Notes under the pieces: model-generated
The model's input: only the letters and a program-made list of their open reading frames with translations
What the model was told of the DNA's origin: nothing
The model's database searches: none
In this document: positions 1 to 54,718 of the stretch, one piece after another
How positions within the stretch are numbered: position 1 is the first letter of the stretch
How the letters are laid out: each line of letters begins with the position of its first letter
Translations under genes and position numbers: made by a program
NCBI RefSeq assembly: GCF_016462705.1
Contig: NZ_JAEMSS010000003.1
Span: 1-54,718, forward strand
Direction: 5' to 3'
From: Nocardioides sp.
GTDB taxonomy: Bacteria > Actinomycetota > Actinomycetes > Propionibacteriales > Nocardioidaceae
Length of the DNA stretch: 54,718 nt

Positions 1-2142
1 GGCGTGCTGGCCGGCCACCGCCAGGCGCGCCCCCGGCCGGTCGTGCCCCCACCCGTGCGGGAGGGAGACGACGCCCTGCTTGATCCCGTCGGTGAGCTCG
101 ACCGGCACCTCCACACTGCCTCGCGACGACGTCACCCGGGCCAGGCGCGTGTCCGCGACCCCGCACCGCTCGGCGTCGGCCGGGTGCATCAACAGCGTGC
201 AGCGGTCCCGGCCCTTCATCAGCGCGGGGACGTTGTGCATCCAGGAGTTGTTGGAGCGCAGGTGCCGGCGGCTGGTCAGGACCAGACCGCCCTCGTTCCG
301 GTCCAGGCGCGCGGCGAGCCGCGGGAGGTCGTCGGTGATGTAGTCCGGCGCCAGCACGACCTTGCCCGACTCGGTCGCGATCACCTCGGCCAGCCTCGGC
401 ACCATCGGGCCGAGGTCGACGCCGTGCGGGCTGTCCTTGACCTGCTGGAGGGTGAGACCGCCGGGCGCCTCGCCGTAGCGGTCCCCGAACGGACCGGTCC
501 GGAGGGTGAGGTCGAGCAGCCGCTCGGGCCCGCCCTCGTCGTACTGCTCCCGCAGCGAGGGCCCGTCGAGTCCCTGCATCATCGCCAGGACGTCGAAGAA
601 GCCGTCGTCGATGGCGGCCACGTCGACGTCGGCCATCGGCTGGCCGAGGCAGGCTCCGGCCAGCCGGATGAGGACCTCCCACTCCCGCGGCCGGTCCGGG
701 TCGGGCGGGAAGACGGGCGCGGAGTAGTTCGCCCCACTGCCGACCGCGAACTGCCAGATGAGGTCGTCGTGGTGCGCCTGCTCGAGCGCCGACAGCCCCG
801 GCAGGATGACGTCGGCGTGCCGCGTCGTCTCGTTGACCCAGTTGTCGACGCTGATCATGCAGTCCAGGCCGGGCAGGGCGGCGTCGAGACGGTCGCCCTC
901 GGGGGTCGACAGCACCGGGTTGCCCGCAACCGTGATGAGGGCGCGGATCTGCCCCGGGCCCGGGGTGCTGATCTCCTCGTGCAGGCAGGAGACCGGGACG
1001 TGGCCGAGGACCTCGGGGACGCCGCGCACCCGGCTCCGCCAGCGGCCGAAGTTGGCCGCGCCGCCGTCGAGCCCCTCCATCGGCAGCGTGCTGACCGACC
1101 AGGCCGCGGCCCGGGGGAACATCAGCCCGCCGGGGGCGTCGAAGTGCCGGGTGAGGATGTTGACGACGTCGACCAGCCAGCTGGCGAGGGTGCCGAACTC
1201 CTGGTTGCACAGCCCGATCCGGCCGTAGACCACCGCCCGCTCGGTCCCCGCGAGCTCGTGGGCGAGGTCGCGGATCCGGTCGGCGTCGATGCCGGTGACC
1301 CCCGCGACCCGCTCGGGCGTCCAGTCGGCGCTGAGCTCCCGGAGCCGGTCGACGCCGTCCACGAGCTCGGCGATCGTCCCGAGGTCGACGAGCTCGTCGG
1401 CGAACAGCACCTGCACCACCGCCAGCAGCAGCGCGGCGTCCGTGCCCGGGGTGACCGGCAGCCACTCGTCGGCCTTGTCCGCGGTCCCGGTGCGCCGCGG
1501 GTCGACCACGACGACCCGGCCACCGCGCTTGCGGATGCCGGTGATCTCGCCCATCAGGTCCGGGCAGGCGAGGAGCGACCCCTGCGACGCCGACGGGTTG
1601 GCGCCCATGATGACGAACAGGTCGGTGCGCTGGACGTCGGGCACCGGGATCGACCACATCCCGCCGTACATCAGGTGTGCGCCGACGTTCTTGGGCCACT
1701 GGTCGACCACGCCGGGGGAGTAGATCATCGGGATCCCCGACATCCCGATCAGGATCCCGACGTAGCGGCTCAGGTCGAACGCGTGGGCGAGCGGGTTGCC
1801 GACGTACGCCGTGACCGCACCGATCCCGTGCTCCGCAACGACCGGCAGGAGCAGCTCGGAGCACCGGGCGAAGGCCTCCTCCCAGGTGGCCTCGTGGAGC
1901 TCCCCGTCGGTCCCGCGGACCAGCGGCGCCCGGAGCCGGTCCGGGTCCTCGTGCAGGGCGCCGAGCGTCGTCCCCTTGGGGCAGATGTGGCCCCTCGACC
2001 AGACGTCGTCACGGTCCGGCTCGATCCGCTCGACCCGGGCGTCGGGTCCGGTGCCGATCGTGTGGACCTTGAGGCCGCACATGGCCTCGCAGAGCGGGCA
2101 GGTGCGCAGGTGGACGGCCCGGTCGGCCTGATCCGTGGTCAT
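1..2142 (-). CDS. Molybdopterin-dependent oxidoreductase (formate dehydrogenase/MopB family), C-terminus cut by window edge
   Basis: The minus-strand frame is open from the window edge to an ATG at 2142 (714 codons present). The N-terminus carries the MopB iron-sulfur motif, with cysteines at residues 15, 18, 22 and 54 (CPLCEAMC, then GHICPKG), which binds one 4Fe-4S cluster. A molybdopterin domain follows (MGANPSASQG, VVVVDPRRTGTA). The last visible residues (RLAVAGQHA) resemble the end of the C-terminal MopB_CT domain, so probably only a few dozen residues are missing. The family moves electrons to or from small substrates such as formate or S/N-oxides; the substrate cannot be read here. 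It is divergent from moaA, which makes its cofactor. The ATG lies 6 bases after a TAGCCT box, so the mRNA is probably leaderless. The 732-aa plus-strand ORF over this gene is a shadow. Confidence 0.9.
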   Translation of the reverse strand, partial: MTTDQADRAVHLRTCPLCEAMCGLKVHTIGTGPDARVERIEPDRDDVWSRGHICPKGTTLGALHEDPDRLRAPLVRGTDGELHEATWEEAFARCSELLLPVVAEHGIGAVTAYVGNPLAHAFDLSRYVGILIGMSGIPMIYSPGVVDQWPKNVGAHLMYGGMWSIPVPDVQRTDLFVIMGANPSASQGSLLACPDLMGEITGIRKRGGRVVVVDPRRTGTADKADEWLPVTPGTDAALLLAVVQVLFADELVDLGTIAELVDGVDRLRELSADWTPERVAGVTGIDADRIRDLAHELAGTERAVVYGRIGLCNQEFGTLASWLVDVVNILTRHFDAPGGLMFPRAAAWSVSTLPMEGLDGGAANFGRWRSRVRGVPEVLGHVPVSCLHEEISTPGPGQIRALITVAGNPVLSTPEGDRLDAALPGLDCMISVDNWVNETTRHADVILPGLSALEQAHHDDLIWQFAVGSGANYSAPVFPPDPDRPREWEVLIRLAGACLGQPMADVDVAAIDDGFFDVLAMMQGLDGPSLREQYDEGGPERLLDLTLRTGPFGDRYGEAPGGLTLQQVKDSPHGVDLGPMVPRLAEVIATESGKVVLAPDYITDDLPRLAARLDRNEGGLVLTSRRHLRSNNSWMHNVPALMKGRDRCTLLMHPADAERCGVADTRLARVTSSRGSVEVPVELTDGIKQGVVSLPHGWGHDRPGARLAVAGQHA

Positions 2143-2148
2143 GGCGGG

Positions 2149-2154
2149 AGGCTA
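2149..2154 (-). promoter_or_regulatory. Putative -10 box TAGCCT of the molybdopterin oxidoreductase gene
   Basis: TAGCCT reads on the minus strand, 6 bases before the ATG at 2142. This is the leaderless geometry repeated throughout the window. No good -35 is visible. Confidence 0.5.
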
Positions 2155-2159
2155 GCGGA

Positions 2160-2179
2160 GTTCCATCAGTTGATGGAAC
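2160..2179. promoter_or_regulatory. 20-bp palindromic operator candidate
   Basis: GTTCCATCAGTTGATGGAAC has perfect 9-bp arms (GTTCCATCA/TGATGGAAC) around GT. It sits just upstream of the -10 of the oxidoreductase gene, in its spacer and -35 zone, and about 40 bp before the moaA -10. A dimeric regulator bound here could block the oxidoreductase promoter. No regulator gene is directly adjacent; the nearest is the MarR gene after moaA. Confidence 0.6.
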
Positions 2180-2218
2180 ATCTGCGACCGGTCGGCCCGT
2201 GACCAGCCGGGCGGCACC

Positions 2219-2224
2219 TACAGT
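2219..2224 (+). promoter_or_regulatory. Putative -10 box TACAGT of moaA
   Basis: TACAGT ends 6 bases before the moaA ATG at 2231, so transcription should start at or next to the start codon (leaderless). Confidence 0.5.
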
Positions 2225-2230
2225 GGGTCC

Positions 2231-3220
2231 ATGCAGCTGACGGACCGCTACGGACGCGTGGCCACGGACCTGCGCGTCTCGCTCACCGACCGCTGCAACC
2301 TGCGCTGCTCCTACTGCATGCCGGAGGAAGGTCTCGACTGGCTGCAGAAGGAGACGCTGCTCACCGACGACGAGGTCGTCCGGCTGATCCGCATCGGTGT
2401 CGAGCTCCTGGGCATCACCGAGGTGCGCTTCACCGGCGGCGAGCCGCTGCTGCGCCGCGGGCTGGCCGACATCGTGCGGCGTACGGCGGCGCTCCAGCCG
2501 CGCCCCGAGACGTCCCTGACCACCAACGCGCTCGGGCTCGCCCGCACCGCGGCGACGCTCGCCCAGGCAGGGCTCGACCGGGTCAACGTCAGCCTCGACA
2601 CCATCCGCCGCGACACGTTCCGGGAGATCACTCTCCGCGACCGCCTGGACGACGTCCTCGAGGGGCTCGCGGCGGCCAAGGCCGCCGGCCTGGGGCCGGT
2701 CAAGGTCAACGCCGTCCTGCTTCGCGGCGTCAACGACGACCAGGCGGGCGAGCTGCTGGGCTGGTGCCTGGCGCACGGCTACGACCTGCGCTTCATCGAG
2801 CAGATGCCTCTCGACGCCCAGCACGGGTGGGACCGGGACGCGATGGTGACCGCGGAGGAGATCCTCGCGGCACTGCAGACCCGCTACACCCTGACGCCCG
2901 CTCGGGAGCCCCGGGGCAGCGCGCCCGCCGAGCTCTGGGCGGTGGACGGCGGTCCGGCCACGGTCGGCGTCATCGCCTCGGTGACCCGGCCCTTCTGCGG
3001 CGACTGCGACCGGGTGCGGCTCACCGCCGACGGTCAGGTCCGCAACTGCCTGTTCGCCCGAGACGAGTCCGACCTGCGCTCGGCGATGCGGGACGGCGCC
3101 GACGACCAGGAGATCGCCGACCGCTGGGTGATCGCGATGCGCGGCAAGCTCCCCGGGCACGGCATCGACGACCCGACGTTCCTCCAGCCCGACCGGCCGA
3201 TGTCGGCCATCGGGGGCTAG
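2231..3220 (+). CDS. moaA: GTP 3',8-cyclase MoaA (molybdenum cofactor biosynthesis)
   Basis: This 329-residue radical-SAM enzyme catalyses the first step of molybdopterin synthesis, turning GTP into 3',8-cyclo-7,8-dihydro-GTP, the substrate of MoaC. The radical-SAM cluster motif CNLRCSYC gives cysteines 22, 26 and 29. The second 4Fe-4S cluster motif near the end is FCGDCDRVRL followed by RNC (cysteines about 256, 259 and 273). The protein ends in the Gly-Gly needed for activity (SAIGG), and the length is normal. It is divergent from a molybdoenzyme gene, which fits cofactor supply, but no other moa gene is in the window. The palindrome CTAG at 3217-3220 supplies both its stop and that of the convergent MarR gene. 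Confidence 0.97.
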   Translation: MQLTDRYGRVATDLRVSLTDRCNLRCSYCMPEEGLDWLQKETLLTDDEVVRLIRIGVELLGITEVRFTGGEPLLRRGLADIVRRTAALQPRPETSLTTNALGLARTAATLAQAGLDRVNVSLDTIRRDTFREITLRDRLDDVLEGLAAAKAAGLGPVKVNAVLLRGVNDDQAGELLGWCLAHGYDLRFIEQMPLDAQHGWDRDAMVTAEEILAALQTRYTLTPAREPRGSAPAELWAVDGGPATVGVIASVTRPFCGDCDRVRLTADGQVRNCLFARDESDLRSAMRDGADDQEIADRWVIAMRGKLPGHGIDDPTFLQPDRPMSAIGG

Positions 3221-3648
3221 TCCTCCGACTCGCGGACGAGCTCCTCGAGGAGCCGGCGCAGGGTAGCGGTGTCCTCGGGTCCGAGCCTGGCCGACCAGCC
3301 TGCCTCGACCTTCTCCACGACCGGGCGACCGAGGTCGACCAGCCGGCGCCCCAGGGGGGAGATGGTGACGATCCGGCCCCGCGCGTCGGCCGGGTCGGGC
3401 ACGCGCTGCACGTAGCCGCGTCGCTCCAGCTGGTCCACGATGGAGCCCAGGGTCTGCTTGCTGACCTGCGCCGCGCGGGCGAGGTCCGACATCCGGGTTC
3501 CCTGCGGGCCGATGCGCTGGAAGACGCGGGCCTGGCTGATCGGCAGGTCATGGCCCTGCGCCCGCAGCTCGTCGAGCACCGCCGACTCCATCGCCCGGTA
3601 GGGGATGAAGAGGAGCAGCCCCAGGTTGAGGGTCGACGGGTCGGTCAC
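3217..3648 (-). CDS. MarR-family transcriptional regulator
   Basis: The product is a 143-residue winged-helix regulator of MarR type. Residues about 45-110 hold the DNA-binding region (MSDLARAAQVSKQTLGSIVDQL, then the DPADARGR wing), flanked by dimerisation helices. The ORF track starts at an ATG at 3663, but AAGGAGA lies 5 bases before the GTG at 3648, so that start is preferred. It diverges from a DinB/maleylpyruvate-isomerase-like gene. The short gap between them holds two copies of a GTCCGA-N3-TCGGAC inverted repeat, which suggests it represses itself and the neighbour. Its ligand is unknown. Its 3' end overlaps moaA by three bases. Confidence 0.9.
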   Translation of the reverse strand: MTDPSTLNLGLLLFIPYRAMESAVLDELRAQGHDLPISQARVFQRIGPQGTRMSDLARAAQVSKQTLGSIVDQLERRGYVQRVPDPADARGRIVTISPLGRRLVDLGRPVVEKVEAGWSARLGPEDTATLRRLLEELVRESED

Positions 3649-3657
3649 GGCTTCTCC

Positions 3658-3686
3658 TTGCATCAGTCCGAAACTCGGACCATAGT
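3658..3686 (+). promoter_or_regulatory. Putative promoter of the DinB-like gene with operator in the spacer
   Basis: A weak -35 TTGCAT (3658-3663) and a -10 CATAGT (3681-3686) are 17 bases apart. The first MarR operator copy fills this spacer, a common repressor position. The matches to consensus are modest. Confidence 0.35.
3666..3680. promoter_or_regulatory. MarR operator copy 1, GTCCGAAACTCGGAC
   Basis: Perfect inverted repeat with 6-bp arms and a 3-base spacer, in the gap between the divergent MarR and DinB-like genes. Confidence 0.6.
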
Positions 3687-3687
3687 A

Positions 3688-3702
3688 GTACGAGGTTCGG
3701 AC
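3688..3702. promoter_or_regulatory. MarR operator copy 2, GTACGAGGTTCGGAC
   Basis: Second copy of the same motif with one arm mismatch. Its centre is 22 bp from copy 1, about two helical turns, so two dimers could bind on the same face of DNA. Confidence 0.55.
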
Positions 3703-3715
3703 AAGTGGAGGCGCT

Positions 3716-4369
3716 GTGGAGGATGACGAGTACTGGGAGCTCGTGACCGGGCTTCGTCAGCGCATCGCCGACCAGCTGGAGACCCTGTCGGCAGCGGACT
3801 GGGACGTCCCCTCACTGTGCGAAGGCTGGCGCGTGCGCGACGTCGCCGGTCACCTGTCGATCATCCCCACCGTGACCACGCGCGAGCTGGTGGCGGCCAT
3901 GCCGCGGGCCGGCTTCAACCTGCATCGGGTCAACACGCTGATCGCGCGTCGCTACGGGTCTGTGGAGCCGGCCGTGATCGTGGCGCGCATCCGCGACCAT
4001 GCGCACGACCGCACCACGGCCAAGGCCCTCGACACGGCGGACTCGTTGTTCGACCTGGTGGTCCACGGTCAGGACATGTTCCTGCCACTGGGACAGCGCT
4101 TCGAGGTGGAGGCCGATGCCGCGGTGGCCGGTCTCGAGCGGGTCTGGTCGATGGGTTGGCCCTTCCGGGCCGGCCGACGCTGGGGCCACGTGACGCTCAC
4201 GGCCACGGACGGCGAGTGGAGCGCCGGCCACGGGCCGGAGATCCGAGGTCCCGCGGTCGCCCTGTTGCTGCTCCTGACCGGCCGGGTCGAGGCGGCGACC
4301 CCGCGGCTGGAGGGCCCAGGGCTCAGACTGAGCGGTCCACGCCGGACTCGTGCGGCACGGCCCCGATGA
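3716..4369 (+). CDS. Maleylpyruvate isomerase/DinB-like family protein (mycothiol-dependent type)
   Basis: This 217-residue protein has the N-terminal metal-binding helical domain of the actinobacterial DinB/MDMPI superfamily: the LCEGWRVRDVAGHL segment near residue 40 and the VVHGQDM segment near residue 117 supply the usual histidines. Members bind a divalent metal, and some use mycothiol as cofactor; the substrate of this one is unknown. The GTG start follows GGAGG by 4 bases. It is divergent from, and probably controlled by, the MarR regulator. Its last 47 bases overlap the convergent zinc-ribbon gene, and the Arg-rich tail (RRTRAARPR) lies in that overlap. Confidence 0.82.
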   Translation: MEDDEYWELVTGLRQRIADQLETLSAADWDVPSLCEGWRVRDVAGHLSIIPTVTTRELVAAMPRAGFNLHRVNTLIARRYGSVEPAVIVARIRDHAHDRTTAKALDTADSLFDLVVHGQDMFLPLGQRFEVEADAAVAGLERVWSMGWPFRAGRRWGHVTLTATDGEWSAGHGPEIRGPAVALLLLLTGRVEAATPRLEGPGLRLSGPRRTRAARPR

Positions 4370-4529
4370 GGAAGCCCCGGGCGCCCAGGAAGTCCGACAG
4401 CGACTGCCGGTGGTCCGCGCAGGCCAGCCACACCTTGCGACGCTCAGGCGTGTGCAGCCTGGGGTTGTTCCAGAGCAGCGCCCAGGCGGCGTCCTGCTGG
4501 CAGCCCTTGGCGGAGCAGATCTCCGTCAC
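4323..4529 (-). CDS. Small zinc-ribbon-like conserved actinobacterial protein
   Basis: This 68-residue protein has a CSAKGC pair near the N-terminus and a later CADHR, a probable Cys/His metal site. Between them lies the conserved core ALLWNNPRLHTPERRKVW. I recognise this as a small protein widespread in actinobacteria and sometimes annotated as acetone-carboxylase-like; its function is unknown. The ORF track extends it to 134 residues, but the conserved part begins at the GTG at 4529, which is preceded by GGGAGG. It overlaps the 3' end of the convergent DinB-like gene by 47 bases. Confidence 0.75.
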   Translation of the reverse strand: MTEICSAKGCQQDAAWALLWNNPRLHTPERRKVWLACADHRQSLSDFLGARGFLIGAVPHESGVDRSV

Positions 4530-4570
4530 CCGGGACCTCCCGAGGTCGGTACGGACAGGGGGGAGGACAT

Positions 4571-4615
4571 GAAAAGTGGTGCCGGCCAACCACGGGGAGA
4601 GCTGTCCGGCACCAC
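4571..4615 (-). terminator. Rho-independent terminator candidate after the DUF3099 gene
   Basis: On the minus strand a perfect 10-bp stem (GTGGTGCCGG/CCGGCACCAC, 20-base loop) is followed directly by TTTTC. It lies about 55 bases after the DUF3099 stop and just upstream of the zinc-ribbon gene. The loop is long and the T run short, so strength is uncertain. It is the only intrinsic-terminator-like hairpin I found in the window. Confidence 0.5.
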
Positions 4616-4671
4616 ACCGACCGAGGACGAACCTGGTCGGCCTCCCAAGTCTTGCACGCGCGGCGGTGAAG

Positions 4672-5034
4672 TCAACTCCGAGTGTGGCCGGGACGTTGAC
4701 TGCTCTGGACCGCTGCCTGGGTGGCACCGCTTCCGGGCCCCAGCTCGGGTCGGCCGAACGCGCTGTCGAGCAGGCTGAAGCCGTCCCCGCGCCGGCTCGT
4801 CGCGTTGGCCATGACGACCGCGACGTAGGGCAGGACCAGCGCGCCGACGATGAGGATCGGCCACAGCCAGTGGATCCCGGCGAGGGAGGCGAGGATGGCG
4901 CCGACGAAGCAGAGCGTGCGCAGGCTCATCGAGAGCAGGTAGCGCCGTTGGCGCACCGCGATGTCCGCGTTGCGGCTCTCGGCGGCCGTGGTGATGCGGA
5001 CGGCGTCCTGCTGGTCGCTCCGCTCCCGGGCCAT
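4672..5034 (-). CDS. DUF3099 family membrane protein
   Basis: This 120-residue protein has a hydrophilic start (MARERSDQQDAVRITTA), two adjacent membrane helices (about residues 35-52 and 55-75), a conserved RRYLLSMSLRTLCFVGA segment and a polar tail. This matches the small DUF3099 family of actinobacteria, whose function is unknown. The ATG at 5034 was chosen over the ORF-track start because it begins the family-like sequence and lies 6 bases after TACAGT. It is divergent from dodecin, with 43 bases between the two start codons. Confidence 0.8.
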   Translation of the reverse strand: MARERSDQQDAVRITTAAESRNADIAVRQRRYLLSMSLRTLCFVGAILASLAGIHWLWPILIVGALVLPYVAVVMANATSRRGDGFSLLDSAFGRPELGPGSGATQAAVQSSQRPGHTRS

Positions 5035-5040
5035 GGGGCA

Positions 5041-5046
5041 ACTGTA
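5041..5046 (-). promoter_or_regulatory. Putative -10 box TACAGT of the DUF3099 gene
   Basis: Minus-strand TACAGT, 6 bases before the ATG at 5034; the mRNA is likely leaderless. Confidence 0.5.
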
Positions 5047-5064
5047 CGTCGGTGCCTGTCGGCC

Positions 5065-5070
5065 TAGGCT
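5065..5070 (+). promoter_or_regulatory. Putative -10 box TAGGCT of the dodecin gene
   Basis: TAGGCT ends 7 bases before the ATG at 5078, giving a leaderless transcript if used. Confidence 0.5.
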
Positions 5071-5077
5071 GGCGCGC

Positions 5078-5290
5078 ATGACGAACAGGACCTACCGCGT
5101 GACCGAGATCGTGGGGACCTCCCCGGAGGGCCTCGAGCAGGCCATCCACAACGGCGTCGAGCGCGCCGCCAAGACGCTGCGGCACTGTGACTGGTTCGAG
5201 GTCACCGAGGTCCGCGGCCAGGTCAAGGACGGCAAGGTCAACCACTTCCAGGTCGGGCTCAAGATCGGTTTCCGGCTCGAGGACGACTGA
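5078..5290 (+). CDS. Dodecin (flavin-binding dodecamer)
   Basis: This 70-residue protein fits dodecin over its full length: TYRVTEIVGTSPEGLEQAI, the NGVERAAKTLRH helix, WFEVTEVRGQ and HFQVGLKIGFRLED. Dodecins form hollow cytoplasmic dodecamers that store or buffer flavin (FMN in many actinobacteria) and may bind coenzyme A. The ORF-track start lies far upstream inside the divergent gene. The ATG at 5078 begins the family sequence and sits 7 bases after TAGGCT. It precedes fabG, but that gene seems to have its own promoter. Confidence 0.95.
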   Translation: MTNRTYRVTEIVGTSPEGLEQAIHNGVERAAKTLRHCDWFEVTEVRGQVKDGKVNHFQVGLKIGFRLEDD

Positions 5291-5319
5291 CCCGTTTCGG
5301 CCTACCCGGCGGTAGTCGA

Positions 5320-5325
5320 TAGCGT
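5320..5325 (+). promoter_or_regulatory. Putative -10 box TAGCGT of fabG
   Basis: TAGCGT ends 7 bases before the GTG at 5333 (leaderless geometry). Confidence 0.45.
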
Positions 5326-5332
5326 CGCCGGA

Positions 5333-6043
5333 GTGAGCGAACCGAGATCCATCCTGGTCACCGGCGGCAACCGGGGCATCGGGCGCGCGATCGCCGAGGC
5401 GTTCGTCGAGCTCGGCGACAAGGTCGCCGTGACGACCCGCAACGGCGGAGCGCCCGACGGCACCCTCGACGTGCGCTGCGACATCACCGACCCGGACGCG
5501 GTCGAGGCGGCGTTCGCCCAGGTCGAGGAGGCGCACGGACCGGTCGAGGTCCTGGTCGCCAACGCCGGGATCACCAAGGACACGCTGCTGCTGCGGATGT
5601 CCGAGGACGACTGGGCCTCGGTCATCGACACCAACCTCACCGGCTCCTACCGGCTCGCCAAGCGCGCCTCGAAGGGGATGCTCCGGCTCAAGCGCGGCCG
5701 CATCGTCTTCGTCTCCTCGGTCGTCGGGCTGCTGGGCTCGGCCGGCCAGGTCAACTACGCCGCGTCGAAGTCCGGCCTGGTGGGGATGGCGCGCTCGATC
5801 GCCCGCGAGCTGGGGTCCCGCTCGATCACGGCCAACGTGGTGGCTCCCGGGTTCGTCGAGACCGACATGACGGGCGTGCTCACGGACGACCAGAAGGCAG
5901 CGATCAAGACACAGGTGCCGCTCGGGCGGTACGCCGCCCCGGAGGAGGTCGCCGCCGCGGTGACCTGGCTGGCCGGCGACGGCGCGGCGTACGTGACCGG
6001 GGCCGTGATCCCGGTCGACGGCGGACTCGGAATGGGGCACTGA
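5333..6043 (+). CDS. fabG: 3-oxoacyl-ACP reductase FabG (MabA-like)
   Basis: This 236-residue classical SDR has the NADPH-binding motif TGGNRGIGRA at the N-terminus, the NAG motif (VANAGIT) and the catalytic Ser (SSVVG) with YAASK as Tyr/Lys. It should reduce 3-oxoacyl-ACP in each round of fatty acid elongation. Three bases separate it from the enoyl-ACP reductase gene. This is the same order as mabA-inhA in mycobacteria, which supports the fatty-acid role over other SDR functions. The GTG start is favoured by the TAGCGT box 7 bases upstream and by the lack of a good Shine-Dalgarno sequence. Confidence 0.93.
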   Translation: MSEPRSILVTGGNRGIGRAIAEAFVELGDKVAVTTRNGGAPDGTLDVRCDITDPDAVEAAFAQVEEAHGPVEVLVANAGITKDTLLLRMSEDDWASVIDTNLTGSYRLAKRASKGMLRLKRGRIVFVSSVVGLLGSAGQVNYAASKSGLVGMARSIARELGSRSITANVVAPGFVETDMTGVLTDDQKAAIKTQVPLGRYAAPEEVAAAVTWLAGDGAAYVTGAVIPVDGGLGMGH

Positions 6044-6046
6044 CCG

Positions 6047-6829
6047 ATGACCAGCTCAACAGGCATCCTCGAAGGCAAGCGCATCCTGGTCGCGGGCGTG
6101 ACCATGGACAGCTCGATCGGCTTCGCGGCCGCGAAGTACGCCCAGGAGCAGGGCGCCACCGTCCTGATCTCCAACTTCGGCCGCGCGCTGGGCATCACCC
6201 GGCGGATCGCGAAGCGGCTCCCGACCGAGCCGCCGGTGCTGGAGCTGGACGTCACCGACGACGACCACCTGGCCGGTCTCGCCGACCAGGTCCGCGAGCA
6301 CGTCGACGGGTTGGACGGCGTGGTCCACTCGATCGCGTTCGGCAACCCCGAGACGCTGCTCGGCGGCAAGTTCCTCACCGGCCCGTGGCCCGACGTCGCG
6401 CAGGCCGTCCAGGTGTCGGCGTACTCGCTGAAGTCGCTGACCGAGGCCTGCCGGCCACTGATGTCGAGTGGCGGCTCGGTGGTCGGCCTGACCTTCGACG
6501 CCACCGTCGCGTGGCCGGCGTACGACTGGATGGGCGTGGCCAAGGCCGCACTCGAGTCCACGTCGCGCTACCTCGCCCGCGACCTCGGTCCCGAGGGCAT
6601 CCGGGTCAACCTGGTCTCCGCGGGACCGCTCAAGACGCTCGCCGCCAAGGCGATCCCGGGGTTCGAGGACCTGGAGACGATGTGGAGCGGCCGCGCCCCG
6701 CTCGGCTGGGACAACACCGACCAGGAGCCGACCGCCAAGGCGGTCTGCGCGCTGCTCTCGGACCTCTTCCCGGCGACGACCGGCGAGATCGTGCACGTCG
6801 ACGGCGGCCTGCACGCGATGGGGGCCTGA
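6047..6829 (+). CDS. fabI: Enoyl-ACP reductase, InhA/FabI type
   Basis: This 260-residue divergent SDR carries the InhA signature: VTMDSSIGF in the NADH site, VHSIAFGNPE, and a Phe/Tyr/Lys catalytic set in TFDATVAWPAYDWMGVAK (Tyr-x6-Lys spacing). It performs the last reduction of each elongation cycle, from trans-2-enoyl-ACP to acyl-ACP with NADH. It follows fabG by three bases and is surely co-transcribed with it. In mycobacteria the orthologue is the target of isoniazid and ethionamide adducts. The length is close to InhA (269), and nothing looks damaged. Confidence 0.95.
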   Translation: MTSSTGILEGKRILVAGVTMDSSIGFAAAKYAQEQGATVLISNFGRALGITRRIAKRLPTEPPVLELDVTDDDHLAGLADQVREHVDGLDGVVHSIAFGNPETLLGGKFLTGPWPDVAQAVQVSAYSLKSLTEACRPLMSSGGSVVGLTFDATVAWPAYDWMGVAKAALESTSRYLARDLGPEGIRVNLVSAGPLKTLAAKAIPGFEDLETMWSGRAPLGWDNTDQEPTAKAVCALLSDLFPATTGEIVHVDGGLHAMGA

Positions 6830-6867
6830 GGTCGCGACCGAGGTGTCGAGACGTGCGGTCCTGTCGG

Positions 6868-6873
6868 TAGCGT
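6868..6873 (+). promoter_or_regulatory. Putative -10 box TAGCGT of the CphA-like Mur ligase gene
   Basis: TAGCGT ends 7 bases before the GTG at 6881. The gene can therefore be transcribed independently of fabG-fabI, whose stop is 51 bases before that GTG. Confidence 0.45.
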
Positions 6874-6880
6874 TCCGCCG

Positions 6881-8611
6881 GTGACCTCGGAGCCGCAGTC
6901 CCTCGTCGAGCTGCGGGTCCTCGAGGGTCCGAACCTCTACTTCCCGCGGGCCGCGATCAAGCTGACGCTGGACATCAGCGGGCTGGCGTCGGCGTCGGAC
7001 GAGAAGGCCCAGCGGTTCGCCACCCGGATCGGTCTCCGGAACGCCCGCCCGGGGCCTCCCGACTCCGGCTTCCGACAGCGGTTCGCGCTCCGGGCCGTGG
7101 GCCGGCTCGTCCGCGCGATCGCGACGGAGGCCGGCACGTCGAAGCTCGGTGTCCGGGTGCGACCGACCAGCGACCCGCACCGGATCGTGGTGGCCTACCC
7201 GTGGGCACACCGCGAGCGGGCCCAGGTCATGGGCCGCGCCGTGGCTGAGGTGCTGGACGCCTTGCCACGCGGCGACGTGGAGGAGACCGTCGGCCACGCC
7301 GCGAGGGCCGTGCGCGAGTCCGAGCCCGGGGCGCGCCCGCACACCATCACCCCGAGGATCCCCGTGGTCGCGGTCACCGGCACCAACGGCAAGACCACCA
7401 CCTCGCGGATGATCGCGCACATCGCGCGGACCGACGGTCGACTGGTCGGGTGGTCCAACACCGACGGCATCTATGTCGACGGCGAGCTGGTCGAGGCCGG
7501 CGACTACTCGGGGCCGAGCGGCGCCGGCAGGGTGCTGGCGCACCCCGAGGTCGAGCTCGCGGTCACCGAGACCGCCCGCGGCGGCATCCTGCTGAAGGGG
7601 ATCGGGCTGGTCCGCAACGACGTCTCGGTCGTCACGAACGTCAGCGCCGACCACCTCGGCCAACAAGGCATCGACACCCTCGACCAGCTGGCCGAGGTCA
7701 AGGCGGTCGTCCCGCGGATCACCCGCAAGGGCGGCTGGGCCGTCCTCAACGGCGACGACCCGCGGGTGCTGGCCATGCGCAGCACGACCGCGGCCCAGCC
7801 GTGGGTGTTCTCGCGCGACCCGTCGTCCCCCGCCATCCGCGAGGTGCTGGACGCCGGCGGACGGGCCACGACCATCATCGACGGCTGGGTGGCCGTGCTC
7901 CAGCGCGACGCCGACCCGGACCCGCTGGTGGAGCTCGTCGACGTACCGATGACCCTGGCCGGGCTGTCCCACTTCAACGTCGAGAACACGCTGGCGGCCG
8001 CCTCGGCGGCGCTGGCGGCGGGGATCCCACGCCGGTCCGTCGTCGAGGGACTGCGCACCTTCCTGCCCGACGCCGAGCACAACCCCGGCCGGATGAACTT
8101 CTTCTCGGTCCCCGTCACCGCGGGCGAGATCAGCGTCGTCATGGACCTGGCCCACAACGAGGCCGGCCTCGAGGCACTGCTCGAGATCATGAACGGCGTC
8201 CGCCGGCCCGGCTGCCGGCTGCTGCTCGGCATCGGTGTGGTCGGGGACCGCACCGACGACCTGATCGAGATGATCGGGGAGATCGCGGCCCGCGACGCCG
8301 ACGTGATCGCGATCGGGCACAAGGAGCGCTACCTGCGTGGCCGGACCGTCGAGGAGCTCGACACGCTGATGCGGGCCGGGGCCGAGCGGGTGGGGGTCAC
8401 CGGCGTCCCGGCATACGCGACCGAGGTCGACTGTCTCTCGGCCCTGGTGGGCCAGGCGCTCCCCGGCGACGTCGTCGGCCTGATGTGCCATGCCGAGCGC
8501 CAGGAGGCCTACGACTGGATCGCCGAGCACGGCGGTACGCCGGACAGCCCGGAGACCCTCGCCGACAAGGTCCGAGCCGCCCAGCGAGTCGGCGTTACTG
8601 ACGGACAGTAG
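6881..8611 (+). CDS. CphA paralogue with N and Mur-ligase domains but no ATP-grasp domain
   Basis: The protein has 576 residues. Residues 1-160 resemble the N domain of the CphA encoded opposite (ELRVLEGPNLYFPRAAIKL against ETRVYRGANIWSYDKAIHL). Residues from about 163 on form a Mur ligase with an intact P-loop, TGTNGKTTTSRM, then ETARGGILLKG and SADHLGQQGIDT, closely matching CphA. The roughly 300-residue ATP-grasp domain that separates these in CphA is absent, with no remnant seen. In CphA the Mur domain adds arginine to aspartate side chains and ATP-grasp extends the aspartate backbone, so this protein could only do a Mur-type ligation. The product is unknown: side-chain amidation of cyanophycin or a related peptide is inference. 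It is tail-to-tail with cphA, 16 bases apart. Confidence 0.85.
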   Translation: MTSEPQSLVELRVLEGPNLYFPRAAIKLTLDISGLASASDEKAQRFATRIGLRNARPGPPDSGFRQRFALRAVGRLVRAIATEAGTSKLGVRVRPTSDPHRIVVAYPWAHRERAQVMGRAVAEVLDALPRGDVEETVGHAARAVRESEPGARPHTITPRIPVVAVTGTNGKTTTSRMIAHIARTDGRLVGWSNTDGIYVDGELVEAGDYSGPSGAGRVLAHPEVELAVTETARGGILLKGIGLVRNDVSVVTNVSADHLGQQGIDTLDQLAEVKAVVPRITRKGGWAVLNGDDPRVLAMRSTTAAQPWVFSRDPSSPAIREVLDAGGRATTIIDGWVAVLQRDADPDPLVELVDVPMTLAGLSHFNVENTLAAASAALAAGIPRRSVVEGLRTFLPDAEHNPGRMNFFSVPVTAGEISVVMDLAHNEAGLEALLEIMNGVRRPGCRLLLGIGVVGDRTDDLIEMIGEIAARDADVIAIGHKERYLRGRTVEELDTLMRAGAERVGVTGVPAYATEVDCLSALVGQALPGDVVGLMCHAERQEAYDWIAEHGGTPDSPETLADKVRAAQRVGVTDGQ

Positions 8612-8627
8612 GGCCGACTCGGCGGCG

Positions 8628-11405
8628 TCAGGCGTCGGTGGGGGTGGCCGGCTGGTAGTCCGGGTCGGCGGCGGGTGCGTCGGAGCTCACGCCGGCACCG
8701 GCCTGGGCCTGGGGTGACCAGTTCTCGAGCTCGGTCATCACCTCGGCGTGCATGTCCACGCAGATCACGACGAGGTCACCCTTGTTGGCGCGGGCCATGG
8801 CGTGCCGGACCGCGACGATCTCCTCGTGGCACTCCTCGACCTGCTTGCAGCGGGCGCCCTCGCTCATGGCGGCACGCACGCCCTCGGCGACCAGGCCGGC
8901 GACGTCGCCACGCTCGCGGCCGCGCAGGGCGACGTCCTCGCGGACGATGACCACGTCGAAGTGCTGGGCGGCGATGTGGCCGAGCTCGCGCATGTCCTCG
9001 TCACGACGGTCCCCGGCGGTGGCGATGACCCCGATCCGGGAGGGCCGGGCCAGCTCGTGGGCGGACTCCAGCGAGTCGCCGACCCGGTCCACGAAGTCGC
9101 CGAGCATCCGCATCCCGGGGGCGTTGTGGCAGTAGTCGACGATCACGTTGACGCCGTTGACCTCGACCTCGTTGAGCCGGCCGGGGGAGAGGTAGTAGTT
9201 GGTCGAGAAGGAGCGCAGGCCCTGGCGGATGTCGTGCAGCGGCGCGCCGATGGCGAACGCCGCGGCGGCGGCGCCGAGGGCGTTCTGGACGTTCATCCGG
9301 GCCCGGCCGCCGAACGTCGCGGGCAGCAGGTGGGTCCAGGCGAGCTGCATCTCGCGGGGGCCGTGCTTGACCACGATCATCTCGCCGCGCTCGGACGGGT
9401 TGAGGACCAGCGCCTTGCCGCCACGACGGCAGTGGGCGTCGATCATGTCCCGGATCTCCGAGCCCGGCTCCTCCATCGAGAACCAGACGACCTGCCCCGA
9501 GCAGCGGCGCCGCATCTCGCGGACGAGCGGGTCGTCGGCGTTGAGCACGGCGTGGCCGTCGCGGGGGACGGCCTCCACCAGGACCGCCTTGACGTCGGCG
9601 AGCTGCTCGACGGTGTCGATGCCCCGCAGGCCGAGGTGGTCGGGCTGGACGTTGAGGACGACGGCGACGTCGTTCCGTTCGTAGCCGAGCCCCTCGCGCA
9701 GGATGCCGCCGCGGGCGACCTCGAACACCGCCGTGTCGACCCGGGGGTTCTGGAGGACCATCCGCGCCGACCTCGGTCCGGACGCGTCGGCCCGGATGAC
9801 CAGCCGCTCGTCGATCACGACGCCGTCGGTGGAGGTCATGCCGACCTTGCGGCCCATGCCCTTGAAGATGTGGCTGATCATCCGCGAGGTCGTGGTCTTG
9901 CCGTTGGTACCGGTCACCGCGACGATCGGGATCCTGGACTTCGCCCCCGGCGGGAACAGCATGTCGACGACCGGCTTGGCGATGAACTGCGGCTCGCCGA
10001 TCGTCGGGTGGGTGTGCATCCGGAAGCCCGGGGCCGCGTTGACCTCGCAGATCGCCCCGCCGGTCTCCCGCACCGGCTCGGTGATGTCGGGGCAGATGAA
10101 GTCGATCCCCGCGATGTCGAGACCGACCATCCGGGCCGCCTCCTCGGCGATCTCCACGTTCTCCGGGTGCGCCTCGTAGGTGCGGTCGATGGAGATGCCG
10201 CCGGTGGACATGTTGCCGGTGAGCGCGAGCTTCACCATCTGACCCTCGGGCGGGACGTCGGTCATCTCGAAGCCCTGCTCGCGCACCCGGGCGACAGCGG
10301 CGTCGTCGACCTTGATCCGGGTCAGGACCTTCTCGTGGCCGACGCCGCGCCGCGGGTCGGCGTTGGCGGTGTCGACGAGCTGCTCGACGGTGGACGTGCC
10401 GTCGCCCGTCACGGACGCCGGCACCCGCTCGGCGATGGCGGCCACCCGGCCGTCGATGATCAGGCAGCGGTAGTCCTTGCCGAGGATCAGGGACTCGACG
10501 ACGATCACGCCCCGCCGGGACTCGGCCTTCGCGATCTCGAACGCCTCGCGGACCTCGGCCTCGCTCGTCAGGTCGAGGCAGACGCCGCGGCCGTGGTTGC
10601 CGTCCAGTGGCTTGAGGACGACCGGGTAGCCGATCCGCTCGGCCACCCGCACCGCCTGGTCGGCCGTGCGCACCGACTCCTGCTTCGGGACCGGCAGGCC
10701 GGCGGCACCGAGCAGCCGGGTGGTCAGGTCCTTGTCCGAGGCGATGTCGACGGCGATCGCGGACGTCGCCGAGGTCATGGTCGCCCGGATCCGCTTGGCG
10801 TGGACCCCTTGTCCGAGCTGGACCAGGGAGTACTGGTTGAGGCGGATCCACGGGATGTCCCGGGACACGGCCTCGTCGAGGATGGCCTGGGTCGACGGAC
10901 CGAACGCCGTGCGCTCGGCGCGCAGGATGAACTCGTCGCGCTCGGTCTCCCAGTCCAGCTCCGGGTCCGGCTGCACGAGGTGGTTGACCAGGCGGACGGC
11001 CAGCTTCGCCGCCGCCAGACCGACCTGCTCGTCGACGTAGCCGAAGATCACGTTGTAGTGACCCGGCTCGCCCTTCACCGCGCGGGTCTTGCCGCGCCGG
11101 ATGTCGTGCCCGACCACCTGCTGCAGCGCCAGGGCCGCGTGCTCGGCGACGTGGCCGAGCCAGGTGCCCTCGTGCAGCCGCTCGACGAACCCGCCCCGCT
11201 TGCCGCGCGAGCAGGAGTGCTCGCGGAGACCGGGCAGCATCTCCAGGATGTTGTCGGTGAACCCGGGGATCGTGTTGGTGGGGAACCTCTCCAGCGACCC
11301 GAGGTCGACCACCAGGTGGATGGCCTTGTCATAGGACCAGATGTTGGCTCCGCGGTAGACGCGGGTCTCGAGGATCGCCAGGTCAGGGGTCGGTCGTTCT
11401 GTCAT
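8628..11405 (-). CDS. cphA: Cyanophycin synthetase CphA
   Basis: This 925-residue, ATP-dependent enzyme builds cyanophycin, a polyaspartate backbone with arginine on each side chain that stores nitrogen. Residues 1-160 are the N domain. Residues about 205-480 are the ATP-grasp domain (YPVVLKPLDGNHGRGV, ICEVNAAPGFRMHTHP). From about 490 comes the Mur-ligase domain with P-loop TGTNGKTTTSRM and the substrate region VARGGILREG and QPDHLGLRGIDT. Both active halves look intact, and the length is usual for CphA1. Its ATG overlaps the cphB stop by 4 bases (ATGA), so it is translated from the cphB transcript. The tail is Ala/Pro-rich and probably disordered. Confidence 0.96.
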   Translation of the reverse strand: MTERPTPDLAILETRVYRGANIWSYDKAIHLVVDLGSLERFPTNTIPGFTDNILEMLPGLREHSCSRGKRGGFVERLHEGTWLGHVAEHAALALQQVVGHDIRRGKTRAVKGEPGHYNVIFGYVDEQVGLAAAKLAVRLVNHLVQPDPELDWETERDEFILRAERTAFGPSTQAILDEAVSRDIPWIRLNQYSLVQLGQGVHAKRIRATMTSATSAIAVDIASDKDLTTRLLGAAGLPVPKQESVRTADQAVRVAERIGYPVVLKPLDGNHGRGVCLDLTSEAEVREAFEIAKAESRRGVIVVESLILGKDYRCLIIDGRVAAIAERVPASVTGDGTSTVEQLVDTANADPRRGVGHEKVLTRIKVDDAAVARVREQGFEMTDVPPEGQMVKLALTGNMSTGGISIDRTYEAHPENVEIAEEAARMVGLDIAGIDFICPDITEPVRETGGAICEVNAAPGFRMHTHPTIGEPQFIAKPVVDMLFPPGAKSRIPIVAVTGTNGKTTTSRMISHIFKGMGRKVGMTSTDGVVIDERLVIRADASGPRSARMVLQNPRVDTAVFEVARGGILREGLGYERNDVAVVLNVQPDHLGLRGIDTVEQLADVKAVLVEAVPRDGHAVLNADDPLVREMRRRCSGQVVWFSMEEPGSEIRDMIDAHCRRGGKALVLNPSERGEMIVVKHGPREMQLAWTHLLPATFGGRARMNVQNALGAAAAAFAIGAPLHDIRQGLRSFSTNYYLSPGRLNEVEVNGVNVIVDYCHNAPGMRMLGDFVDRVGDSLESAHELARPSRIGVIATAGDRRDEDMRELGHIAAQHFDVVIVREDVALRGRERGDVAGLVAEGVRAAMSEGARCKQVEECHEEIVAVRHAMARANKGDLVVICVDMHAEVMTELENWSPQAQAGAGVSSDAPAADPDYQPATPTDA

Positions 11406-12391
11406 GGGGTGTTCTTCTCCTGGTCGGCGCGGATCGTCCGTCGAGCACCCCGGGACCGCCGCAGCCGGCGGCGCAGCGAGGTGGGGGAGGCGTCGGCCGC
11501 GGCGATGTCGCGGGCCATCTGGCGCAGGTCCTGGCCGGCCTCCGCCATCTCCAGCTCCTCGAGCGGGTCGACCACCTGCACGGTCGGGAGCAGGGTGCGC
11601 GTGGTGAGGTCGAACCGGGCTCCGTCGGGCAGCACGTGCAGGATGACCCCGCTGGCGAGGATCGGCGCCGAGCGCTTCGCCTCGTAGGCGTTGGTGACCA
11701 GGTTGGCCGGGTCCATGACCGTGACCGACCCGCGCCCGACCACCCGCATGATCTCGTGCGGACCGTCCAGCTCCTCGTGCGTCTCCACGATCGCGGCGGT
11801 GTCCTCGTCGACGCCGAGCCCGAGCAGCGACGGGGACTGGGAGACGATCATCAACAGCCGACCGTAGCGGTTGCGCTGGTCGAAGTGCTGGTCGATCACG
11901 GTGGACTGGAGCAGCCCCAGCCCGGCCGCGACCTGGGTCATCCGCTGCTTGGGGGTGGCCCCGCCGACCCCGAACGCGACCATGTGGCTGGACTGGATGC
12001 TGGCGCCGGCCGAGGTCCCCGCGACGGCGACGCCGCGCTCGTGGGCGGCCACGATCGCGGCGCCGACGGGCGTACCGCAGATGATCGCGCTCAGCTTGAG
12101 CTGGTTGCCGCCGGTCATGAAGATCCCGGACGCCTCGCCGATCCGCTTGGCCAGCTCCTCGTCGCAGGCCTCCTCGCGGCTGTGCGGCCGGACCACGGTG
12201 ACCTCGGCCGCCCCCTCGGCCCGGAACAGCGCGTCGTACACGTCGACGATCTCCTGCCCCAGCGAGGACGCGGTCGGGATCACCACAATGCGGGCGTCCA
12301 GTCCCCCCGCCGCGGAGACGAACTCCCGGAGGATCCGGCGCTTGCGAAGCTTGTCCTCGGCCCCTCCGATGATCATGAGCGGACCAGACAT
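11402..12391 (-). CDS. cphB: Cyanophycinase CphB
   Basis: This 329-residue peptidase-family-S51 hydrolase cleaves cyanophycin to beta-Asp-Arg dipeptides. The nucleophile serine lies in GTSAGAS, preceded by the conserved IFMTGGNQLKL segment, and QHFDQRNRYGRL follows later. There is no signal peptide, so it should act on internal granules. The ORF track begins 24 bases earlier, but the ATG at 12391 (MSGPLMIIGGAEDK) fits the family and lies 7 bases after TAGGCT. It is first in the cphB-cphA operon, which links making and breaking of the store to one promoter. It is divergent from a SixA-like phosphatase. Confidence 0.95.
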   Translation of the reverse strand: MSGPLMIIGGAEDKLRKRRILREFVSAAGGLDARIVVIPTASSLGQEIVDVYDALFRAEGAAEVTVVRPHSREEACDEELAKRIGEASGIFMTGGNQLKLSAIICGTPVGAAIVAAHERGVAVAGTSAGASIQSSHMVAFGVGGATPKQRMTQVAAGLGLLQSTVIDQHFDQRNRYGRLLMIVSQSPSLLGLGVDEDTAAIVETHEELDGPHEIMRVVGRGSVTVMDPANLVTNAYEAKRSAPILASGVILHVLPDGARFDLTTRTLLPTVQVVDPLEELEMAEAGQDLRQMARDIAAADASPTSLRRRLRRSRGARRTIRADQEKNTP

Positions 12392-12398
12392 GACGCTC

Positions 12399-12404
12399 AG
12401 CCTA
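12399..12404 (-). promoter_or_regulatory. Putative -10 box TAGGCT of the cphB-cphA operon
   Basis: Minus-strand TAGGCT, 7 bases before the cphB ATG at 12391; leaderless if used. Confidence 0.5.
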
Positions 12405-12412
12405 GGTCCTGA

Positions 12413-12418
12413 CACAGT
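12413..12418 (+). promoter_or_regulatory. Putative -10 box CACAGT of the SixA-like gene
   Basis: CACAGT ends 7 bases before the GTG at 12426. The first base departs from TANNNT, so this is a weaker call. Confidence 0.35.
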
Positions 12419-12425
12419 TGGTCAT

Positions 12426-12929
12426 GTGAGGACCATCGTCGTGATGCGCCACGCCAAGGCCGAGCAGACCGGTGCGACGGACTACGAGCGCCGTCTCGCC
12501 GAGCGAGGACGCGCCGACGCCGCGGAAGCCGGTCGCTGGCTCGCGGCCCGCGGCGTGGAGCCCGAGCTCGCCCTCGTCTCGGCCGCCGTCCGGACCCAGG
12601 AGACCTGGGACTCCCTCGTGGAGGGCGCCGGCTGGGACCTCGACCCCGAGCTCGACGAGGGCCTCTACAGCGCCGGGACCCAGGCCGCCCTGGACCTGCT
12701 GCGCGAGGTCGACGACGGCATCACCAGCGTGATCCTGGTGGGTCACAACCCGACCGTGGCGTCGCTCGCGACGATCCTCGACGACGGTGAGGGCGACGAG
12801 GAGGCCGGCAACGAGCTCGCGCTGGGCTACCCGACCTCGGCGGTCACCGTCTTCGAGTACGACGGCAGGTGGTCCGAGCTCGACGAGGCCTCGGCGTCGG
12901 TGGTGGCGTTCCACGTCGGGCGGGCTTGA
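12426..12929 (+). CDS. SixA-like histidine phosphatase family protein
   Basis: This 167-residue member of the histidine phosphatase superfamily has the catalytic RHAK motif at residues 8-11 (VMRHAKAEQ), the SAAVRTQETW segment and VGHNPTV with the second catalytic His. This is the short branch typified by SixA, which removes phosphate from phosphohistidine; the real substrate here is unknown. It is divergent from cphB-cphA with 34 bases between the starts, so the promoters are close, but a functional link to cyanophycin is not shown. The ORF-track start upstream belongs to an antisense frame. Confidence 0.85.
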   Translation: MRTIVVMRHAKAEQTGATDYERRLAERGRADAAEAGRWLAARGVEPELALVSAAVRTQETWDSLVEGAGWDLDPELDEGLYSAGTQAALDLLREVDDGITSVILVGHNPTVASLATILDDGEGDEEAGNELALGYPTSAVTVFEYDGRWSELDEASASVVAFHVGRA

Positions 12930-12962
12930 TACCCCGCGAGCTTCGGCCCCGGGTCCACGACC

Positions 12963-14192
12963 TCACACGGGGGGCGCGGGGGTCACCACGCCGGCCTCGA
13001 GGTCGGCCGCCTCGATCTCCTCGCGGCTGATGCCGAGCAGGTACATGATCGCGTCGAGGTAGGGCACGTTGACCGACGTGTCGGCGGCGTCGCGGACCAG
13101 GGGCTTGGCGTTGTAGGCGATGCCCAGACCGGCGGCGTTGAGCATGTCGAGGTCGTTGGCGCCGTCGCCGATGGCGATCGTGGCCGCCTCGGTGAGGCCG
13201 AGCTCGGCGGCGAACTCGCGCAGTGCTCGGGCCTTGCCGGCCCGGTCGACCACCTCGCCGACGATGTTGCCGGTGAGCTTGCCGTCGACGACCTCGAGCT
13301 CGTTGGCCCGGGAGAAGTGGATCCCGAGGTCCTCGGCCAGCCGGTCGGTGATCTGGGTGAACCCGCCCGAGACGAGCGCGAACCGGTAGCCGAGCCGCCG
13401 CAGCACCCGGACCAGGGTGCGCGCTCCCGGAGCCAGGACGATGGCGTCGTACACCTCGTCGAAGGCTGAGACGTCGACGCCCTCGAGCAGCTTGACCCGC
13501 GATCTGAGCGACTCCTCGAAGTCCAGCTCTCCGCGCATCGCCGCCTCGGTCACCTCGGCGACCTCGTTGCCGTAGCCGGCGTGCTCGGCCAGCATCTCGA
13601 TGACCTCGCCCTGGATCAGCGTCGAGTCGACGTCCATGACGATCAGCCGCATGCTGCGCCGGAGCAGGTTGGCCGGCTGGACGGCGATGTCGACGCCCTG
13701 GGTCGCCGCCTCCGTGGCGAGGATGCCGCGGAGCGCCTCCGGGTCCACGCCGGAGACGTGCAGGTCGATGGCCGTGACCGGGTAGCGCGCCATCCGGACG
13801 ATGCGGTCGATGTTGGCGCCGCAGTCGGCGATCCGGCCGACGATGGCGGCCATCGCCGACGCCTTGAGCGGGGTCCCGATGACCGTCACGTGCGAGCGGC
13901 CACCCCGCCTGGCCCGGTTGTCGCCGCTGCCCCGCTCGACCTCGACGGCCATCCCGAGCTCGGCGGCGGTCTGCTCGACGGCGGCACGCAGCTTCTTCCA
14001 GTCCCGCGGTGCGGTCACCAGCACGCCGAGGACCAGGCGGCGGCGCAGGACGATCTGCTCGATGTCGAGGACCTCGACGCCGGCGCGCGCCAGCGTCGCG
14101 AAGATCGCCGAGCTGACCCCGGGACGGTCCTTGCCGGTCAGGGTGAGCAGCAGCGTGTCGGGCCGCCGCTCCCCGTGCATGTCACCGTCCAT
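12963..14192 (-). CDS. serB: Phosphoserine phosphatase SerB with ACT domains (SerB2 type)
   Basis: This 409-residue protein is the same length as mycobacterial SerB2. Residues 1-170 hold two ACT-type regions (LLTLTGKDRPGVSSAIFATL, then VTVIGTPLKASAMAAI), which bind serine or other amino acids. The HAD phosphatase domain follows, with motif MDVDSTLI near residue 185, LVSGGFT, and GDGANDLDML near the end. It makes serine from phosphoserine in the cytoplasm. The ORF-track start is 216 bases upstream. The ATG at 14192 is preferred because TAGCCT lies 7 bases before it; an ATG at 14180 (MHGERRP) is the alternative. Confidence 0.94.
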   Translation of the reverse strand: MDGDMHGERRPDTLLLTLTGKDRPGVSSAIFATLARAGVEVLDIEQIVLRRRLVLGVLVTAPRDWKKLRAAVEQTAAELGMAVEVERGSGDNRARRGGRSHVTVIGTPLKASAMAAIVGRIADCGANIDRIVRMARYPVTAIDLHVSGVDPEALRGILATEAATQGVDIAVQPANLLRRSMRLIVMDVDSTLIQGEVIEMLAEHAGYGNEVAEVTEAAMRGELDFEESLRSRVKLLEGVDVSAFDEVYDAIVLAPGARTLVRVLRRLGYRFALVSGGFTQITDRLAEDLGIHFSRANELEVVDGKLTGNIVGEVVDRAGKARALREFAAELGLTEAATIAIGDGANDLDMLNAAGLGIAYNAKPLVRDAADTSVNVPYLDAIMYLLGISREEIEAADLEAGVVTPAPPV

Positions 14193-14199
14193 CGTTGCG

Positions 14200-14205
14200 A
14201 GGCTA
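14200..14205 (-). promoter_or_regulatory. Putative -10 box TAGCCT of serB
   Basis: Minus-strand TAGCCT, 7 bases before the ATG at 14192; it also decides between the possible serB starts. Confidence 0.5.
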
Positions 14206-14250
14206 TCGGTGGCCGAGGTGATGTCGGCGGTTCGGTCCATGCTGGGTGTC

Positions 14251-14616
14251 ATGAGCAGCGGTACCGCGGGATCTGCCCTGGTGTTCTTCGGTGCGTGCAT
14301 CGCCGCGCACGACTGGTCCGGTCTGCGGGCGCTGCTCGCCGATGACGCCGCCGTCGAGCTGGTCCACACGGGTGAGCGGTTCGACGCGGACGCGTTCGTC
14401 GCCCTCAACCGCGACTATCCCGGCGACTGGGTGTTCCACGTCGACGAGGTCGTCGACGGTGGCGCCAGGGCCGTGGTGAGGGCGCGGACCGTCGTGGGTG
14501 ACGAGACCTTCCACGTCGCGACCTTCGGGTCCCTGGATCCGCAGGGACTGCTCACCCGGCTCGTGGAGGTCTGGACCGAGGCCGTCGCACCACACCCGCA
14601 GCGCGGACCAGCCTGA
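14251..14616 (+). CDS. Small SnoaL/NTF2-like protein
   Basis: The product has about 121 residues and an NTF2-like pattern: an N-terminal helix (VFFGACIAAHDWSGLRALLADDAAVEL), a mid-region with DADAFVALNRDYPGDW, and paired strands ending in LTRLVEVWTE. Such proteins form a cone-shaped fold used as enzyme or binding domain; no function can be assigned. An upstream in-frame ATG at 14239 is possible. The ATG at 14251 was chosen because a weak CATGCT box lies 7 bases before it. It is divergent from serB and convergent with the next gene, 13 bases apart. Confidence 0.65.
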   Translation: MSSGTAGSALVFFGACIAAHDWSGLRALLADDAAVELVHTGERFDADAFVALNRDYPGDWVFHVDEVVDGGARAVVRARTVVGDETFHVATFGSLDPQGLLTRLVEVWTEAVAPHPQRGPA

Positions 14617-14629
14617 CGGGGAGGACTGG

Positions 14630-15373
14630 TCAGGCGTCCGGCGGCCACACCTCCGGGGAGGCCGCCGCCACCAGCGCCCGCCGTCCCGCACGTCCCAGCG
14701 GCACGATCGCCGTACGTCGCGCGCCGGCGTCGTACGCCGTGAGGGCGCCACCGTCGTCCTCGAGCGCCAGGGCGGTGATCTCGAGCGCCTGGAGGCCCCG
14801 GGCCGCGAGGTCGGCGCACCGCGGCGGGACTCCTGGTGGCGTGGCGAGTCGCGGCCGGTGCCGGAGGTTCATCAGCCGGTCCGCCACCTCCGGCCGCCAG
14901 CGCGCGACCTCGAGCCGGGCCAGCGCCTCGGCGGCGTCGAGGAGCGCGGTGCGCAGCTCACGGTCCGCCTCGCCCACGTCGGGGAGCTGGCGGCGCTCGG
15001 CCGGCATCGGGCGCCAGGTCACGGCGGCGCCCACCCGGTCCGGTACCAGCCCCGTGATGGCGAACCCCGCCGCGTCGAGCACCAGGACCGCCTCGCCGGT
15101 GTCGAGGGCCGCTGTGTTGAAGGCCGCCGGCCCGCCCAGCCCCACCAGGTCGCCGTCGGTCGGCAGTGCCGCGCCAACGGCGTCGGCGCCGCGGGACCGC
15201 AGAGAGCCGAGGCCGGTGACCAGCGCCTCGGGAGAGCTCTCCGGGCCGCCCAGGAGGTGCACGGCGTCGTCGCCCACGACCGCGTCGATGAGCTCGTCGG
15301 CGACCACCCGACCGCGTAGCCAGGCGGTGCCCCACCAGGCCAGCCGGATCGAGGCGGGCAGCAGGCTCGGCAC
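14630..15373 (-). CDS. Conserved hypothetical protein beside an ABC ATPase
   Basis: This protein of about 247 residues is mostly Ala/Leu/Val with no signal peptide or membrane helix. Segments that look conserved are PSLLPASIRLAWWGTAWLRG at the start, AAVTWRPMPAERRQLPDVGEADREL in the middle and WRPEVADRLMNLRHRP later. I do not recognise the family. The ORF-track line (673 aa) runs antisense through the neighbouring ABC gene and is too long. The GTG at 15373 lies 8 bases after TACCGT; an ATG at 15400 is the alternative. It is divergent from a lone ABC ATPase, with 39 bases between the starts. Confidence 0.72.
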   Translation of the reverse strand: MPSLLPASIRLAWWGTAWLRGRVVADELIDAVVGDDAVHLLGGPESSPEALVTGLGSLRSRGADAVGAALPTDGDLVGLGGPAAFNTAALDTGEAVLVLDAAGFAITGLVPDRVGAAVTWRPMPAERRQLPDVGEADRELRTALLDAAEALARLEVARWRPEVADRLMNLRHRPRLATPPGVPPRCADLAARGLQALEITALALEDDGGALTAYDAGARRTAIVPLGRAGRRALVAAASPEVWPPDA

Positions 15374-15381
15374 GTCGGGAG

Positions 15382-15387
15382 ACGGTA
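15382..15387 (-). promoter_or_regulatory. Putative -10 box TACCGT of the conserved hypothetical gene
   Basis: Minus-strand TACCGT, 8 bases before the GTG at 15373. It would exclude the ATG at 15400 as the start. Confidence 0.4.
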
Positions 15388-15399
15388 CGCCGCACCACA

Positions 15400-15405
15400 T
15401 AGGGT
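15400..15405 (+). promoter_or_regulatory. Putative -10 box TAGGGT of the ABC ATPase gene
   Basis: TAGGGT ends 7 bases before the ATG at 15413. The GTG at 15404 used by the ORF track lies inside the box, which argues against that start. Confidence 0.5.
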
Positions 15406-15412
15406 GACGCCC

Positions 15413-16204
15413 ATGGCCGCCGTGATCGAGTTCGCCGGGGTGACGGTCCGGCGGGGCCAGGCAGTGCTGCTCGACGACGTCGACTGGGTGGTCGAGGAGG
15501 ACGAGCGCTGGGTCATCCTCGGTCCCAACGGTGCCGGCAAGACCACCCTGCTGCAGGTCGCCGCGGCCCAGATCCATCCCACCGACGGCGTCGCGGCCGT
15601 GCTCGAGGAGGTGCTCGGCACCGTCGACGTGTTCGAGCTGCGGCCCCGGATCGGCCTGACCAGCGCCGCGCTGGGGGAGCGGGTCCCGCGGGACGAGCGC
15701 GTGCACGACGTCGTCGTCTCGGCGTCGTACGGCGTCGTCGGACGCTGGCGCGAGGAGTACGACGACCTCGACCACGGCCGCGCCGCCGGGCTGCTCCGCG
15801 AGCTGGGCGTCGCCCACCTCGCCGACCGGACCTTCGGCACCCTCAGCGAGGGCGAGCGCAAACGGGTCCAGATCGCCCGGGCCCTGATGACCGACCCGGA
15901 GCTGCTCCTGCTGGACGAGCCCGCCGCCGGGCTCGACCTCGGCGGACGCGAGGACCTCGTCTCGACGCTGTCGACGCTGGCGATGGACCCCGACTCCCCG
16001 GCGACGGTCCTGGTGTCGCACCACGTCGAGGAGATCCCTCCCGGCTTCAGCCACGCGCTGCTGCTCCGCGAGGGCCGGGTCGTGGCCGGCGGACTCCTCG
16101 ACGAGGTCCTCACCGAGGACCACCTCTCCACCACGTTCGGGATGCCGCTGGTGCTGGACAAGGCCGACGACCGATGGGCGGCCCGACGACGGCGGATGCA
16201 CTAG
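15413..16204 (+). CDS. ABC transporter ATP-binding protein without adjacent permease
   Basis: This 263-residue single ATPase domain has Walker A LGPNGAGKTTL, signature LSEGERKRVQIARAL, Walker B LLLLDEP and the switch His in SHHVEEIPP. The sequence resembles the iron/molybdate-type cytoplasmic ATPases (ModF/YlmA-like), but no membrane or binding-protein gene is adjacent. Its transport partner is therefore encoded elsewhere, or it has a non-transport role. The ATG at 15413 follows TAGGGT. Its TAG stop forms the first three bases of the -10 box of the NfeD gene. Confidence 0.88.
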   Translation: MAAVIEFAGVTVRRGQAVLLDDVDWVVEEDERWVILGPNGAGKTTLLQVAAAQIHPTDGVAAVLEEVLGTVDVFELRPRIGLTSAALGERVPRDERVHDVVVSASYGVVGRWREEYDDLDHGRAAGLLRELGVAHLADRTFGTLSEGERKRVQIARALMTDPELLLLDEPAAGLDLGGREDLVSTLSTLAMDPDSPATVLVSHHVEEIPPGFSHALLLREGRVVAGGLLDEVLTEDHLSTTFGMPLVLDKADDRWAARRRRMH

Positions 16205-16207
16205 GTT
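16202..16207 (+). promoter_or_regulatory. Putative -10 box TAGGTT of the NfeD gene, sharing the ABC stop codon
   Basis: TAGGTT ends 6 bases before the ATG at 16214, and its TAG is the stop codon of the ABC ATPase gene. Confidence 0.5.
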
Positions 16208-16213
16208 TCGGCC

Positions 16214-16675
16214 ATGGACTGGATCAGCGACCATCTGACCGCGGTCTTCCTGGGACTGGCCATCGTGCTGGGTGTCGCAGAGCTGGCCAGCATGGACCTG
16301 ATCCTGCTGATGCTCGCCGCCGGCGCGCTCGCGGGCATGGTCAGCTCGCTCGCCGGTGCGGGCTTCGTGGTCTCGGCACTGGTGGCGGCGGGCGTGGCCA
16401 CCGCCTGCCTGGCCCTGGTGCGGCCGTCGCTGGTCAAGCGTCTGCACTCGGGTCCGGAGCTCCAGCTCGGCCACGGCAAGCTGGTCGGTGCCCAGGGCAT
16501 CGTGACCGAGCGGATCACCGGCCTCCAGGCGGGCCGGATCAAGCTCGCTGGTGAGTTCTGGACGGCCGCCCCCTACGACGACACGATCGCCATCGAGCCC
16601 GGGGAGACGGTCGAGGTGCTGGAGATCAAGGGGGCCACCGCCTACGTCCACCCGGTTCCGCGCCTAGAGTCCTGA
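16214..16675 (+). CDS. NfeD family membrane protein
   Basis: This 153-residue protein has two or three membrane helices in residues 8-75 (AVFLGLAIVLGVAEL, LILLMLAAGALAGMVSSL, GVATACLALV) and a soluble C-terminal OB-fold (GKLVGAQGIVTERI, GRIKLAGEFWTA, VLEIKGATAYV). NfeD proteins pair with SPFH/stomatin proteins in membrane microdomains, and the next gene is indeed an SPFH protein. It is the short form, without the ClpP-like protease domain. The ATG lies 6 bases after TAGGTT, so the mRNA is probably leaderless. Confidence 0.9.
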   Translation: MDWISDHLTAVFLGLAIVLGVAELASMDLILLMLAAGALAGMVSSLAGAGFVVSALVAAGVATACLALVRPSLVKRLHSGPELQLGHGKLVGAQGIVTERITGLQAGRIKLAGEFWTAAPYDDTIAIEPGETVEVLEIKGATAYVHPVPRLES

Positions 16676-16759
16676 CTAGACCCCTGCTGGAACCGACCCG
16701 GCTCCGTCGTACGTCTTGTAGAGCACAACCGACGCATCACCCAGAGTGAGGAGACGCCC

Positions 16760-17905
16760 ATGGGCGGTCTGATCGTCCTGATCCTCTTGCTGCTGCTGTT
16801 CATCTTCGTGATCACGGTGCTGGCCAAGACGGTGCGGATCGTGCCGCAGGCCCGGGCCGGCATCGTCGAGCGGTTCGGCAAGTACAAGCAGACCCTGCCC
16901 GCGGGGCTCAACATCGTGATGCCGTTCATCGACAAGGTGCGCTACCTCATCGACCTGCGCGAGCAGGTCGTGAGCTTCCCGCCGCAGCCGGTGATCACCG
17001 AGGACAACCTGGTGGTGTCGATCGACACGGTCATCTACTTCCAGGTCACCGACCCGATCGCAGCGACCTACGAGATCGCCAACTACATCCAGGCCGTCGA
17101 GCAGCTCACCATGACCACCCTGCGCAACATCGTGGGTGGCATGGACCTCGAGCAGACGCTGACCAGCCGCGAGGAGATCAACCACGGGCTGCGCGGCGTG
17201 CTCGACGAGGCGACCGGCAAGTGGGGCATCCGGGTCAACCGGGTGGAGATCAAGGGCATCGACCCGCCGCCGTCGATCAAGGACGCGATGGAGAAGCAGA
17301 TGCGGGCGGACCGCGACAAGCGGGCGCTCATCCTGACCGCGGAAGGCCAGCGGCAGTCGGCCATCCTCACCGCGGAGGGCAACAAGCAGTCCGCGATCCT
17401 CAACGCCGAGGGCGACCGGGAGTCCCAGATCCTGCGCGCCCAGGCCGACCGGGAGGCCCAGATCCTGCGGGCCCAGGGTGAGGGCCAGGCCATCCAGACC
17501 GTGTTCCAGGCGATCCACGACGGTCAGCCCGACCAGTCGCTGCTCGCCTACCAGTACCTCCAGATGATGCCCAAGATCGCCGAGGGCGACGCCAACAAGG
17601 TGTGGGTCATCCCGTCCGAGATCACCAAGGCCCTCGAGGGGCTCGGCTCGTCCATCCACGAGATCGCGGGCATCCCGAAGGACTCGGGTGGCCCCCGGAC
17701 CCGAGTCGACATGGGCAGCATGGAGCGCGAGCGGCTCGGTGGCAGCGGTGCCCTGCACGACCGTGAGCTGAGCGAGGCCAACCAGGCGGTGAAGGAGGCC
17801 ATCGCGGCCGCCGAGGACGCCGCGGGACCCACCGGCGGGGTCGACCCGCCGCCCGCCGCCGAGCCTCCTGCTCCGCCGGCGCCTCCGGCCCCGCCTGCCA
17901 GCTAG
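16760..17905 (+). CDS. SPFH/band-7 (stomatin-like, paraslipin) membrane protein
   Basis: This 381-residue protein has one N-terminal membrane helix (LIVLILLLLLFIFVITVLA) followed by the SPFH domain (IVPQARAGIVERFGKYKQTL, YLIDLREQVVSFPPQPVITEDN). From about residue 185 comes a helical stretch with repeated units of the type QSAILTAEG/QILRAQAD, typical of stomatin oligomers. The tail is Pro/Ala-rich (PAPPAPPAPPAS). It scaffolds membrane microdomains with NfeD, encoded just upstream. GAGGAG lies 6 bases before the ATG, so this gene uses a normal ribosome site, unlike many neighbours. Confidence 0.93.
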   Translation: MGGLIVLILLLLLFIFVITVLAKTVRIVPQARAGIVERFGKYKQTLPAGLNIVMPFIDKVRYLIDLREQVVSFPPQPVITEDNLVVSIDTVIYFQVTDPIAATYEIANYIQAVEQLTMTTLRNIVGGMDLEQTLTSREEINHGLRGVLDEATGKWGIRVNRVEIKGIDPPPSIKDAMEKQMRADRDKRALILTAEGQRQSAILTAEGNKQSAILNAEGDRESQILRAQADREAQILRAQGEGQAIQTVFQAIHDGQPDQSLLAYQYLQMMPKIAEGDANKVWVIPSEITKALEGLGSSIHEIAGIPKDSGGPRTRVDMGSMERERLGGSGALHDRELSEANQAVKEAIAAAEDAAGPTGGVDPPPAAEPPAPPAPPAPPAS

Positions 17906-17908
17906 CGG

Positions 17909-18679
17909 GTGTCGCTGCTCGAGGCGCTCCTGATCGGGCTGGCCGGGCTCGCGGCAGGGACCATCAACACCGTCGTCGGCTCCGGCACTCTGATCACCTT
18001 CCCGACGTTGCTCGCGTTCGGCGTACCCCCGGTGACGGCCAACGTCTCCAACAACATCGGGCTGGTGCCGGGTTCGTTGTCCGGGGCGATCGGCTACCGG
18101 CGCGAGCTCGCCGGCCAGCGCGGCCGGGTCCTGAGGCTCGCCGCCGCGTCGGTGATCGGAGCGGTCGGCGGCGCGGTCCTGCTCCTCACGCTGGACGAGG
18201 ACGCGTTCGAGGCCATCGTGCCGGTGCTGATCCTCCTCGGCCTGACCATGGTCGTCCTGCAGCCGAGGATCACCCGCTGGATCACGGCGCGACGGGAGCG
18301 CACGGGGACGCACCCCACCGGGGCGACCGGGTCCTGGTGGGTCTGGCCCCTGGTCCTGGTGACGGGCGTCTACGGCGGCTACTTCGGCGCGGCTCAGGGG
18401 GTCCTGCTGATGGCCGTCATGGGGATCGGCATCCAGGAGACCCTCCAGCGCCTCAACGGCGTCAAGAACGTCCTGGCCATGCTGGTCAACCTCGTGGCCG
18501 GGACCGTGTTCGCCTTCGTCGCCGAGGTCGACTGGCTGGTCGTCGCCCTGATCGGGGTCGGCTCGGTGATCGGGGGGCAGCTCGGCGCGACGGTCGGGCG
18601 CCGGCTCCCGGACCCGGTCCTGCGGGTGACCATCGTGGTCGTGGGCCTGTCCGCGCTGATCGTGTTCCTGCTGACCTAG
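17909..18679 (+). CDS. TauE/SafE family membrane exporter
   Basis: This 256-residue protein has about eight membrane helices in two repeats. The first repeat begins GLAAGTINTVVGSGTLITFP and the second GVYGGYFGAAQGVLLMA, the conserved glycine-rich motifs of the TauE/SafE (sulfite/sulfonate exporter) family. It likely moves a small organic or sulfur anion across the plasma membrane; the substrate is unknown. The GTG start lies only three bases after the SPFH stop and lacks a clear Shine-Dalgarno sequence, so it probably depends on translation of the upstream gene. Confidence 0.88.
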   Translation: MSLLEALLIGLAGLAAGTINTVVGSGTLITFPTLLAFGVPPVTANVSNNIGLVPGSLSGAIGYRRELAGQRGRVLRLAAASVIGAVGGAVLLLTLDEDAFEAIVPVLILLGLTMVVLQPRITRWITARRERTGTHPTGATGSWWVWPLVLVTGVYGGYFGAAQGVLLMAVMGIGIQETLQRLNGVKNVLAMLVNLVAGTVFAFVAEVDWLVVALIGVGSVIGGQLGATVGRRLPDPVLRVTIVVVGLSALIVFLLT

Positions 18680-18691
18680 GAGCGCCGGGGC

Positions 18692-19048
18692 CTACTTCTT
18701 CCGCAGGGAGACGATGCCCTGACCGACGGCCATCAGCGCGACACCGGCCAGCAGGGCCGCGGGGACCGGCTTGACGGACTTGTCGGTGAGCCCGAGACCG
18801 GCGGCACCCGCGTCGGCGGCGTCGACCGCGATGCCGGCCACGACCAGGTTGCGGCGGGCGGTGCCCTTGGCGAGCAGCGTGGCAGCGCCCAGGGCGATGT
18901 CGCGGGAGCCGAACAGCCGGGCTCCGAGGGCCAGCTCGGGGTTGCGCTCCAGGTCGTGCCCCATGATCCGGGCCGCGAGGTCCGGGCGCACGAAGAAGAG
19001 GAGGCCGACGATGATGCGGCCGAGCGACAGTCCGATGATCGGGTTCAT
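18692..19048 (-). CDS. Small membrane protein of unknown function
   Basis: The 118-residue product has three or four weakly hydrophobic segments (LGRIIVGLLFFVRP, GARLFGSRDIALGAATLLA, NLVVAGIAVDAADAGAAGLG, ALLAGVALMAVGQGIV) and ends in RKK. This suggests a small polytopic membrane protein like the DUF4267-type group, but I cannot name the family with confidence. The ATG lies 6 bases after TAGGCT, whose TAG is the stop of the preceding gene. It converges with the TauE-like gene, with 12 bases between the stops. Confidence 0.72.
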   Translation of the reverse strand: MNPIIGLSLGRIIVGLLFFVRPDLAARIMGHDLERNPELALGARLFGSRDIALGAATLLAKGTARRNLVVAGIAVDAADAGAAGLGLTDKSVKPVPAALLAGVALMAVGQGIVSLRKK

Positions 19049-19054
19049 GGCGCG

Positions 19055-19060
19055 AGCCTA
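19055..19060 (-). promoter_or_regulatory. Putative -10 box TAGGCT sharing the upstream stop codon
   Basis: Minus-strand TAGGCT, 6 bases before the ATG at 19048. Its TAG (19060-19058) ends the 143-aa gene upstream. Confidence 0.5.
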
Positions 19061-19489
19061 GGGGGCGGCGGCGTGGACGCGGGGACCGAGTGGGTTGACC
19101 AACGGGTTGTTCTTCGGGATGTCCGTGCGGCGGCCCCAGGTGTCGGACGGGTACGGCTTGGTGATGGCCTGCGACCGGGCGCCCACCCGGACCCATTCCG
19201 GGCGTTTGAGGCAGACGCGCGGCACCGTCAGCCGGAGCAGGTTCGCTGCGGCGTCGGCCTCGCCGACCATGCCGGAGCACGGGCGCCCCACCTGCACCGT
19301 CGCCACGTTGCCGCACTCGTCGGGCTTCCCGGGCTTGGCCTCCTTCGCGAGGAAGACCTCGACCTCACCGCCGCGCTCGAAACGGTCGACCGAGACACTG
19401 AAGTCCGGTCCCGGGGTGCGCACGCTGAAGCTCGCGACGAACCTCTGGCGCTTCCTCACCTCCCGCAGCGCGAGCTCGAGGACCCGCAC
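19058..19489 (-). CDS. Hypothetical protein (143 aa)
   Basis: The frame has good coding character but no family I recognise. Two cysteines (PDECGNVATVQVGRPC) and a later CLKRPEWVRVG could form a disulfide or metal site. The pattern VxVPRxCLxRPxWVRVG followed by DTWGRR resembles the ends of secreted beta-rich domains in related actinobacteria, but no signal peptide is seen here. It may be a displaced or truncated copy of such a domain. The GTG start lies 6 bases after TAGGGT, whose TAG is the stop of the alpha/beta hydrolase gene. Confidence 0.6.
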   Translation of the reverse strand: MRVLELALREVRKRQRFVASFSVRTPGPDFSVSVDRFERGGEVEVFLAKEAKPGKPDECGNVATVQVGRPCSGMVGEADAAANLLRLTVPRVCLKRPEWVRVGARSQAITKPYPSDTWGRRTDIPKNNPLVNPLGPRVHAAAP

Positions 19490-19495
19490 GCCGTG

Positions 19496-19501
19496 ACCCT
19501 A
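19496..19501 (-). promoter_or_regulatory. Putative -10 box TAGGGT sharing the hydrolase stop codon
   Basis: Minus-strand TAGGGT, 6 bases before the GTG at 19489. Its first three bases are the TAG stop of the alpha/beta hydrolase gene. Confidence 0.5.
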
Positions 19502-20491
19502 CGACTCGGAGGAGCGGTCGACGTACGCCGCTCGCCAGGTCTCGATCTCCTCGTAGACCTGCGCGCGGGGTCCGGGTCGCGAGAGCACGACGTCGTGCCG
19601 GGCGCCCTCGACCGCGACGTAGGTGACGTGCGGGCCGAAGGCGGTCGCCCACTGCCGGATCTGCGCGACGTCGAGGACGATGTCGGTGCCGTGTGCGTCG
19701 TCGTCGAGCTCGGCCGGGGTCGACGAGCGGCCCGACGAGAGGACCAGCACGGGGCAGCGGATGTCCAGGCCGCGGTGCAGCTCGGCGTGCCCGTGCCGGA
19801 TCGCCCGCAGCCAACCGGCGTAGATCGTGAACGACTGGACCGGCTTCCAGAGCAGGTCGAAGTCCCACTCGCCCTCGTGGTCGCGGTGCAGGCTGCGCGC
19901 GTAGAAGCCGCTGACCTGCCGCTTGATCTCCCGCATCGGCTGCCGGACTCCGACCTGGTTGAGGACCGGCGTGCTCGCCGCCCGCAGGAGGGTGCCGCCG
20001 GCGAGGTCGGTCCAGGGGGAGTTGAGCACCACGCCCGCGAGCTGCTCGGGCTGGAAGGCGTTCGCCCAGAGCCCGACCACCAGGCCCCCGGTCGAGTGCG
20101 CGGACAGCACGACGTGGTCGTGCCCGTCCCGGACCACGATCCGGTGCCAGGCCTCCTCGATCTCGTCGAAGTGCTCCTTCAGGTCGCCCACGTAGTTGGG
20201 GGTCTGGTGGGGTCGGAGCGACCGGCCGTACTTGCGCAGGTCGAGGGCGTAGAAGTCGTAGCCGCGGTCGGCCCACCACTCGGCGAACTCGGTCTGGAAG
20301 AAGTAGTCGGCGAAACCGTGCACGTGCAGCACTGCCTTGGTGAGCTTCTTCCGGCTGCCCTTGGGCTTCACGCCGGGCCGGTGCACCAGCGTCGCGACCA
20401 CCTCACCCTCGTGGTCGTCCGGCAGGGTCAACGTCTCGGCCAGATAGGGCTCGCCCAGGACGTCCGGGACCCAGGTCGTCTCGCTGCTCAC
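19499..20491 (-). CDS. Alpha/beta hydrolase (serine aminopeptidase/monoacylglycerol-lipase-like)
   Basis: This 330-residue cytoplasmic hydrolase has the oxyanion region VLHVHGFADYF, the YALDLRKYGRS strand turn and the nucleophile elbow SAHSTGG. The catalytic His is probably in VEGARHDV. This is the Hydrolase_4 pattern of lipases and esterases; the substrate is unknown. The GTG start at 20491 overlaps the stop of the gamma-glutamyl hydrolase gene by 4 bases (GTGA), so it is the last coupled member of the amine operon. The much longer ORF-track frame continues antisense-like upstream and was trimmed. Confidence 0.88.
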   Translation of the reverse strand: MSSETTWVPDVLGEPYLAETLTLPDDHEGEVVATLVHRPGVKPKGSRKKLTKAVLHVHGFADYFFQTEFAEWWADRGYDFYALDLRKYGRSLRPHQTPNYVGDLKEHFDEIEEAWHRIVVRDGHDHVVLSAHSTGGLVVGLWANAFQPEQLAGVVLNSPWTDLAGGTLLRAASTPVLNQVGVRQPMREIKRQVSGFYARSLHRDHEGEWDFDLLWKPVQSFTIYAGWLRAIRHGHAELHRGLDIRCPVLVLSSGRSSTPAELDDDAHGTDIVLDVAQIRQWATAFGPHVTYVAVEGARHDVVLSRPGPRAQVYEEIETWRAAYVDRSSES

Positions 20492-21201
20492 GAGGCAGAA
20501 CGGTACGCCGCCGCGGCCGCGACCAGCCCGGCGAGCAGGCCGACGTCGGCCGCTGTCTCCGGGTGCCACTGCACCCCGACGCAGAACCGGTCGCCGGGTG
20601 ACTCCATGGCCTCCAGCGTGCCGTCGGCGGCCCGCGCCGCCGCCGTGAACCCCGGGTGCTCGGCCACCGACTGGTGGTGGTGGCAGCTCACCGCGAGGGC
20701 CGGACCCACCAGGCCCGCCACCCGGGTGCCGGGCTCGGTGATCACCTCGACGTCGCCGAAGACGTCGCCGCCGGGGCTGTGCTCGTCGTGGCCGACGAGG
20801 TCCGGCGTGTGCTGGTCCAGCCGGCCGCCGGCGTGCACGGCCATGACCTGCATGCCGCGGCAGACCCCCAGGACGGGCAGGCCCACCGCGTCGGCGGCGT
20901 CGAGCAGCGCGGTCTCCCAGGCGTCCCGGTCGGGGCGCCAGCCGGCCGTGCGCGGGTGCGGCTCGGCGTCGTAGCGAGCGGGCTCGACGTCGGCACCACC
21001 GGAGATGACCAGGCCGTCCAGCCGCGAGACCGCGGCCTCGGCCGCGCCGGCGGCGTCGGTCGGCGGCAGCAGGACCGGCACGCCACCGACCGAGGTCACC
21101 GCCTCGGCGTACTGCGCGGGGAGGAGGTCGGCCCGCTGCTCCCACACGCCCCACGCGGCCACCTCGCGGTAGACGGTGAGTCCGATGAGCGGTGGGGACA
21201 T
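20488..21201 (-). CDS. Gamma-glutamyl-gamma-aminobutyrate hydrolase-like protein (PuuD family, class I glutamine amidotransferase fold)
   Basis: This 237-residue peptidase-C26 type hydrolase has the nucleophile Cys in GVCRGMQ and the His-Glu of the triad in QWHPE. It frees glutamate from gamma-glutamylated compounds; PuuD acts on gamma-Glu-GABA. In this operon it should be the last step, releasing the oxidised amine product from its gamma-glutamyl carrier. ATG at 21201 overlaps the SDR stop by one base (TGATG), and its own stop overlaps the next GTG. Exact substrate is not readable from the sequence. Confidence 0.9.
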   Translation of the reverse strand: MSPPLIGLTVYREVAAWGVWEQRADLLPAQYAEAVTSVGGVPVLLPPTDAAGAAEAAVSRLDGLVISGGADVEPARYDAEPHPRTAGWRPDRDAWETALLDAADAVGLPVLGVCRGMQVMAVHAGGRLDQHTPDLVGHDEHSPGGDVFGDVEVITEPGTRVAGLVGPALAVSCHHHQSVAEHPGFTAAARAADGTLEAMESPGDRFCVGVQWHPETAADVGLLAGLVAAAAAYRSAS

Positions 21202-21989
21202 CACAGCGGTGTGACGTAGGCCCCGGAGATCCCGCCGTCGACCAGGAAGGTGCTCGCCGTCATGAAGGACGACTCGTCGGAGGCGAGGAAGAGCACGGCG
21301 TTGGCCATCTCCTCGGGCTCGCCGAACCGGCCCATCGGGACATGCACCAGCCGCCGGGCGGCCCGCTCGGCGTCCTTCGCGAAGAGCTCCTTGAGCAGCG
21401 GCGTGTTGACCGGTCCCGGGCACAGCGCGTTGACCCGGACGCCCTCGCGGGCGAACTGCACGCCGAGCTCGCGGGTCATCGACAGCACGCCACCCTTGGA
21501 CGCCGAGTAGGAGATCTGGGAGGTCGCCGCGCCCATCACCGCGACGAACGACGCGGTGTTGATGATCGAGCCGCGCTTCTGCTCGAGCATGTAGGGCAGC
21601 GCGGCCTTGCAGCACAGGTAGACCGAGGTGAGGTTGACCTCCTGCACCCGGCGCCAGGCATCCAGCTCGGTGTCCAGGATCGAGTCGTCGTCCGGCGGGC
21701 TGATGCCGGCGTTGTTGAACGCGATGTCGACCGAGCCGTAGGTCTCCTTGGCGGTCCGGAACAGCGCGTCGACCTGGTCCTTGCTGGTCACGTCGACATG
21801 GACGTACGTCGCCACGTCGGAGCCGCCGATCCGGTTGAGCTCCTCGACGACCTGACCGCCGGCCTCGTCGTTGACGTCGCCGACGACCAGCCGGGCGCCC
21901 TCCTCGGCGAACCGCCTCGCGGTGGCCAGGCCGATGCCCGAGCAGCCGCCGGTGATGACCGCCACCCGGTCCTGGATGCGTCCTGCCAC
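21201..21989 (-). CDS. SDR family oxidoreductase of the gamma-glutamyl amine operon
   Basis: This 262-residue classical SDR has the cofactor motif TGGCSGIGLA with an acidic residue after strand 2 (VVGDVND, favouring NAD), NNAG (FNNAGIS) and catalytic Ser plus YSASK. Annotation tools will often name it 3-oxoacyl-ACP reductase, but its place between ALDH and the gamma-glutamyl hydrolase makes an alcohol dehydrogenase role more likely, for example on a gamma-glutamyl amino alcohol (inference). AGGAAGGA lies 6 bases before the GTG, and the ALDH stop is 29 bases upstream. Confidence 0.9.
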   Translation of the reverse strand: MAGRIQDRVAVITGGCSGIGLATARRFAEEGARLVVGDVNDEAGGQVVEELNRIGGSDVATYVHVDVTSKDQVDALFRTAKETYGSVDIAFNNAGISPPDDDSILDTELDAWRRVQEVNLTSVYLCCKAALPYMLEQKRGSIINTASFVAVMGAATSQISYSASKGGVLSMTRELGVQFAREGVRVNALCPGPVNTPLLKELFAKDAERAARRLVHVPMGRFGEPEEMANAVLFLASDESSFMTASTFLVDGGISGAYVTPL

Positions 21990-22018
21990 GTTGTTCCTTC
22001 CTGGCCCTCAGGGGGCGG

Positions 22019-23386
22019 TCAGTGGGCGATGAAGACGTTCTTCTCCTCGGTGAACGCGAGCGGGGCGTCCGGCCCGAGCTCACGGCCGAGGCCGGACTGC
22101 TTGTAGCCGCCGAACGGCGTCCAGTAGCGGACCGAGGAGTGGGAGTTGACCGAGAGGTTGCCGGCCTCGACGGCTCGGGCGACCCGCAGGCCGCGGCCGA
22201 GGTCGTTGGTGAAGATCGACCCGGAGAGCCCGTACTCGGTGTCGTTGGCCCTCGCCACGGCGTCCGCCTCGTCGTCGAAGGGCATCACGGCGACGACGGG
22301 GCCGAACACCTCCTCACGCCAGATCCGGCTCGCCGGGTCGTCGACGGTGACCACGCTCGGCGGCACCCACCAGCCGGGTCCGGTCGGGGCCGACCCGGCG
22401 AAGGCCACCTCGACCTCGTCGAGGAAGCCGCGCACCGAGTCGCGCTGGCCGGACGAGATGAGCGGGCCCATCTCGCTGGCCTCGTCCGCCGGGTCCAGGA
22501 CCCGGAGCCCGGTCACCGCCGGCTGGAGCAGCGAGAGGAACTCGTCGTACGCCGACCGCTCCACCAGGATCCGCGAGCGGGCGCAGCAGTCCTGGCCGGC
22601 GTTGTCGAACACGGCGTACGGCGCCGCCGCGGCCGCCGCGGCCAGGTCGGCGTCGGCGAAGACGATGTTGGAGCTCTTGCCACCGAGCTCGAGGGTGACC
22701 GCCTTGACCTGCTCGGCGCAGCCGGCCATGACCCGCTTGCCGACCTCGGTCGAGCCGGTGAAGACGACCTTGCGGACCAGCGGGTGGGTCACGAAGCGCT
22801 CGCCGACCACCGAGCCCTTGCCCGGCACGATGGTCAGGACGTGCTCCGGGAGCCCGGCCTCGAGGGCGAGCTCACCCAGCCGGATGGCCGTCAGCGGGGT
22901 CAGCTCCGCGGGCTTGAGGACCACGGTGTTCCCCGCGGCCAGCGCCGGGGCGAAGCCCCAGCCGGCGATCGGCATCGGGAAGTTCCAGGGGACGATGATC
23001 CCGACCACCCCGAGCGGCTCGTGGAAGGTCACGTCCACGCCGCCCGGCACCGGGATCTGCTTGCCGGACATCCGCTCGGGCGCCCCGGAGTAGTAGTTGA
23101 GGCAGTCCCGGACGTTGCCGGCCTCCCAGCGGGCGTTGCCCCAGGTGTGGCCCGCGTTGCGCACCTCGAGCTCGGCGAGCTCCTCGACGTGCTCCTCGAC
23201 GACGGTGGCGAACCGCCGGAGCAGCCGGGCCCGCTCGCCGGGTGCCACTGCCCGCCAGGCCGGGAACGCGGCATGTGCTGCCTCGATCGCCGCGTCCGCG
23301 CCGGCCAGGTCGGTGAGCGGGACGTCGACGACCGGCTGCTCGGTCGCCGGGTTGATGACGGTGAAGGTGCTCATGGACGTGGTCAC
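22019..23386 (-). CDS. NAD(P)-dependent aldehyde dehydrogenase
   Basis: This 455-residue ALDH superfamily protein has VPWNFPMP, the cofactor segment GSTEVGKRVM, the catalytic Glu in VTLELGGKSSN and the catalytic Cys in NAGQDCCARSR. It oxidises an aldehyde to the acid, here probably a gamma-glutamylated aminoaldehyde. The GTG at 23386 overlaps the glutamine-synthetase-like stop (GTGA) and was chosen because this coupling recurs in the operon. An ATG four codons later (23374, MSTFTVINP) is an equally real alternative. Neither has a good Shine-Dalgarno sequence. Confidence 0.93.
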   Translation of the reverse strand: MTTSMSTFTVINPATEQPVVDVPLTDLAGADAAIEAAHAAFPAWRAVAPGERARLLRRFATVVEEHVEELAELEVRNAGHTWGNARWEAGNVRDCLNYYSGAPERMSGKQIPVPGGVDVTFHEPLGVVGIIVPWNFPMPIAGWGFAPALAAGNTVVLKPAELTPLTAIRLGELALEAGLPEHVLTIVPGKGSVVGERFVTHPLVRKVVFTGSTEVGKRVMAGCAEQVKAVTLELGGKSSNIVFADADLAAAAAAAPYAVFDNAGQDCCARSRILVERSAYDEFLSLLQPAVTGLRVLDPADEASEMGPLISSGQRDSVRGFLDEVEVAFAGSAPTGPGWWVPPSVVTVDDPASRIWREEVFGPVVAVMPFDDEADAVARANDTEYGLSGSIFTNDLGRGLRVARAVEAGNLSVNSHSSVRYWTPFGGYKQSGLGRELGPDAPLAFTEEKNVFIAH

Positions 23387-24768
23387 AGGCGTTCGAACCC
23401 CCGGCGCAGCTCCCAGTCGGTCACCGCGGCGTTGTAGGCCGCCAGCTCGACGTCGGCCATGTTGACGTAGTGGTCGACGACCTCGTCGCCGAAGCACGAC
23501 CGCGCGACGGCAGAGGCCGCGAAGATCTCGCGAGCCTCGGCCAGCGTCCCCGGGACGTGCGGCTTGTCGGAGTCGTAGGCGTTGCCGACCAGCTCGGGCT
23601 CGAGCTCGAGCCCCTGCTCGATGCCGTGGAGGCCGCCGGCGAGCATCGCGGCCAGGGCCAGGTAGGGATTGACGTCGGCGCCGGGGACCCGGTTCTCCAT
23701 GCGGGCACCGGCCCCCCTCCCGACCAGCCGCACCGCGCAGGTGCGGTTGTCCTGGCCCCAGGCGATCGCGGTCGGGGCGAACGACCCGGCGGCGAAGCGC
23801 TTGTAGGAGTTGATGTTGGGCGCGTAGAGCAGCGTGAAGTCGGCCATCGTCGCCAGGACGCCGGCGACGAACGAGTCGTAGAGCGGGGTGGACGTCCCGG
23901 CGTCGGCGTCCCAGAAGACCAGCGAGCCGTCCTCACCGCGCAGCGACAGGTGGATGTGGCAGGAGCTGCCCTCGCGCTGGTCGAACTTGGACATGAAGGT
24001 GATCGCCTTGCCCTGCTGGGCCGCGATCTCCTTGGCGACGGTCTTGTAGACCGCGTGGTTGTCGGCCGTGGTGAGCGCGTCGGCGTAGAGGAAGCCGACC
24101 TCGTGCTGGCCGAAGTTGCACTCGCCCTTGGCGCCCTCGACGTCCAGGCCCGCGGCGTACATCGTGTTGCGGATCGCGCGCAGCAGTGGCTCCACCCGGG
24201 TCGTGCCGAGGATCGAGTAGTCGACGTTGTACTGGTTCACCGGCGTCAGGTCGCGGTACCCGGCGTCGAAGGCCGCCTCGTAGGTCGTGTCGAAGGCGAT
24301 GAACTCCAGCTCGGTCCCGGCCAGGACCTGCCACTGCTGGGCAGCCGCCTTGTCGAGCTGGGCCTGGAGGATGGTCCGGGGCGACTGCACGACCGGGGCA
24401 TGGTCGAGCCAGACCAGGTCGCACTGGATCATCGCGGTCCTCGGCAGGTGGGTGAGCAGCCGGATGGTGCGGTCGTCGAGGACGAACTCCATGTCGCCGT
24501 AGCCGCGCTCCCAGGACGACATGGCGTAGCCGCCGACGGTGTTCATGTCCACGTCGACGGCGAGCAGGTAGTTGCAGCCCTCGGTGCCGTGCTCGACCAC
24601 GTGGTCCACGAAGTAGCGACCGTGCAGCCGCTTGCCCTGGAGCCGGCCCTGCATGTCGGTGAAGGCGACGACGACCGTGTCGACCTCACCGTCCTCGATC
24701 CGGACGACCAGCTGTTCCATCGACAGGTGCCTGTCGTTGCGGAGCGGGCTCTGGGGTTTTCGGGCCAC
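23383..24768 (-). CDS. Glutamine-synthetase-like gamma-glutamyl amine ligase (GlnA4/GlnA3/PuuA type)
   Basis: This 461-residue GS superfamily protein has the beta-grasp start, AGTELEFIAFD, the metal-binding GECNFGQHEVGF, the CHIHLSL His segment and ENRVPGADVNPYL near the end. Instead of ammonia, this branch attaches glutamate to an amine at ATP cost. In Streptomyces coelicolor, GlnA4 handles ethanolamine and GlnA3 polyamines. Neighbouring ALDH, SDR and gamma-glutamyl hydrolase genes support this over true glutamine synthesis. The GTG start follows AGGAAG by 4 bases. It lies 7 bases after the FadR-type regulator gene, in one operon. Confidence 0.92.
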   Translation of the reverse strand: MARKPQSPLRNDRHLSMEQLVVRIEDGEVDTVVVAFTDMQGRLQGKRLHGRYFVDHVVEHGTEGCNYLLAVDVDMNTVGGYAMSSWERGYGDMEFVLDDRTIRLLTHLPRTAMIQCDLVWLDHAPVVQSPRTILQAQLDKAAAQQWQVLAGTELEFIAFDTTYEAAFDAGYRDLTPVNQYNVDYSILGTTRVEPLLRAIRNTMYAAGLDVEGAKGECNFGQHEVGFLYADALTTADNHAVYKTVAKEIAAQQGKAITFMSKFDQREGSSCHIHLSLRGEDGSLVFWDADAGTSTPLYDSFVAGVLATMADFTLLYAPNINSYKRFAAGSFAPTAIAWGQDNRTCAVRLVGRGAGARMENRVPGADVNPYLALAAMLAGGLHGIEQGLELEPELVGNAYDSDKPHVPGTLAEAREIFAASAVARSCFGDEVVDHYVNMADVELAAYNAAVTDWELRRGFERL

Positions 24769-24775
24769 GGTCTTC

Positions 24776-25507
24776 CTATCCCACGAGGCCGCGCAGGAGC
24801 GCGGCCGTGTCGTCGCAGTGCTCCTGCATGACCTTGCGCGCCCGGTCGGGCTTCCCGGCGAGGATGGCGTTGACCAGCCGGGCGTGCTGCCGGTCGGAGT
24901 GGGCGATGTTGGTGCCCAGCACCGGGATCGCCAGCAGCATCTCGTGCAGCACGGACTGCACCGACGTCACCGCTTCGACGGTCCGCGGTGAGTCGGTCAG
25001 CGCCGCGATCGTCAGGTGGAACCGGGAGTCCGCCTGCCGGTGCGCCGCCGGCTTGTCCGCGGCGGCCACCTCGGTGTGAGCCTGCTCGAGCTGCTGCCGG
25101 CGCACGTCGTCGAGCGGCCGGGAGGCGGCGAGCTCCGCGGCACCTGGCTCCACGATCCGGCGGTAGTCCAGCGAGTCCAGCCAGTCCCGCCGCCGGTCGT
25201 CGGTGATGCGGGCCGCGGCCCGGGCCGACGGGGTGCCGGGCTTGAGGGTGACGACGGTGCCGCCGCTGCGGCCCCGGGTGGTCTCCACGAGACCGGCCTG
25301 ACGTAGTGCGGCCATCGCCTCACGGAGCGTGGCCCGCGACACCCCCAGGAGCTCGGCGAGGTCCCTCTCGGCCGGCAGCGTGGTGCCCCGCGGGTAGACG
25401 CCGAGCCGGATGGCGGTCGCCAGCTGCTCCACGCACGCCTCGAAGGCGTGATGGCCCCGCACCGGCCGCAGCACGGCTGCGGGGAGGTGGGGGGACGGCA
25501 GGGCCAT
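24776..25507 (-). CDS. FadR-type GntR regulator (FCD domain) of the amine cluster
   Basis: The product has 243 residues. An N-terminal winged helix (LPAERDLAELLGVSRATLREAMAAL, then GLVETTRGRSGGTVV) is followed by an all-helical FCD ligand domain with metal-binding His residues (SRFHLTIAALT, IAHSDRQHARLVNAI). It should sense a pathway amine or intermediate and control both arms of the cluster. The ATG at 25507 lies 7 bases after GAGGAT, which itself follows a perfect TTGACA by 18 bases. GAGGA could instead serve as a ribosome site. Upstream ATGs (25516) are alternatives. A near-palindrome in the divergent gap is the likely binding site. Confidence 0.92.
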   Translation of the reverse strand: MALPSPHLPAAVLRPVRGHHAFEACVEQLATAIRLGVYPRGTTLPAERDLAELLGVSRATLREAMAALRQAGLVETTRGRSGGTVVTLKPGTPSARAAARITDDRRRDWLDSLDYRRIVEPGAAELAASRPLDDVRRQQLEQAHTEVAAADKPAAHRQADSRFHLTIAALTDSPRTVEAVTSVQSVLHEMLLAIPVLGTNIAHSDRQHARLVNAILAGKPDRARKVMQEHCDDTAALLRGLVG

Positions 25508-25514
25508 GGCGGAC

Positions 25515-25544
25515 ATCCTCAGGACGACGGACACGCGGTGTCAA
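25515..25544 (-). promoter_or_regulatory. Putative promoter of the regulator-GS operon, TTGACA-N18-GAGGAT
   Basis: On the minus strand a perfect -35 TTGACA (25544-25539) lies 18 bases before GAGGAT (25520-25515), which ends 7 bases before the ATG. The -10 is weak and might be a Shine-Dalgarno instead. Confidence 0.5.
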
Positions 25545-25558
25545 CGAGAGCGGGGGCT

Positions 25559-25580
25559 AATGGTCTGAGTTCATACCATT
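25559..25580. promoter_or_regulatory. FadR-type operator candidate, 22-bp near-palindrome
   Basis: Arms AATGGT and ACCATT are perfect, and 9 of 11 half-site positions match over the full 22 bp. It sits in the divergent gap between the FadR-type regulator and the permease, upstream of both promoters. The TGGT/ACCA core is typical for FadR-subfamily sites. Confidence 0.6.
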
Positions 25581-25594
25581 TTTACCGCAGGGCA

Positions 25595-25624
25595 TTTACA
25601 GCCCGAACGCCACGGGTCTAGGTT
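25595..25624 (+). promoter_or_regulatory. Putative promoter of the permease-kinase-oxidoreductase operon, TTTACA-N18-TAGGTT
   Basis: -35 TTTACA (25595-25600) and -10 TAGGTT (25619-25624) are 18 bases apart. The start should fall near 25631, leaving a 5' leader of about 30 bases that contains GGAAGG before the ATG. Confidence 0.55.
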
Positions 25625-25661
25625 CCCGATCAATTCGGACGTTCCTCCTGGAAGGTGTCCC

Positions 25662-27284
25662 ATGCCTGAAGCGCACGAGCAGATCCACCCACATCATCCG
25701 CACCTCAACGAGGACGAGGCGACCCTCGCGAAGCTCGGCTACAAGCAGGAGCTGTCGAGGACGTGGTCCGGCTTCTCCAACTTCGCGATCTCCTTCTCGA
25801 TCATCTCGATCCTGGCCGGCTGCTTCACGACCTTCGGCCAGGGCTTCAACAACGGCGGTCCCGTCGCGATCTCGTGGGGCTGGCCGATCGTCTCGGCGTT
25901 CATCCTGATCATCGGCTTCACCATGTCCGAGCTGGTGTCGGCCTACCCCACCTCGGGTGGCATCTACTGGTGGGCGTCCAAGCTGGGCGGCCCGCGGGCG
26001 GGGTTCTTCACCGGCTGGCTCAACCTGATCGGCCTGGTCGCCGTGACCGCGTCGGTCGCCTACGGCTGTGCCACGTTCATCGACCTCACGCTGAGCGTCT
26101 TCTCGGAGGGCTGGGCCGAGGACTACTCGCTGAGCCGGGTGTTCGTCATCTTCCTGGTGCTGCTCGCCATCGCCTCGCTGCTCAACATCTTCAGCGGCCA
26201 CCTGATGGCGGTCATGAACAACGTCTCGGTGTGGTGGCACGTTGTGGGAGCCGCGTTCATCGTCGTGGTGCTCATCTTCGTGCCGGACAACCACCAGAGC
26301 TTCAGCTACGTCTTCACCGAGCGCTTCAACAACTCCGGCTACTCCGACGGCGCCAACGACAGCGCCCTGTACTGGCTGCTCGTCATCCCGTTCGGGCTGC
26401 TGCTCACGCAGTACACGATCACGGGGTTCGACGCGTCCGCACACCTCTCGGAGGAGACCCAGGCCGCCTCTGAAGGAGCCGCCAAGGGGATCTGGCGGTC
26501 CATCTTCTACTCCGCGATCGGTGGCTGGATCCTCCTCCTGACGTTCCTCTTCGCGATCCCGGACGACGCCGCGGGCAACCCCGACAACGCCGGCGTCGGG
26601 GGCGGTGGGGTGGCGTACATCTTCACCTCCGCCCTGGACAACGACCTCGCCGCCACCGTGCTCCTGGTCTCGGCGGTCGGGCAGTTCTTCTGCACCACGG
26701 CCTGCATGACGAGCGCGTCCCGGATGACCTTCGCGTTCAGCCGGGACGGGGCCATCCCCGGGTCCGGCCTGTGGTCCAAGGTCAACGCGGCCAAGGTGCC
26801 GGCCAACGCGGTGCTGCTGGTCGCGGTCGTCGCCGCGCTGATCACCCTGCCGGCGCTGGTCGAGGTCAACATCGGCACCGAGGAGGAGCCGCTGATCGTC
26901 CCGACCGCCTTCTACGCGGTGGTCTCGGTCGCCGTGATCGGCCTCTACCTGGCCTTCCTGATCCCGATCTGGCTCCGGTGGAAGATCGGCGACGCCTTCG
27001 AGCCCGGCTCCTGGAACAACGGCCAGAAGTACAAGTGGATGAACCTCATCGCGGTGGCCGAGATCGCGATCATCTGCGTCTACTTCGTGCTGCCGTTCGT
27101 CCCGGCGGGCAGCCCGTTCAGCGAGAACTTCGACCTGAAGTTCGTCAACTACGCACCGGTGCTGACCATCGGGTCGCTCGTCATCCTCTGGATCTGGTGG
27201 AGCGTCTCGGCGAAGAACTGGTACACGGGTCCCAAGCACACGATCGACCCGGCGGTCGTCGAGGCCTTCGACGAACGGGCGTGA
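25662..27284 (+). CDS. APC-family amino acid/amine permease
   Basis: This 540-residue integral membrane protein has about 12 helices. The N-terminal SFAISFSIISIL and GGPVAISWGWPIV region and the PTSGGIYWWASKLGG motif mark the amino acid/choline transporter branch of the APC superfamily. GFDASAHLSEETQ is the conserved helix-6 region. It should import the amine used by the cluster, by proton or sodium coupling. GGAAGG lies 6 bases before the ATG. Its TGA overlaps the GTG of the kinase-like gene (GTGA). It is under the divergent operator shared with the FadR-type regulator. Confidence 0.93.
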   Translation: MPEAHEQIHPHHPHLNEDEATLAKLGYKQELSRTWSGFSNFAISFSIISILAGCFTTFGQGFNNGGPVAISWGWPIVSAFILIIGFTMSELVSAYPTSGGIYWWASKLGGPRAGFFTGWLNLIGLVAVTASVAYGCATFIDLTLSVFSEGWAEDYSLSRVFVIFLVLLAIASLLNIFSGHLMAVMNNVSVWWHVVGAAFIVVVLIFVPDNHQSFSYVFTERFNNSGYSDGANDSALYWLLVIPFGLLLTQYTITGFDASAHLSEETQAASEGAAKGIWRSIFYSAIGGWILLLTFLFAIPDDAAGNPDNAGVGGGGVAYIFTSALDNDLAATVLLVSAVGQFFCTTACMTSASRMTFAFSRDGAIPGSGLWSKVNAAKVPANAVLLVAVVAALITLPALVEVNIGTEEEPLIVPTAFYAVVSVAVIGLYLAFLIPIWLRWKIGDAFEPGSWNNGQKYKWMNLIAVAEIAIICVYFVLPFVPAGSPFSENFDLKFVNYAPVLTIGSLVILWIWWSVSAKNWYTGPKHTIDPAVVEAFDERA

Positions 27285-28192
27285 CTCCTGACCTGGGCCG
27301 CCTCGCCGTCCTGGCGGGGCGGTCCTGGTCGGTCACCGAGCTGCCGGGCGGGCTGACCAACCGCAACCTGAGGGTGACCACGACCGACGAGGGCGAGCCC
27401 CTCGACCTCGTGGTGCGCTGCTCGCAGGGGGACCCCGGGCTGCTCGGGATCGACCGGGACGCCGAGCACCTCAACACCGTCGTCGCGGCCGGCGCGGGTG
27501 TCGGCCCGGGGGTCGTGGAGTACCGGCCGGACCTGGGGATGCTGGTGATCGAGTTCCTCCCGGGGCACCCGCTGGTGAACGACTCGTTCCGCGATGCCGC
27601 CGTGCTGGCGAGGTCCGCCGAGGCATGCCGGCGGCTGCACGCCGGTGGCCGGTTCACCAACCACTTCGACATGTTCGAGCGCCAGGCGGGCTACCTGGCC
27701 GTCGTGAGGGAGCGCGGGTTCGCCCTGCCGGCGACGTACGACGACCACGCCGACGCCTGGGAGGCGGTGCGCCGGGCACTGCTGACCGACCCGCGGCCGA
27801 CCGTGCCCTGCAACAACGACCTGCTGGCCGCCAACTTCATCGACGACGACGACCAGGTCTGGCTCATCGACTACGAATACTCCGGGAACAACGACGCCTG
27901 CTTCGAGCTCGGCAACACCTCGACGGAGTGCGACTTCACCCCGGAGCAGACCGAGGCCTACACCGAGGCCTACTTCGGCAGCCCGACCGCCGCGGACCTG
28001 GCCCGGGTGCGGCTGCAGGCGCTCTGCAGCCAGTACGGATGGTCTCTGTGGGGCTTCATCCAGGCCGCCACGAGCCCGATGGACTTCGACTTCCACGGCT
28101 GGGGCATGGAGCGGTTCGACAAGGCCGAGGCAACGTTCCGGGGGCCGGAGCTCGACCGGCTGCTGAGGGAGGTGGCGGGCACCGGTGGCTGA
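27281..28192 (+). CDS. Choline/ethanolamine kinase-like phosphotransferase
   Basis: The 303-residue product has the choline kinase/APH fold. Visible are the Brenner loop CNNDLLAANFI (usual HNDxxxxN, with Cys for His) and the DFG-equivalent plus choline kinase motif LIDYEYSGNNDACFELGN. The N-lobe GGLTNRNLRV is the nucleotide loop. It likely phosphorylates choline, ethanolamine or a relative. The frame in the ORF track begins antisense-like inside the permease gene; the GTG at 27281 overlaps the permease stop (GTGA). Its 3' end overlaps the flavoprotein start by 8 bases, so the three genes are tightly coupled. Confidence 0.85.
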   Translation: MTPDLGRLAVLAGRSWSVTELPGGLTNRNLRVTTTDEGEPLDLVVRCSQGDPGLLGIDRDAEHLNTVVAAGAGVGPGVVEYRPDLGMLVIEFLPGHPLVNDSFRDAAVLARSAEACRRLHAGGRFTNHFDMFERQAGYLAVVRERGFALPATYDDHADAWEAVRRALLTDPRPTVPCNNDLLAANFIDDDDQVWLIDYEYSGNNDACFELGNTSTECDFTPEQTEAYTEAYFGSPTAADLARVRLQALCSQYGWSLWGFIQAATSPMDFDFHGWGMERFDKAEATFRGPELDRLLREVAGTGG

Positions 28193-30617
28193 CGTTCCCG
28201 CACGCGCCCAGGTCGTCGTCGTCGGCGGGGGAGTCGTCGGCTGCTCGGTGGCGTACCACCTCACCAAGCTGGGCTGGACCGACGTGCTGCTCCTGGAGCA
28301 GGGCCACCTCACCGGTGGGACGACCTGGCACGCCGCCGGCCTCGTCGGACCGCTGCGGGCCAGCGAGAGCGGCACCCGTCTCGTGCAGTACTCCGCGGAG
28401 CTCTACGCCTCCCTCGAAGCCGAGACCGGCCTGGCGACCGGCTACCGCAACGTCGGCGGGGTCATCGTCGCCCGCACCGAGGACCGGATGGTCCAGCTCC
28501 GGCGCACGGCCGCCAACGCGGCGGCGTACGACCTGGAGTGCGAGCTCATCTCGCCGAAGCGGGCGCAGGAGCTCTGGCCGCCGATGCAGGTCGAGGACCT
28601 GCTGGGCGCCATCTGGCTCCCGGGTGACGGCAAGGTCAACCCGACCGACCTGACCCAGTCGCTGGCCAAGGGCGCCCGGCTGGGTGGCGCGACAGTCCGG
28701 GAACAGGTGCGGGTCACCGGGTTCGAGGTGGACACCGGTGGCCGCCGACCGCGGGTCACCGCGGTCCGGACCGACCACGGCGACGTCGAGTGCGAGGTCG
28801 TCGTCAACTGCGCCGGCCAGTGGGCCCACGCCGTGGGTCTGCTCCTGGGCACGACGGTGCCGCTGCACTCAGCCGAGCACTTCTACGTCGTCACCGAGGC
28901 GGTCGAGGGCACCCACCCGGACCTCCCGATCATGCGTGACCCGGATGGCTGGACGTACTTCAAGGAGGAGGTCGGCGGCCTGGTCGTCGGCGGGTTCGAG
29001 CCGGAGGCGAAGCCCTGGCGCGCACCGGACGACCTGCCGCACCCCTTCGAGTTCCAGCTGCTCGAGGAGGACTGGGAGCACTTCTCGGTGCTGATGGACG
29101 AGGCGCTGCACCGGGTCCCGGCGCTTGCCGAGACCGGCATCCGCAAGTTCTACAACGGCCCGGAGTCGTTCACCCCGGACAACCAGTTCCTCCTCGGCCG
29201 CACTCCCGAGGTCGAGAACGCCTTCATCGGCGCCGGCTTCAACTCCGTCGGCATCGCGTCCGCCGGCGGCGCCGGCCGGGCCCTGGCGGAGTGGATCGTG
29301 GCAGGGGAACCGACGGGGGACCTCGTGGGCGTCGACATCCGCCGGTTCGCGCCGTTCCACGCCGACCGCTCGTTCCTGCGGGACCGGGTGGCCGAGGTCC
29401 TCGGGCTCCACTACGCGGTGCCGTGGCCCAACCTCGAGGTGGCGACCGCCCGCGACGTACGCCGGAGCCCGCTGCACGACCGGCTGGCGGAGGCCGGGGC
29501 GGTCTTCGGCTCCAAGATGGGCTGGGAGCGGCCCAACGTCTTCGCGCCGACCCCCGGCGCCGAGCTCGACTACAGCTGGGCCAAGCCGTCTTGGCTCGAG
29601 TGGTCGGTCGCCGAGCAGCTCGCCTGCCGGTCCGGCGTGGCGGTGTTCGACCAGACCTCGTTCTCCAAGTACGTCGTCGACGGGCCGGACGCGCTCGCCG
29701 CCCTGCAGTGGGTGTGCGCGGCCGACGTCGACGTCGCGGTGGGCCGGAGCGTCTACACGCCGTTCCTCAACGAGCGCGGCACCTACGAAGCCGACGTGAC
29801 CGTGACCCGCACGGCCCCGGACGCGTTCCTGGTGCTGTCGAGCTCGGCGACGACGGTGCGCGACCTGGACTGGATCCGTCGGCACACGCCCGTTGAGGCG
29901 CTCGACGTGACGGGGGACTACACGGTGCTCGGCGTCATGGGTCCGTCGTCCCGCGACCTGCTCGGCCTGCTGAGCGACGACGACCTGTCGGAGGAGGGCT
30001 TCCCGTTCGCCACCAGCCGGGAGATCGACCTCGTCCCGGCACGCGTGCGCGCGACCCGGATGACCTACGTCGGCGAGCTCGGCTGGGAGCTCCTCGTGCC
30101 GACCACCGACGCGGGGGAGGTGTACGCCGCCCTGATGACCGCCGGGAAGACGCTCGGCGTGGCCAACGCGGGCTACTACACGATCGAGTCGATGCGCCTG
30201 GAGAAGGGCTACCGCGCGTTCGCCCGCGAGCTGACGCCCGACTTCGGACCGGTCGAGGCCGGCCTCCTGTTCGCGACCGGGCTCAAGACGGACAAGGACT
30301 TCCTCGGCCGCGCGGCTCTCGAGGCGCACCGCGAGGAGCTCGCAGCGGGCGGGCCTCGGCGGCGACTCGTGTCCTTCGTGCTCGACGACCCCGAGCCGAT
30401 GCTCTGGGGCGGCGAGCTGCTGCTCCGTGACGGCGAGCCGGCGGGGCAGGTCACCAGCGCGGCCTGGGGGGCGACCGTCGGGGCCGCGGTCGGGCTGGCC
30501 TACCTGAGGGCGGCCGCTCCGGTGACCGCCGCATCGCTGGCGGGGGCACGCTTCGAGGTCGACGTCGCCGGCCGTCGGCACGCCGTGCAGGTCTCCCTGA
30601 GAGCCCCGCTGGCCTGA
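28185..30617 (+). CDS. FAD-dependent oxidoreductase with GcvT domain (dimethylglycine/sarcosine dehydrogenase-like)
   Basis: The 810-residue product has two parts. Residues 1-390 are a DAO-type FAD domain (VVVVGGGVVGCSVAYHL), with TTWHAAGL holding the His used for covalent FAD in dimethylglycine dehydrogenases, then the FAO_M region. From about 440 come the GcvT folate-binding domain (VFDQTSFSKYVVDGPDA, MTYVGELGWELLVP, MRLEKGYRAFAREL) and its C-terminal barrel. Such enzymes oxidatively demethylate N-methyl amines and pass the one-carbon unit to tetrahydrofolate. It is the last gene of the permease-kinase operon, so the imported amine may be N-methylated. The GTG start overlaps the kinase stop. 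Confidence 0.93.
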   Translation: MADVPARAQVVVVGGGVVGCSVAYHLTKLGWTDVLLLEQGHLTGGTTWHAAGLVGPLRASESGTRLVQYSAELYASLEAETGLATGYRNVGGVIVARTEDRMVQLRRTAANAAAYDLECELISPKRAQELWPPMQVEDLLGAIWLPGDGKVNPTDLTQSLAKGARLGGATVREQVRVTGFEVDTGGRRPRVTAVRTDHGDVECEVVVNCAGQWAHAVGLLLGTTVPLHSAEHFYVVTEAVEGTHPDLPIMRDPDGWTYFKEEVGGLVVGGFEPEAKPWRAPDDLPHPFEFQLLEEDWEHFSVLMDEALHRVPALAETGIRKFYNGPESFTPDNQFLLGRTPEVENAFIGAGFNSVGIASAGGAGRALAEWIVAGEPTGDLVGVDIRRFAPFHADRSFLRDRVAEVLGLHYAVPWPNLEVATARDVRRSPLHDRLAEAGAVFGSKMGWERPNVFAPTPGAELDYSWAKPSWLEWSVAEQLACRSGVAVFDQTSFSKYVVDGPDALAALQWVCAADVDVAVGRSVYTPFLNERGTYEADVTVTRTAPDAFLVLSSSATTVRDLDWIRRHTPVEALDVTGDYTVLGVMGPSSRDLLGLLSDDDLSEEGFPFATSREIDLVPARVRATRMTYVGELGWELLVPTTDAGEVYAALMTAGKTLGVANAGYYTIESMRLEKGYRAFARELTPDFGPVEAGLLFATGLKTDKDFLGRAALEAHREELAAGGPRRRLVSFVLDDPEPMLWGGELLLRDGEPAGQVTSAAWGATVGAAVGLAYLRAAAPVTAASLAGARFEVDVAGRRHAVQVSLRAPLA

Positions 30618-30628
30618 TCGAGGCGGGA

Positions 30629-30634
30629 TACCCT
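30629..30634 (+). promoter_or_regulatory. Putative -10 box TACCCT of the PP2C gene
   Basis: TACCCT ends 6 bases before the GTG at 30641 (leaderless geometry), 11 bases after the upstream stop. Confidence 0.5.
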
Positions 30635-30640
30635 GACGCC

Positions 30641-31786
30641 GTGGTGGAGACTCGGGCCACCCACGGAGGGGTGACGGGCTACGTCAGCGGTCGCGTGCGC
30701 AGCTGGCGCACCGGCTCGCGCGAGTCCCAGCTCTACGCCCTGGTCGTGCTCCTCGTCGGCATCAGCGTGTCCTTCGTGGTCTCGCTGGCCGCCCCGGCGT
30801 GGATGCCGCTGGCGGCGTACTTCGTGTGGCTGCTGGCCGCCATGCTCCTGCTGCGCTTCGAGCCGCTGATGGTGGCCGTCGGCTGGAACACGGTCGCCGT
30901 CATCGTCACGGAGGTCGCCCGGGGGTCCATGACGGGGCAGCGGCTGGTCGCCGTGGCGCTCTACCTGGTGGCGGTCGCGATGGTCGTCTTCCAGGCCAGC
31001 CGGCAGCGAAACGGGTTGCCGGGGCCGCTCAGCGAAGCGCTGCTCGCTGACCTGCGTGGCCGGCTCCAGCGCCAGGGCACGGTCCCTGACCTCCCGTCGG
31101 GGTGGCACTCGCAGACCGCGATGATCGCCTCCGACGGTGCCCACTACGCCGGCGACTTCCTGGTCGCAGACCTCAGTGAGGACCGGCGCCGGCTCGAGGT
31201 GATCCTCGTGGACGTGGTCGGGAAGGGCACGGCGGCCGGACCGGCCGCGCTCCAGTTCGCCGGCGCGCTGGGTGGGCTGATCGGGGCCCTCCCGCCGATC
31301 GACCTGTTCCGTGCCGCCAACGACTTCCTGCTCCGGCAGCCCGAGGACGAGCAGTTCGCCACGGCCGTGCACCTCGTGGTCGACCTCGCCGACGGGACCT
31401 ACGAGATCACCAGCGCCGGTCACCCGCCCGCGCTGCGGTACGACCTGCCCACGCGTGAGTGGGTGATCGACAACGCCCGCGGCACCGCGCTGGGAGTGCT
31501 CACCGACCCTGAGCTGCACCGGACCGACGGCAGGCTGTGCCCCGGCGAGGCCCTGATGTTCTACACCGACGGGGTCGTCGAGTCCCGCACGGCACATCTC
31601 GACGTGGGCATCGCCTGGCTCCAACGCATCGCCCGCGACGCGGTCAGCCGCGGCTTCGCCGGCGCCGCGCAACGGGTGATCGGCCAGGTCGCCCGCGGCG
31701 ACGACGACCGTGCCGTGCTGATCCTCAGCCGGGAGCCCGTCGTCACCCGGGCGGAGCCGGAGGAGTCGAGTACAGCTCGCGGATGA
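30641..31786 (+). CDS. Membrane-anchored PP2C-type (SpoIIE/RsbU-like) serine phosphatase
   Basis: This 381-residue protein has about four membrane helices in residues 30-115 and a cytoplasmic PPM/SpoIIE phosphatase domain from about 150. Metal-binding acidic motifs are visible: AGDFLVADL, VILVDVVGKGTAAG, MFYTDGVVES and DDRAVLIL. Such enzymes dephosphorylate anti-anti-sigma factors in stress signalling; no partner kinase or sigma factor is nearby and no sensor domain is seen beyond the membrane part. The GTG start is set by TACCCT. Its last 44 bases overlap the convergent ABC ATPase gene. Confidence 0.9.
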   Translation: MVETRATHGGVTGYVSGRVRSWRTGSRESQLYALVVLLVGISVSFVVSLAAPAWMPLAAYFVWLLAAMLLLRFEPLMVAVGWNTVAVIVTEVARGSMTGQRLVAVALYLVAVAMVVFQASRQRNGLPGPLSEALLADLRGRLQRQGTVPDLPSGWHSQTAMIASDGAHYAGDFLVADLSEDRRRLEVILVDVVGKGTAAGPAALQFAGALGGLIGALPPIDLFRAANDFLLRQPEDEQFATAVHLVVDLADGTYEITSAGHPPALRYDLPTREWVIDNARGTALGVLTDPELHRTDGRLCPGEALMFYTDGVVESRTAHLDVGIAWLQRIARDAVSRGFAGAAQRVIGQVARGDDDRAVLILSREPVVTRAEPEESSTARG

Positions 31787-32726
31787 CGTCCTCGATGGCC
31801 GGTTCCTGGATCGACAGGTCCGCCACGTCGTACGCCGCCGCCACGGCCGCCACCACCGGAGCGGCCGACGCGTCCGCGGGGAACGCCAGCCACTGACGCG
31901 GCCCCTCCACCCGCCGCGTGGTGGCACCCGGGACGTCGATGGGCGGTGCCTCGTCGACCAGGTCGACCACGAGCGTCCTGGTCGACCCGCCGCGCTGGTG
32001 CAGCCCGGTCAGGCTGCCGTCGTACACCGCCGTGCCGTGGTCGATGACGATCACCCGGTCGCACAGCGCCTCGATGTCCTGGAGGTCGTGGGTGGTCAGG
32101 ACCAGCGTGGTGGCCCGTTCGGCGTTGAGCGCGCGAAGGAACTCCCGAAGGCGGCCCTTGCTGATCACGTCGAGGCCGATGGTGGGCTCGTCGAGGAACA
32201 GGATCTCCGGGTCGTGCAGGAGCGCCGCCACGATGTCGCCGCGCATCCGCTGCCCGAGGCTGAGCTGCCGGACGGGAGTGTCGAGCAGGTCCTGCAGGTC
32301 GAGCAGCTCGACGAAGCGCCCGAGGTTCTCCCGGTGGCGTGCCGGTCCGGTGCGGTAGATCTTCTGCAGCAGGTCGAAGGAGTCGCGCAACGGGAGGTCC
32401 CACCACAGCGTGGTGCGCTGGCCGAAGACCACGCCGATCCTCCTCGCCAGCTCGACGCGGTCGCGCTGCGGCTCGAGTCCCGCCACCGTGAGCGCGCCCG
32501 ACGTGGGGACCAGGATCCCGGTGAGCATCTTGATCGTCGTCGACTTCCCAGCCCCGTTGGGGCCGATGTAGCCGACCATCTCTCCGGCGTCGATGGTGAA
32601 GGACAGGTCGTGGACCGCCTTCACGGTGTCGGTGGTGCGCCGCAGGCGGCCGATCCTGCGCCGCCGGACGAAGGTGCGGGCGAGGTCCCTGACGTCGATG
32701 AGTGGGTGGTGCACGGGCCGGGTCAT
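31743..32726 (-). CDS. ABC-2 exporter ATP-binding protein (COG4586 type)
   Basis: This 327-residue ATPase has Walker A IGPNGAGKSTT, a Q-loop with FGQRTTLWWDLP, signature LSLGQRMRGD, Walker B ILFLDEPTIGLD and H-loop TTHD. The FGQ-TLWWDLP and LSLGQRMR sequences are typical of the exporter subfamily whose permeases are the next two genes. Daunorubicin/viologen exporters belong here; the substrate is unknown. ATG at 32726 overlaps the permease stop by one base (TGATG). The 3' end overlaps the PP2C gene by 44 bases. The ORF-track frame runs far upstream and was trimmed. Confidence 0.92.
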   Translation of the reverse strand: MTRPVHHPLIDVRDLARTFVRRRRIGRLRRTTDTVKAVHDLSFTIDAGEMVGYIGPNGAGKSTTIKMLTGILVPTSGALTVAGLEPQRDRVELARRIGVVFGQRTTLWWDLPLRDSFDLLQKIYRTGPARHRENLGRFVELLDLQDLLDTPVRQLSLGQRMRGDIVAALLHDPEILFLDEPTIGLDVISKGRLREFLRALNAERATTLVLTTHDLQDIEALCDRVIVIDHGTAVYDGSLTGLHQRGGSTRTLVVDLVDEAPPIDVPGATTRRVEGPRQWLAFPADASAAPVVAAVAAAYDVADLSIQEPAIEDVIRELYSTPPAPPG

Positions 32727-33556
32727 CACGATCCTGTCGAGGTGTAGCGGCGGACACCGGCCCGCCAGGTCAGCAGGGCGACTCCCACCATGGCCACCGC
32801 GGCGACGGGCGAGCAGAGCTGCAGCCAGCCGGGCAGCCCGAACGGGTCGTCGCGGCCCAGCAGGTAGAGGCACGGGTACCAGTTCACGAACGCCACCGGC
32901 ACGACGAACGTCAGCGAGCGCATCACCTCGCGCGGGAAGATCGTGAGCGGGTACTGCGTGAGCGTGGCCCCGCCGTAGGTGAACGCGTTGGCGAACTCGG
33001 TCGCGTCCTTGGTGAGGAACTGGATGCACGAGAACGTCACGAACAGCCCGAAGAAGATCGCCCCGCCGGAGACCACCATGACGACCGCGACGCCGACCCG
33101 GGCCGGCGTCCAGTCGACGTACGCCGCCGCCCACGCGAACACGACGGCCGCCTGCGTGATGCGGCCCAGCCGGCGCAGCGTGAACTGGTCCGCGCAGACC
33201 TGGAGCAGCAGGGGCAGTGGCTTGGTGAGCATCTGGTCGAGGCGGCCGGTGCGGATGTACTCGCCGATCCGCTCGACGCTCCCGATCAGCGTGTCCGCGA
33301 TCCCGAGTCCCAGGGACGAGGCGCCATACAGCAGCGCCACCTCGTGCAGCGCGAAGCCGCCGAGCAGGTCGAGCTGGCTGAACATGATCCAGATGGCGAC
33401 CGCGTCGAGACCGGTGATCAGCCCGTTGGCGACCACCAGGGTGACGAAGGAGGTGCGGTAGACCCAGGCCGCGCGCACCCACAGGCCCGCGATCGCGGCG
33501 TACATGCCGACGTGACCGCGCGCGGAGAGCGAGTCCTCAGCCTGGATCTCAGCCAC
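32726..33556 (-). CDS. ABC-2 family permease, second membrane subunit (COG3694 type)
   Basis: This 276-residue membrane protein has about six helices. Conserved stretches include RTSFVTLVVANGLITGLDAVAIWIMF, IRTGRLDQMLTKPLPLLLQ and FNWY-like VAFVNWYPCLYLLGRDDP, typical of the paired permeases of COG4586-linked exporters. It should pair with the product of the preceding gene to form the channel. The GTG start overlaps the end of that gene by 8 bases. Confidence 0.9.
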   Translation of the reverse strand: MAEIQAEDSLSARGHVGMYAAIAGLWVRAAWVYRTSFVTLVVANGLITGLDAVAIWIMFSQLDLLGGFALHEVALLYGASSLGLGIADTLIGSVERIGEYIRTGRLDQMLTKPLPLLLQVCADQFTLRRLGRITQAAVVFAWAAAYVDWTPARVGVAVVMVVSGGAIFFGLFVTFSCIQFLTKDATEFANAFTYGGATLTQYPLTIFPREVMRSLTFVVPVAFVNWYPCLYLLGRDDPFGLPGWLQLCSPVAAVAMVGVALLTWRAGVRRYTSTGS

Positions 33557-34349
33557 CTTGGAGCACCACCTTCCGGGTGGCGGCGCGGAGCACCAGTGCG
33601 CAGGCGGCGAGGAGCACGACGATCCACCCCACCTGGAACCCGAGGCGGGCCAGGATGTCGACGCCCTCGTGCCGTCCCAGCCACAGGTCCGCGGGGACCT
33701 GGAGGAACCCGGCGAAGGGCATGGCCTCCGCCACTGTGCCGAGCCAGCCCGGGAACAGGACGAGGGGCAGCGTCATCCCGCTGAAGAACAGCGCGAACCC
33801 CAGCGACAGCACCCGGAGGCCGCTCGAGTCGAGCAACCAGAAGGCGCTGCAGGCGACGAGGAAGCGAACCGTGAAGCTCAGGGTCACGGCGAGCGGGAGG
33901 CTGACCACGAAGGCCAGCGCGTGGAGCGGCGACACGGGCAGCGTGAGGTCGAACAGGAGCAGACCCACCGCCAGAGGTGCCAGTCCCCGGCTGAGCAGGT
34001 GGTACGCGGCTCGGCCGAGGTCCGAGGCGAGGTACCAGCCGATCAGGCCGACCGGCCGGTAGAGGTCGATGGCGACGTCCCCCGTGCGGATCCGCTCGGC
34101 GAGGTCCTCGGTGCTGCCGCCGCCGAACAGCGCGACCGTCATCAGCAGTGCCTGGCCCAGCCAGACGAAGGTCACCGCGTCCACGGCGTCGTAGCCGCCG
34201 GCGTCGGGGTTGGCGGCCCAGAGCGCCAGGTAGGCGTAGGAGTAGATGACGCCGAACACGGAGTTGGTGAAGATCCCGGCCAGGGTCGCCGCCCGATAGG
34301 TGGAGTAGCGGCGGAAGGCCCGCGTCGCGACGGCGACGTGGAGGCTCAC
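33549..34349 (-). CDS. ABC-2 family permease, first membrane subunit (COG4587 type)
   Basis: This 266-residue protein has about six helices (AATLAGIFTNSVFGVIYSYAYL, LGQALLMTVALFG, and others). The segment LAERIRTGDVAIDLYRPVGLIGWY matches the companion permease, and both are needed per exporter. The GTG start at 34349 has no Shine-Dalgarno sequence. Just upstream a five-codon ORF ends with TGA overlapping this GTG, and a TAACCT box sits 7 bases before that mini-ORF. Translation therefore probably depends on the mini-ORF. Confidence 0.9.
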   Translation of the reverse strand: MSLHVAVATRAFRRYSTYRAATLAGIFTNSVFGVIYSYAYLALWAANPDAGGYDAVDAVTFVWLGQALLMTVALFGGGSTEDLAERIRTGDVAIDLYRPVGLIGWYLASDLGRAAYHLLSRGLAPLAVGLLLFDLTLPVSPLHALAFVVSLPLAVTLSFTVRFLVACSAFWLLDSSGLRVLSLGFALFFSGMTLPLVLFPGWLGTVAEAMPFAGFLQVPADLWLGRHEGVDILARLGFQVGWIVVLLAACALVLRAATRKVVLQGG

Positions 34350-34360
34350 CGGTGGATCAC
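34346..34360 (-). CDS. Putative leaderless mini-ORF (GTG ATC CAC CGG TGA) coupled to the ABC exporter operon
   Basis: The frame encodes a four-residue peptide (V-I-H-R when read directly). Its GTG is 7 bases after TAACCT, and its TGA overlaps the GTG of the first permease gene as GTGA. Ribosomes loading on the leaderless 5' end would stop exactly on the permease start. This is inferred from geometry only; no other evidence of translation exists. Confidence 0.35.
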   Translation of the reverse strand: MIHR

Positions 34361-34367
34361 CGGCGAG

Positions 34368-34373
34368 AGGTTA
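34368..34373 (-). promoter_or_regulatory. Putative -10 box TAACCT of the ABC exporter operon, sharing the upstream TAA stop
   Basis: Minus-strand TAACCT; its TAA (34373-34371) is the stop codon of the membrane protein gene upstream. It is 7 bases before the mini-ORF GTG. Confidence 0.45.
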
Positions 34374-34991
34374 CCCGCGCTTCGCCCTGGCCACTAGCAG
34401 CGCGGCGAGGGTGCCGCCCAGGGTGCCGAGGGTCATGTCACCGAGCGTGTCCTCGTACGCCGTCTCGATCTCGGTGCCGTGCCGGATGAACGTGTACCAC
34501 TCACCGATCTCCCAGCCCAGCGCGAGCAGGGACCCGATCCCGGCGACCAGCACCACCCGGGCCCAGGGCGGTCGCACGGCGCCCACGACGAGCAGGCCGA
34601 TCCCGGCGTTGAGGAAGACCCAGTTGACGAAGTGGTTGAGGTCGTCCCACCAGTCGAGGGTGTCGTAGTAGTCGAGGCTGTTGCCGGTCGTGTCGACCAG
34701 GAACCCGAGCATGACCAGGGCGAACGCGAGGTAGGGCACCTCCGCGTCCGGACGCTTCCGCTTGACCGTCAGCCACCAGATCGCCGGGACGAAGAGCATC
34801 ATCACCGGGTACGCCGCCAGCCGGGCACCGAAGGCCTTGTCCTCGAACCGCTCGATCCCCGGGACGAACGTCGCGACCGCCAGCTGGCCGACGGTCAGCG
34901 CCAGGATGAGTGCGGGCAGCCAGATCAGGCTGCGCCTCCCCGTGGACTCCACGGGCCGCATCATGCCGGGTCCGCCGCTGATCGACTGCAC
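34371..34991 (-). CDS. Polytopic membrane protein of about 206 aa (YjdF/DUF2238-like)
   Basis: Six membrane helices are likely: LIWLPALILALTVGQLAVA, AAYPVMMLFVPAIWWL, VPYLAFALVMLGFLVDT, VNWVFLNAGIGLLVV, VVLVAGIGSLLALGWEIGEW and LGTLGGTLAALLVA. The motif YDTLDWWDDLNHFVNW with acidic and His residues, and WEIGEW later, resemble the DUF2238/YjdF family, of unknown function. The start is uncertain: GTG at 34991 is 6 bases after TAGGGC, while ATGs at 34964 and 34961 are alternatives without a ribosome site. Its -10 shares a TA with that of the divergent SDR gene. Confidence 0.75.
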   Translation of the reverse strand: MQSISGGPGMMRPVESTGRRSLIWLPALILALTVGQLAVATFVPGIERFEDKAFGARLAAYPVMMLFVPAIWWLTVKRKRPDAEVPYLAFALVMLGFLVDTTGNSLDYYDTLDWWDDLNHFVNWVFLNAGIGLLVVGAVRPPWARVVLVAGIGSLLALGWEIGEWYTFIRHGTEIETAYEDTLGDMTLGTLGGTLAALLVARAKRG

Positions 34992-34997
34992 GGGTCC

Positions 34998-35007
34998 GCC
35001 CTACGCT
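34998..35007. promoter_or_regulatory. Overlapping divergent -10 boxes (TACGCT plus; TAGGGC minus)
   Basis: TACGCT (35002-35007) precedes the SDR ATG at 35014 by 6 bases. TAGGGC on the other strand (35003-34998) precedes the GTG at 34991 by 6 bases. Both begin on the same TA at 35002-35003, as in symmetric bidirectional promoters. The minus box lacks the final T. Confidence 0.45.
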
Positions 35008-35013
35008 CACGGC

Positions 35014-35862
35014 ATGACTGACACGACGATGGCGGGCCGCACGGTCCTGGTGACCGGGGCCAGCGACGGGATCGGGGCCGAGACCGCGCGGGTCCTGGCC
35101 CGGAAGGGCGCGACCGTGCTCGTGACCGGGCGCTCGGCCGACAAGCTCCGGCCGGTCGCCCAGGAGGTCGGGACGGAGCCGCTCGTCGCCGACTTCTCCC
35201 GGCTCGACGACGTACGCCGGCTGGCCGCCGAGGTGGGGGAGCGGGTCGAGTCACTGGACGTGCTCATGAACAACGCCGGCGGCACCTTCGCCCCGTCCAG
35301 GACCACCCACGACGGCCACGAGCCCAACTTCCAGATCAACCACCTGGCGCCGTACCTGCTCACCCACCTGCTGCGGCCGCAGCTCGTCGCGGCGGGCTCC
35401 TCGCTCGTCGTGAACACCTCGAGCATCGCCAACCTGGGGGGCAAGATCGTCCTCGACGACCTCGACTACCAGCACCGGCGGTCGATGGAGATGACCGCCT
35501 ACGGCACCGGCAAGCTGATGAACATCCTCTTCACCCGGGGCATCGCTCAGCGCTGGGCAGGCGACGGCATCGTCTCGGTCGCGGTCCACCCGGGCCCGGC
35601 CGGCACCTCGTTCGGGCGCGACTCGTGGTTCGTCGGCCTGCTCTACCGGACGCCGCTCCGGCGCTTCGGCACCATCAGCGTCGCCGACGGCGCGGCCCCG
35701 CTGATCGCCCTCGCCGAACGCGGCCCCGACCCCGAGGTCAACGGGCGCTACTACAGCCGGTTCAAGGTCGACGGACGGGAGAACAAGCAGGCCGGCGACC
35801 AGTCGCTCGTCGACGGGCTGTGGGAGCGGTCGGCCGAGCTCACCGGGCTGACGCTTGTCTGA
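35014..35862 (+). CDS. SDR family oxidoreductase (retinol dehydrogenase/WWOX-like)
   Basis: The 282-residue product has TGASDGIGAETARVLARKGA at the N-terminus, a basic residue after strand 2 (VTGRSADK, NADP preference), NNAGG, INHLAPYLLTHLL and the active-site YGTGK. This layout belongs to the subgroup acting on lipids, retinol-like or sterol alcohols; the substrate is unknown. The ATG at 35014 replaces the ORF-track start because the SDR fold starts there and TACGCT lies 6 bases upstream. It stands alone, followed by the DUF2975 operon with its own promoter. Confidence 0.9.
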   Translation: MTDTTMAGRTVLVTGASDGIGAETARVLARKGATVLVTGRSADKLRPVAQEVGTEPLVADFSRLDDVRRLAAEVGERVESLDVLMNNAGGTFAPSRTTHDGHEPNFQINHLAPYLLTHLLRPQLVAAGSSLVVNTSSIANLGGKIVLDDLDYQHRRSMEMTAYGTGKLMNILFTRGIAQRWAGDGIVSVAVHPGPAGTSFGRDSWFVGLLYRTPLRRFGTISVADGAAPLIALAERGPDPEVNGRYYSRFKVDGRENKQAGDQSLVDGLWERSAELTGLTLV

Positions 35863-35883
35863 CCTGTCGAATAACGATAGATT
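35855..35883 (+). promoter_or_regulatory. Promoter of the DUF2975-HTH-ABC operon, TTGTCT-N17-TAGATT
   Basis: -35 TTGTCT (35855-35860) and -10 TAGATT (35878-35883) are 17 bases apart. The start should fall near 35890, followed by AAGGAG before the ATG at 35913. Confidence 0.55.
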
Positions 35884-35898
35884 CCTGTCGTTGTTCGA
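35867..35898. promoter_or_regulatory. Operator candidate over the DUF2975 operon promoter
   Basis: TCGAATAACGATAG and CTGTCGTTGTTCGA form 14-bp inverted arms (12 matches) around ATTC. The repeat covers the -10 and the expected start site, so binding would repress. The small HTH protein encoded in the operon is the natural candidate ligand. Confidence 0.6.
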
Positions 35899-35912
35899 TC
35901 TAAGGAGACGAC

Positions 35913-36419
35913 ATGGGAAATCTCGCCATCCTGGCGCTGCGTGTGGTCATCGCCATCGCCTTCGCCGGCTCGGTGCTCGTCCAGTGCCTGCTCACGCCGC
36001 TCATGTGGCAAGACATGGACGACGCCCGGCCTGAGGTCCGAGTCCCGCTGATCGTGATCTTCGTGCTGGTCATCGTCTGCATGCAGGTGACCGCCGTGTG
36101 CATCTGGCGGCTGCTGACGATGGTCCGCCGGGGCACCGTCTTCTCGCCCGCGGCGTTCCGCTTCGTCGACATCATCGTCGGCGCGATCCTGGCGGCGTCG
36201 GCCCTCACCTTCGGCGTCGCGGTGGTGGCGGCGATCAGCAACCGCACCACCCCCGGTGACGAGGTCGCCCCCGGCGTGGTCGGCCTGATCTGTGGCCTCT
36301 CCCTGGTGATCGCCGGGGTGGCGCTGGTCGTCATGGTCCAGCGCGCGCTCCTGGCCCAGGCGGTGGCCCGCGACGACGAGGCCCGGAGCCTGCAGTCCGA
36401 GCTGGACGAGGTCATCTGA
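35913..36419 (+). CDS. DUF2975 family membrane protein
   Basis: This 168-residue protein has four membrane helices (ALRVVIAIAFAGSVLVQCL, VPLIVIFVLVIVCMQVTAVCIW, FVDIIVGAILAASALTFGVAVVAAI, GLICGLSLVIAGVALVVMV) and a charged C-terminal tail. Architecture and its pairing with a tiny HTH gene match DUF2975, which occurs beside YozG-type regulators across Firmicutes and actinobacteria; the function is unknown. AAGGAG lies 7 bases before the ATG. Its stop overlaps the regulator start by one base (TGATG). It may anchor or sense for the regulator, but this is inference. Confidence 0.88.
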   Translation: MGNLAILALRVVIAIAFAGSVLVQCLLTPLMWQDMDDARPEVRVPLIVIFVLVIVCMQVTAVCIWRLLTMVRRGTVFSPAAFRFVDIIVGAILAASALTFGVAVVAAISNRTTPGDEVAPGVVGLICGLSLVIAGVALVVMVQRALLAQAVARDDEARSLQSELDEVI

Positions 36420-36628
36420 TGCCGATCGTGGTCGACATCGACGTGATGCTCGCCAAGCGCAAGATGCCGGTCGGCACCCTGGCGGAGCGGGTCGGGATCA
36501 CGCCGGCGAACCTGGCCGTGCTCAAGAACGGGCGCGCCAAGGCGGTGCGGTTCACGACCCTCGAGGCCCTGTGCGAGGTGCTCGAGTGCCAGCCCGGCGA
36601 CCTGCTCCGATGGGAGCCCGAGGCGTGA
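36419..36628 (+). CDS. Small Xre/YozG-like helix-turn-helix regulator
   Basis: The 69-residue product is nearly all HTH: MLAKRKMPVGTLAERVGITPANLAVLKNGRAKAVRFTTLEALCEVLECQPGDLL (quoted here only to mark extent as segments MLAKRKM to PGDLL). This is the Cro/C1 fold of YozG-type proteins that accompany DUF2975. The ATG overlaps the DUF2975 stop (TGATG), and its own stop overlaps the ABC GTG (GTGA). It likely represses the operon by binding the inverted repeat at 35867-35898. Confidence 0.9.
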   Translation: MPIVVDIDVMLAKRKMPVGTLAERVGITPANLAVLKNGRAKAVRFTTLEALCEVLECQPGDLLRWEPEA

Positions 36629-37557
36629 TCAGCGTGCGTGGCCTGACCAAGCGATACGGGCGCACCCGCGCCGTCGACGACCTGACCTTCGACGTCGGTG
36701 CCGGCAAGGTCACCGGGTTCCTGGGCCCCAACGGGGCCGGCAAGTCCACGACCATGCGGATGGTGCTGGGGCTCGACCGGCCGACGGCGGGCACCGCCAC
36801 GGTCGACGGCCGGTCGTACGCCGGTCTCCCCGCGCCGTTGCGCACGGTGGGCGCGCTCCTGGACGCGGGAGCGGTGCACCCCGGTCGCAGCGGCCGCGCC
36901 CACCTGCGCATCGCGGCGCGCAGCAACGGGCTCCCGCTCTCCCGGGTGGACCAGGTCATCGCCCAGGTCGGTCTGGAGAAGGTCGCCGGTCGGCGGATCA
37001 AGGGGTACTCGCTGGGGATGCGCCAACGCCTCGGCATCGCCGCCGCCCTCCTGGGGGACCCGCAGACCCTCCTGTTCGACGAGCCCGTCAACGGGCTCGA
37101 CCTCGACGGGGTGCGGTGGATCCGAGGCCTCTTCCGGAGCTTCGCCGACGAGGGCCGCACGGTCCTGGTCTCCAGCCACCTGATGAGCGAGATGCAGGTG
37201 GTCGCGGACCGCGTGGTGGTGATCGGCCGCGGGCGGCTGATCGCGGACGCGGAGCTCGACGAGATGCTCCGGGGCCTGAGCGGACCTCGGGTCCGGGTCC
37301 GGACGGCCAGGGCGGACGACCTGGCCGACGCGCTGACCACGGGGTTCTCCGGCCGCGCAGCCATCGAGCGGACCGGTCCGGACGAGCTCGAGGTCACCGG
37401 ACTGAGCGCGGTCGAGATCGGTGACGCGGCGTACGCCGACGGGCTGCCGCTCCACCTCCTGTCCGAGGTCGAGCAGTCGCTGGAGCACGCCTACCTGGCC
37501 CTGACCGGCGAGAGCGTCGAGTTCCACGGCGCGGCCGCGAGCGGAGCCGGGCGATGA
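36625..37557 (+). CDS. ABC-2 exporter ATP-binding protein of the DUF2975 operon
   Basis: This 310-residue ATPase has Walker A LGPNGAGKSTT, signature YSLGMRQRLGIA, Walker B LLFDEPVNGLD and H-loop SSHLMSEM, plus a C-terminal accessory domain as in drug-exporter and NatA-like ATPases. The GTG at 36625 overlaps the HTH stop (GTGA) and was preferred over an ATG at 36610. Its stop overlaps the permease ATG (ATGA). With the upstream regulator pair it forms a four-gene, fully coupled operon; the exported compound is unknown. Confidence 0.92.
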   Translation: MISVRGLTKRYGRTRAVDDLTFDVGAGKVTGFLGPNGAGKSTTMRMVLGLDRPTAGTATVDGRSYAGLPAPLRTVGALLDAGAVHPGRSGRAHLRIAARSNGLPLSRVDQVIAQVGLEKVAGRRIKGYSLGMRQRLGIAAALLGDPQTLLFDEPVNGLDLDGVRWIRGLFRSFADEGRTVLVSSHLMSEMQVVADRVVVIGRGRLIADAELDEMLRGLSGPRVRVRTARADDLADALTTGFSGRAAIERTGPDELEVTGLSAVEIGDAAYADGLPLHLLSEVEQSLEHAYLALTGESVEFHGAAASGAGR

Positions 37558-38321
37558 CGGCGGGCGCGGTCCTGGTCCGCACCGGCACGGCCGAGTGGCA
37601 CCGCATCTGGAGCGTCCGGTCGAGCTGGATCCTGGCCGGGGTGACGGTCCTGGCCGTCCTCGGGTTCGGCACCCTGGTCGGCTACTCCACCTCCGGTGAC
37701 CCGTCCGTCGCGTCGCCCGGGTCCACCGCCTGGGACGGCGGCCAGCCGACGGGGATGTTCGCCCTGTTCGGCGTCCTCGCCCTGGCGGTGGTCACCACCA
37801 CCGCCGACCACGGCACCGGAGGCATCGTCCCGACACTTCAGTGGTCACCACGCCGAGGCGTCCTCCTCGCCGCCCGCTCCGGCGTGGTCGTCGCGACCAC
37901 CACGCTCCTGGGGGTCGTGGCCGTCAGCGGTGCCAGCGTCATGGTGTGGGTGTTCCTCCCCGAGTTCGGCCTGCCCGTCGGGGACGGAGCACAGGTCCTC
38001 GGCCGACTCGCCTTCGTCTTCGCATCGGGAGCACTGCTGGGCTCGGGCGTCGGACTGGCGCTGCGCAGCACCGCGGGAGGTCTGGTCACGGTGATCGGCC
38101 TGGTCCTGGTCCTGCCCCTGCTCCTCGCCCAGCTGGGGTACTCCTGGTCGACCACGGTGGCCGAGCACCTGCTGGGGTCGGGCGCCCTCTTCCTGATCTA
38201 CGGTGAGGGGCCGAGCGACGACATGACGACGACCTCGGCGAGCCTCACCCTGGTCGTGTGGGCGGTCTCCGCGGTCGCCGTCGGCGGGTGGCGCCTGGTG
38301 CGCACCGACGCGACCGGGTGA
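37554..38321 (+). CDS. ABC-2 family permease of the DUF2975 operon
   Basis: This 255-residue protein has six membrane helices (SWILAGVTVLAVLGFGTLVGY, MFALFGVLALAVVTTT, VVVATTTLLGVVAVSGASVMVWVF, LAFVFASGALLGSGVGLAL, LVTVIGLVLVLPLLLAQLGY, SLTLVVWAVSAVAVGGW). The EWHRIWSVRSSW start and GTGGIVPTLQWSPRRGVLLAAR loop are usual for ABC-2 permeases of ABC exporters. The ATG overlaps the ATPase stop by 4 bases. It probably works as a homodimer with that ATPase. Confidence 0.88.
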   Translation: MTAGAVLVRTGTAEWHRIWSVRSSWILAGVTVLAVLGFGTLVGYSTSGDPSVASPGSTAWDGGQPTGMFALFGVLALAVVTTTADHGTGGIVPTLQWSPRRGVLLAARSGVVVATTTLLGVVAVSGASVMVWVFLPEFGLPVGDGAQVLGRLAFVFASGALLGSGVGLALRSTAGGLVTVIGLVLVLPLLLAQLGYSWSTTVAEHLLGSGALFLIYGEGPSDDMTTTSASLTLVVWAVSAVAVGGWRLVRTDATG

Positions 38322-38344
38322 CCCCGGCGGACCCGCGCCGAGCG

Positions 38345-38824
38345 TCAGGATCCGGCCGGCTCGACCTGCTCGGCGAGCCAGGCGTCGACCCGCTGCTGGG
38401 CCTCCTCGGGGCTGACGTCCTCGACCCGGGTCAGGATCGCCCACCGGTGCCCCCACGGGTCGAGCATCGAGCAGAACCGGTCGCCGGTGACGAAGGTCTG
38501 CGGCGCCTCGTAGCTCTTGGCGCCGGCGGCCACCGCCTTCGCGTGGACCGCGTCGACGTCGGGCACGTAGAGGACCGTGGAGTGGTGCACGTCGTCGGCC
38601 CCCGACGGCGGCACCAGGTGGTGCTCGGGATCCGGGTCGCTGAGCTGCATCCGACCGCTGGGCAGCTGCAGCTCGCAGTGGGCGACCCGACCGTCGGGCA
38701 GGTCGTTCCTGGACACGACCTCGGCCCCGAGCACCGAGGTGTAGAAGTCGATGGCCGCGGCGGCACCGTCGACGCACAGGAACAGGGTCAGGCTGGTGTA
38801 GCCGTCCGGCACGAAGTTCGTCAT
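38345..38824 (-). CDS. VOC-family protein (glyoxalase/PhnB-like)
   Basis: The 159-residue product has two beta-alpha-beta-beta-beta modules: YTSLTLFLCVDGAAAAIDFY and HSTVLYVPDVDAVHAKAVAAGAK, ending in FCSMLDPWGHRWAI. This is the PhnB-like branch of the vicinal oxygen chelate superfamily; a function in detoxification or binding cannot be specified. The ATG at 38824 begins the fold and has GGAGG 8 bases upstream; the 427-aa ORF-track frame is mostly antisense to the AraC gene. It is divergent from that AraC regulator, 27 bases apart, a recurring pairing. Confidence 0.87.
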   Translation of the reverse strand: MTNFVPDGYTSLTLFLCVDGAAAAIDFYTSVLGAEVVSRNDLPDGRVAHCELQLPSGRMQLSDPDPEHHLVPPSGADDVHHSTVLYVPDVDAVHAKAVAAGAKSYEAPQTFVTGDRFCSMLDPWGHRWAILTRVEDVSPEEAQQRVDAWLAEQVEPAGS

Positions 38825-38839
38825 GTCCCCGATCCTCCC

Positions 38840-38845
38840 TACGCT
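38840..38845 (+). promoter_or_regulatory. Putative -10 box TACGCT of the AraC gene
   Basis: TACGCT ends 6 bases before the GTG at 38852 (leaderless geometry). Confidence 0.5.
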
Positions 38846-38851
38846 CCAGAC

Positions 38852-39694
38852 GTGGGTTCTTGGACGAACGCGACAGCCGAGCGGGCGGTCGGGATCCTGC
38901 GTCCGGAGCTGCAGGACGCGGTCGTGCGCCGGGACCGGCTGGCGCCCGCGGAGGCGCTGACCGCCTGGGTCGAGCACTACTGGACCGTCGAGTGGGACCT
39001 CCGCGGCGGGGCTCCGTTCGTGGCGGAGGTCGTCACGCATCCCTCGGTCCACGTGACCGTCGAGAGCGGCACCCGGCCACGTTTCGGCCACGCCATGCCG
39101 GCGGGCCTCGTGCACGGCGTGGTCACCCGCAGGTTCAGCCACCAGCTGGTCGGCGCCGGACGGGTGTTCGGTGTGAAGTTCCACCCGGGCGGCTTCGGGG
39201 CCTTCACCGGGGCGGACGTCGGCGCCTGGACCGATCGGGTGCTGCCGCTGTCGGCAGCGTTCGGCGACTCGGCGGCGACCCTGCTCGACCAGGTCCTCGC
39301 GGTGCCGGCCGACGCCGACCGGGCGGCGGTCGCCGACGGCTTCCTGCTCAGCCGGGCGCCGGGCCGGGACCCGCGCTACGACGCCGTCCTGACCATCGTC
39401 GACCAGATCCGCGACGACCCCACCCTGACGACCGTCGACCTGGCCGCGCGTCGCCACGCCGTCTCGGAGCGCACCCTCCAGCGGCTGTTCCGGCGCTACG
39501 TGGGGGTCGGCCCCAAGTGGGTGCTGCGGCGGGCCCGGCTCCATGACGCCGTCGACCGCATCGACACCGGCCGCTACGGCGACCTCGCCTCGCTCGCCGT
39601 GGAGCTGGGCTGGTTCGACCAGGCGCACTTCACCCGGGACTTCACCGCCCTGGTCGGGCAGTCACCGGCGGCGTACGCCGCGCGCCGGCCCTGA
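38852..39694 (+). CDS. AraC-family transcriptional regulator
   Basis: This 280-residue protein has an N-terminal DUF6597-like sensor region (VEHYWTVEWDLRGG, HPSVHVTVESG, GVKFHPGGFGAF) and a C-terminal AraC DNA-binding pair of HTHs (LAARRHAVSERTLQRLFRRYVGVGPKWVLRRARL, then LASLAVELGWFDQAHFTRDFTALVGQSPAAY, each shown by its ends). It is divergent from a VOC protein gene and may control it; the ligand is unknown. The GTG start is set by the TACGCT box. Confidence 0.92.
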   Translation: MGSWTNATAERAVGILRPELQDAVVRRDRLAPAEALTAWVEHYWTVEWDLRGGAPFVAEVVTHPSVHVTVESGTRPRFGHAMPAGLVHGVVTRRFSHQLVGAGRVFGVKFHPGGFGAFTGADVGAWTDRVLPLSAAFGDSAATLLDQVLAVPADADRAAVADGFLLSRAPGRDPRYDAVLTIVDQIRDDPTLTTVDLAARRHAVSERTLQRLFRRYVGVGPKWVLRRARLHDAVDRIDTGRYGDLASLAVELGWFDQAHFTRDFTALVGQSPAAYAARRP

Positions 39695-39723
39695 CCGGAG
39701 GTCGGCCCGGGGCTCAGCCAGGA

Positions 39724-40251
39724 TCAGTGCTGGTAGGTCCCGTGGATGATCGCCCGGCCCGCCGTCTTGAACGCCAGGTTGAACGAGACCACGGCAGGGG
39801 ACGCGTCGGCGTCGACCCCGAGGCTCTCCTCCTTCACCGCGTGCACCACGAAGTAGTAGCGGTGCACCTGGTCGCCCTCCGGGGGCGCGGCACCCATGAA
39901 CCCCTTCACCCCGCCGTCGTTGCGGCACATGAACGCGTTGCCGGGCAGTGCCGCCCCCTCCGCGCCCGCGCCGGCCTCGAGCGAGGTCACGTCGGCGGGC
40001 AGGTCGACCAGGACCCAGTGCCAGAAGCCGGACGGCGTCGGTGCGTCCGGGTCGAAGCAGGTGACGGTGAAGCTCTTGGTGTCCTCCGGGAACCCCGACC
40101 AGGAGAGCTGCGGGGAGCGGTCGCCGTGCGCGTTGACCTGGTCGTCCTCGAGCGGCTGGCCGTCGGTCACGTCGTCGCTGGTGACGGTGAACGACGGGAC
40201 GCTGGGCAGCAGCTCGTAGGGGTCGGGGCTGACGGGGCGGTCGAGGCTCAT
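39724..40251 (-). CDS. YbhB/YbcL family PEBP-like protein
   Basis: The 175-residue product matches the bacterial phosphatidylethanolamine-binding-protein family: [20 protein letters not shown], the [19 protein letters not shown] core with the anion-site residues, and [10 protein letters not shown]. No signal peptide is present. Its physiological ligand is unknown. AGGAG lies 6 bases before the ATG at 40251. The 600-aa ORF-track line is antisense to cysG for most of its length. It is divergent from cysG with a small inverted repeat between them. Confidence 0.92.
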
Positions 40252-40273
40252 CACGGCTCCTGTGTCTCGCGGC

Positions 40274-40292
40274 GGTCGGACGGTTTCCGACC
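40274..40292. promoter_or_regulatory. Inverted repeat GGTCGGA-N5-TCCGACC between PEBP and cysG genes
   Basis: Perfect 7-bp arms with a 5-base spacer in the divergent gap. It may be an operator or a small hairpin; no regulator is adjacent. Confidence 0.4.
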
Positions 40293-40308
40293 ATAGTCCG
40301 CGGCCCGC

Positions 40309-40314
40309 GATGAT
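40309..40314 (+). promoter_or_regulatory. Putative -10 box GATGAT of cysG
   Basis: GATGAT ends 6 bases before the GTG at 40321. The first base is off consensus, so the call is weak. Confidence 0.3.
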
Positions 40315-40320
40315 GGACCG

Positions 40321-41544
40321 GTGGACGAGGAGGTGACCTACCCCGCCGGGCTGCGGCTCGGCGGCCGGCGTGTCGTCGTCGTGGGCGGCGGGCACGTCGC
40401 CCAGCGACGGGTGCCGCAGCTGATCGCCGCCGGGGCGGACGTCCACCTGGTGTCTCCCGTGGTCACGCCCGCCATCGAGGGGATGGCGACCGACGGCGAG
40501 ATCCACTGGGAGGCTCGGGGCTTCGAGGACGCGGACCTCGACGGCGCCTGGTACGTGATCGCGGCCACGGACGACCGCGCGGTCAACGAGCTGGTCAGCA
40601 CCGGCGCCGAGGCCCGCCGGGTCTTCTGCGTCCGGGCGGACGACGCCACCCGGGCCAGCGCCTGGACCCCGGCCGTCGGTCGCCACGCGGGAGTGACGGT
40701 GGCGGTCCTCGGCAACCGCGAGCCACGGCGTTCGGCGGCCGTCCGCGACGAGATCCTCGAGGGGCTGCGCGAGGGGCGGATCACCGCCCGCCACCAGCGC
40801 GACCACACCCCGGGGGTCACGCTCGTCGGCGGTGGGCCGGGCGACCCGGACCTCATCGCCGTCGCGGGGCGCCGGGCCCTGATGGAGGCCGACGTGGTCG
40901 TGGCCGACCGGCTCGCGCCTCGCGAGCTCCTGGGCGAGCTCCCGGCCGACGTCGAGCTCATCGACGTCGCCAAGCTGCCCCGCGGCCGCTCCGCCCAGCA
41001 GGAGGAGATCAACCGGCTCATCGTCGAGCACGCACTCGCCGGGAAGCGGGTCGTGCGGTTCAAGGGTGGCGACAGCTTCGTCTTCGGCCGGGGCTACGAG
41101 GAGGTCCTGGCCTGTCGGGAGGCGGGTGTCCCGGTGACGGTGATCCCCGGTCTCACCAGCCCCGTGTCCGTGCCGGGCCTGGCCAACATCCCGGTGACCC
41201 ATCGGGGGGTGGCCCACGACTTCACCGTCATCTCCGGCCACCTGCCCCCGGGTCACCCCGAGTCCCTGACCGACTGGGACGCGGTCGCGCGGCTGACCGG
41301 CACCCTGGTGCTGATGATGGCCGTCGAGAACGCGCCCGCCATCGCCGAGGTCCTGCTCGCCGGCGGGCGCAAGCCGGGCACACCGGTCGCCGTGATCTGC
41401 CAGGGCAGCATGCCGGGGGAGCGGACCGTCCTGTCGACCCTCGCCGGCCTGGCCACCGACCTCGAGCGGGAGTCGGTCGCACCGCCCGCGATCCTCGTCG
41501 TCGGCGACGTCGTGGCGGTCGCCCATCCCGCCCGCTATGCCTGA
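40321..41544 (+). CDS. cysG: Siroheme synthase CysG-type (precorrin-2 dehydrogenase plus uroporphyrinogen-III C-methyltransferase)
   Basis: The 407-residue product has two domains. Residues 10-150 are the NAD-dependent precorrin-2 dehydrogenase/ferrochelatase part ([18 protein letters not shown]). From about 165 comes the SAM-dependent methyltransferase ([56 protein letters not shown]). It turns uroporphyrinogen III into siroheme for sulfite and nitrite reductases. It is slightly shorter than the enterobacterial enzyme (457), mainly in the dehydrogenase dimerisation part. No cys or nir genes are in the window. Confidence 0.93.
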
Positions 41545-41569
41545 GACGGCCTGAGGTGTCCTGAGATGG
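41540..41569. repeat. Triple 10-bp direct repeat beginning CCTGAG across the cysG-TrmH junction
   Basis: CCTGAGACGG, CCTGAGGTGT and CCTGAGATGG stand in exact 10-bp register from the cysG stop codon to the ATG of the methyltransferase gene. It may be a slippage product or a protein site on one DNA face; nothing more can be said. Confidence 0.5.
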
Positions 41570-42369
41570 CGGAGCTCATCGAGGTCACCGACCCCACCGA
41601 CCCCCGGCTGGCCGACTACCGCGACCTGCGCGACGTGGAGCTACGCAAGCACCACGAAGCCGAGCACGGGCTGTTCCTGGCCGAGGGCGAGAAGGTCGTA
41701 CGCCGCGCCGCGGCCGCCGGATTCACGCCCCGCTCGTTCCTCATGGCGCCACGCTGGCTCGACGGCCTGCGCGACGTCCTCGACGCCAGCGACGCGCCCT
41801 GCTTCGTCATGAGCGAGGACCTCGCCGAGGAGGTCACCGGCTTCCACGTGCACCGCGGTGCGCTCGCCTCGCTCGAACGCCGAGCCCTACCCCCCGTCGA
41901 GGACGTCCTGGCCGGCGCCCGCTCGGTCCTGGTGCTCGAGGACGTCGTCGACCACACCAACGTCGGCGCGATCTTCCGGTGCGGCGCGGCGTTCGGCTTC
42001 GACGCAGTCCTGCTGGCGCCGCGCTGCGCCGACCCCCTCTACCGGCGGTCGGTCAAGGTCGGCATGGGCGCCGTCTTCGCGCTGCCGTGGACCCGGCTCC
42101 CCGACTGGGCCGACGCGCTCCCGTCGCTGAGCCGGCTCGGCTTCACCACCGTCGCCCTGACTCTCGCCCCGGACGCGCGCCCCGTCGAGGAGTCCGTCGC
42201 CGGGCTGGACCGGGTCGCCCTCGTCCTGGGCTCGGAGGGCCACGGTCTCTCGCGCCGCTGGGAAGAGGTGGCGGACCGACGCGCGATCATCCCGATGTCT
42301 GCCGACGTCGACTCCCTCAACGTCGCCGCCGCGGCCGCGGTCGCCTGCTACGTCACGTCGCACCGCTGA
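41566..42369 (+). CDS. TrmH/SpoU family RNA 2'-O-methyltransferase
   Basis: The 267-residue product has an N-terminal L30e-like substrate domain ([18 protein letters not shown]) and a C-terminal SPOUT knot with its three motifs: [26 protein letters not shown] and [17 protein letters not shown]. It should methylate a ribose of tRNA or rRNA with SAM; the target nucleotide is not predictable. It begins 21 bases after cysG, within a triple 10-bp repeat, with GAGG at a long distance upstream. Confidence 0.92.
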
Positions 42370-42399
42370 GCACCACTGATCCTCGAGGCTGATCACGGA

Positions 42400-42405
42400 T
42401 ACCGT
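42400..42405 (+). promoter_or_regulatory. Putative -10 box TACCGT of the HIT-like gene
   Basis: TACCGT ends 6 bases before the ATG at 42412 (leaderless geometry). Confidence 0.5.
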
Positions 42406-42411
42406 CGCGGG

Positions 42412-43038
42412 ATGGCCGCCTACCGCACCCGCGCCGCCGACTCGCCCTACCACCGGACGTTGCCGATCGGTCAGCGCCTGAGTGCCCGACCCCTGGTGGA
42501 GGACGAGCTCTCCTGCTTCGAGACGGTGACGTTGAAGGAGCTCGAGCCGATGCTGGTCCCCGAGAGACCTCGGGCGGCCGAGGGGGACCGGGACAGCTGT
42601 CACCACTGCCGCGCGTCGCAGGACACCATCTGGTCCGACGACACCTGGCACGTCAACGCCGGGTGGACCGGCATGGGCATCCCGTACGTCGGTGGCCTCG
42701 CGCCGAACCAGCACTGCACGCTCGACACGGCTCCCCTCGACGTGCTCACCTCCCTCGGCCCGCTCCTGCAGCGGATCAACGCCGCGGTGAAGTCCATCCC
42801 CGGGGTGGCCCGGACCCACTTCGCGCGCTGGGGTGACGGCAGCGAGCACTTCCACCTGTGGGCGCTCGCCCGGCCGCTCGGCATGATGCAGGGGCGCGGA
42901 CCGATGCTGGCGTTCTGGGACGACGTCCTGCCGGCCATGCCCGACGACCTGCAGCGCGAGCACGTGCGGATCGTCGCCGAGAGCCTGGCGTCCGGCGGGG
43001 GAACGGCGTTCCCGAACCGTCAGACGGGCAGCTCATAG
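42412..43038 (+). CDS. HIT-like protein with zinc-type CxxC
   Basis: The 208-residue product has CHHCRASQDTIW near residue 63, a HIT/GalT-like entry with possible zinc cysteines, and later SEHFHLWALARP, which resembles the His-x-His-x active-site strand of HIT proteins. Such proteins hydrolyse or transfer nucleoside-phosphate bonds. The match is partial, and the canonical HxHxH triad is not complete (HFHLW), so the chemistry is uncertain. The ATG follows TACCGT. Its last 19 bases overlap the convergent GNAT gene. Confidence 0.7.
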   Translation: MAAYRTRAADSPYHRTLPIGQRLSARPLVEDELSCFETVTLKELEPMLVPERPRAAEGDRDSCHHCRASQDTIWSDDTWHVNAGWTGMGIPYVGGLAPNQHCTLDTAPLDVLTSLGPLLQRINAAVKSIPGVARTHFARWGDGSEHFHLWALARPLGMMQGRGPMLAFWDDVLPAMPDDLQREHVRIVAESLASGGGTAFPNRQTGSS

Positions 43039-43532
43039 ATCGTCTCGAGTCCGTCCTCGTCGTCCCACTGCTCGCCGACCTCGGCGAACGGCAGCTGGGC
43101 GATGAGTCCCAGGGACGCGGTGTTGGTCGGCGACACGGTCGCCCGGAAGGTCCGGACGGATGGCTCGGCGCGAGCACGGTCGAGCATTGCCAGGAGCGCC
43201 GCTCGGGCGTAGCCGCGCCGGCGCTCTGCCGGGTCGACGGCATAGCCGACCTCGACCATGCCGCTGGCGTCGGGTGCGCCGTGGAAGCCGGCCTTGCCCA
43301 CGACGACCTCACGCTCGTCGTCCCAGATCACCCCGGTGACCCAGCCCAGGTCCGCCGGTGTGTCCGCCACCTGCCTGACGCGGTAGCGCCAGGTGCCGAT
43401 CGCCTCGTCCGAGACGAGCCACGGGGTCAGCGGGACCGGGCTGGCGGCGGACGCGGCCTCGAGGTCGCCGGCCGCGAGGGCGCCGAGCGCCTCGGCCGAC
43501 AGGTGGACGATCCGGACCTGCGGGCCGCTCAC
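43020..43532 (-). CDS. GNAT family N-acetyltransferase
   Basis: The 170-residue product has the GNAT core: VEVGYAVDPAERRRGYARAAL holds the acetyl-CoA pyrophosphate loop (RRRGYA), and RTFRATVSPTNTASLGLIAQLPF covers motif B. The acceptor substrate is unknown. The GTG at 43532 overlaps the def stop (GTGA), so it is translated from the deformylase transcript. The ORF-track start lies inside def. The coupling to def suggests, without proof, a protein N-terminus or small-molecule target. Confidence 0.88.
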   Translation of the reverse strand: MSGPQVRIVHLSAEALGALAAGDLEAASAASPVPLTPWLVSDEAIGTWRYRVRQVADTPADLGWVTGVIWDDEREVVVGKAGFHGAPDASGMVEVGYAVDPAERRRGYARAALLAMLDRARAEPSVRTFRATVSPTNTASLGLIAQLPFAEVGEQWDDEDGLETIYELPV

Positions 43533-44137
43533 GCCGGCCAGTTGTCCGGGTAGTCCTCGGCGGCCTTCTCCATCGCTTTCTGCAGGCGCTTGCGGGCCTT
43601 GGTCGGGAGCCGGTCGCCGAACACGGTGCCCGCCGTGTGGTCGGCCTCGTGCTGGAGGCACCGAGCCAGCAAGCCGTCACCCGAGAACTCCACGGGCTCC
43701 CCGTCGAGACCGGTCCCTCGGACCGAGGCGAAGTCCGGACGCGCGCACTCGATGTAGGCACCCGGGTAGGACAGGCAGCCCTCGTCGCTCTCGTCGAGGT
43801 GGCGGTCCCGTCCCTCGGGCAGCGTGAGCACGGGGTTGCAGACCACTCCGACGGTGCGGATCCCACTCTCGTCCGGGCAGTCGAACACGAACATCGCCAG
43901 GTCGACGCCGATCTGGCACGCCGCGAGCCCGACGCCGTCGGCGGCGTACATCGTCTCGACCATGTCCGCGGCCAGGCTGCGCAGCTCGTCGTCGTAGCTC
44001 ACGACGGGCTGCTGGGCGCGGTGCATGACGGGCTTACCCCACCGCGTGATGGGCCGGACCGTGCCACCGCGAGGTAGCGCGCCGTGCGGGGCGCGGACGG
44101 TGCCGGTGGACGTGCTGCCGGTGGACGGGTCGGCCAT
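43529..44137 (-). CDS. def: Peptide deformylase
   Basis: This 202-residue metalloenzyme removes the formyl group from nascent protein N-termini. All three motifs are present: GVGLAACQIG, EGCLSYPG (Cys metal ligand) and QHEADHTAG (two His ligands and catalytic Glu). An extra Gly/Thr-rich leader of about 28 residues precedes the usual start of the fold (ITRWGKPVM). ATG lies 6 bases after TAGGAT. It heads a two-gene operon with the GNAT gene. Confidence 0.96.
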   Translation of the reverse strand: MADPSTGSTSTGTVRAPHGALPRGGTVRPITRWGKPVMHRAQQPVVSYDDELRSLAADMVETMYAADGVGLAACQIGVDLAMFVFDCPDESGIRTVGVVCNPVLTLPEGRDRHLDESDEGCLSYPGAYIECARPDFASVRGTGLDGEPVEFSGDGLLARCLQHEADHTAGTVFGDRLPTKARKRLQKAMEKAAEDYPDNWPA

Positions 44138-44143
44138 GCCCAG

Positions 44144-44149
44144 ATCCTA
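44144..44149 (-). promoter_or_regulatory. Putative -10 box TAGGAT of def
   Basis: Minus-strand TAGGAT, 6 bases before the ATG at 44137 (leaderless geometry; good match to TATAAT). Confidence 0.55.
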
Positions 44150-44201
44150 GGTGCGCCCGACTCGGAGGCCGTTGGGTCTTCCCGAGTCGTACTCAGAGAT
44201 C

Positions 44202-44223
44202 TATAGTGCTAGTTACCTAGCAC
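44202..44223 (+). promoter_or_regulatory. -10 box TATAGT overlapping an 18-bp operator (YtrA-type)
   Basis: TATAGT (44202-44207) is a strong -10. It overlaps the perfect inverted repeat GTGCTAG-TTAC-CTAGCAC (44206-44223), which also covers the expected transcription start. The GntR protein encoded next is the probable repressor. GGAGGG follows before the ATG at 44236. Confidence 0.65.
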
Positions 44224-44235
44224 AATGGAGGGCGC

Positions 44236-44628
44236 ATGATCGAGTTCCATCTCGACGGCAGGTCGGGCATCTCGCCCTACCTGCAGCTCGTCCAGCAGGT
44301 GCGCCGCGCTCTGCGGCTCGGCCTGCTCCAGGAGGGCGACCAGCTCCCGACCGTCAAGGACGTCGTCGGCCGGCTCGCGATCAACCCCAACACCGTGCTC
44401 AAGGCCTACCGCGAGCTCGAGCACGAGGGACTCGTGGCCCCGCGGCCGGGTGTGGGCACCTTCGTGACCCGCACCCTGACCGACAACACCCTGGCTGCGC
44501 ACGGGCCGCTGCGCGCAAGCCTCGAGCAGTGGCTCGCCAAGGCGCGGCGGGCCGGCCTCGACGACGAGAGCATCGAGGCCCTGTTCCTCGCCACGTTTCG
44601 TGCTGCGGTGACCGAGGAGTCCGCGTGA
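44236..44628 (+). CDS. YtrA-type GntR regulator of an ABC exporter
   Basis: The 130-residue product has a winged helix (ISPYLQLVQQVRRALRLGLL, INPNTVLKAYRELEHEGLV, PGVGTFV) and only a short C-terminal helix pair, the hallmark of the YtrA subfamily that controls adjacent ABC exporters. GGAGGG lies 5 bases before the ATG. It should repress its own operon through the GTGCTAG inverted repeat. Its stop overlaps the ABC GTG (GTGA). The inducer in related systems is often a cell-wall-active compound; it is unknown here. Confidence 0.93.
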   Translation: MIEFHLDGRSGISPYLQLVQQVRRALRLGLLQEGDQLPTVKDVVGRLAINPNTVLKAYRELEHEGLVAPRPGVGTFVTRTLTDNTLAAHGPLRASLEQWLAKARRAGLDDESIEALFLATFRAAVTEESA

Positions 44629-45524
44629 GCGCGGTGCTCCGGGCGACCGGCCTGGGCAAGCGCTACGGCCGTCGCTGGGCACTCACCGACTGCACCGTCG
44701 ACGTGCCCCGGGGCCGCGTGGTCGGCCTGGTCGGCCCCAACGGTGCGGGCAAGAGCACCTTCCTCAACCTGGCGGTCGGCCTGCTCACCCCCTCGTCCGG
44801 CGAGATCGAGGTCCTCGGCGAGCGGCCGACGGGCCGTCGGGCCCGCCGCGGCAAGGTCGGCTTCGTGGGTCAGGACACCCCGACGTACGCCGCCCTGAGC
44901 GTCGCCGACCACCTCCGGCTCGGCGCCCACCTCAACCCGTACTGGGACGGCGCGCTGGCAGCGGACCGGATCTCGGGTCTCGGACTCGACCCCGGTCAAC
45001 GCGCCGGTCGGCTCTCCGGCGGCCAGCGCGCCCAGCTGGCCCTGACCCTGGGCATCGCCAAGCGGCCGGACCTGCTCCTGCTCGACGAGCCGGTCGCCAG
45101 CCTCGACCCGCTCGCACGCCGCGAGTTCCTCCAGGACCTGATGGAGGCGGTGGCGGAGCAGGAGCTGAGCGTGGTGCTGTCCTCGCACCTCGTCTCCGAC
45201 GTCGAGCGCGCCTGTGACTATCTCGTCGTGCTCGTGGACTCGCGGGTCCAGGTCGCCGGCGACATCGAGGAGCTCCTGTCCACCCATCATCGGCTGACCG
45301 GGCCCCGACGTGACCCCGCGCAGCTCCCCGCCGACCAGCACGTGGTGGCCGCCAGTCATACCGACCGGCAGTCGACCCTGCTCGTGCGGACCGACCGGCC
45401 CATCCTCGACCCGGGCTGGGAGGTGAGCCAGGTCGATCTGGAGGACCTCGTCCTGGCCTACCTGGGGCGATCGGCCGCGGAGCCCGGCTCCAGCGCGCGA
45501 CCGAGCCTGGAGGCACTCCGATGA
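44625..45524 (+). CDS. ABC exporter ATP-binding protein of the YtrA-type operon
   Basis: The 299-residue ATPase has Walker A VGPNGAGKSTF, signature RLSGGQRAQLAL, Walker B LLLLDEPVASLD and H-loop SSHLVSDVER. The GTG at 44625 overlaps the GntR stop and its own stop overlaps the permease ATG (ATGA). The ORF-track line starts far upstream in a wrong frame part. Sequence type is that of lantibiotic or bacitracin-like exporters under YtrA control; the substrate is unknown. Confidence 0.93.
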   Translation: MSAVLRATGLGKRYGRRWALTDCTVDVPRGRVVGLVGPNGAGKSTFLNLAVGLLTPSSGEIEVLGERPTGRRARRGKVGFVGQDTPTYAALSVADHLRLGAHLNPYWDGALAADRISGLGLDPGQRAGRLSGGQRAQLALTLGIAKRPDLLLLDEPVASLDPLARREFLQDLMEAVAEQELSVVLSSHLVSDVERACDYLVVLVDSRVQVAGDIEELLSTHHRLTGPRRDPAQLPADQHVVAASHTDRQSTLLVRTDRPILDPGWEVSQVDLEDLVLAYLGRSAAEPGSSARPSLEALR

Positions 45525-46558
45525 TCTGGCTGACCTGGCGGCAGTTCCGGGTGTCGGCTTTCATCATGCTGGGAGCCCTGGCCGTGGGGCTGCTGGTGCT
45601 CGGCGTGACCGGACCTCAGCTCGCCGACTCGTGGCAGGTGTCCCAGCAGAGCTTCTTCGACCAGCTGGCCACGGATCGGGTGAAGACGGCGATCTTCCAC
45701 GCCGGCACCGCCGTCGTCTACGCGCTTCCCGCGGTGGTCGGGGTGTTCTGGGGTGCGCCGACGGTCGCCCGCGAGCTCGAGGCGGGCACGTCCCGGTTGG
45801 TCTGGACCCAGGGGGTCACCCGGATCCGCTGGCTGGCCACCAAGCTGGGAGTCGCCGGCGCGGGCGCCGCGATCGTGGGGCTGGGGGGCCTGGCGTTCAC
45901 GTGGTGGTGCGCGCCGATCGACGACGCCGTCGCCGAGGGCTACTCCGACCCGGGGATGCTGAGCGTGCCGCGGCTCTGGCCGGAGCTGTTCGGCTCCCGG
46001 GGCGTGGTGCCGTTGGCGATGACCGTCCTGGCCCTCGTCATCGGGGTGACCGCGGGACTCCTCGTGCGTCGCTCCATCGCGGCCATGGCGGTCACCCTGG
46101 TGGCCGTCGTGGCCGTGCAGCTCGTGTTCCCGCTCGTGGTCCAGGCACGTCTCCTGCCACCCAAGGAGCTCACGACCACGATCACCGAGGATCGGCTCAC
46201 GGAGTTCACCGGGAGACCAGGGAGCGCGCCCGACGAGATGGTCGTCGAGCGCATCGGGGTGTCGATCGACAGCCCAGGCGCGTGGATCACGTCCAACCAG
46301 ACCCTCGATGACTCCGGCACGGTGGTGGCGACCTTCCCGTCGTGGGTCGCCGAGTGCGCGGCGCCGCCCGGACAGCAGGACGCGGAGACCGCGGCGTGCT
46401 TCGACAGGCTGGCCGCCGAGGGCTACCGGCAGCACGTCGAGTACCACCCGGCCTCGCGGTTCTGGACGCTACAGCTGATCGAGACGGGGCTGATGCTCGG
46501 CCTCGCACTCGTGCTGGCCGGGTTCTGCTTCTGGCGGATCCGTCGTGACCTCACCTGA
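45521..46558 (+). CDS. ABC exporter permease of the YtrA-type operon
   Basis: This 345-residue protein has about six membrane helices. It starts MIWLTWRQFR, the usual opening for this permease group, and contains a cytoplasmic ARELEAGTSRLVWTQGVTRIRW segment. Between helices 5 and 6 lies an external domain of about 100 residues with two cysteines (WVAECAAPP, TAACFDRL). It ends in a positively charged tail. The ATG overlaps the ATPase stop by 4 bases. Confidence 0.9.
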   Translation: MIWLTWRQFRVSAFIMLGALAVGLLVLGVTGPQLADSWQVSQQSFFDQLATDRVKTAIFHAGTAVVYALPAVVGVFWGAPTVARELEAGTSRLVWTQGVTRIRWLATKLGVAGAGAAIVGLGGLAFTWWCAPIDDAVAEGYSDPGMLSVPRLWPELFGSRGVVPLAMTVLALVIGVTAGLLVRRSIAAMAVTLVAVVAVQLVFPLVVQARLLPPKELTTTITEDRLTEFTGRPGSAPDEMVVERIGVSIDSPGAWITSNQTLDDSGTVVATFPSWVAECAAPPGQQDAETAACFDRLAAEGYRQHVEYHPASRFWTLQLIETGLMLGLALVLAGFCFWRIRRDLT

Positions 46559-46615
46559 GCGGCGCACGACAGGCGCGATGTGACGCGGGGCACGCGGGCC
46601 GGCTGTATCCCGGTG

Positions 46616-46634
46616 TGTAACTCGCAGTTACATT
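46616..46634 (+). promoter_or_regulatory. Palindromic operator TGTAACT-N3-AGTTACA overlapping -10 TACATT
   Basis: The perfect 17-bp inverted repeat (46616-46632) runs into TACATT (46629-46634), which ends 6 bases before the ATG at 46641. A TetR-like repressor bound here would block the leaderless promoter of the acyl-CoA dehydrogenase gene. No regulator gene is adjacent. Confidence 0.6.
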
Positions 46635-46640
46635 GGCGTC

Positions 46641-48017
46641 ATGTCGTTGCTCCCGAACCTGCGGCCCGGCGGACGCCATGGTGTGGCATCCACCGAGACC
46701 CGCGACCCGATCGGCTACCTCGTGGCGGGCCTGAGCCGGCTGGCGCAGGCCGACCTCCTCGACCGGCTCGGCCTGCGCAAGCAGGCCGAGCAGACCGTGT
46801 TCACCGTCACGAGCGGCGGGTTCAAGGCGGTCACCGCCGCCAGCCGGCAGTTCTCGCGGCGGGGCTCGAGCAAGAAGCCGGGCGTCCGGCCACCGGGCGT
46901 CAGCGCCCCCGGCACCTTCGACCTCACCCCGACCGAGGACGAGCAGATGCTGGTCGACGTCGTGACCGAGTTCGCCGACGAGGTCGTCCGGCCCGCGGCG
47001 GCGGAGGCCAACGAGGCGTGCGCGGCTCCGACTGAGGTCCTCGAGGGGAGCCTGGAGATCGGGCTGCCGATCCTGGGCGTCCCGGAGTCGCTGGGCGGCA
47101 TCTCCGAGGAGCGCTCCGCGATGGCCGGCACCCTGGTGGCAGAGGCGCTCGGCAAGGGCGACATGGGCCTGGCGGTCGCGGCCCTCGCCCCGGGCGCGGT
47201 CGCGACCGCGATCGGCCTGTGGGGGAGCGAGGAGCAGCAGCAGACCTACCTGCCGGCGTTCACCGGTGACCGGGGCGACGAGAAGGTCCCCGCCGCGGCG
47301 CTCGCCCTGGCCGAGCCGACAGTCCTGTTCGACGCGCTGTCCCCGGCGACCACCGCGACCAGGACCGACGACGGCTTCGTGCTCGACGGCGTGAAGTCGC
47401 TGGTCCCACGCGGCGCCGAGGCCGAGCTGTTCGTGGTGGGCGCCACGCTCGACGACGCGCCGGTCCTGTTCCTCATCGAGTCCTCGACACCCGGCCTGAC
47501 CGTCGAGGCCGACCCGTCGATGGGGATCCGGGCCGCGTCCCTGACCACGCTCCGTCTCGACGGCGTCCGGCTCGACGAGAGCGCGGTCCTCGGCGACACC
47601 GACGGCACGGCGTACGCCGAGTGCGTGCGGCTGTCCCGGCTCGCCTGGTGCGCGCTGGCCGTGGGCACCGGGCAGGCCGTGCTCGACTACGTCACGCCGT
47701 ACGTCAAGGAGCGCGAGGCCTTCGGCGAGCCGATCGCGCACCGCCAGTCGGTGGCGTTCATGGTGGCCGACATGGCGACCGAGCTCCAGGCGATGCGGCT
47801 GCTCACCTACAAGGCCGCGGCGCGCGCCGCCGCAGGCAAGGACTTCTCCCAGCAGGTCGCCCTCGCCAGGAACCTGTGCGCCGACAAGGCCATGCGGATC
47901 GGGCTCGACGGCGTCCAGCTGCTCGGCGGGCACGGGTTCGTCAAGGAGCACCCGGTGGAGCGGTGGTACCGCGACCTCAGGGTCGTCGGACTCGCGGAAG
48001 GAGCTGTCCTGGTATGA
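46641..48017 (+). CDS. Acyl-CoA dehydrogenase with N-terminal extension
   Basis: This 458-residue flavoprotein has an extra N-terminal region of about 90 residues, rich in basic residues (RRGSSKKPGVRPPG linker), before the ACAD domains (LTPTEDEQMLVDVVTEFADEVVRP). The FAD/ETF face REAFGEPIAHRQSVAFMVADM and VQLLGGHGFVKEHPVERWYRD are clear. It ends soon after GLAEGAVLV, where the Glu may be the catalytic base. It should oxidise an acyl-CoA at the alpha-beta bond. The TetR-like palindrome at the promoter suggests fatty-acid-type control. It is followed 70 bases later by a second ACAD gene, perhaps its partner. Confidence 0.92.
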   Translation: MSLLPNLRPGGRHGVASTETRDPIGYLVAGLSRLAQADLLDRLGLRKQAEQTVFTVTSGGFKAVTAASRQFSRRGSSKKPGVRPPGVSAPGTFDLTPTEDEQMLVDVVTEFADEVVRPAAAEANEACAAPTEVLEGSLEIGLPILGVPESLGGISEERSAMAGTLVAEALGKGDMGLAVAALAPGAVATAIGLWGSEEQQQTYLPAFTGDRGDEKVPAAALALAEPTVLFDALSPATTATRTDDGFVLDGVKSLVPRGAEAELFVVGATLDDAPVLFLIESSTPGLTVEADPSMGIRAASLTTLRLDGVRLDESAVLGDTDGTAYAECVRLSRLAWCALAVGTGQAVLDYVTPYVKEREAFGEPIAHRQSVAFMVADMATELQAMRLLTYKAAARAAAGKDFSQQVALARNLCADKAMRIGLDGVQLLGGHGFVKEHPVERWYRDLRVVGLAEGAVLV

Positions 48018-48087
48018 ACGCCCCTCCCTGTTGCTCGTTCCCCCGCAACGCTTCACCACTCACAACACGAAGGGGACCCCGGAAGGC

Positions 48088-49302
48088 ATGAGCATCTGGC
48101 TGGACGACCCGAAGAAGTTCCGGACCCTGGCCGGGCAGGCCCACCAGGTCGCGATGAACATGCTGCGCCCGATCTCGAGGACCTACGACCGCGCCGAGCA
48201 CGAGTATCCCAAGGAGCTCGACATGCTCGCCGCGATGATCGACGGCCTCGCCGAGTCCGGCGCCAGCGAGGGCGCGGGCGCGGCCGGCGTACGGCGCGAC
48301 GAGTCCGAGGCCGACGCCGGCGTGAAGAACGGTGCCAACCTCGCCTCGGTCATGTCGATCGCCGAGATGTGCTGGGGCGACGTCGGCCTGCTGCTGTCGA
48401 TGCCCCGCCAGGGGCTCGGCAACTCGGCGATCGCCTCCGTGGCGGACGACGAGCAGCTCAAGCGGTTCGAGGGCGTCTGGGCGGGCATGGCGATCACCGA
48501 GCCCGGCACGGGCTCCGACTCCGCCAACATCACGACCACTTCCGTCCTGGACGGCGACGAGTACGTCATCAACGGCGAGAAGATCTACGTCACCTCGGGC
48601 GACCGCGCCGACCACATCGTGGTGTGGGCGACCCTCGACCGCGAGCTCGGCAGGTCGGCGATCAAGTCGTTCGTCGTCGCCAAGGGCACGCCGGGGATGC
48701 GCGTCGACCGGCTCGAGCACAAGCTGGGGATCCGAGCGTCCGACACGGCCACGATCATCTTCGAGAACTGCCGGGTGCCCAAGGAGAACCTGCTCGGGTC
48801 GCCCGAGATCGACCCCAAGCAGGGGTTCGCCGGAGCCATGGCGACCTTCGACAACACCCGGCCGCTGGTCGCCTCGATGGCGGTCGGCTGCGCGACCGCG
48901 GCGCTCGACCTCACCCGGGAGCTGCTGGCCCAGGCGGGCGTCGTGGTCGACTACGACCGCCCCGCGTGTCTCCAGTCCGCCGCTGCCGCGAAGGTGCTGC
49001 AGATGGAGGCCGACCTCGAGGCGGCCCGGCTCCTGATGCTGCAGGCCGCGTGGATGGCCGACAACCGCAAGCCCAACTCGCTCGAGGCCTCCATGGCCAA
49101 GGCCAAGGCGGGTCGGGTGGGCTCCGACATCACGCTCAGCTGCGTGGAGCTGTGCGGCACGGTCGGTTACAGCGAGAACGAGCTGCTCGAGAAGTGGGCG
49201 CGCGACTCCAAGATCCTGGACATCTTCGAGGGCACCCAGCAGATCCAGCAGCTGATCATCGCCCGCCGGGTCCTGGGCCTGTCCAGCGCTGAGCTGAAAT
49301 GA
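48088..49302 (+). CDS. Acyl-CoA dehydrogenase
   Basis: The 404-residue product has the full ACAD layout: ITEPGTGSDSANITTT in the middle domain, INGEKIYVTSGDRADH, and the C-terminal SKILDIFEGTQQIQQL with the catalytic Glu. The ORF-track start is 57 bases upstream; the ATG at 48088 has GGAAGG 5 bases before it and begins the conserved sequence. With the preceding gene it may form a heteromeric enzyme, as for paired FadE proteins in mycobacteria, or act alone. The substrate is unknown. It converges with the GH18-like gene 6 bases away. Confidence 0.93.
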   Translation: MSIWLDDPKKFRTLAGQAHQVAMNMLRPISRTYDRAEHEYPKELDMLAAMIDGLAESGASEGAGAAGVRRDESEADAGVKNGANLASVMSIAEMCWGDVGLLLSMPRQGLGNSAIASVADDEQLKRFEGVWAGMAITEPGTGSDSANITTTSVLDGDEYVINGEKIYVTSGDRADHIVVWATLDRELGRSAIKSFVVAKGTPGMRVDRLEHKLGIRASDTATIIFENCRVPKENLLGSPEIDPKQGFAGAMATFDNTRPLVASMAVGCATAALDLTRELLAQAGVVVDYDRPACLQSAAAAKVLQMEADLEAARLLMLQAAWMADNRKPNSLEASMAKAKAGRVGSDITLSCVELCGTVGYSENELLEKWARDSKILDIFEGTQQIQQLIIARRVLGLSSAELK

Positions 49303-49308
49303 GCGACG

Positions 49309-50838
49309 TCACCCTTCTGGGGTGGGGCTCTCTACCTCGGCCAGCGTGAGCATCCGCCACGGCGACGGGGCGTCCGCCGTGGATCGGGCGTCGGGCGGCT
49401 CGCCCTGGGTCCACCACTGGGCGACGTACCCGAGCTCGCCGAAGCGCACCCGGTCGCCCTTCTCGTAGACCTGGTCCGGGTCCCACTCCGGGTAGGTGCC
49501 GGCGGGGATCGTCGGCGACGGCGCCGGGGTCTCGCCCGGAAGCACGGGTCCGATCAGCTGCCACGCCGAGGCGGACTCGGCGATGGTCGGGTCGTCCGGC
49601 AGCTCGCCGGACGTCCACCACTTGGCGGCGTAGACGTTCTGACGCCAGACCACGCGCTCGCCGGCGACGTAGACCCCGTCCTCGGTCCAGATCGGGTAGG
49701 GGCTGGTGGCGGGGTCGTCGCTCGGAGTCTCCGTCGGGTCGGGTGCCGCGGAGGTGGAGACGTCCTCCGGGACACCGTCGAAGGTCGCTCCGAGCACCGC
49801 CGAGAAGGACCCGGCCTCCTGCGTCACGCCGCTGCACGAGTCCGACACGATCGTGACGTCCGGGTAGTTGGAGCTGCAGGCCCGGTCCCGGTTCATCGAC
49901 CACAGCGAGACGCGCCCCAGCCGACGGTCACTGGCGAACGCGTGCAGCTCTTCGGCGTCACCGAGGCCGAACACCTCGCCTGCCAGGTCGTTCTGGCCGA
50001 TCATCGGCGTCGCACCGATGCGCTGCCAGGCCTGCGTCGGGGTGAGCCGCTGGCCGGCGTCGGCGTACAGCGCGGTGACCTGGTCGTGGGTGCTCTCGAG
50101 CGCGTCGATCGAGGCCTCCGCCATGGAGCTGCCGCTCGACCTGCTCTCGCCGTAGTTCATGGTCATCGCATTGACCCCGGTCAGGTCCACACCTCCTCGG
50201 AGCATGGACGCGACCAGCAGCTCCCCGTCCGCGGTGAGCCCGTCGGGGGAGACGGGAAGGGTGACCCACACCTCCAGCTCCTCGTCCTGCTGGAGCCGGG
50301 CGACGGCCTGCGCCCGCCGGTCGTTGGCGGCGGCGTCGGTCAGGGCCTCGCCCTCGATGTCGAGGTCGATGACCCGGGTGTCGTAGCGGTCGACCACGGA
50401 CCGGTACGCCTCGTAGAGGTCGTCGCCGTCCGTGCACGCCACGGCCAGCTCGTCGTTGGCCTGGCCTCCGAAGGACACGATCGGGGTGCCCCCGAGCTGC
50501 CGCACCCGGGCGACGCGCCGGTCCAGGTCGAGCTGCTCCTCCGCCTCGTCGAGGCTGTAGGCCGCCCCCCACGTGGGTCGGCACCCGTCCGCGGGGTCGG
50601 CGACCACGAAGGCGAGCACGACGTTGGGGCCGGCCCCGTCCGGGCCCTTCTCGAACTCGACCGTCGGAGTGGCGGTCACGTCGACGTACGGCGCGAAGTA
50701 GGCGCTCTGCGAGACCGCCGAGCGGGCGTCCTGGAACCAGCGCCACCCCTGCAGGGAGGCGAACACGACAGCGGCCAGGACCAGGAAGAGCAGGCCCAGC
50801 CGCGCCAGCGACAGACGTCGCCCTTCGACCAGCGACAT
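49309..50838 (-). CDS. GH18-like (chitinase-type) protein with two CBM5/12 modules
   Basis: The 509-residue product begins with a signal-anchor helix (LARLGLLFLVLAAVVFASL), so it is secreted or membrane-tethered. A GH18-like barrel follows (YFAPYVDVT, PIVSFGGQAND, then VIDLDIEGEAL holding DxDxE, with the first Asp of the usual DxxDxDxE replaced by Arg; MTMNYG later). A Thr/Pro/Asp linker leads to two WWTSGELPDDP/WWTQGEPPDAR modules of the CBM5/12 chitin-binding type. It should bind and probably cleave a beta-1,4-GlcNAc-type glycan. ATG at 50838 has GGGAG; the GTG at 50868 is an alternative. It is divergent from a GT2 synthase. Confidence 0.88.
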   Translation of the reverse strand: MSLVEGRRLSLARLGLLFLVLAAVVFASLQGWRWFQDARSAVSQSAYFAPYVDVTATPTVEFEKGPDGAGPNVVLAFVVADPADGCRPTWGAAYSLDEAEEQLDLDRRVARVRQLGGTPIVSFGGQANDELAVACTDGDDLYEAYRSVVDRYDTRVIDLDIEGEALTDAAANDRRAQAVARLQQDEELEVWVTLPVSPDGLTADGELLVASMLRGGVDLTGVNAMTMNYGESRSSGSSMAEASIDALESTHDQVTALYADAGQRLTPTQAWQRIGATPMIGQNDLAGEVFGLGDAEELHAFASDRRLGRVSLWSMNRDRACSSNYPDVTIVSDSCSGVTQEAGSFSAVLGATFDGVPEDVSTSAAPDPTETPSDDPATSPYPIWTEDGVYVAGERVVWRQNVYAAKWWTSGELPDDPTIAESASAWQLIGPVLPGETPAPSPTIPAGTYPEWDPDQVYEKGDRVRFGELGYVAQWWTQGEPPDARSTADAPSPWRMLTLAEVESPTPEG

Positions 50839-50846
50839 CCGACTCC

Positions 50847-50899
50847 CATCTCGCGGCTCAGTGGTCACGATGCTCGCACCAATACCCGCATCTCGCGGC
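50847..50899. repeat. Two direct copies of CATCTCGCGGC in the GH18/GT2 divergent promoter region
   Basis: Copies at 50847-50857 and 50889-50899 are 42 bp apart, about four helical turns, within the 121-bp gap between the divergent genes. They could be sites for a shared regulator. The rest of the gap holds a TACGCT box (50919-50924) for the GT2 gene. Confidence 0.4.
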
Positions 50900-50959
50900 G
50901 GTATGGCCAGTCCCGATCTACGCTGCTGGTCCAGTCATGACCGCACAGGAGGAGGGCGC

Positions 50960-53260
50960 GTGGCGAAGAACGCGCCCGCCGGACCGGCGACCCGCCGTCG
51001 GCAGTGGGGCTCGGAGAAGCGTGCCGAGCCGATGCCGATCGTGCATCTGCGACCCAGTGCCGCCAAGCTCACCTGGGGCCGGGTCGCCATCGCCACCACG
51101 GTGCTGTTCTGGCTCGCCTACGTGGTCTCGACGATCCTGCGGCGCTTCCTCGACGACGTCGGCGGCTTCCGGTTCACCATGGAGGCGATCTCCTACCTCA
51201 TCGTGGTCACGGTCCTCACCTTCTCCGCGCTCATGTACCTGGTCGCGCGGCAGGGGGCCCTCCGTCGGTTCCGCGAGCACCAGCGAGTACCTCGGGGACT
51301 GCTCGACGCGCACTTCACGGAGGACCACGGGGCACTGACGGTGCTGATCCCGTCGTACGCCGAGGAGCCGGACATCGTCCGGCTCACGCTGTGGAGCGCG
51401 GCCCTCCAGGAGTACCCGGACCTGCGCGTGGTGCTGCTGATCGACGACCCGCCCTTCCCCTCCGACCCCGAGGTCCGGGCCACCCTCGACGCGACCCGGG
51501 CGTTGGCCGACGAGATCAACGAGCGGCTGGCACACCCTCACGCGGTCGCGCAGGATGCCCACGACGCTGCGGTCGACTGGCTCCAGGACGCCGGCCCGGA
51601 CGCTCCGCTCGACGTGGTCCGCGCCCTCGCCGACGCCTACCTCGCCTCGGCCGAGTGGCTGGAGGAGATGGCCGCCACCGAGGACGTCCACGACCACGTC
51701 ACCGAGTTCTTCGTCGACCAGGTGCTCATGGGGCTGGCCAGCGAGCTCCGGCTCACGTTGCTGGGGCTCGAGGCCCTGATCGAGCAGCGCGGGACCATCG
51801 CCTCCGAACGGGTCCGCGAGCTCCACCGCCGACTGATGTGGATCTTCGGTGCCACGGCGGACACGTTCGAGCGCAAGCTCTACGCGTCCCTCTCGCACGA
51901 GGCCAACAAGGCGATGAACATCAACGCCTACCTCGGGCTGATGGGAGCCACGTGGCGGCCCACCGAGTCCGCGGAGGGCACCGTGCTGGTACGGCTCGAC
52001 GAGGGCACCCCGGCCATGGACGGCGACCTCGTCGTCGAGGGCCCCGAGTACGTGCTGACGCTCGACGCGGACTCCCAGCTGCTCCGCGACTACTGCCTGC
52101 GCCTGGTCTACTTCCTCGAGCAACCCGAGAACGGGCACGTCGCGATCACCCAGACGCCCTACTCGTCGTACCGCGGCGCGCCGACCCGGATCGAGCGGAT
52201 CGCCGGCGCCACCACCGACATCCAGCACATCCTCCACCAGGGGATGACCTACTACGGAGCCACGTTCTGGGTCGGTGCGAACGCGGTCATCCGCCGCCGT
52301 GCCCTCGAGGACATCGTGCAGATCGAGACCATCGGCGGTCACGAGGTGCGCACCTACATCCAGGACCGGACGGTCATCGAGGACACCGAGTCGAGCATCG
52401 ACCTCGCGGGGCAGGGGTGGGACCTGGTCAACTACCCCGAGCGGCTGAGCTACAGCGCCACGCCTCCGGACTTCGGGTCACTCGTCGTGCAACGGCGAAG
52501 GTGGGCCAACGGCGGCCTGCTGATCCTCCCCAAGCTCTGGCACCAGCGCCGGGCCCGGGCCCGCGCCGACAACGCCGTGACGCTGGGCGAGTGGACGTTG
52601 CGGGTCAACTACATGGCCTCGATCACCTGGGCCAGCTTCAGCCTGCTGCTGCTCCTGTTCTATCCCTACGACGGCCGGCTGCTCAGCCCGCTGGTCGTCG
52701 GTGCCGCCCTGCCCTACTTCATCGCCATGGGCAGCGACCTGAAGCTGTGCGGGCACCGCTACCTGGACGTCTTCCGGATCTACGGGTTCAACCTGGTCCT
52801 GCTCTTCGTCAACCTGGCGGGCGTCCTCAAGTCGATCCAGCAGGCCTTCACCGGCGAGAAGATCCCGTTCGCCCGCACGCCCAAGGTGCGCAACCGGACG
52901 GCCTCGCCCGGGCTGCACGTGCTGGTGCCCTACCTGATCGTCGGCTACTCGGTGCTCACCGCGTGGCGCAGCTACACCCATGACAACTGGGGCAACTTCG
53001 CCTTCGCCCTCTTCAACGCGGTCCTGGCGGCACTGGCGATCAACGCCTACATCGGGATCCGCAACTCGATCGCCGACATGGCCCTGGGGCTGGTGAACTG
53101 GCTCTACGTGCCCAAGCCTGAGCCCGTGGCCGCCGCCGCGCCGGTCGCGGCCGACGGCAAGGCCGTCGACTGGGCCGCCATCCTCTACCACGGCGACCGG
53201 CGCCTCGACCGTGACCTGCGGCGTGACGAGGAGCGGCGCCGGCGGCTCACCCACCGCTGA
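50960..53260 (+). CDS. GT2-family processive glycosyltransferase (cellulose/poly-GlcNAc/hyaluronan-synthase-like)
   Basis: The 766-residue membrane enzyme has two helices near the N-terminus (residues about 38-95) and several near the C-terminus. The GT-A domain starts LTVLIPSYAEEPDIVRLTL; LLIDDPP is the first Asp motif, LTLDADSQ the second, TYIQDRTVIEDTES the acceptor TED-like motif, and QRRRWANGG the QxxRW motif of processive enzymes. A helical insert of roughly 150 residues (rich in Ala/Glu/Asp) separates LLIDDPP from EANKAMNINAYLG. It should polymerise a sugar and export the chain. AGGAGGAGGG precedes the GTG. The polymer is unknown. Confidence 0.9.
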   Translation: MAKNAPAGPATRRRQWGSEKRAEPMPIVHLRPSAAKLTWGRVAIATTVLFWLAYVVSTILRRFLDDVGGFRFTMEAISYLIVVTVLTFSALMYLVARQGALRRFREHQRVPRGLLDAHFTEDHGALTVLIPSYAEEPDIVRLTLWSAALQEYPDLRVVLLIDDPPFPSDPEVRATLDATRALADEINERLAHPHAVAQDAHDAAVDWLQDAGPDAPLDVVRALADAYLASAEWLEEMAATEDVHDHVTEFFVDQVLMGLASELRLTLLGLEALIEQRGTIASERVRELHRRLMWIFGATADTFERKLYASLSHEANKAMNINAYLGLMGATWRPTESAEGTVLVRLDEGTPAMDGDLVVEGPEYVLTLDADSQLLRDYCLRLVYFLEQPENGHVAITQTPYSSYRGAPTRIERIAGATTDIQHILHQGMTYYGATFWVGANAVIRRRALEDIVQIETIGGHEVRTYIQDRTVIEDTESSIDLAGQGWDLVNYPERLSYSATPPDFGSLVVQRRRWANGGLLILPKLWHQRRARARADNAVTLGEWTLRVNYMASITWASFSLLLLLFYPYDGRLLSPLVVGAALPYFIAMGSDLKLCGHRYLDVFRIYGFNLVLLFVNLAGVLKSIQQAFTGEKIPFARTPKVRNRTASPGLHVLVPYLIVGYSVLTAWRSYTHDNWGNFAFALFNAVLAALAINAYIGIRNSIADMALGLVNWLYVPKPEPVAAAAPVAADGKAVDWAAILYHGDRRLDRDLRRDEERRRRLTHR

Positions 53261-53276
53261 CTCCCGCCGACCGGGA

Positions 53277-54704
53277 CTAGCGCACCAGTCCGGCCAGCCG
53301 CTCGACGTCCTCGGGACCGTCCAGGTCCGCCACACCGACGAAGACCGTGTCGACACCGAGGTCCGCGAGCTCGCCCCACCGGTCCCGATGCGCCGACACC
53401 GTCCCCGCGTGGGTCCGCTGGGCGTACGCCGCCGCCGGGGTGCGCCCCCGCAGGCGCTCGACCCTGGCCCAGGTGTCCTCGCGGTCACGCCCGACCGTCG
53501 GCAGGTCGAGCACGGTGATCCGCACGGTCTCGGAGTGGCCGCGCAAGGTCGTGACCAGCTCGTCCAGGGCCGGCCGTGCCGAGGGGACGTTCGCGGCATC
53601 GCCGAGGTGGGCCGCCACCCGCAGCGAACGTGGGCCGCTACCTCCGACGATGACCGGGATCCCGGCGGCGGGCCTCGGGTAGCAGGTCGTCTCCGGCAGG
53701 GACACCAGCTCGCCGTCGTAGGCCTTGGTGCCGGGTGACCACAGCGCGCGCATGGTCTCGATGCCGCGCTCGAGGGCGGCCAGCCGCTCGCGCGCCGGCG
53801 GGAACGGCAGCCCGTAGGCCGCGTGCTCGCGCTCCCACCACCCGGCGCCGACGCCGACGAACGCGCGCCCCCCGGTGAGAGCGTCCAGGGTGGCGGCGGC
53901 CTTGGCGGTGATGCCGGGAGCCCGGAAGGTGACGGGCGTGACCAGGGTGCCGAGCTCGAGGTCCGTCGCCAGGCCCGCGACGGCACCGAGGGCCACCCAG
54001 GGCTCCGGGATCGGCGACCACGCCCGGTCGACCTGCGGGATCTGGATCAGGTGGTCCATGAGCGCCAGGCCCGAGAAGCCGAGCCTGTCGGCCTCCGTGG
54101 CGACCCCGCGGAGCCAGCCCAGAGGGTCCTCACCCCACGTGAACCGGCTGACCTGGAGGACGACCTTGAGGCCCTGGGAGCTCCGCCGTTCCGCCCCTGG
54201 CGCGACGGACGCGGCCGCGGCGACCTCCGGCGGTGGCTCGTCCGTGGTCACCGTGTGCACGACGTCCCAGCCCTCGGCGCTGAGTCGCGCCACGTGCTCA
54301 CGGTGCCGACGGAGCTGGGCGGCATGCACCCGGGCGGGGACCGGCACCTGCCGAGCAGCGTTCCGGACGCGGCAGGTCGCCTCCGCGGTGTCCAGCACGA
54401 CCGCCACGGCCGGCAGCCCGGCGGACCTGGCCCGGGCGAGCCAGCCGAGGCGGCGCTCGGTGTCGGTTCCCAGGGTGTCCACGACGGTCGTCAGGCCGCG
54501 TCCGAGGCGGGCCGCCACGATCGACTCGAGGAGGACGAACGCCTCGTCGGAGGCGGCGAGGTCGTGTGGCCCGCTGCCGACGACCCCGCGCAAAGTGTCT
54601 GAGGAGACGACCTCAGGGGCGCGGTAGTGGGCCGCCGCCCACGTCGACTTGCCGGACCCCGACGCCCCGACGAGCACTACCAGCGCGGGGTCGGGCAGGG
54701 GCAT
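53277..54704 (-). CDS. P-loop kinase-like domain fused to an LLM (luciferase-like, F420/FMN) oxidoreductase
   Basis: The 475-residue protein has two parts. Residues 1-155 are an AAA_33/polynucleotide-kinase-like P-loop domain (LVGASGSGKSTWA, VVSSDTLRG, TTVVDTLGTDTERR, VRNAARQ). From about 178 a luciferase-like barrel follows (VLQVSRFTWGEDPLGWLRGV, ALMDHL, ELGTLVTPVTFRAP, GRAFVGVGAGWWEREHAAYG, PVIVGGSGPRSLRVAA), usually F420-dependent in actinobacteria. Both domains look complete, and the frame between them is open without a stop. Why the two are joined is unclear. Another frame-shifted ORF over the region is a shadow. Confidence 0.88.
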   Translation of the reverse strand: MPLPDPALVVLVGASGSGKSTWAAAHYRAPEVVSSDTLRGVVGSGPHDLAASDEAFVLLESIVAARLGRGLTTVVDTLGTDTERRLGWLARARSAGLPAVAVVLDTAEATCRVRNAARQVPVPARVHAAQLRRHREHVARLSAEGWDVVHTVTTDEPPPEVAAAASVAPGAERRSSQGLKVVLQVSRFTWGEDPLGWLRGVATEADRLGFSGLALMDHLIQIPQVDRAWSPIPEPWVALGAVAGLATDLELGTLVTPVTFRAPGITAKAAATLDALTGGRAFVGVGAGWWEREHAAYGLPFPPARERLAALERGIETMRALWSPGTKAYDGELVSLPETTCYPRPAAGIPVIVGGSGPRSLRVAAHLGDAANVPSARPALDELVTTLRGHSETVRITVLDLPTVGRDREDTWARVERLRGRTPAAAYAQRTHAGTVSAHRDRWGELADLGVDTVFVGVADLDGPEDVERLAGLVR

Positions 54705-54718
54705 GGCTCAGCTGGGGC

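Follow-up and report, generated by a model that had tools for sequence, protein, structure and literature searches.

A 54,718 nt stretch of a Nocardioides sp. genome (the window) encodes, beside a complete pair of genes for cyanophycin synthetase and cyanophycinase, a CphA paralogue that carries an N domain and a Mur ligase (M) domain and lacks the ATP-grasp domain. We consider it slightly more probable than otherwise, judging from its sequence, that this protein (termed Mur-only) is an active, dedicated ATP-dependent ligase for a non-arginine amino acid, which it would attach to a carboxylate derived from cyanophycin. The fuller proposal, that Mur-only is an undescribed ligase co-inherited with its own CphA lineage in Actinomycetota and Alphaproteobacteria and modifies cyanophycin or β-Asp-Arg with an amino acid that is not arginine, is put forward tentatively.

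Cyanophycin metabolism is described as requiring a short set of enzymes, namely the synthetase, cyanophycinase and isoaspartyl dipeptidase. A further gene that is nearly inseparable from the synthetase across an order, and common to another phylum, implies that a reaction is missing from this set. No description of the Mur-only family was found in the searchable literature, beyond whose reach many subscription papers lie.

A CphA paralogue without an ATP-grasp domain

The Mur-only gene (positions 6,881-8,611, forward strand, GTG start) encodes a protein of 576 aa. Both Mur domains exceed their Pfam cut-offs (Mur_ligase_M, 66.8 bits against 24, E 3e-18; Mur_ligase_C, 34.2 bits against 28.4, E 5e-8), which places the protein in the Mur ligase superfamily; they are the only domains that Pfam recognises in it. 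No ATP-grasp family matched in Pfam when reporting was opened to E 10. Scores for the CphA1 model TIGR02068 (379.6 bits, cut-off 850) and the MurE model TIGR01085 (83.1 bits, cut-off 257.3) both lie below threshold. The combination recorded in the initial annotation, an intact Mur P-loop (TGTNGKTTTSRM) in a CphA-like protein with no ATP-grasp domain, is thus borne out by the sequence and by Pfam.

The protein shares 39% identity over 428 aa with the M domain of the adjoining CphA, and the solved structures closest to it by sequence comparison are without exception cyanophycin synthetases, with every MurE far behind. An AlphaFold2 model built from a 27-sequence alignment (mean pLDDT 84.5) found full-length CphA1 (7lg5) as its best Foldseek match, with a TMq of 0.80 across the N and M domains, whereas MurE structures gave TM-scores of about 0.5. 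Because the alignment spans the whole 871-residue CphA1 target, it passes over the ATP-grasp (G) domain, and the modelled architecture is that of CphA minus its G domain.

The N-terminal region (residues 1-155, positions 6,881-7,345, forward strand) is not matched by PF18921, the Pfam model of the CphA N domain, and a profile test was therefore needed. Comparison of these 155 residues with a CphA N-domain profile by hhalign gave a probability of 93.9% (E 1.5e-7, 129 columns), while ten column-shuffled profiles gave at most 0.4%. By this measure, and by the fold match to CphA1, the region reads as a CphA-type N domain, as had been supposed, albeit a diverged one. It lacks Cx19HxxEH, the primer-making metallopeptidase motif of the CphA N domain (PMC9262961). 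This motif, found in about 80% of CphA1 proteins, occurs in 0 of 112 Mur-only proteins and in 77 of 77 actinobacterial CphAs; in the CphAs of Shinella and Ruegeria it carries a two-residue insertion. As the partner CphA has the motif and the Mur-only N domain does not, a role of the latter in making primers was rejected. Members from Ornithinimicrobium and relatives (L088, L113, L114 and L115) all bear a C-terminal extension that brings them to 722-742 aa; Pfam detects TPR repeats in that of L088, and the other three extensions look similar.

The adjoining genes lie on the reverse strand. A full cyanophycin synthetase of 925 aa is encoded by cphA (8,628-11,405; TIGR02068, 1160.8 bits against 850), with an N-domain Cx19HxxEH motif (C65, H85, E88, H89; 11,139-11,213). 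A cyanophycinase of 329 aa (or 337 aa from 12,415) is encoded by cphB (11,402-12,391; TIGR02069, 243.9 bits against 126.6), and the two genes overlap by 4 bases at the cphA start, so that the complete cphB-cphA pair noted earlier is confirmed. Every Asp-recognition residue checked is kept in the partner CphA, which should therefore make ordinary cyanophycin unaided. The idea that this CphA uses an unusual substrate found no support, given its standard Asp-site residues.

The Mur-only gene and cphA converge across a gap of 16 bases (8,612-8,627). Orientation is convergent in 67 of 67 loci in which both genes could be read whole, and gaps there range from 0 to 3,878 bases; the orientation is thus a conserved feature and the 16-base gap is not. 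In one genome (G680) the two genes lie on different large contigs. Directly upstream of the Mur-only gene and on the same strand are two SDR-family genes (5,333-6,829, forward strand), named by inspection as fabG-like (5,333-6,043) and enoyl-ACP-reductase-like (6,047-6,829). Such a pair recurs in this position across several families, and the Mur-only gene may be read together with it. Comparison of neighbour clusters found no substrate-pointing neighbour conserved across families besides cphA and cphB. A GabT-like aminotransferase and an MFS transporter, again named by inspection, lie upstream in most of four loci from one actinobacterial family (L159, L160, L162 and L164), and a membrane protein in another family, likewise named, is local to its lineage. 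Beyond cphB, an ORF on the reverse strand (12,963-14,408) resembles by inspection the phosphoserine phosphatase SerB with ACT domains.

Co-inheritance with CphA and origin of the family

Both genes are present in 25 of the genomes of 59 relatives, and in none of the 59 does one occur alone. An even sample of 397 genomes from across the phylum yielded 12 with a match, all 12 of which carry both. A search from the CphA side through 397 genomes of the order Propionibacteriales returned 133 matches, six of them weak (1e-36 to 1e-44) and not CphA. The Mur-only gene was found in 126 of the 127 CphA-bearing genomes of this order (103 of 104 retested with P0001, plus 23 already positive in the survey of relatives). 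The sole exception, G474, is a draft of 350 contigs in which the cphA contig stops about 2 kb past cphA. No surveyed genome has the Mur-only gene without CphA. The initial annotation had suggested a specialised partner of CphA, to be given up if pairing proved not to be conserved; with pairing seen in 126 of 127 genomes, the suggestion stands. Six CphA-negative genomes of Propionibacteriaceae type (G040, G555, G557, G615, G642 and G671) each show one weak CphA match in the above range. In Nocardioides sp. B-3 (L079) the Mur-only frame is disrupted and the CphA of the same locus is shortened to about 800 residues, perhaps through joint decay or sequencing error.

Phyla outside Actinomycetota were surveyed through plasmid records. 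Shinella and two Ruegeria carry the gene order cphB-cphA-Mur, and Roseateles sp. XES5 has a near-identical Mur-only gene. Together, the Shinella, the two Ruegeria and the one near-copy make up a small alphaproteobacterial sample. None of the cphA-iaaA-cphB plasmid clusters of Rhizobium, Sphingobium, Pelagibacterium, Mesorhizobium and two Deinococcus contains the Mur-only gene, and none of the Mur-only-bearing plasmid clusters of Shinella and the two Ruegeria contains iaaA. Given that the gene also occurs in Alphaproteobacteria and accompanies CphA in 126 of 127 genomes, it looks less like a chance duplicate than like a dedicated cyanophycin-metabolism ligase that has so far escaped notice.

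When M domains were placed in a maximum-likelihood tree, the Mur-only proteins of Actinomycetota and Alphaproteobacteria grouped in a single clade (bootstrap 97) that falls outside all sampled CphAs, those of the same genomes included. The CphAs that have a Mur-only partner likewise form one clade (bootstrap 100) when full-length CphA sequences are compared in a tree, and the pair thus behaves as one inherited unit. These sequence relationships argue firmly for a single ancient origin of the family. Ratios of dN/dS for five Mur-only pairs, about 0.23-0.35, indicate purifying selection. The tail-to-tail layout had been read initially as a sign of local duplication or of a functional unit, and the former reading does not survive, since the M-domain tree places Mur-only outside all CphA.

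Catalytic core and substrate-side residues

The P-loop TGTNGKTTT (residues 166-174, positions 7,376-7,402, forward strand) is invariant in the family. In the cyanophycin synthetase TeCphA1, residues K499, T500, T522, E558, R731 and H748 hold ATP and Mg2+ (PMC9427784). The first four correspond to K171/T172, T194 and E230 of Mur-only, and the last two to R404 and H425. D257-H258 and K274 are also kept, and this whole set is invariant among 20 sequences from two phyla. To judge from these residues, the ATP/Mg site of the M domain is intact.

Positions on the substrate side are changed. The CphA loop D-x-[ST]-G-P-x-S is replaced by D-[YWF]-S-G-x-x-G in every Mur-only protein, here as GDYSGPSG (residues 207-214, positions 7,499-7,522, forward strand), and the signature D[YWF]SG occurs in 112 of 112 Mur-only proteins against 0 of 89 CphAs. 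Conversely, GDRR is present in 89 of 89 CphAs and in 0 of 112 Mur-only proteins; the protein of the window has GDRT (residues 455-458, positions 8,243-8,254, forward strand). The lid residues R801, D804 and D824 of CphA, which lie where MurE takes hold of its incoming amino acid and are conserved at 100, 100 and 94%, are mostly T/S, L/I and K/L in Mur-only, whereas Y484 is found in 26 of 26 Mur-only proteins and R540 in 92%.

The lid motif of the window's protein is HKERYLRGR (residues 480-488, positions 8,318-8,344, forward strand), which aligns with DDNPR of MurE and keeps R486 and R488. The CphA lid R-E-D-x(3)-RGR becomes YLRGR or YFRGR, one residue longer, in both phyla (94 and 7 of 109 Mur-only proteins, respectively; the regular expression did not catch the other eight). 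A DNPR motif or equivalent is absent from the Mur-only protein, which has YLRGR at that position. In MurE, DNPR marks where the amino acid to be added is bound. By analogy, the equivalent position in CphA would hold arginine, with the site placed from MurE and not from an arginine-bound CphA structure. Since both the lid site and the substrate-side loop differ from those of CphA, we infer that the amino acid coming in is a different one, and the acceptor may differ too. An acidic partner might suit the conserved R540, but this is only a guess. Attachment of arginine or lysine, which the initial annotation had offered as a candidate activity, is disfavoured by the loss of CphA's acidic and Arg lid residues.

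Possible functions in cyanophycin metabolism

Like other Mur ligases, Mur-only would use ATP and Mg2+ to phosphorylate a carboxylate, to which the incoming amino acid would then be coupled through its amino group. The amino acid, other than arginine, would be joined to an Asp carboxylate of cyanophycin or of its β-Asp-Arg breakdown product. We infer both the action of the protein as a ligase in vivo and the relation of its substrate to cyanophycin.

Mur-only might instead repeat the job of the CphA M domain, adding arginine or lysine onto unmodified Asp of cyanophycin or polyaspartate and so repairing or completing side chains. The 39% identity to that domain, the intact catalytic residues and the retained R486 and R488 of the lid all fit, but R801, D804 and D824 of CphA are gone and the lid loop is longer in both phyla, and the partner CphA has an intact M domain of its own; we regard this as unlikely. 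A non-catalytic or weakly catalytic accessory subunit, which would bind cyanophycin or CphA through its N-M module and regulate polymerisation or granules, would account for the retained N domain of polymer-binding type, the CphA-like orientation and the strict dependence on CphA. Invariance of the entire ATP-, Mg- and phosphate-handling set across two phyla argues for catalysis, however, and makes such a subunit very improbable. The view of Mur-only as a local duplicate of cphA, redundant or in decay, hardly comes into consideration. Mur-only does adjoin cphA in convergent orientation, 16 bases away, and CphA copies have separately lost the ATP-grasp domain in Legionella and degenerated in Deinococcus, but the Mur-only clade stands apart from all CphA, it shows no decay, its dN/dS is about 0.23-0.35, and the gene accompanies nearly every cphA in the order.

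Another alternative is that Mur-only acts on the β-Asp-Arg released by cyanophycinase, replacing or bypassing an isoaspartyl dipeptidase that is missing, for instance through tagging or a conversion that depends on ATP. Among 38 near-complete genomes with CphA and Mur-only, Asparaginase_2 (IaaA) was missing from 36 and IadA from all 38 at E 1e-40; likewise, neither an Asparaginase_2 protein nor an IadA scoring above cut-off was seen in the genome of the window, which is 88% complete. The plasmids agree in that clusters with iaaA lack a Mur-only gene of the same clade and those with Mur-only lack iaaA. PF04952, the one test applied for CphZ-type hydrolases and their only coverage here, was absent too. 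Against this, IadA and/or IaaA were reported in all 35 CphA1-bearing Actinomycetota genomes (PMC10206079), a clash that perhaps reflects looser BLAST criteria in that survey, and IaaA is missing from CphA-negative relatives as well; presence and absence are confounded with phylogeny. The alternative is accordingly quite unlikely, and the suggestion that dipeptide handling differs in Mur-only-bearing genomes is a lead and not proof.

If the fuller proposal of a co-inherited non-arginine ligase is true, the polymer, or what becomes of its dipeptides, would differ from the textbook Asp-Arg cycle in bacteria that bear Mur-only. The protein would be a Mur ligase whose specificity is new and could serve in the production of altered cyanophycins. 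It also bears on β-Asp-Arg disposal in Actinomycetota, because family searches of these genomes find almost no known dipeptidase.

Comparison with known proteins sets Mur-only apart from each of them. It shares with CphA1 (TIGR02068) the N-domain fold, the Mur M domain and all ATP-site residues, but it lacks ATP-grasp and Cx19HxxEH, and its GDRR and R-E-D lid motifs are replaced. With MurE it has in common the Mur middle and C-terminal domains, the P-loop and the lid Arg and His; its N domain, however, is CphA-type, DNPR is absent, TMq is about 0.5 and scores fall far below the MurE cut-offs. CphA2, the cyanobacterial β-Asp-Arg polymerase, is like Mur-only a CphA1 relative with a single active site, yet it keeps the ATP-grasp site and has lost the M-domain P-loop and lid (Mlid) (PMC9427784), the reverse of Mur-only, in which P-loop and lid are present and ATP-grasp is absent. 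The initial description of Mur-only as a mirror image of CphA2 therefore holds for architecture and goes no further, CphA2 being cyanobacterial and Mur-only forming an ancient clade in which the substrate-side residues are distinct.

Proteins of Legionella adelaidensis and Deinococcus annotated as 'Mur ligase family protein' are also CphA relatives in which ATP-grasp is missing (Legionella, D. deserti) or degraded (D. taeanensis, KNUC1210). They differ from Mur-only in that their M domains nest inside CphA and GDRR is kept, and the loss or degradation of ATP-grasp in these copies thus had separate origins. The L. adelaidensis plasmid protein (L112:5332-7200) has a PF18921 N domain, Cx19HxxEH and an M domain with no ATP-grasp match; cyanophycinase and IaaA are encoded alongside, and no cphA on the stretch seen. 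The Deinococcus plasmid paralogues with degraded or missing ATP-grasp lie at L110:4705-7204, L136:5702-8218 and L109:5026-7200, and that of KNUC1210 is split into two ORFs.
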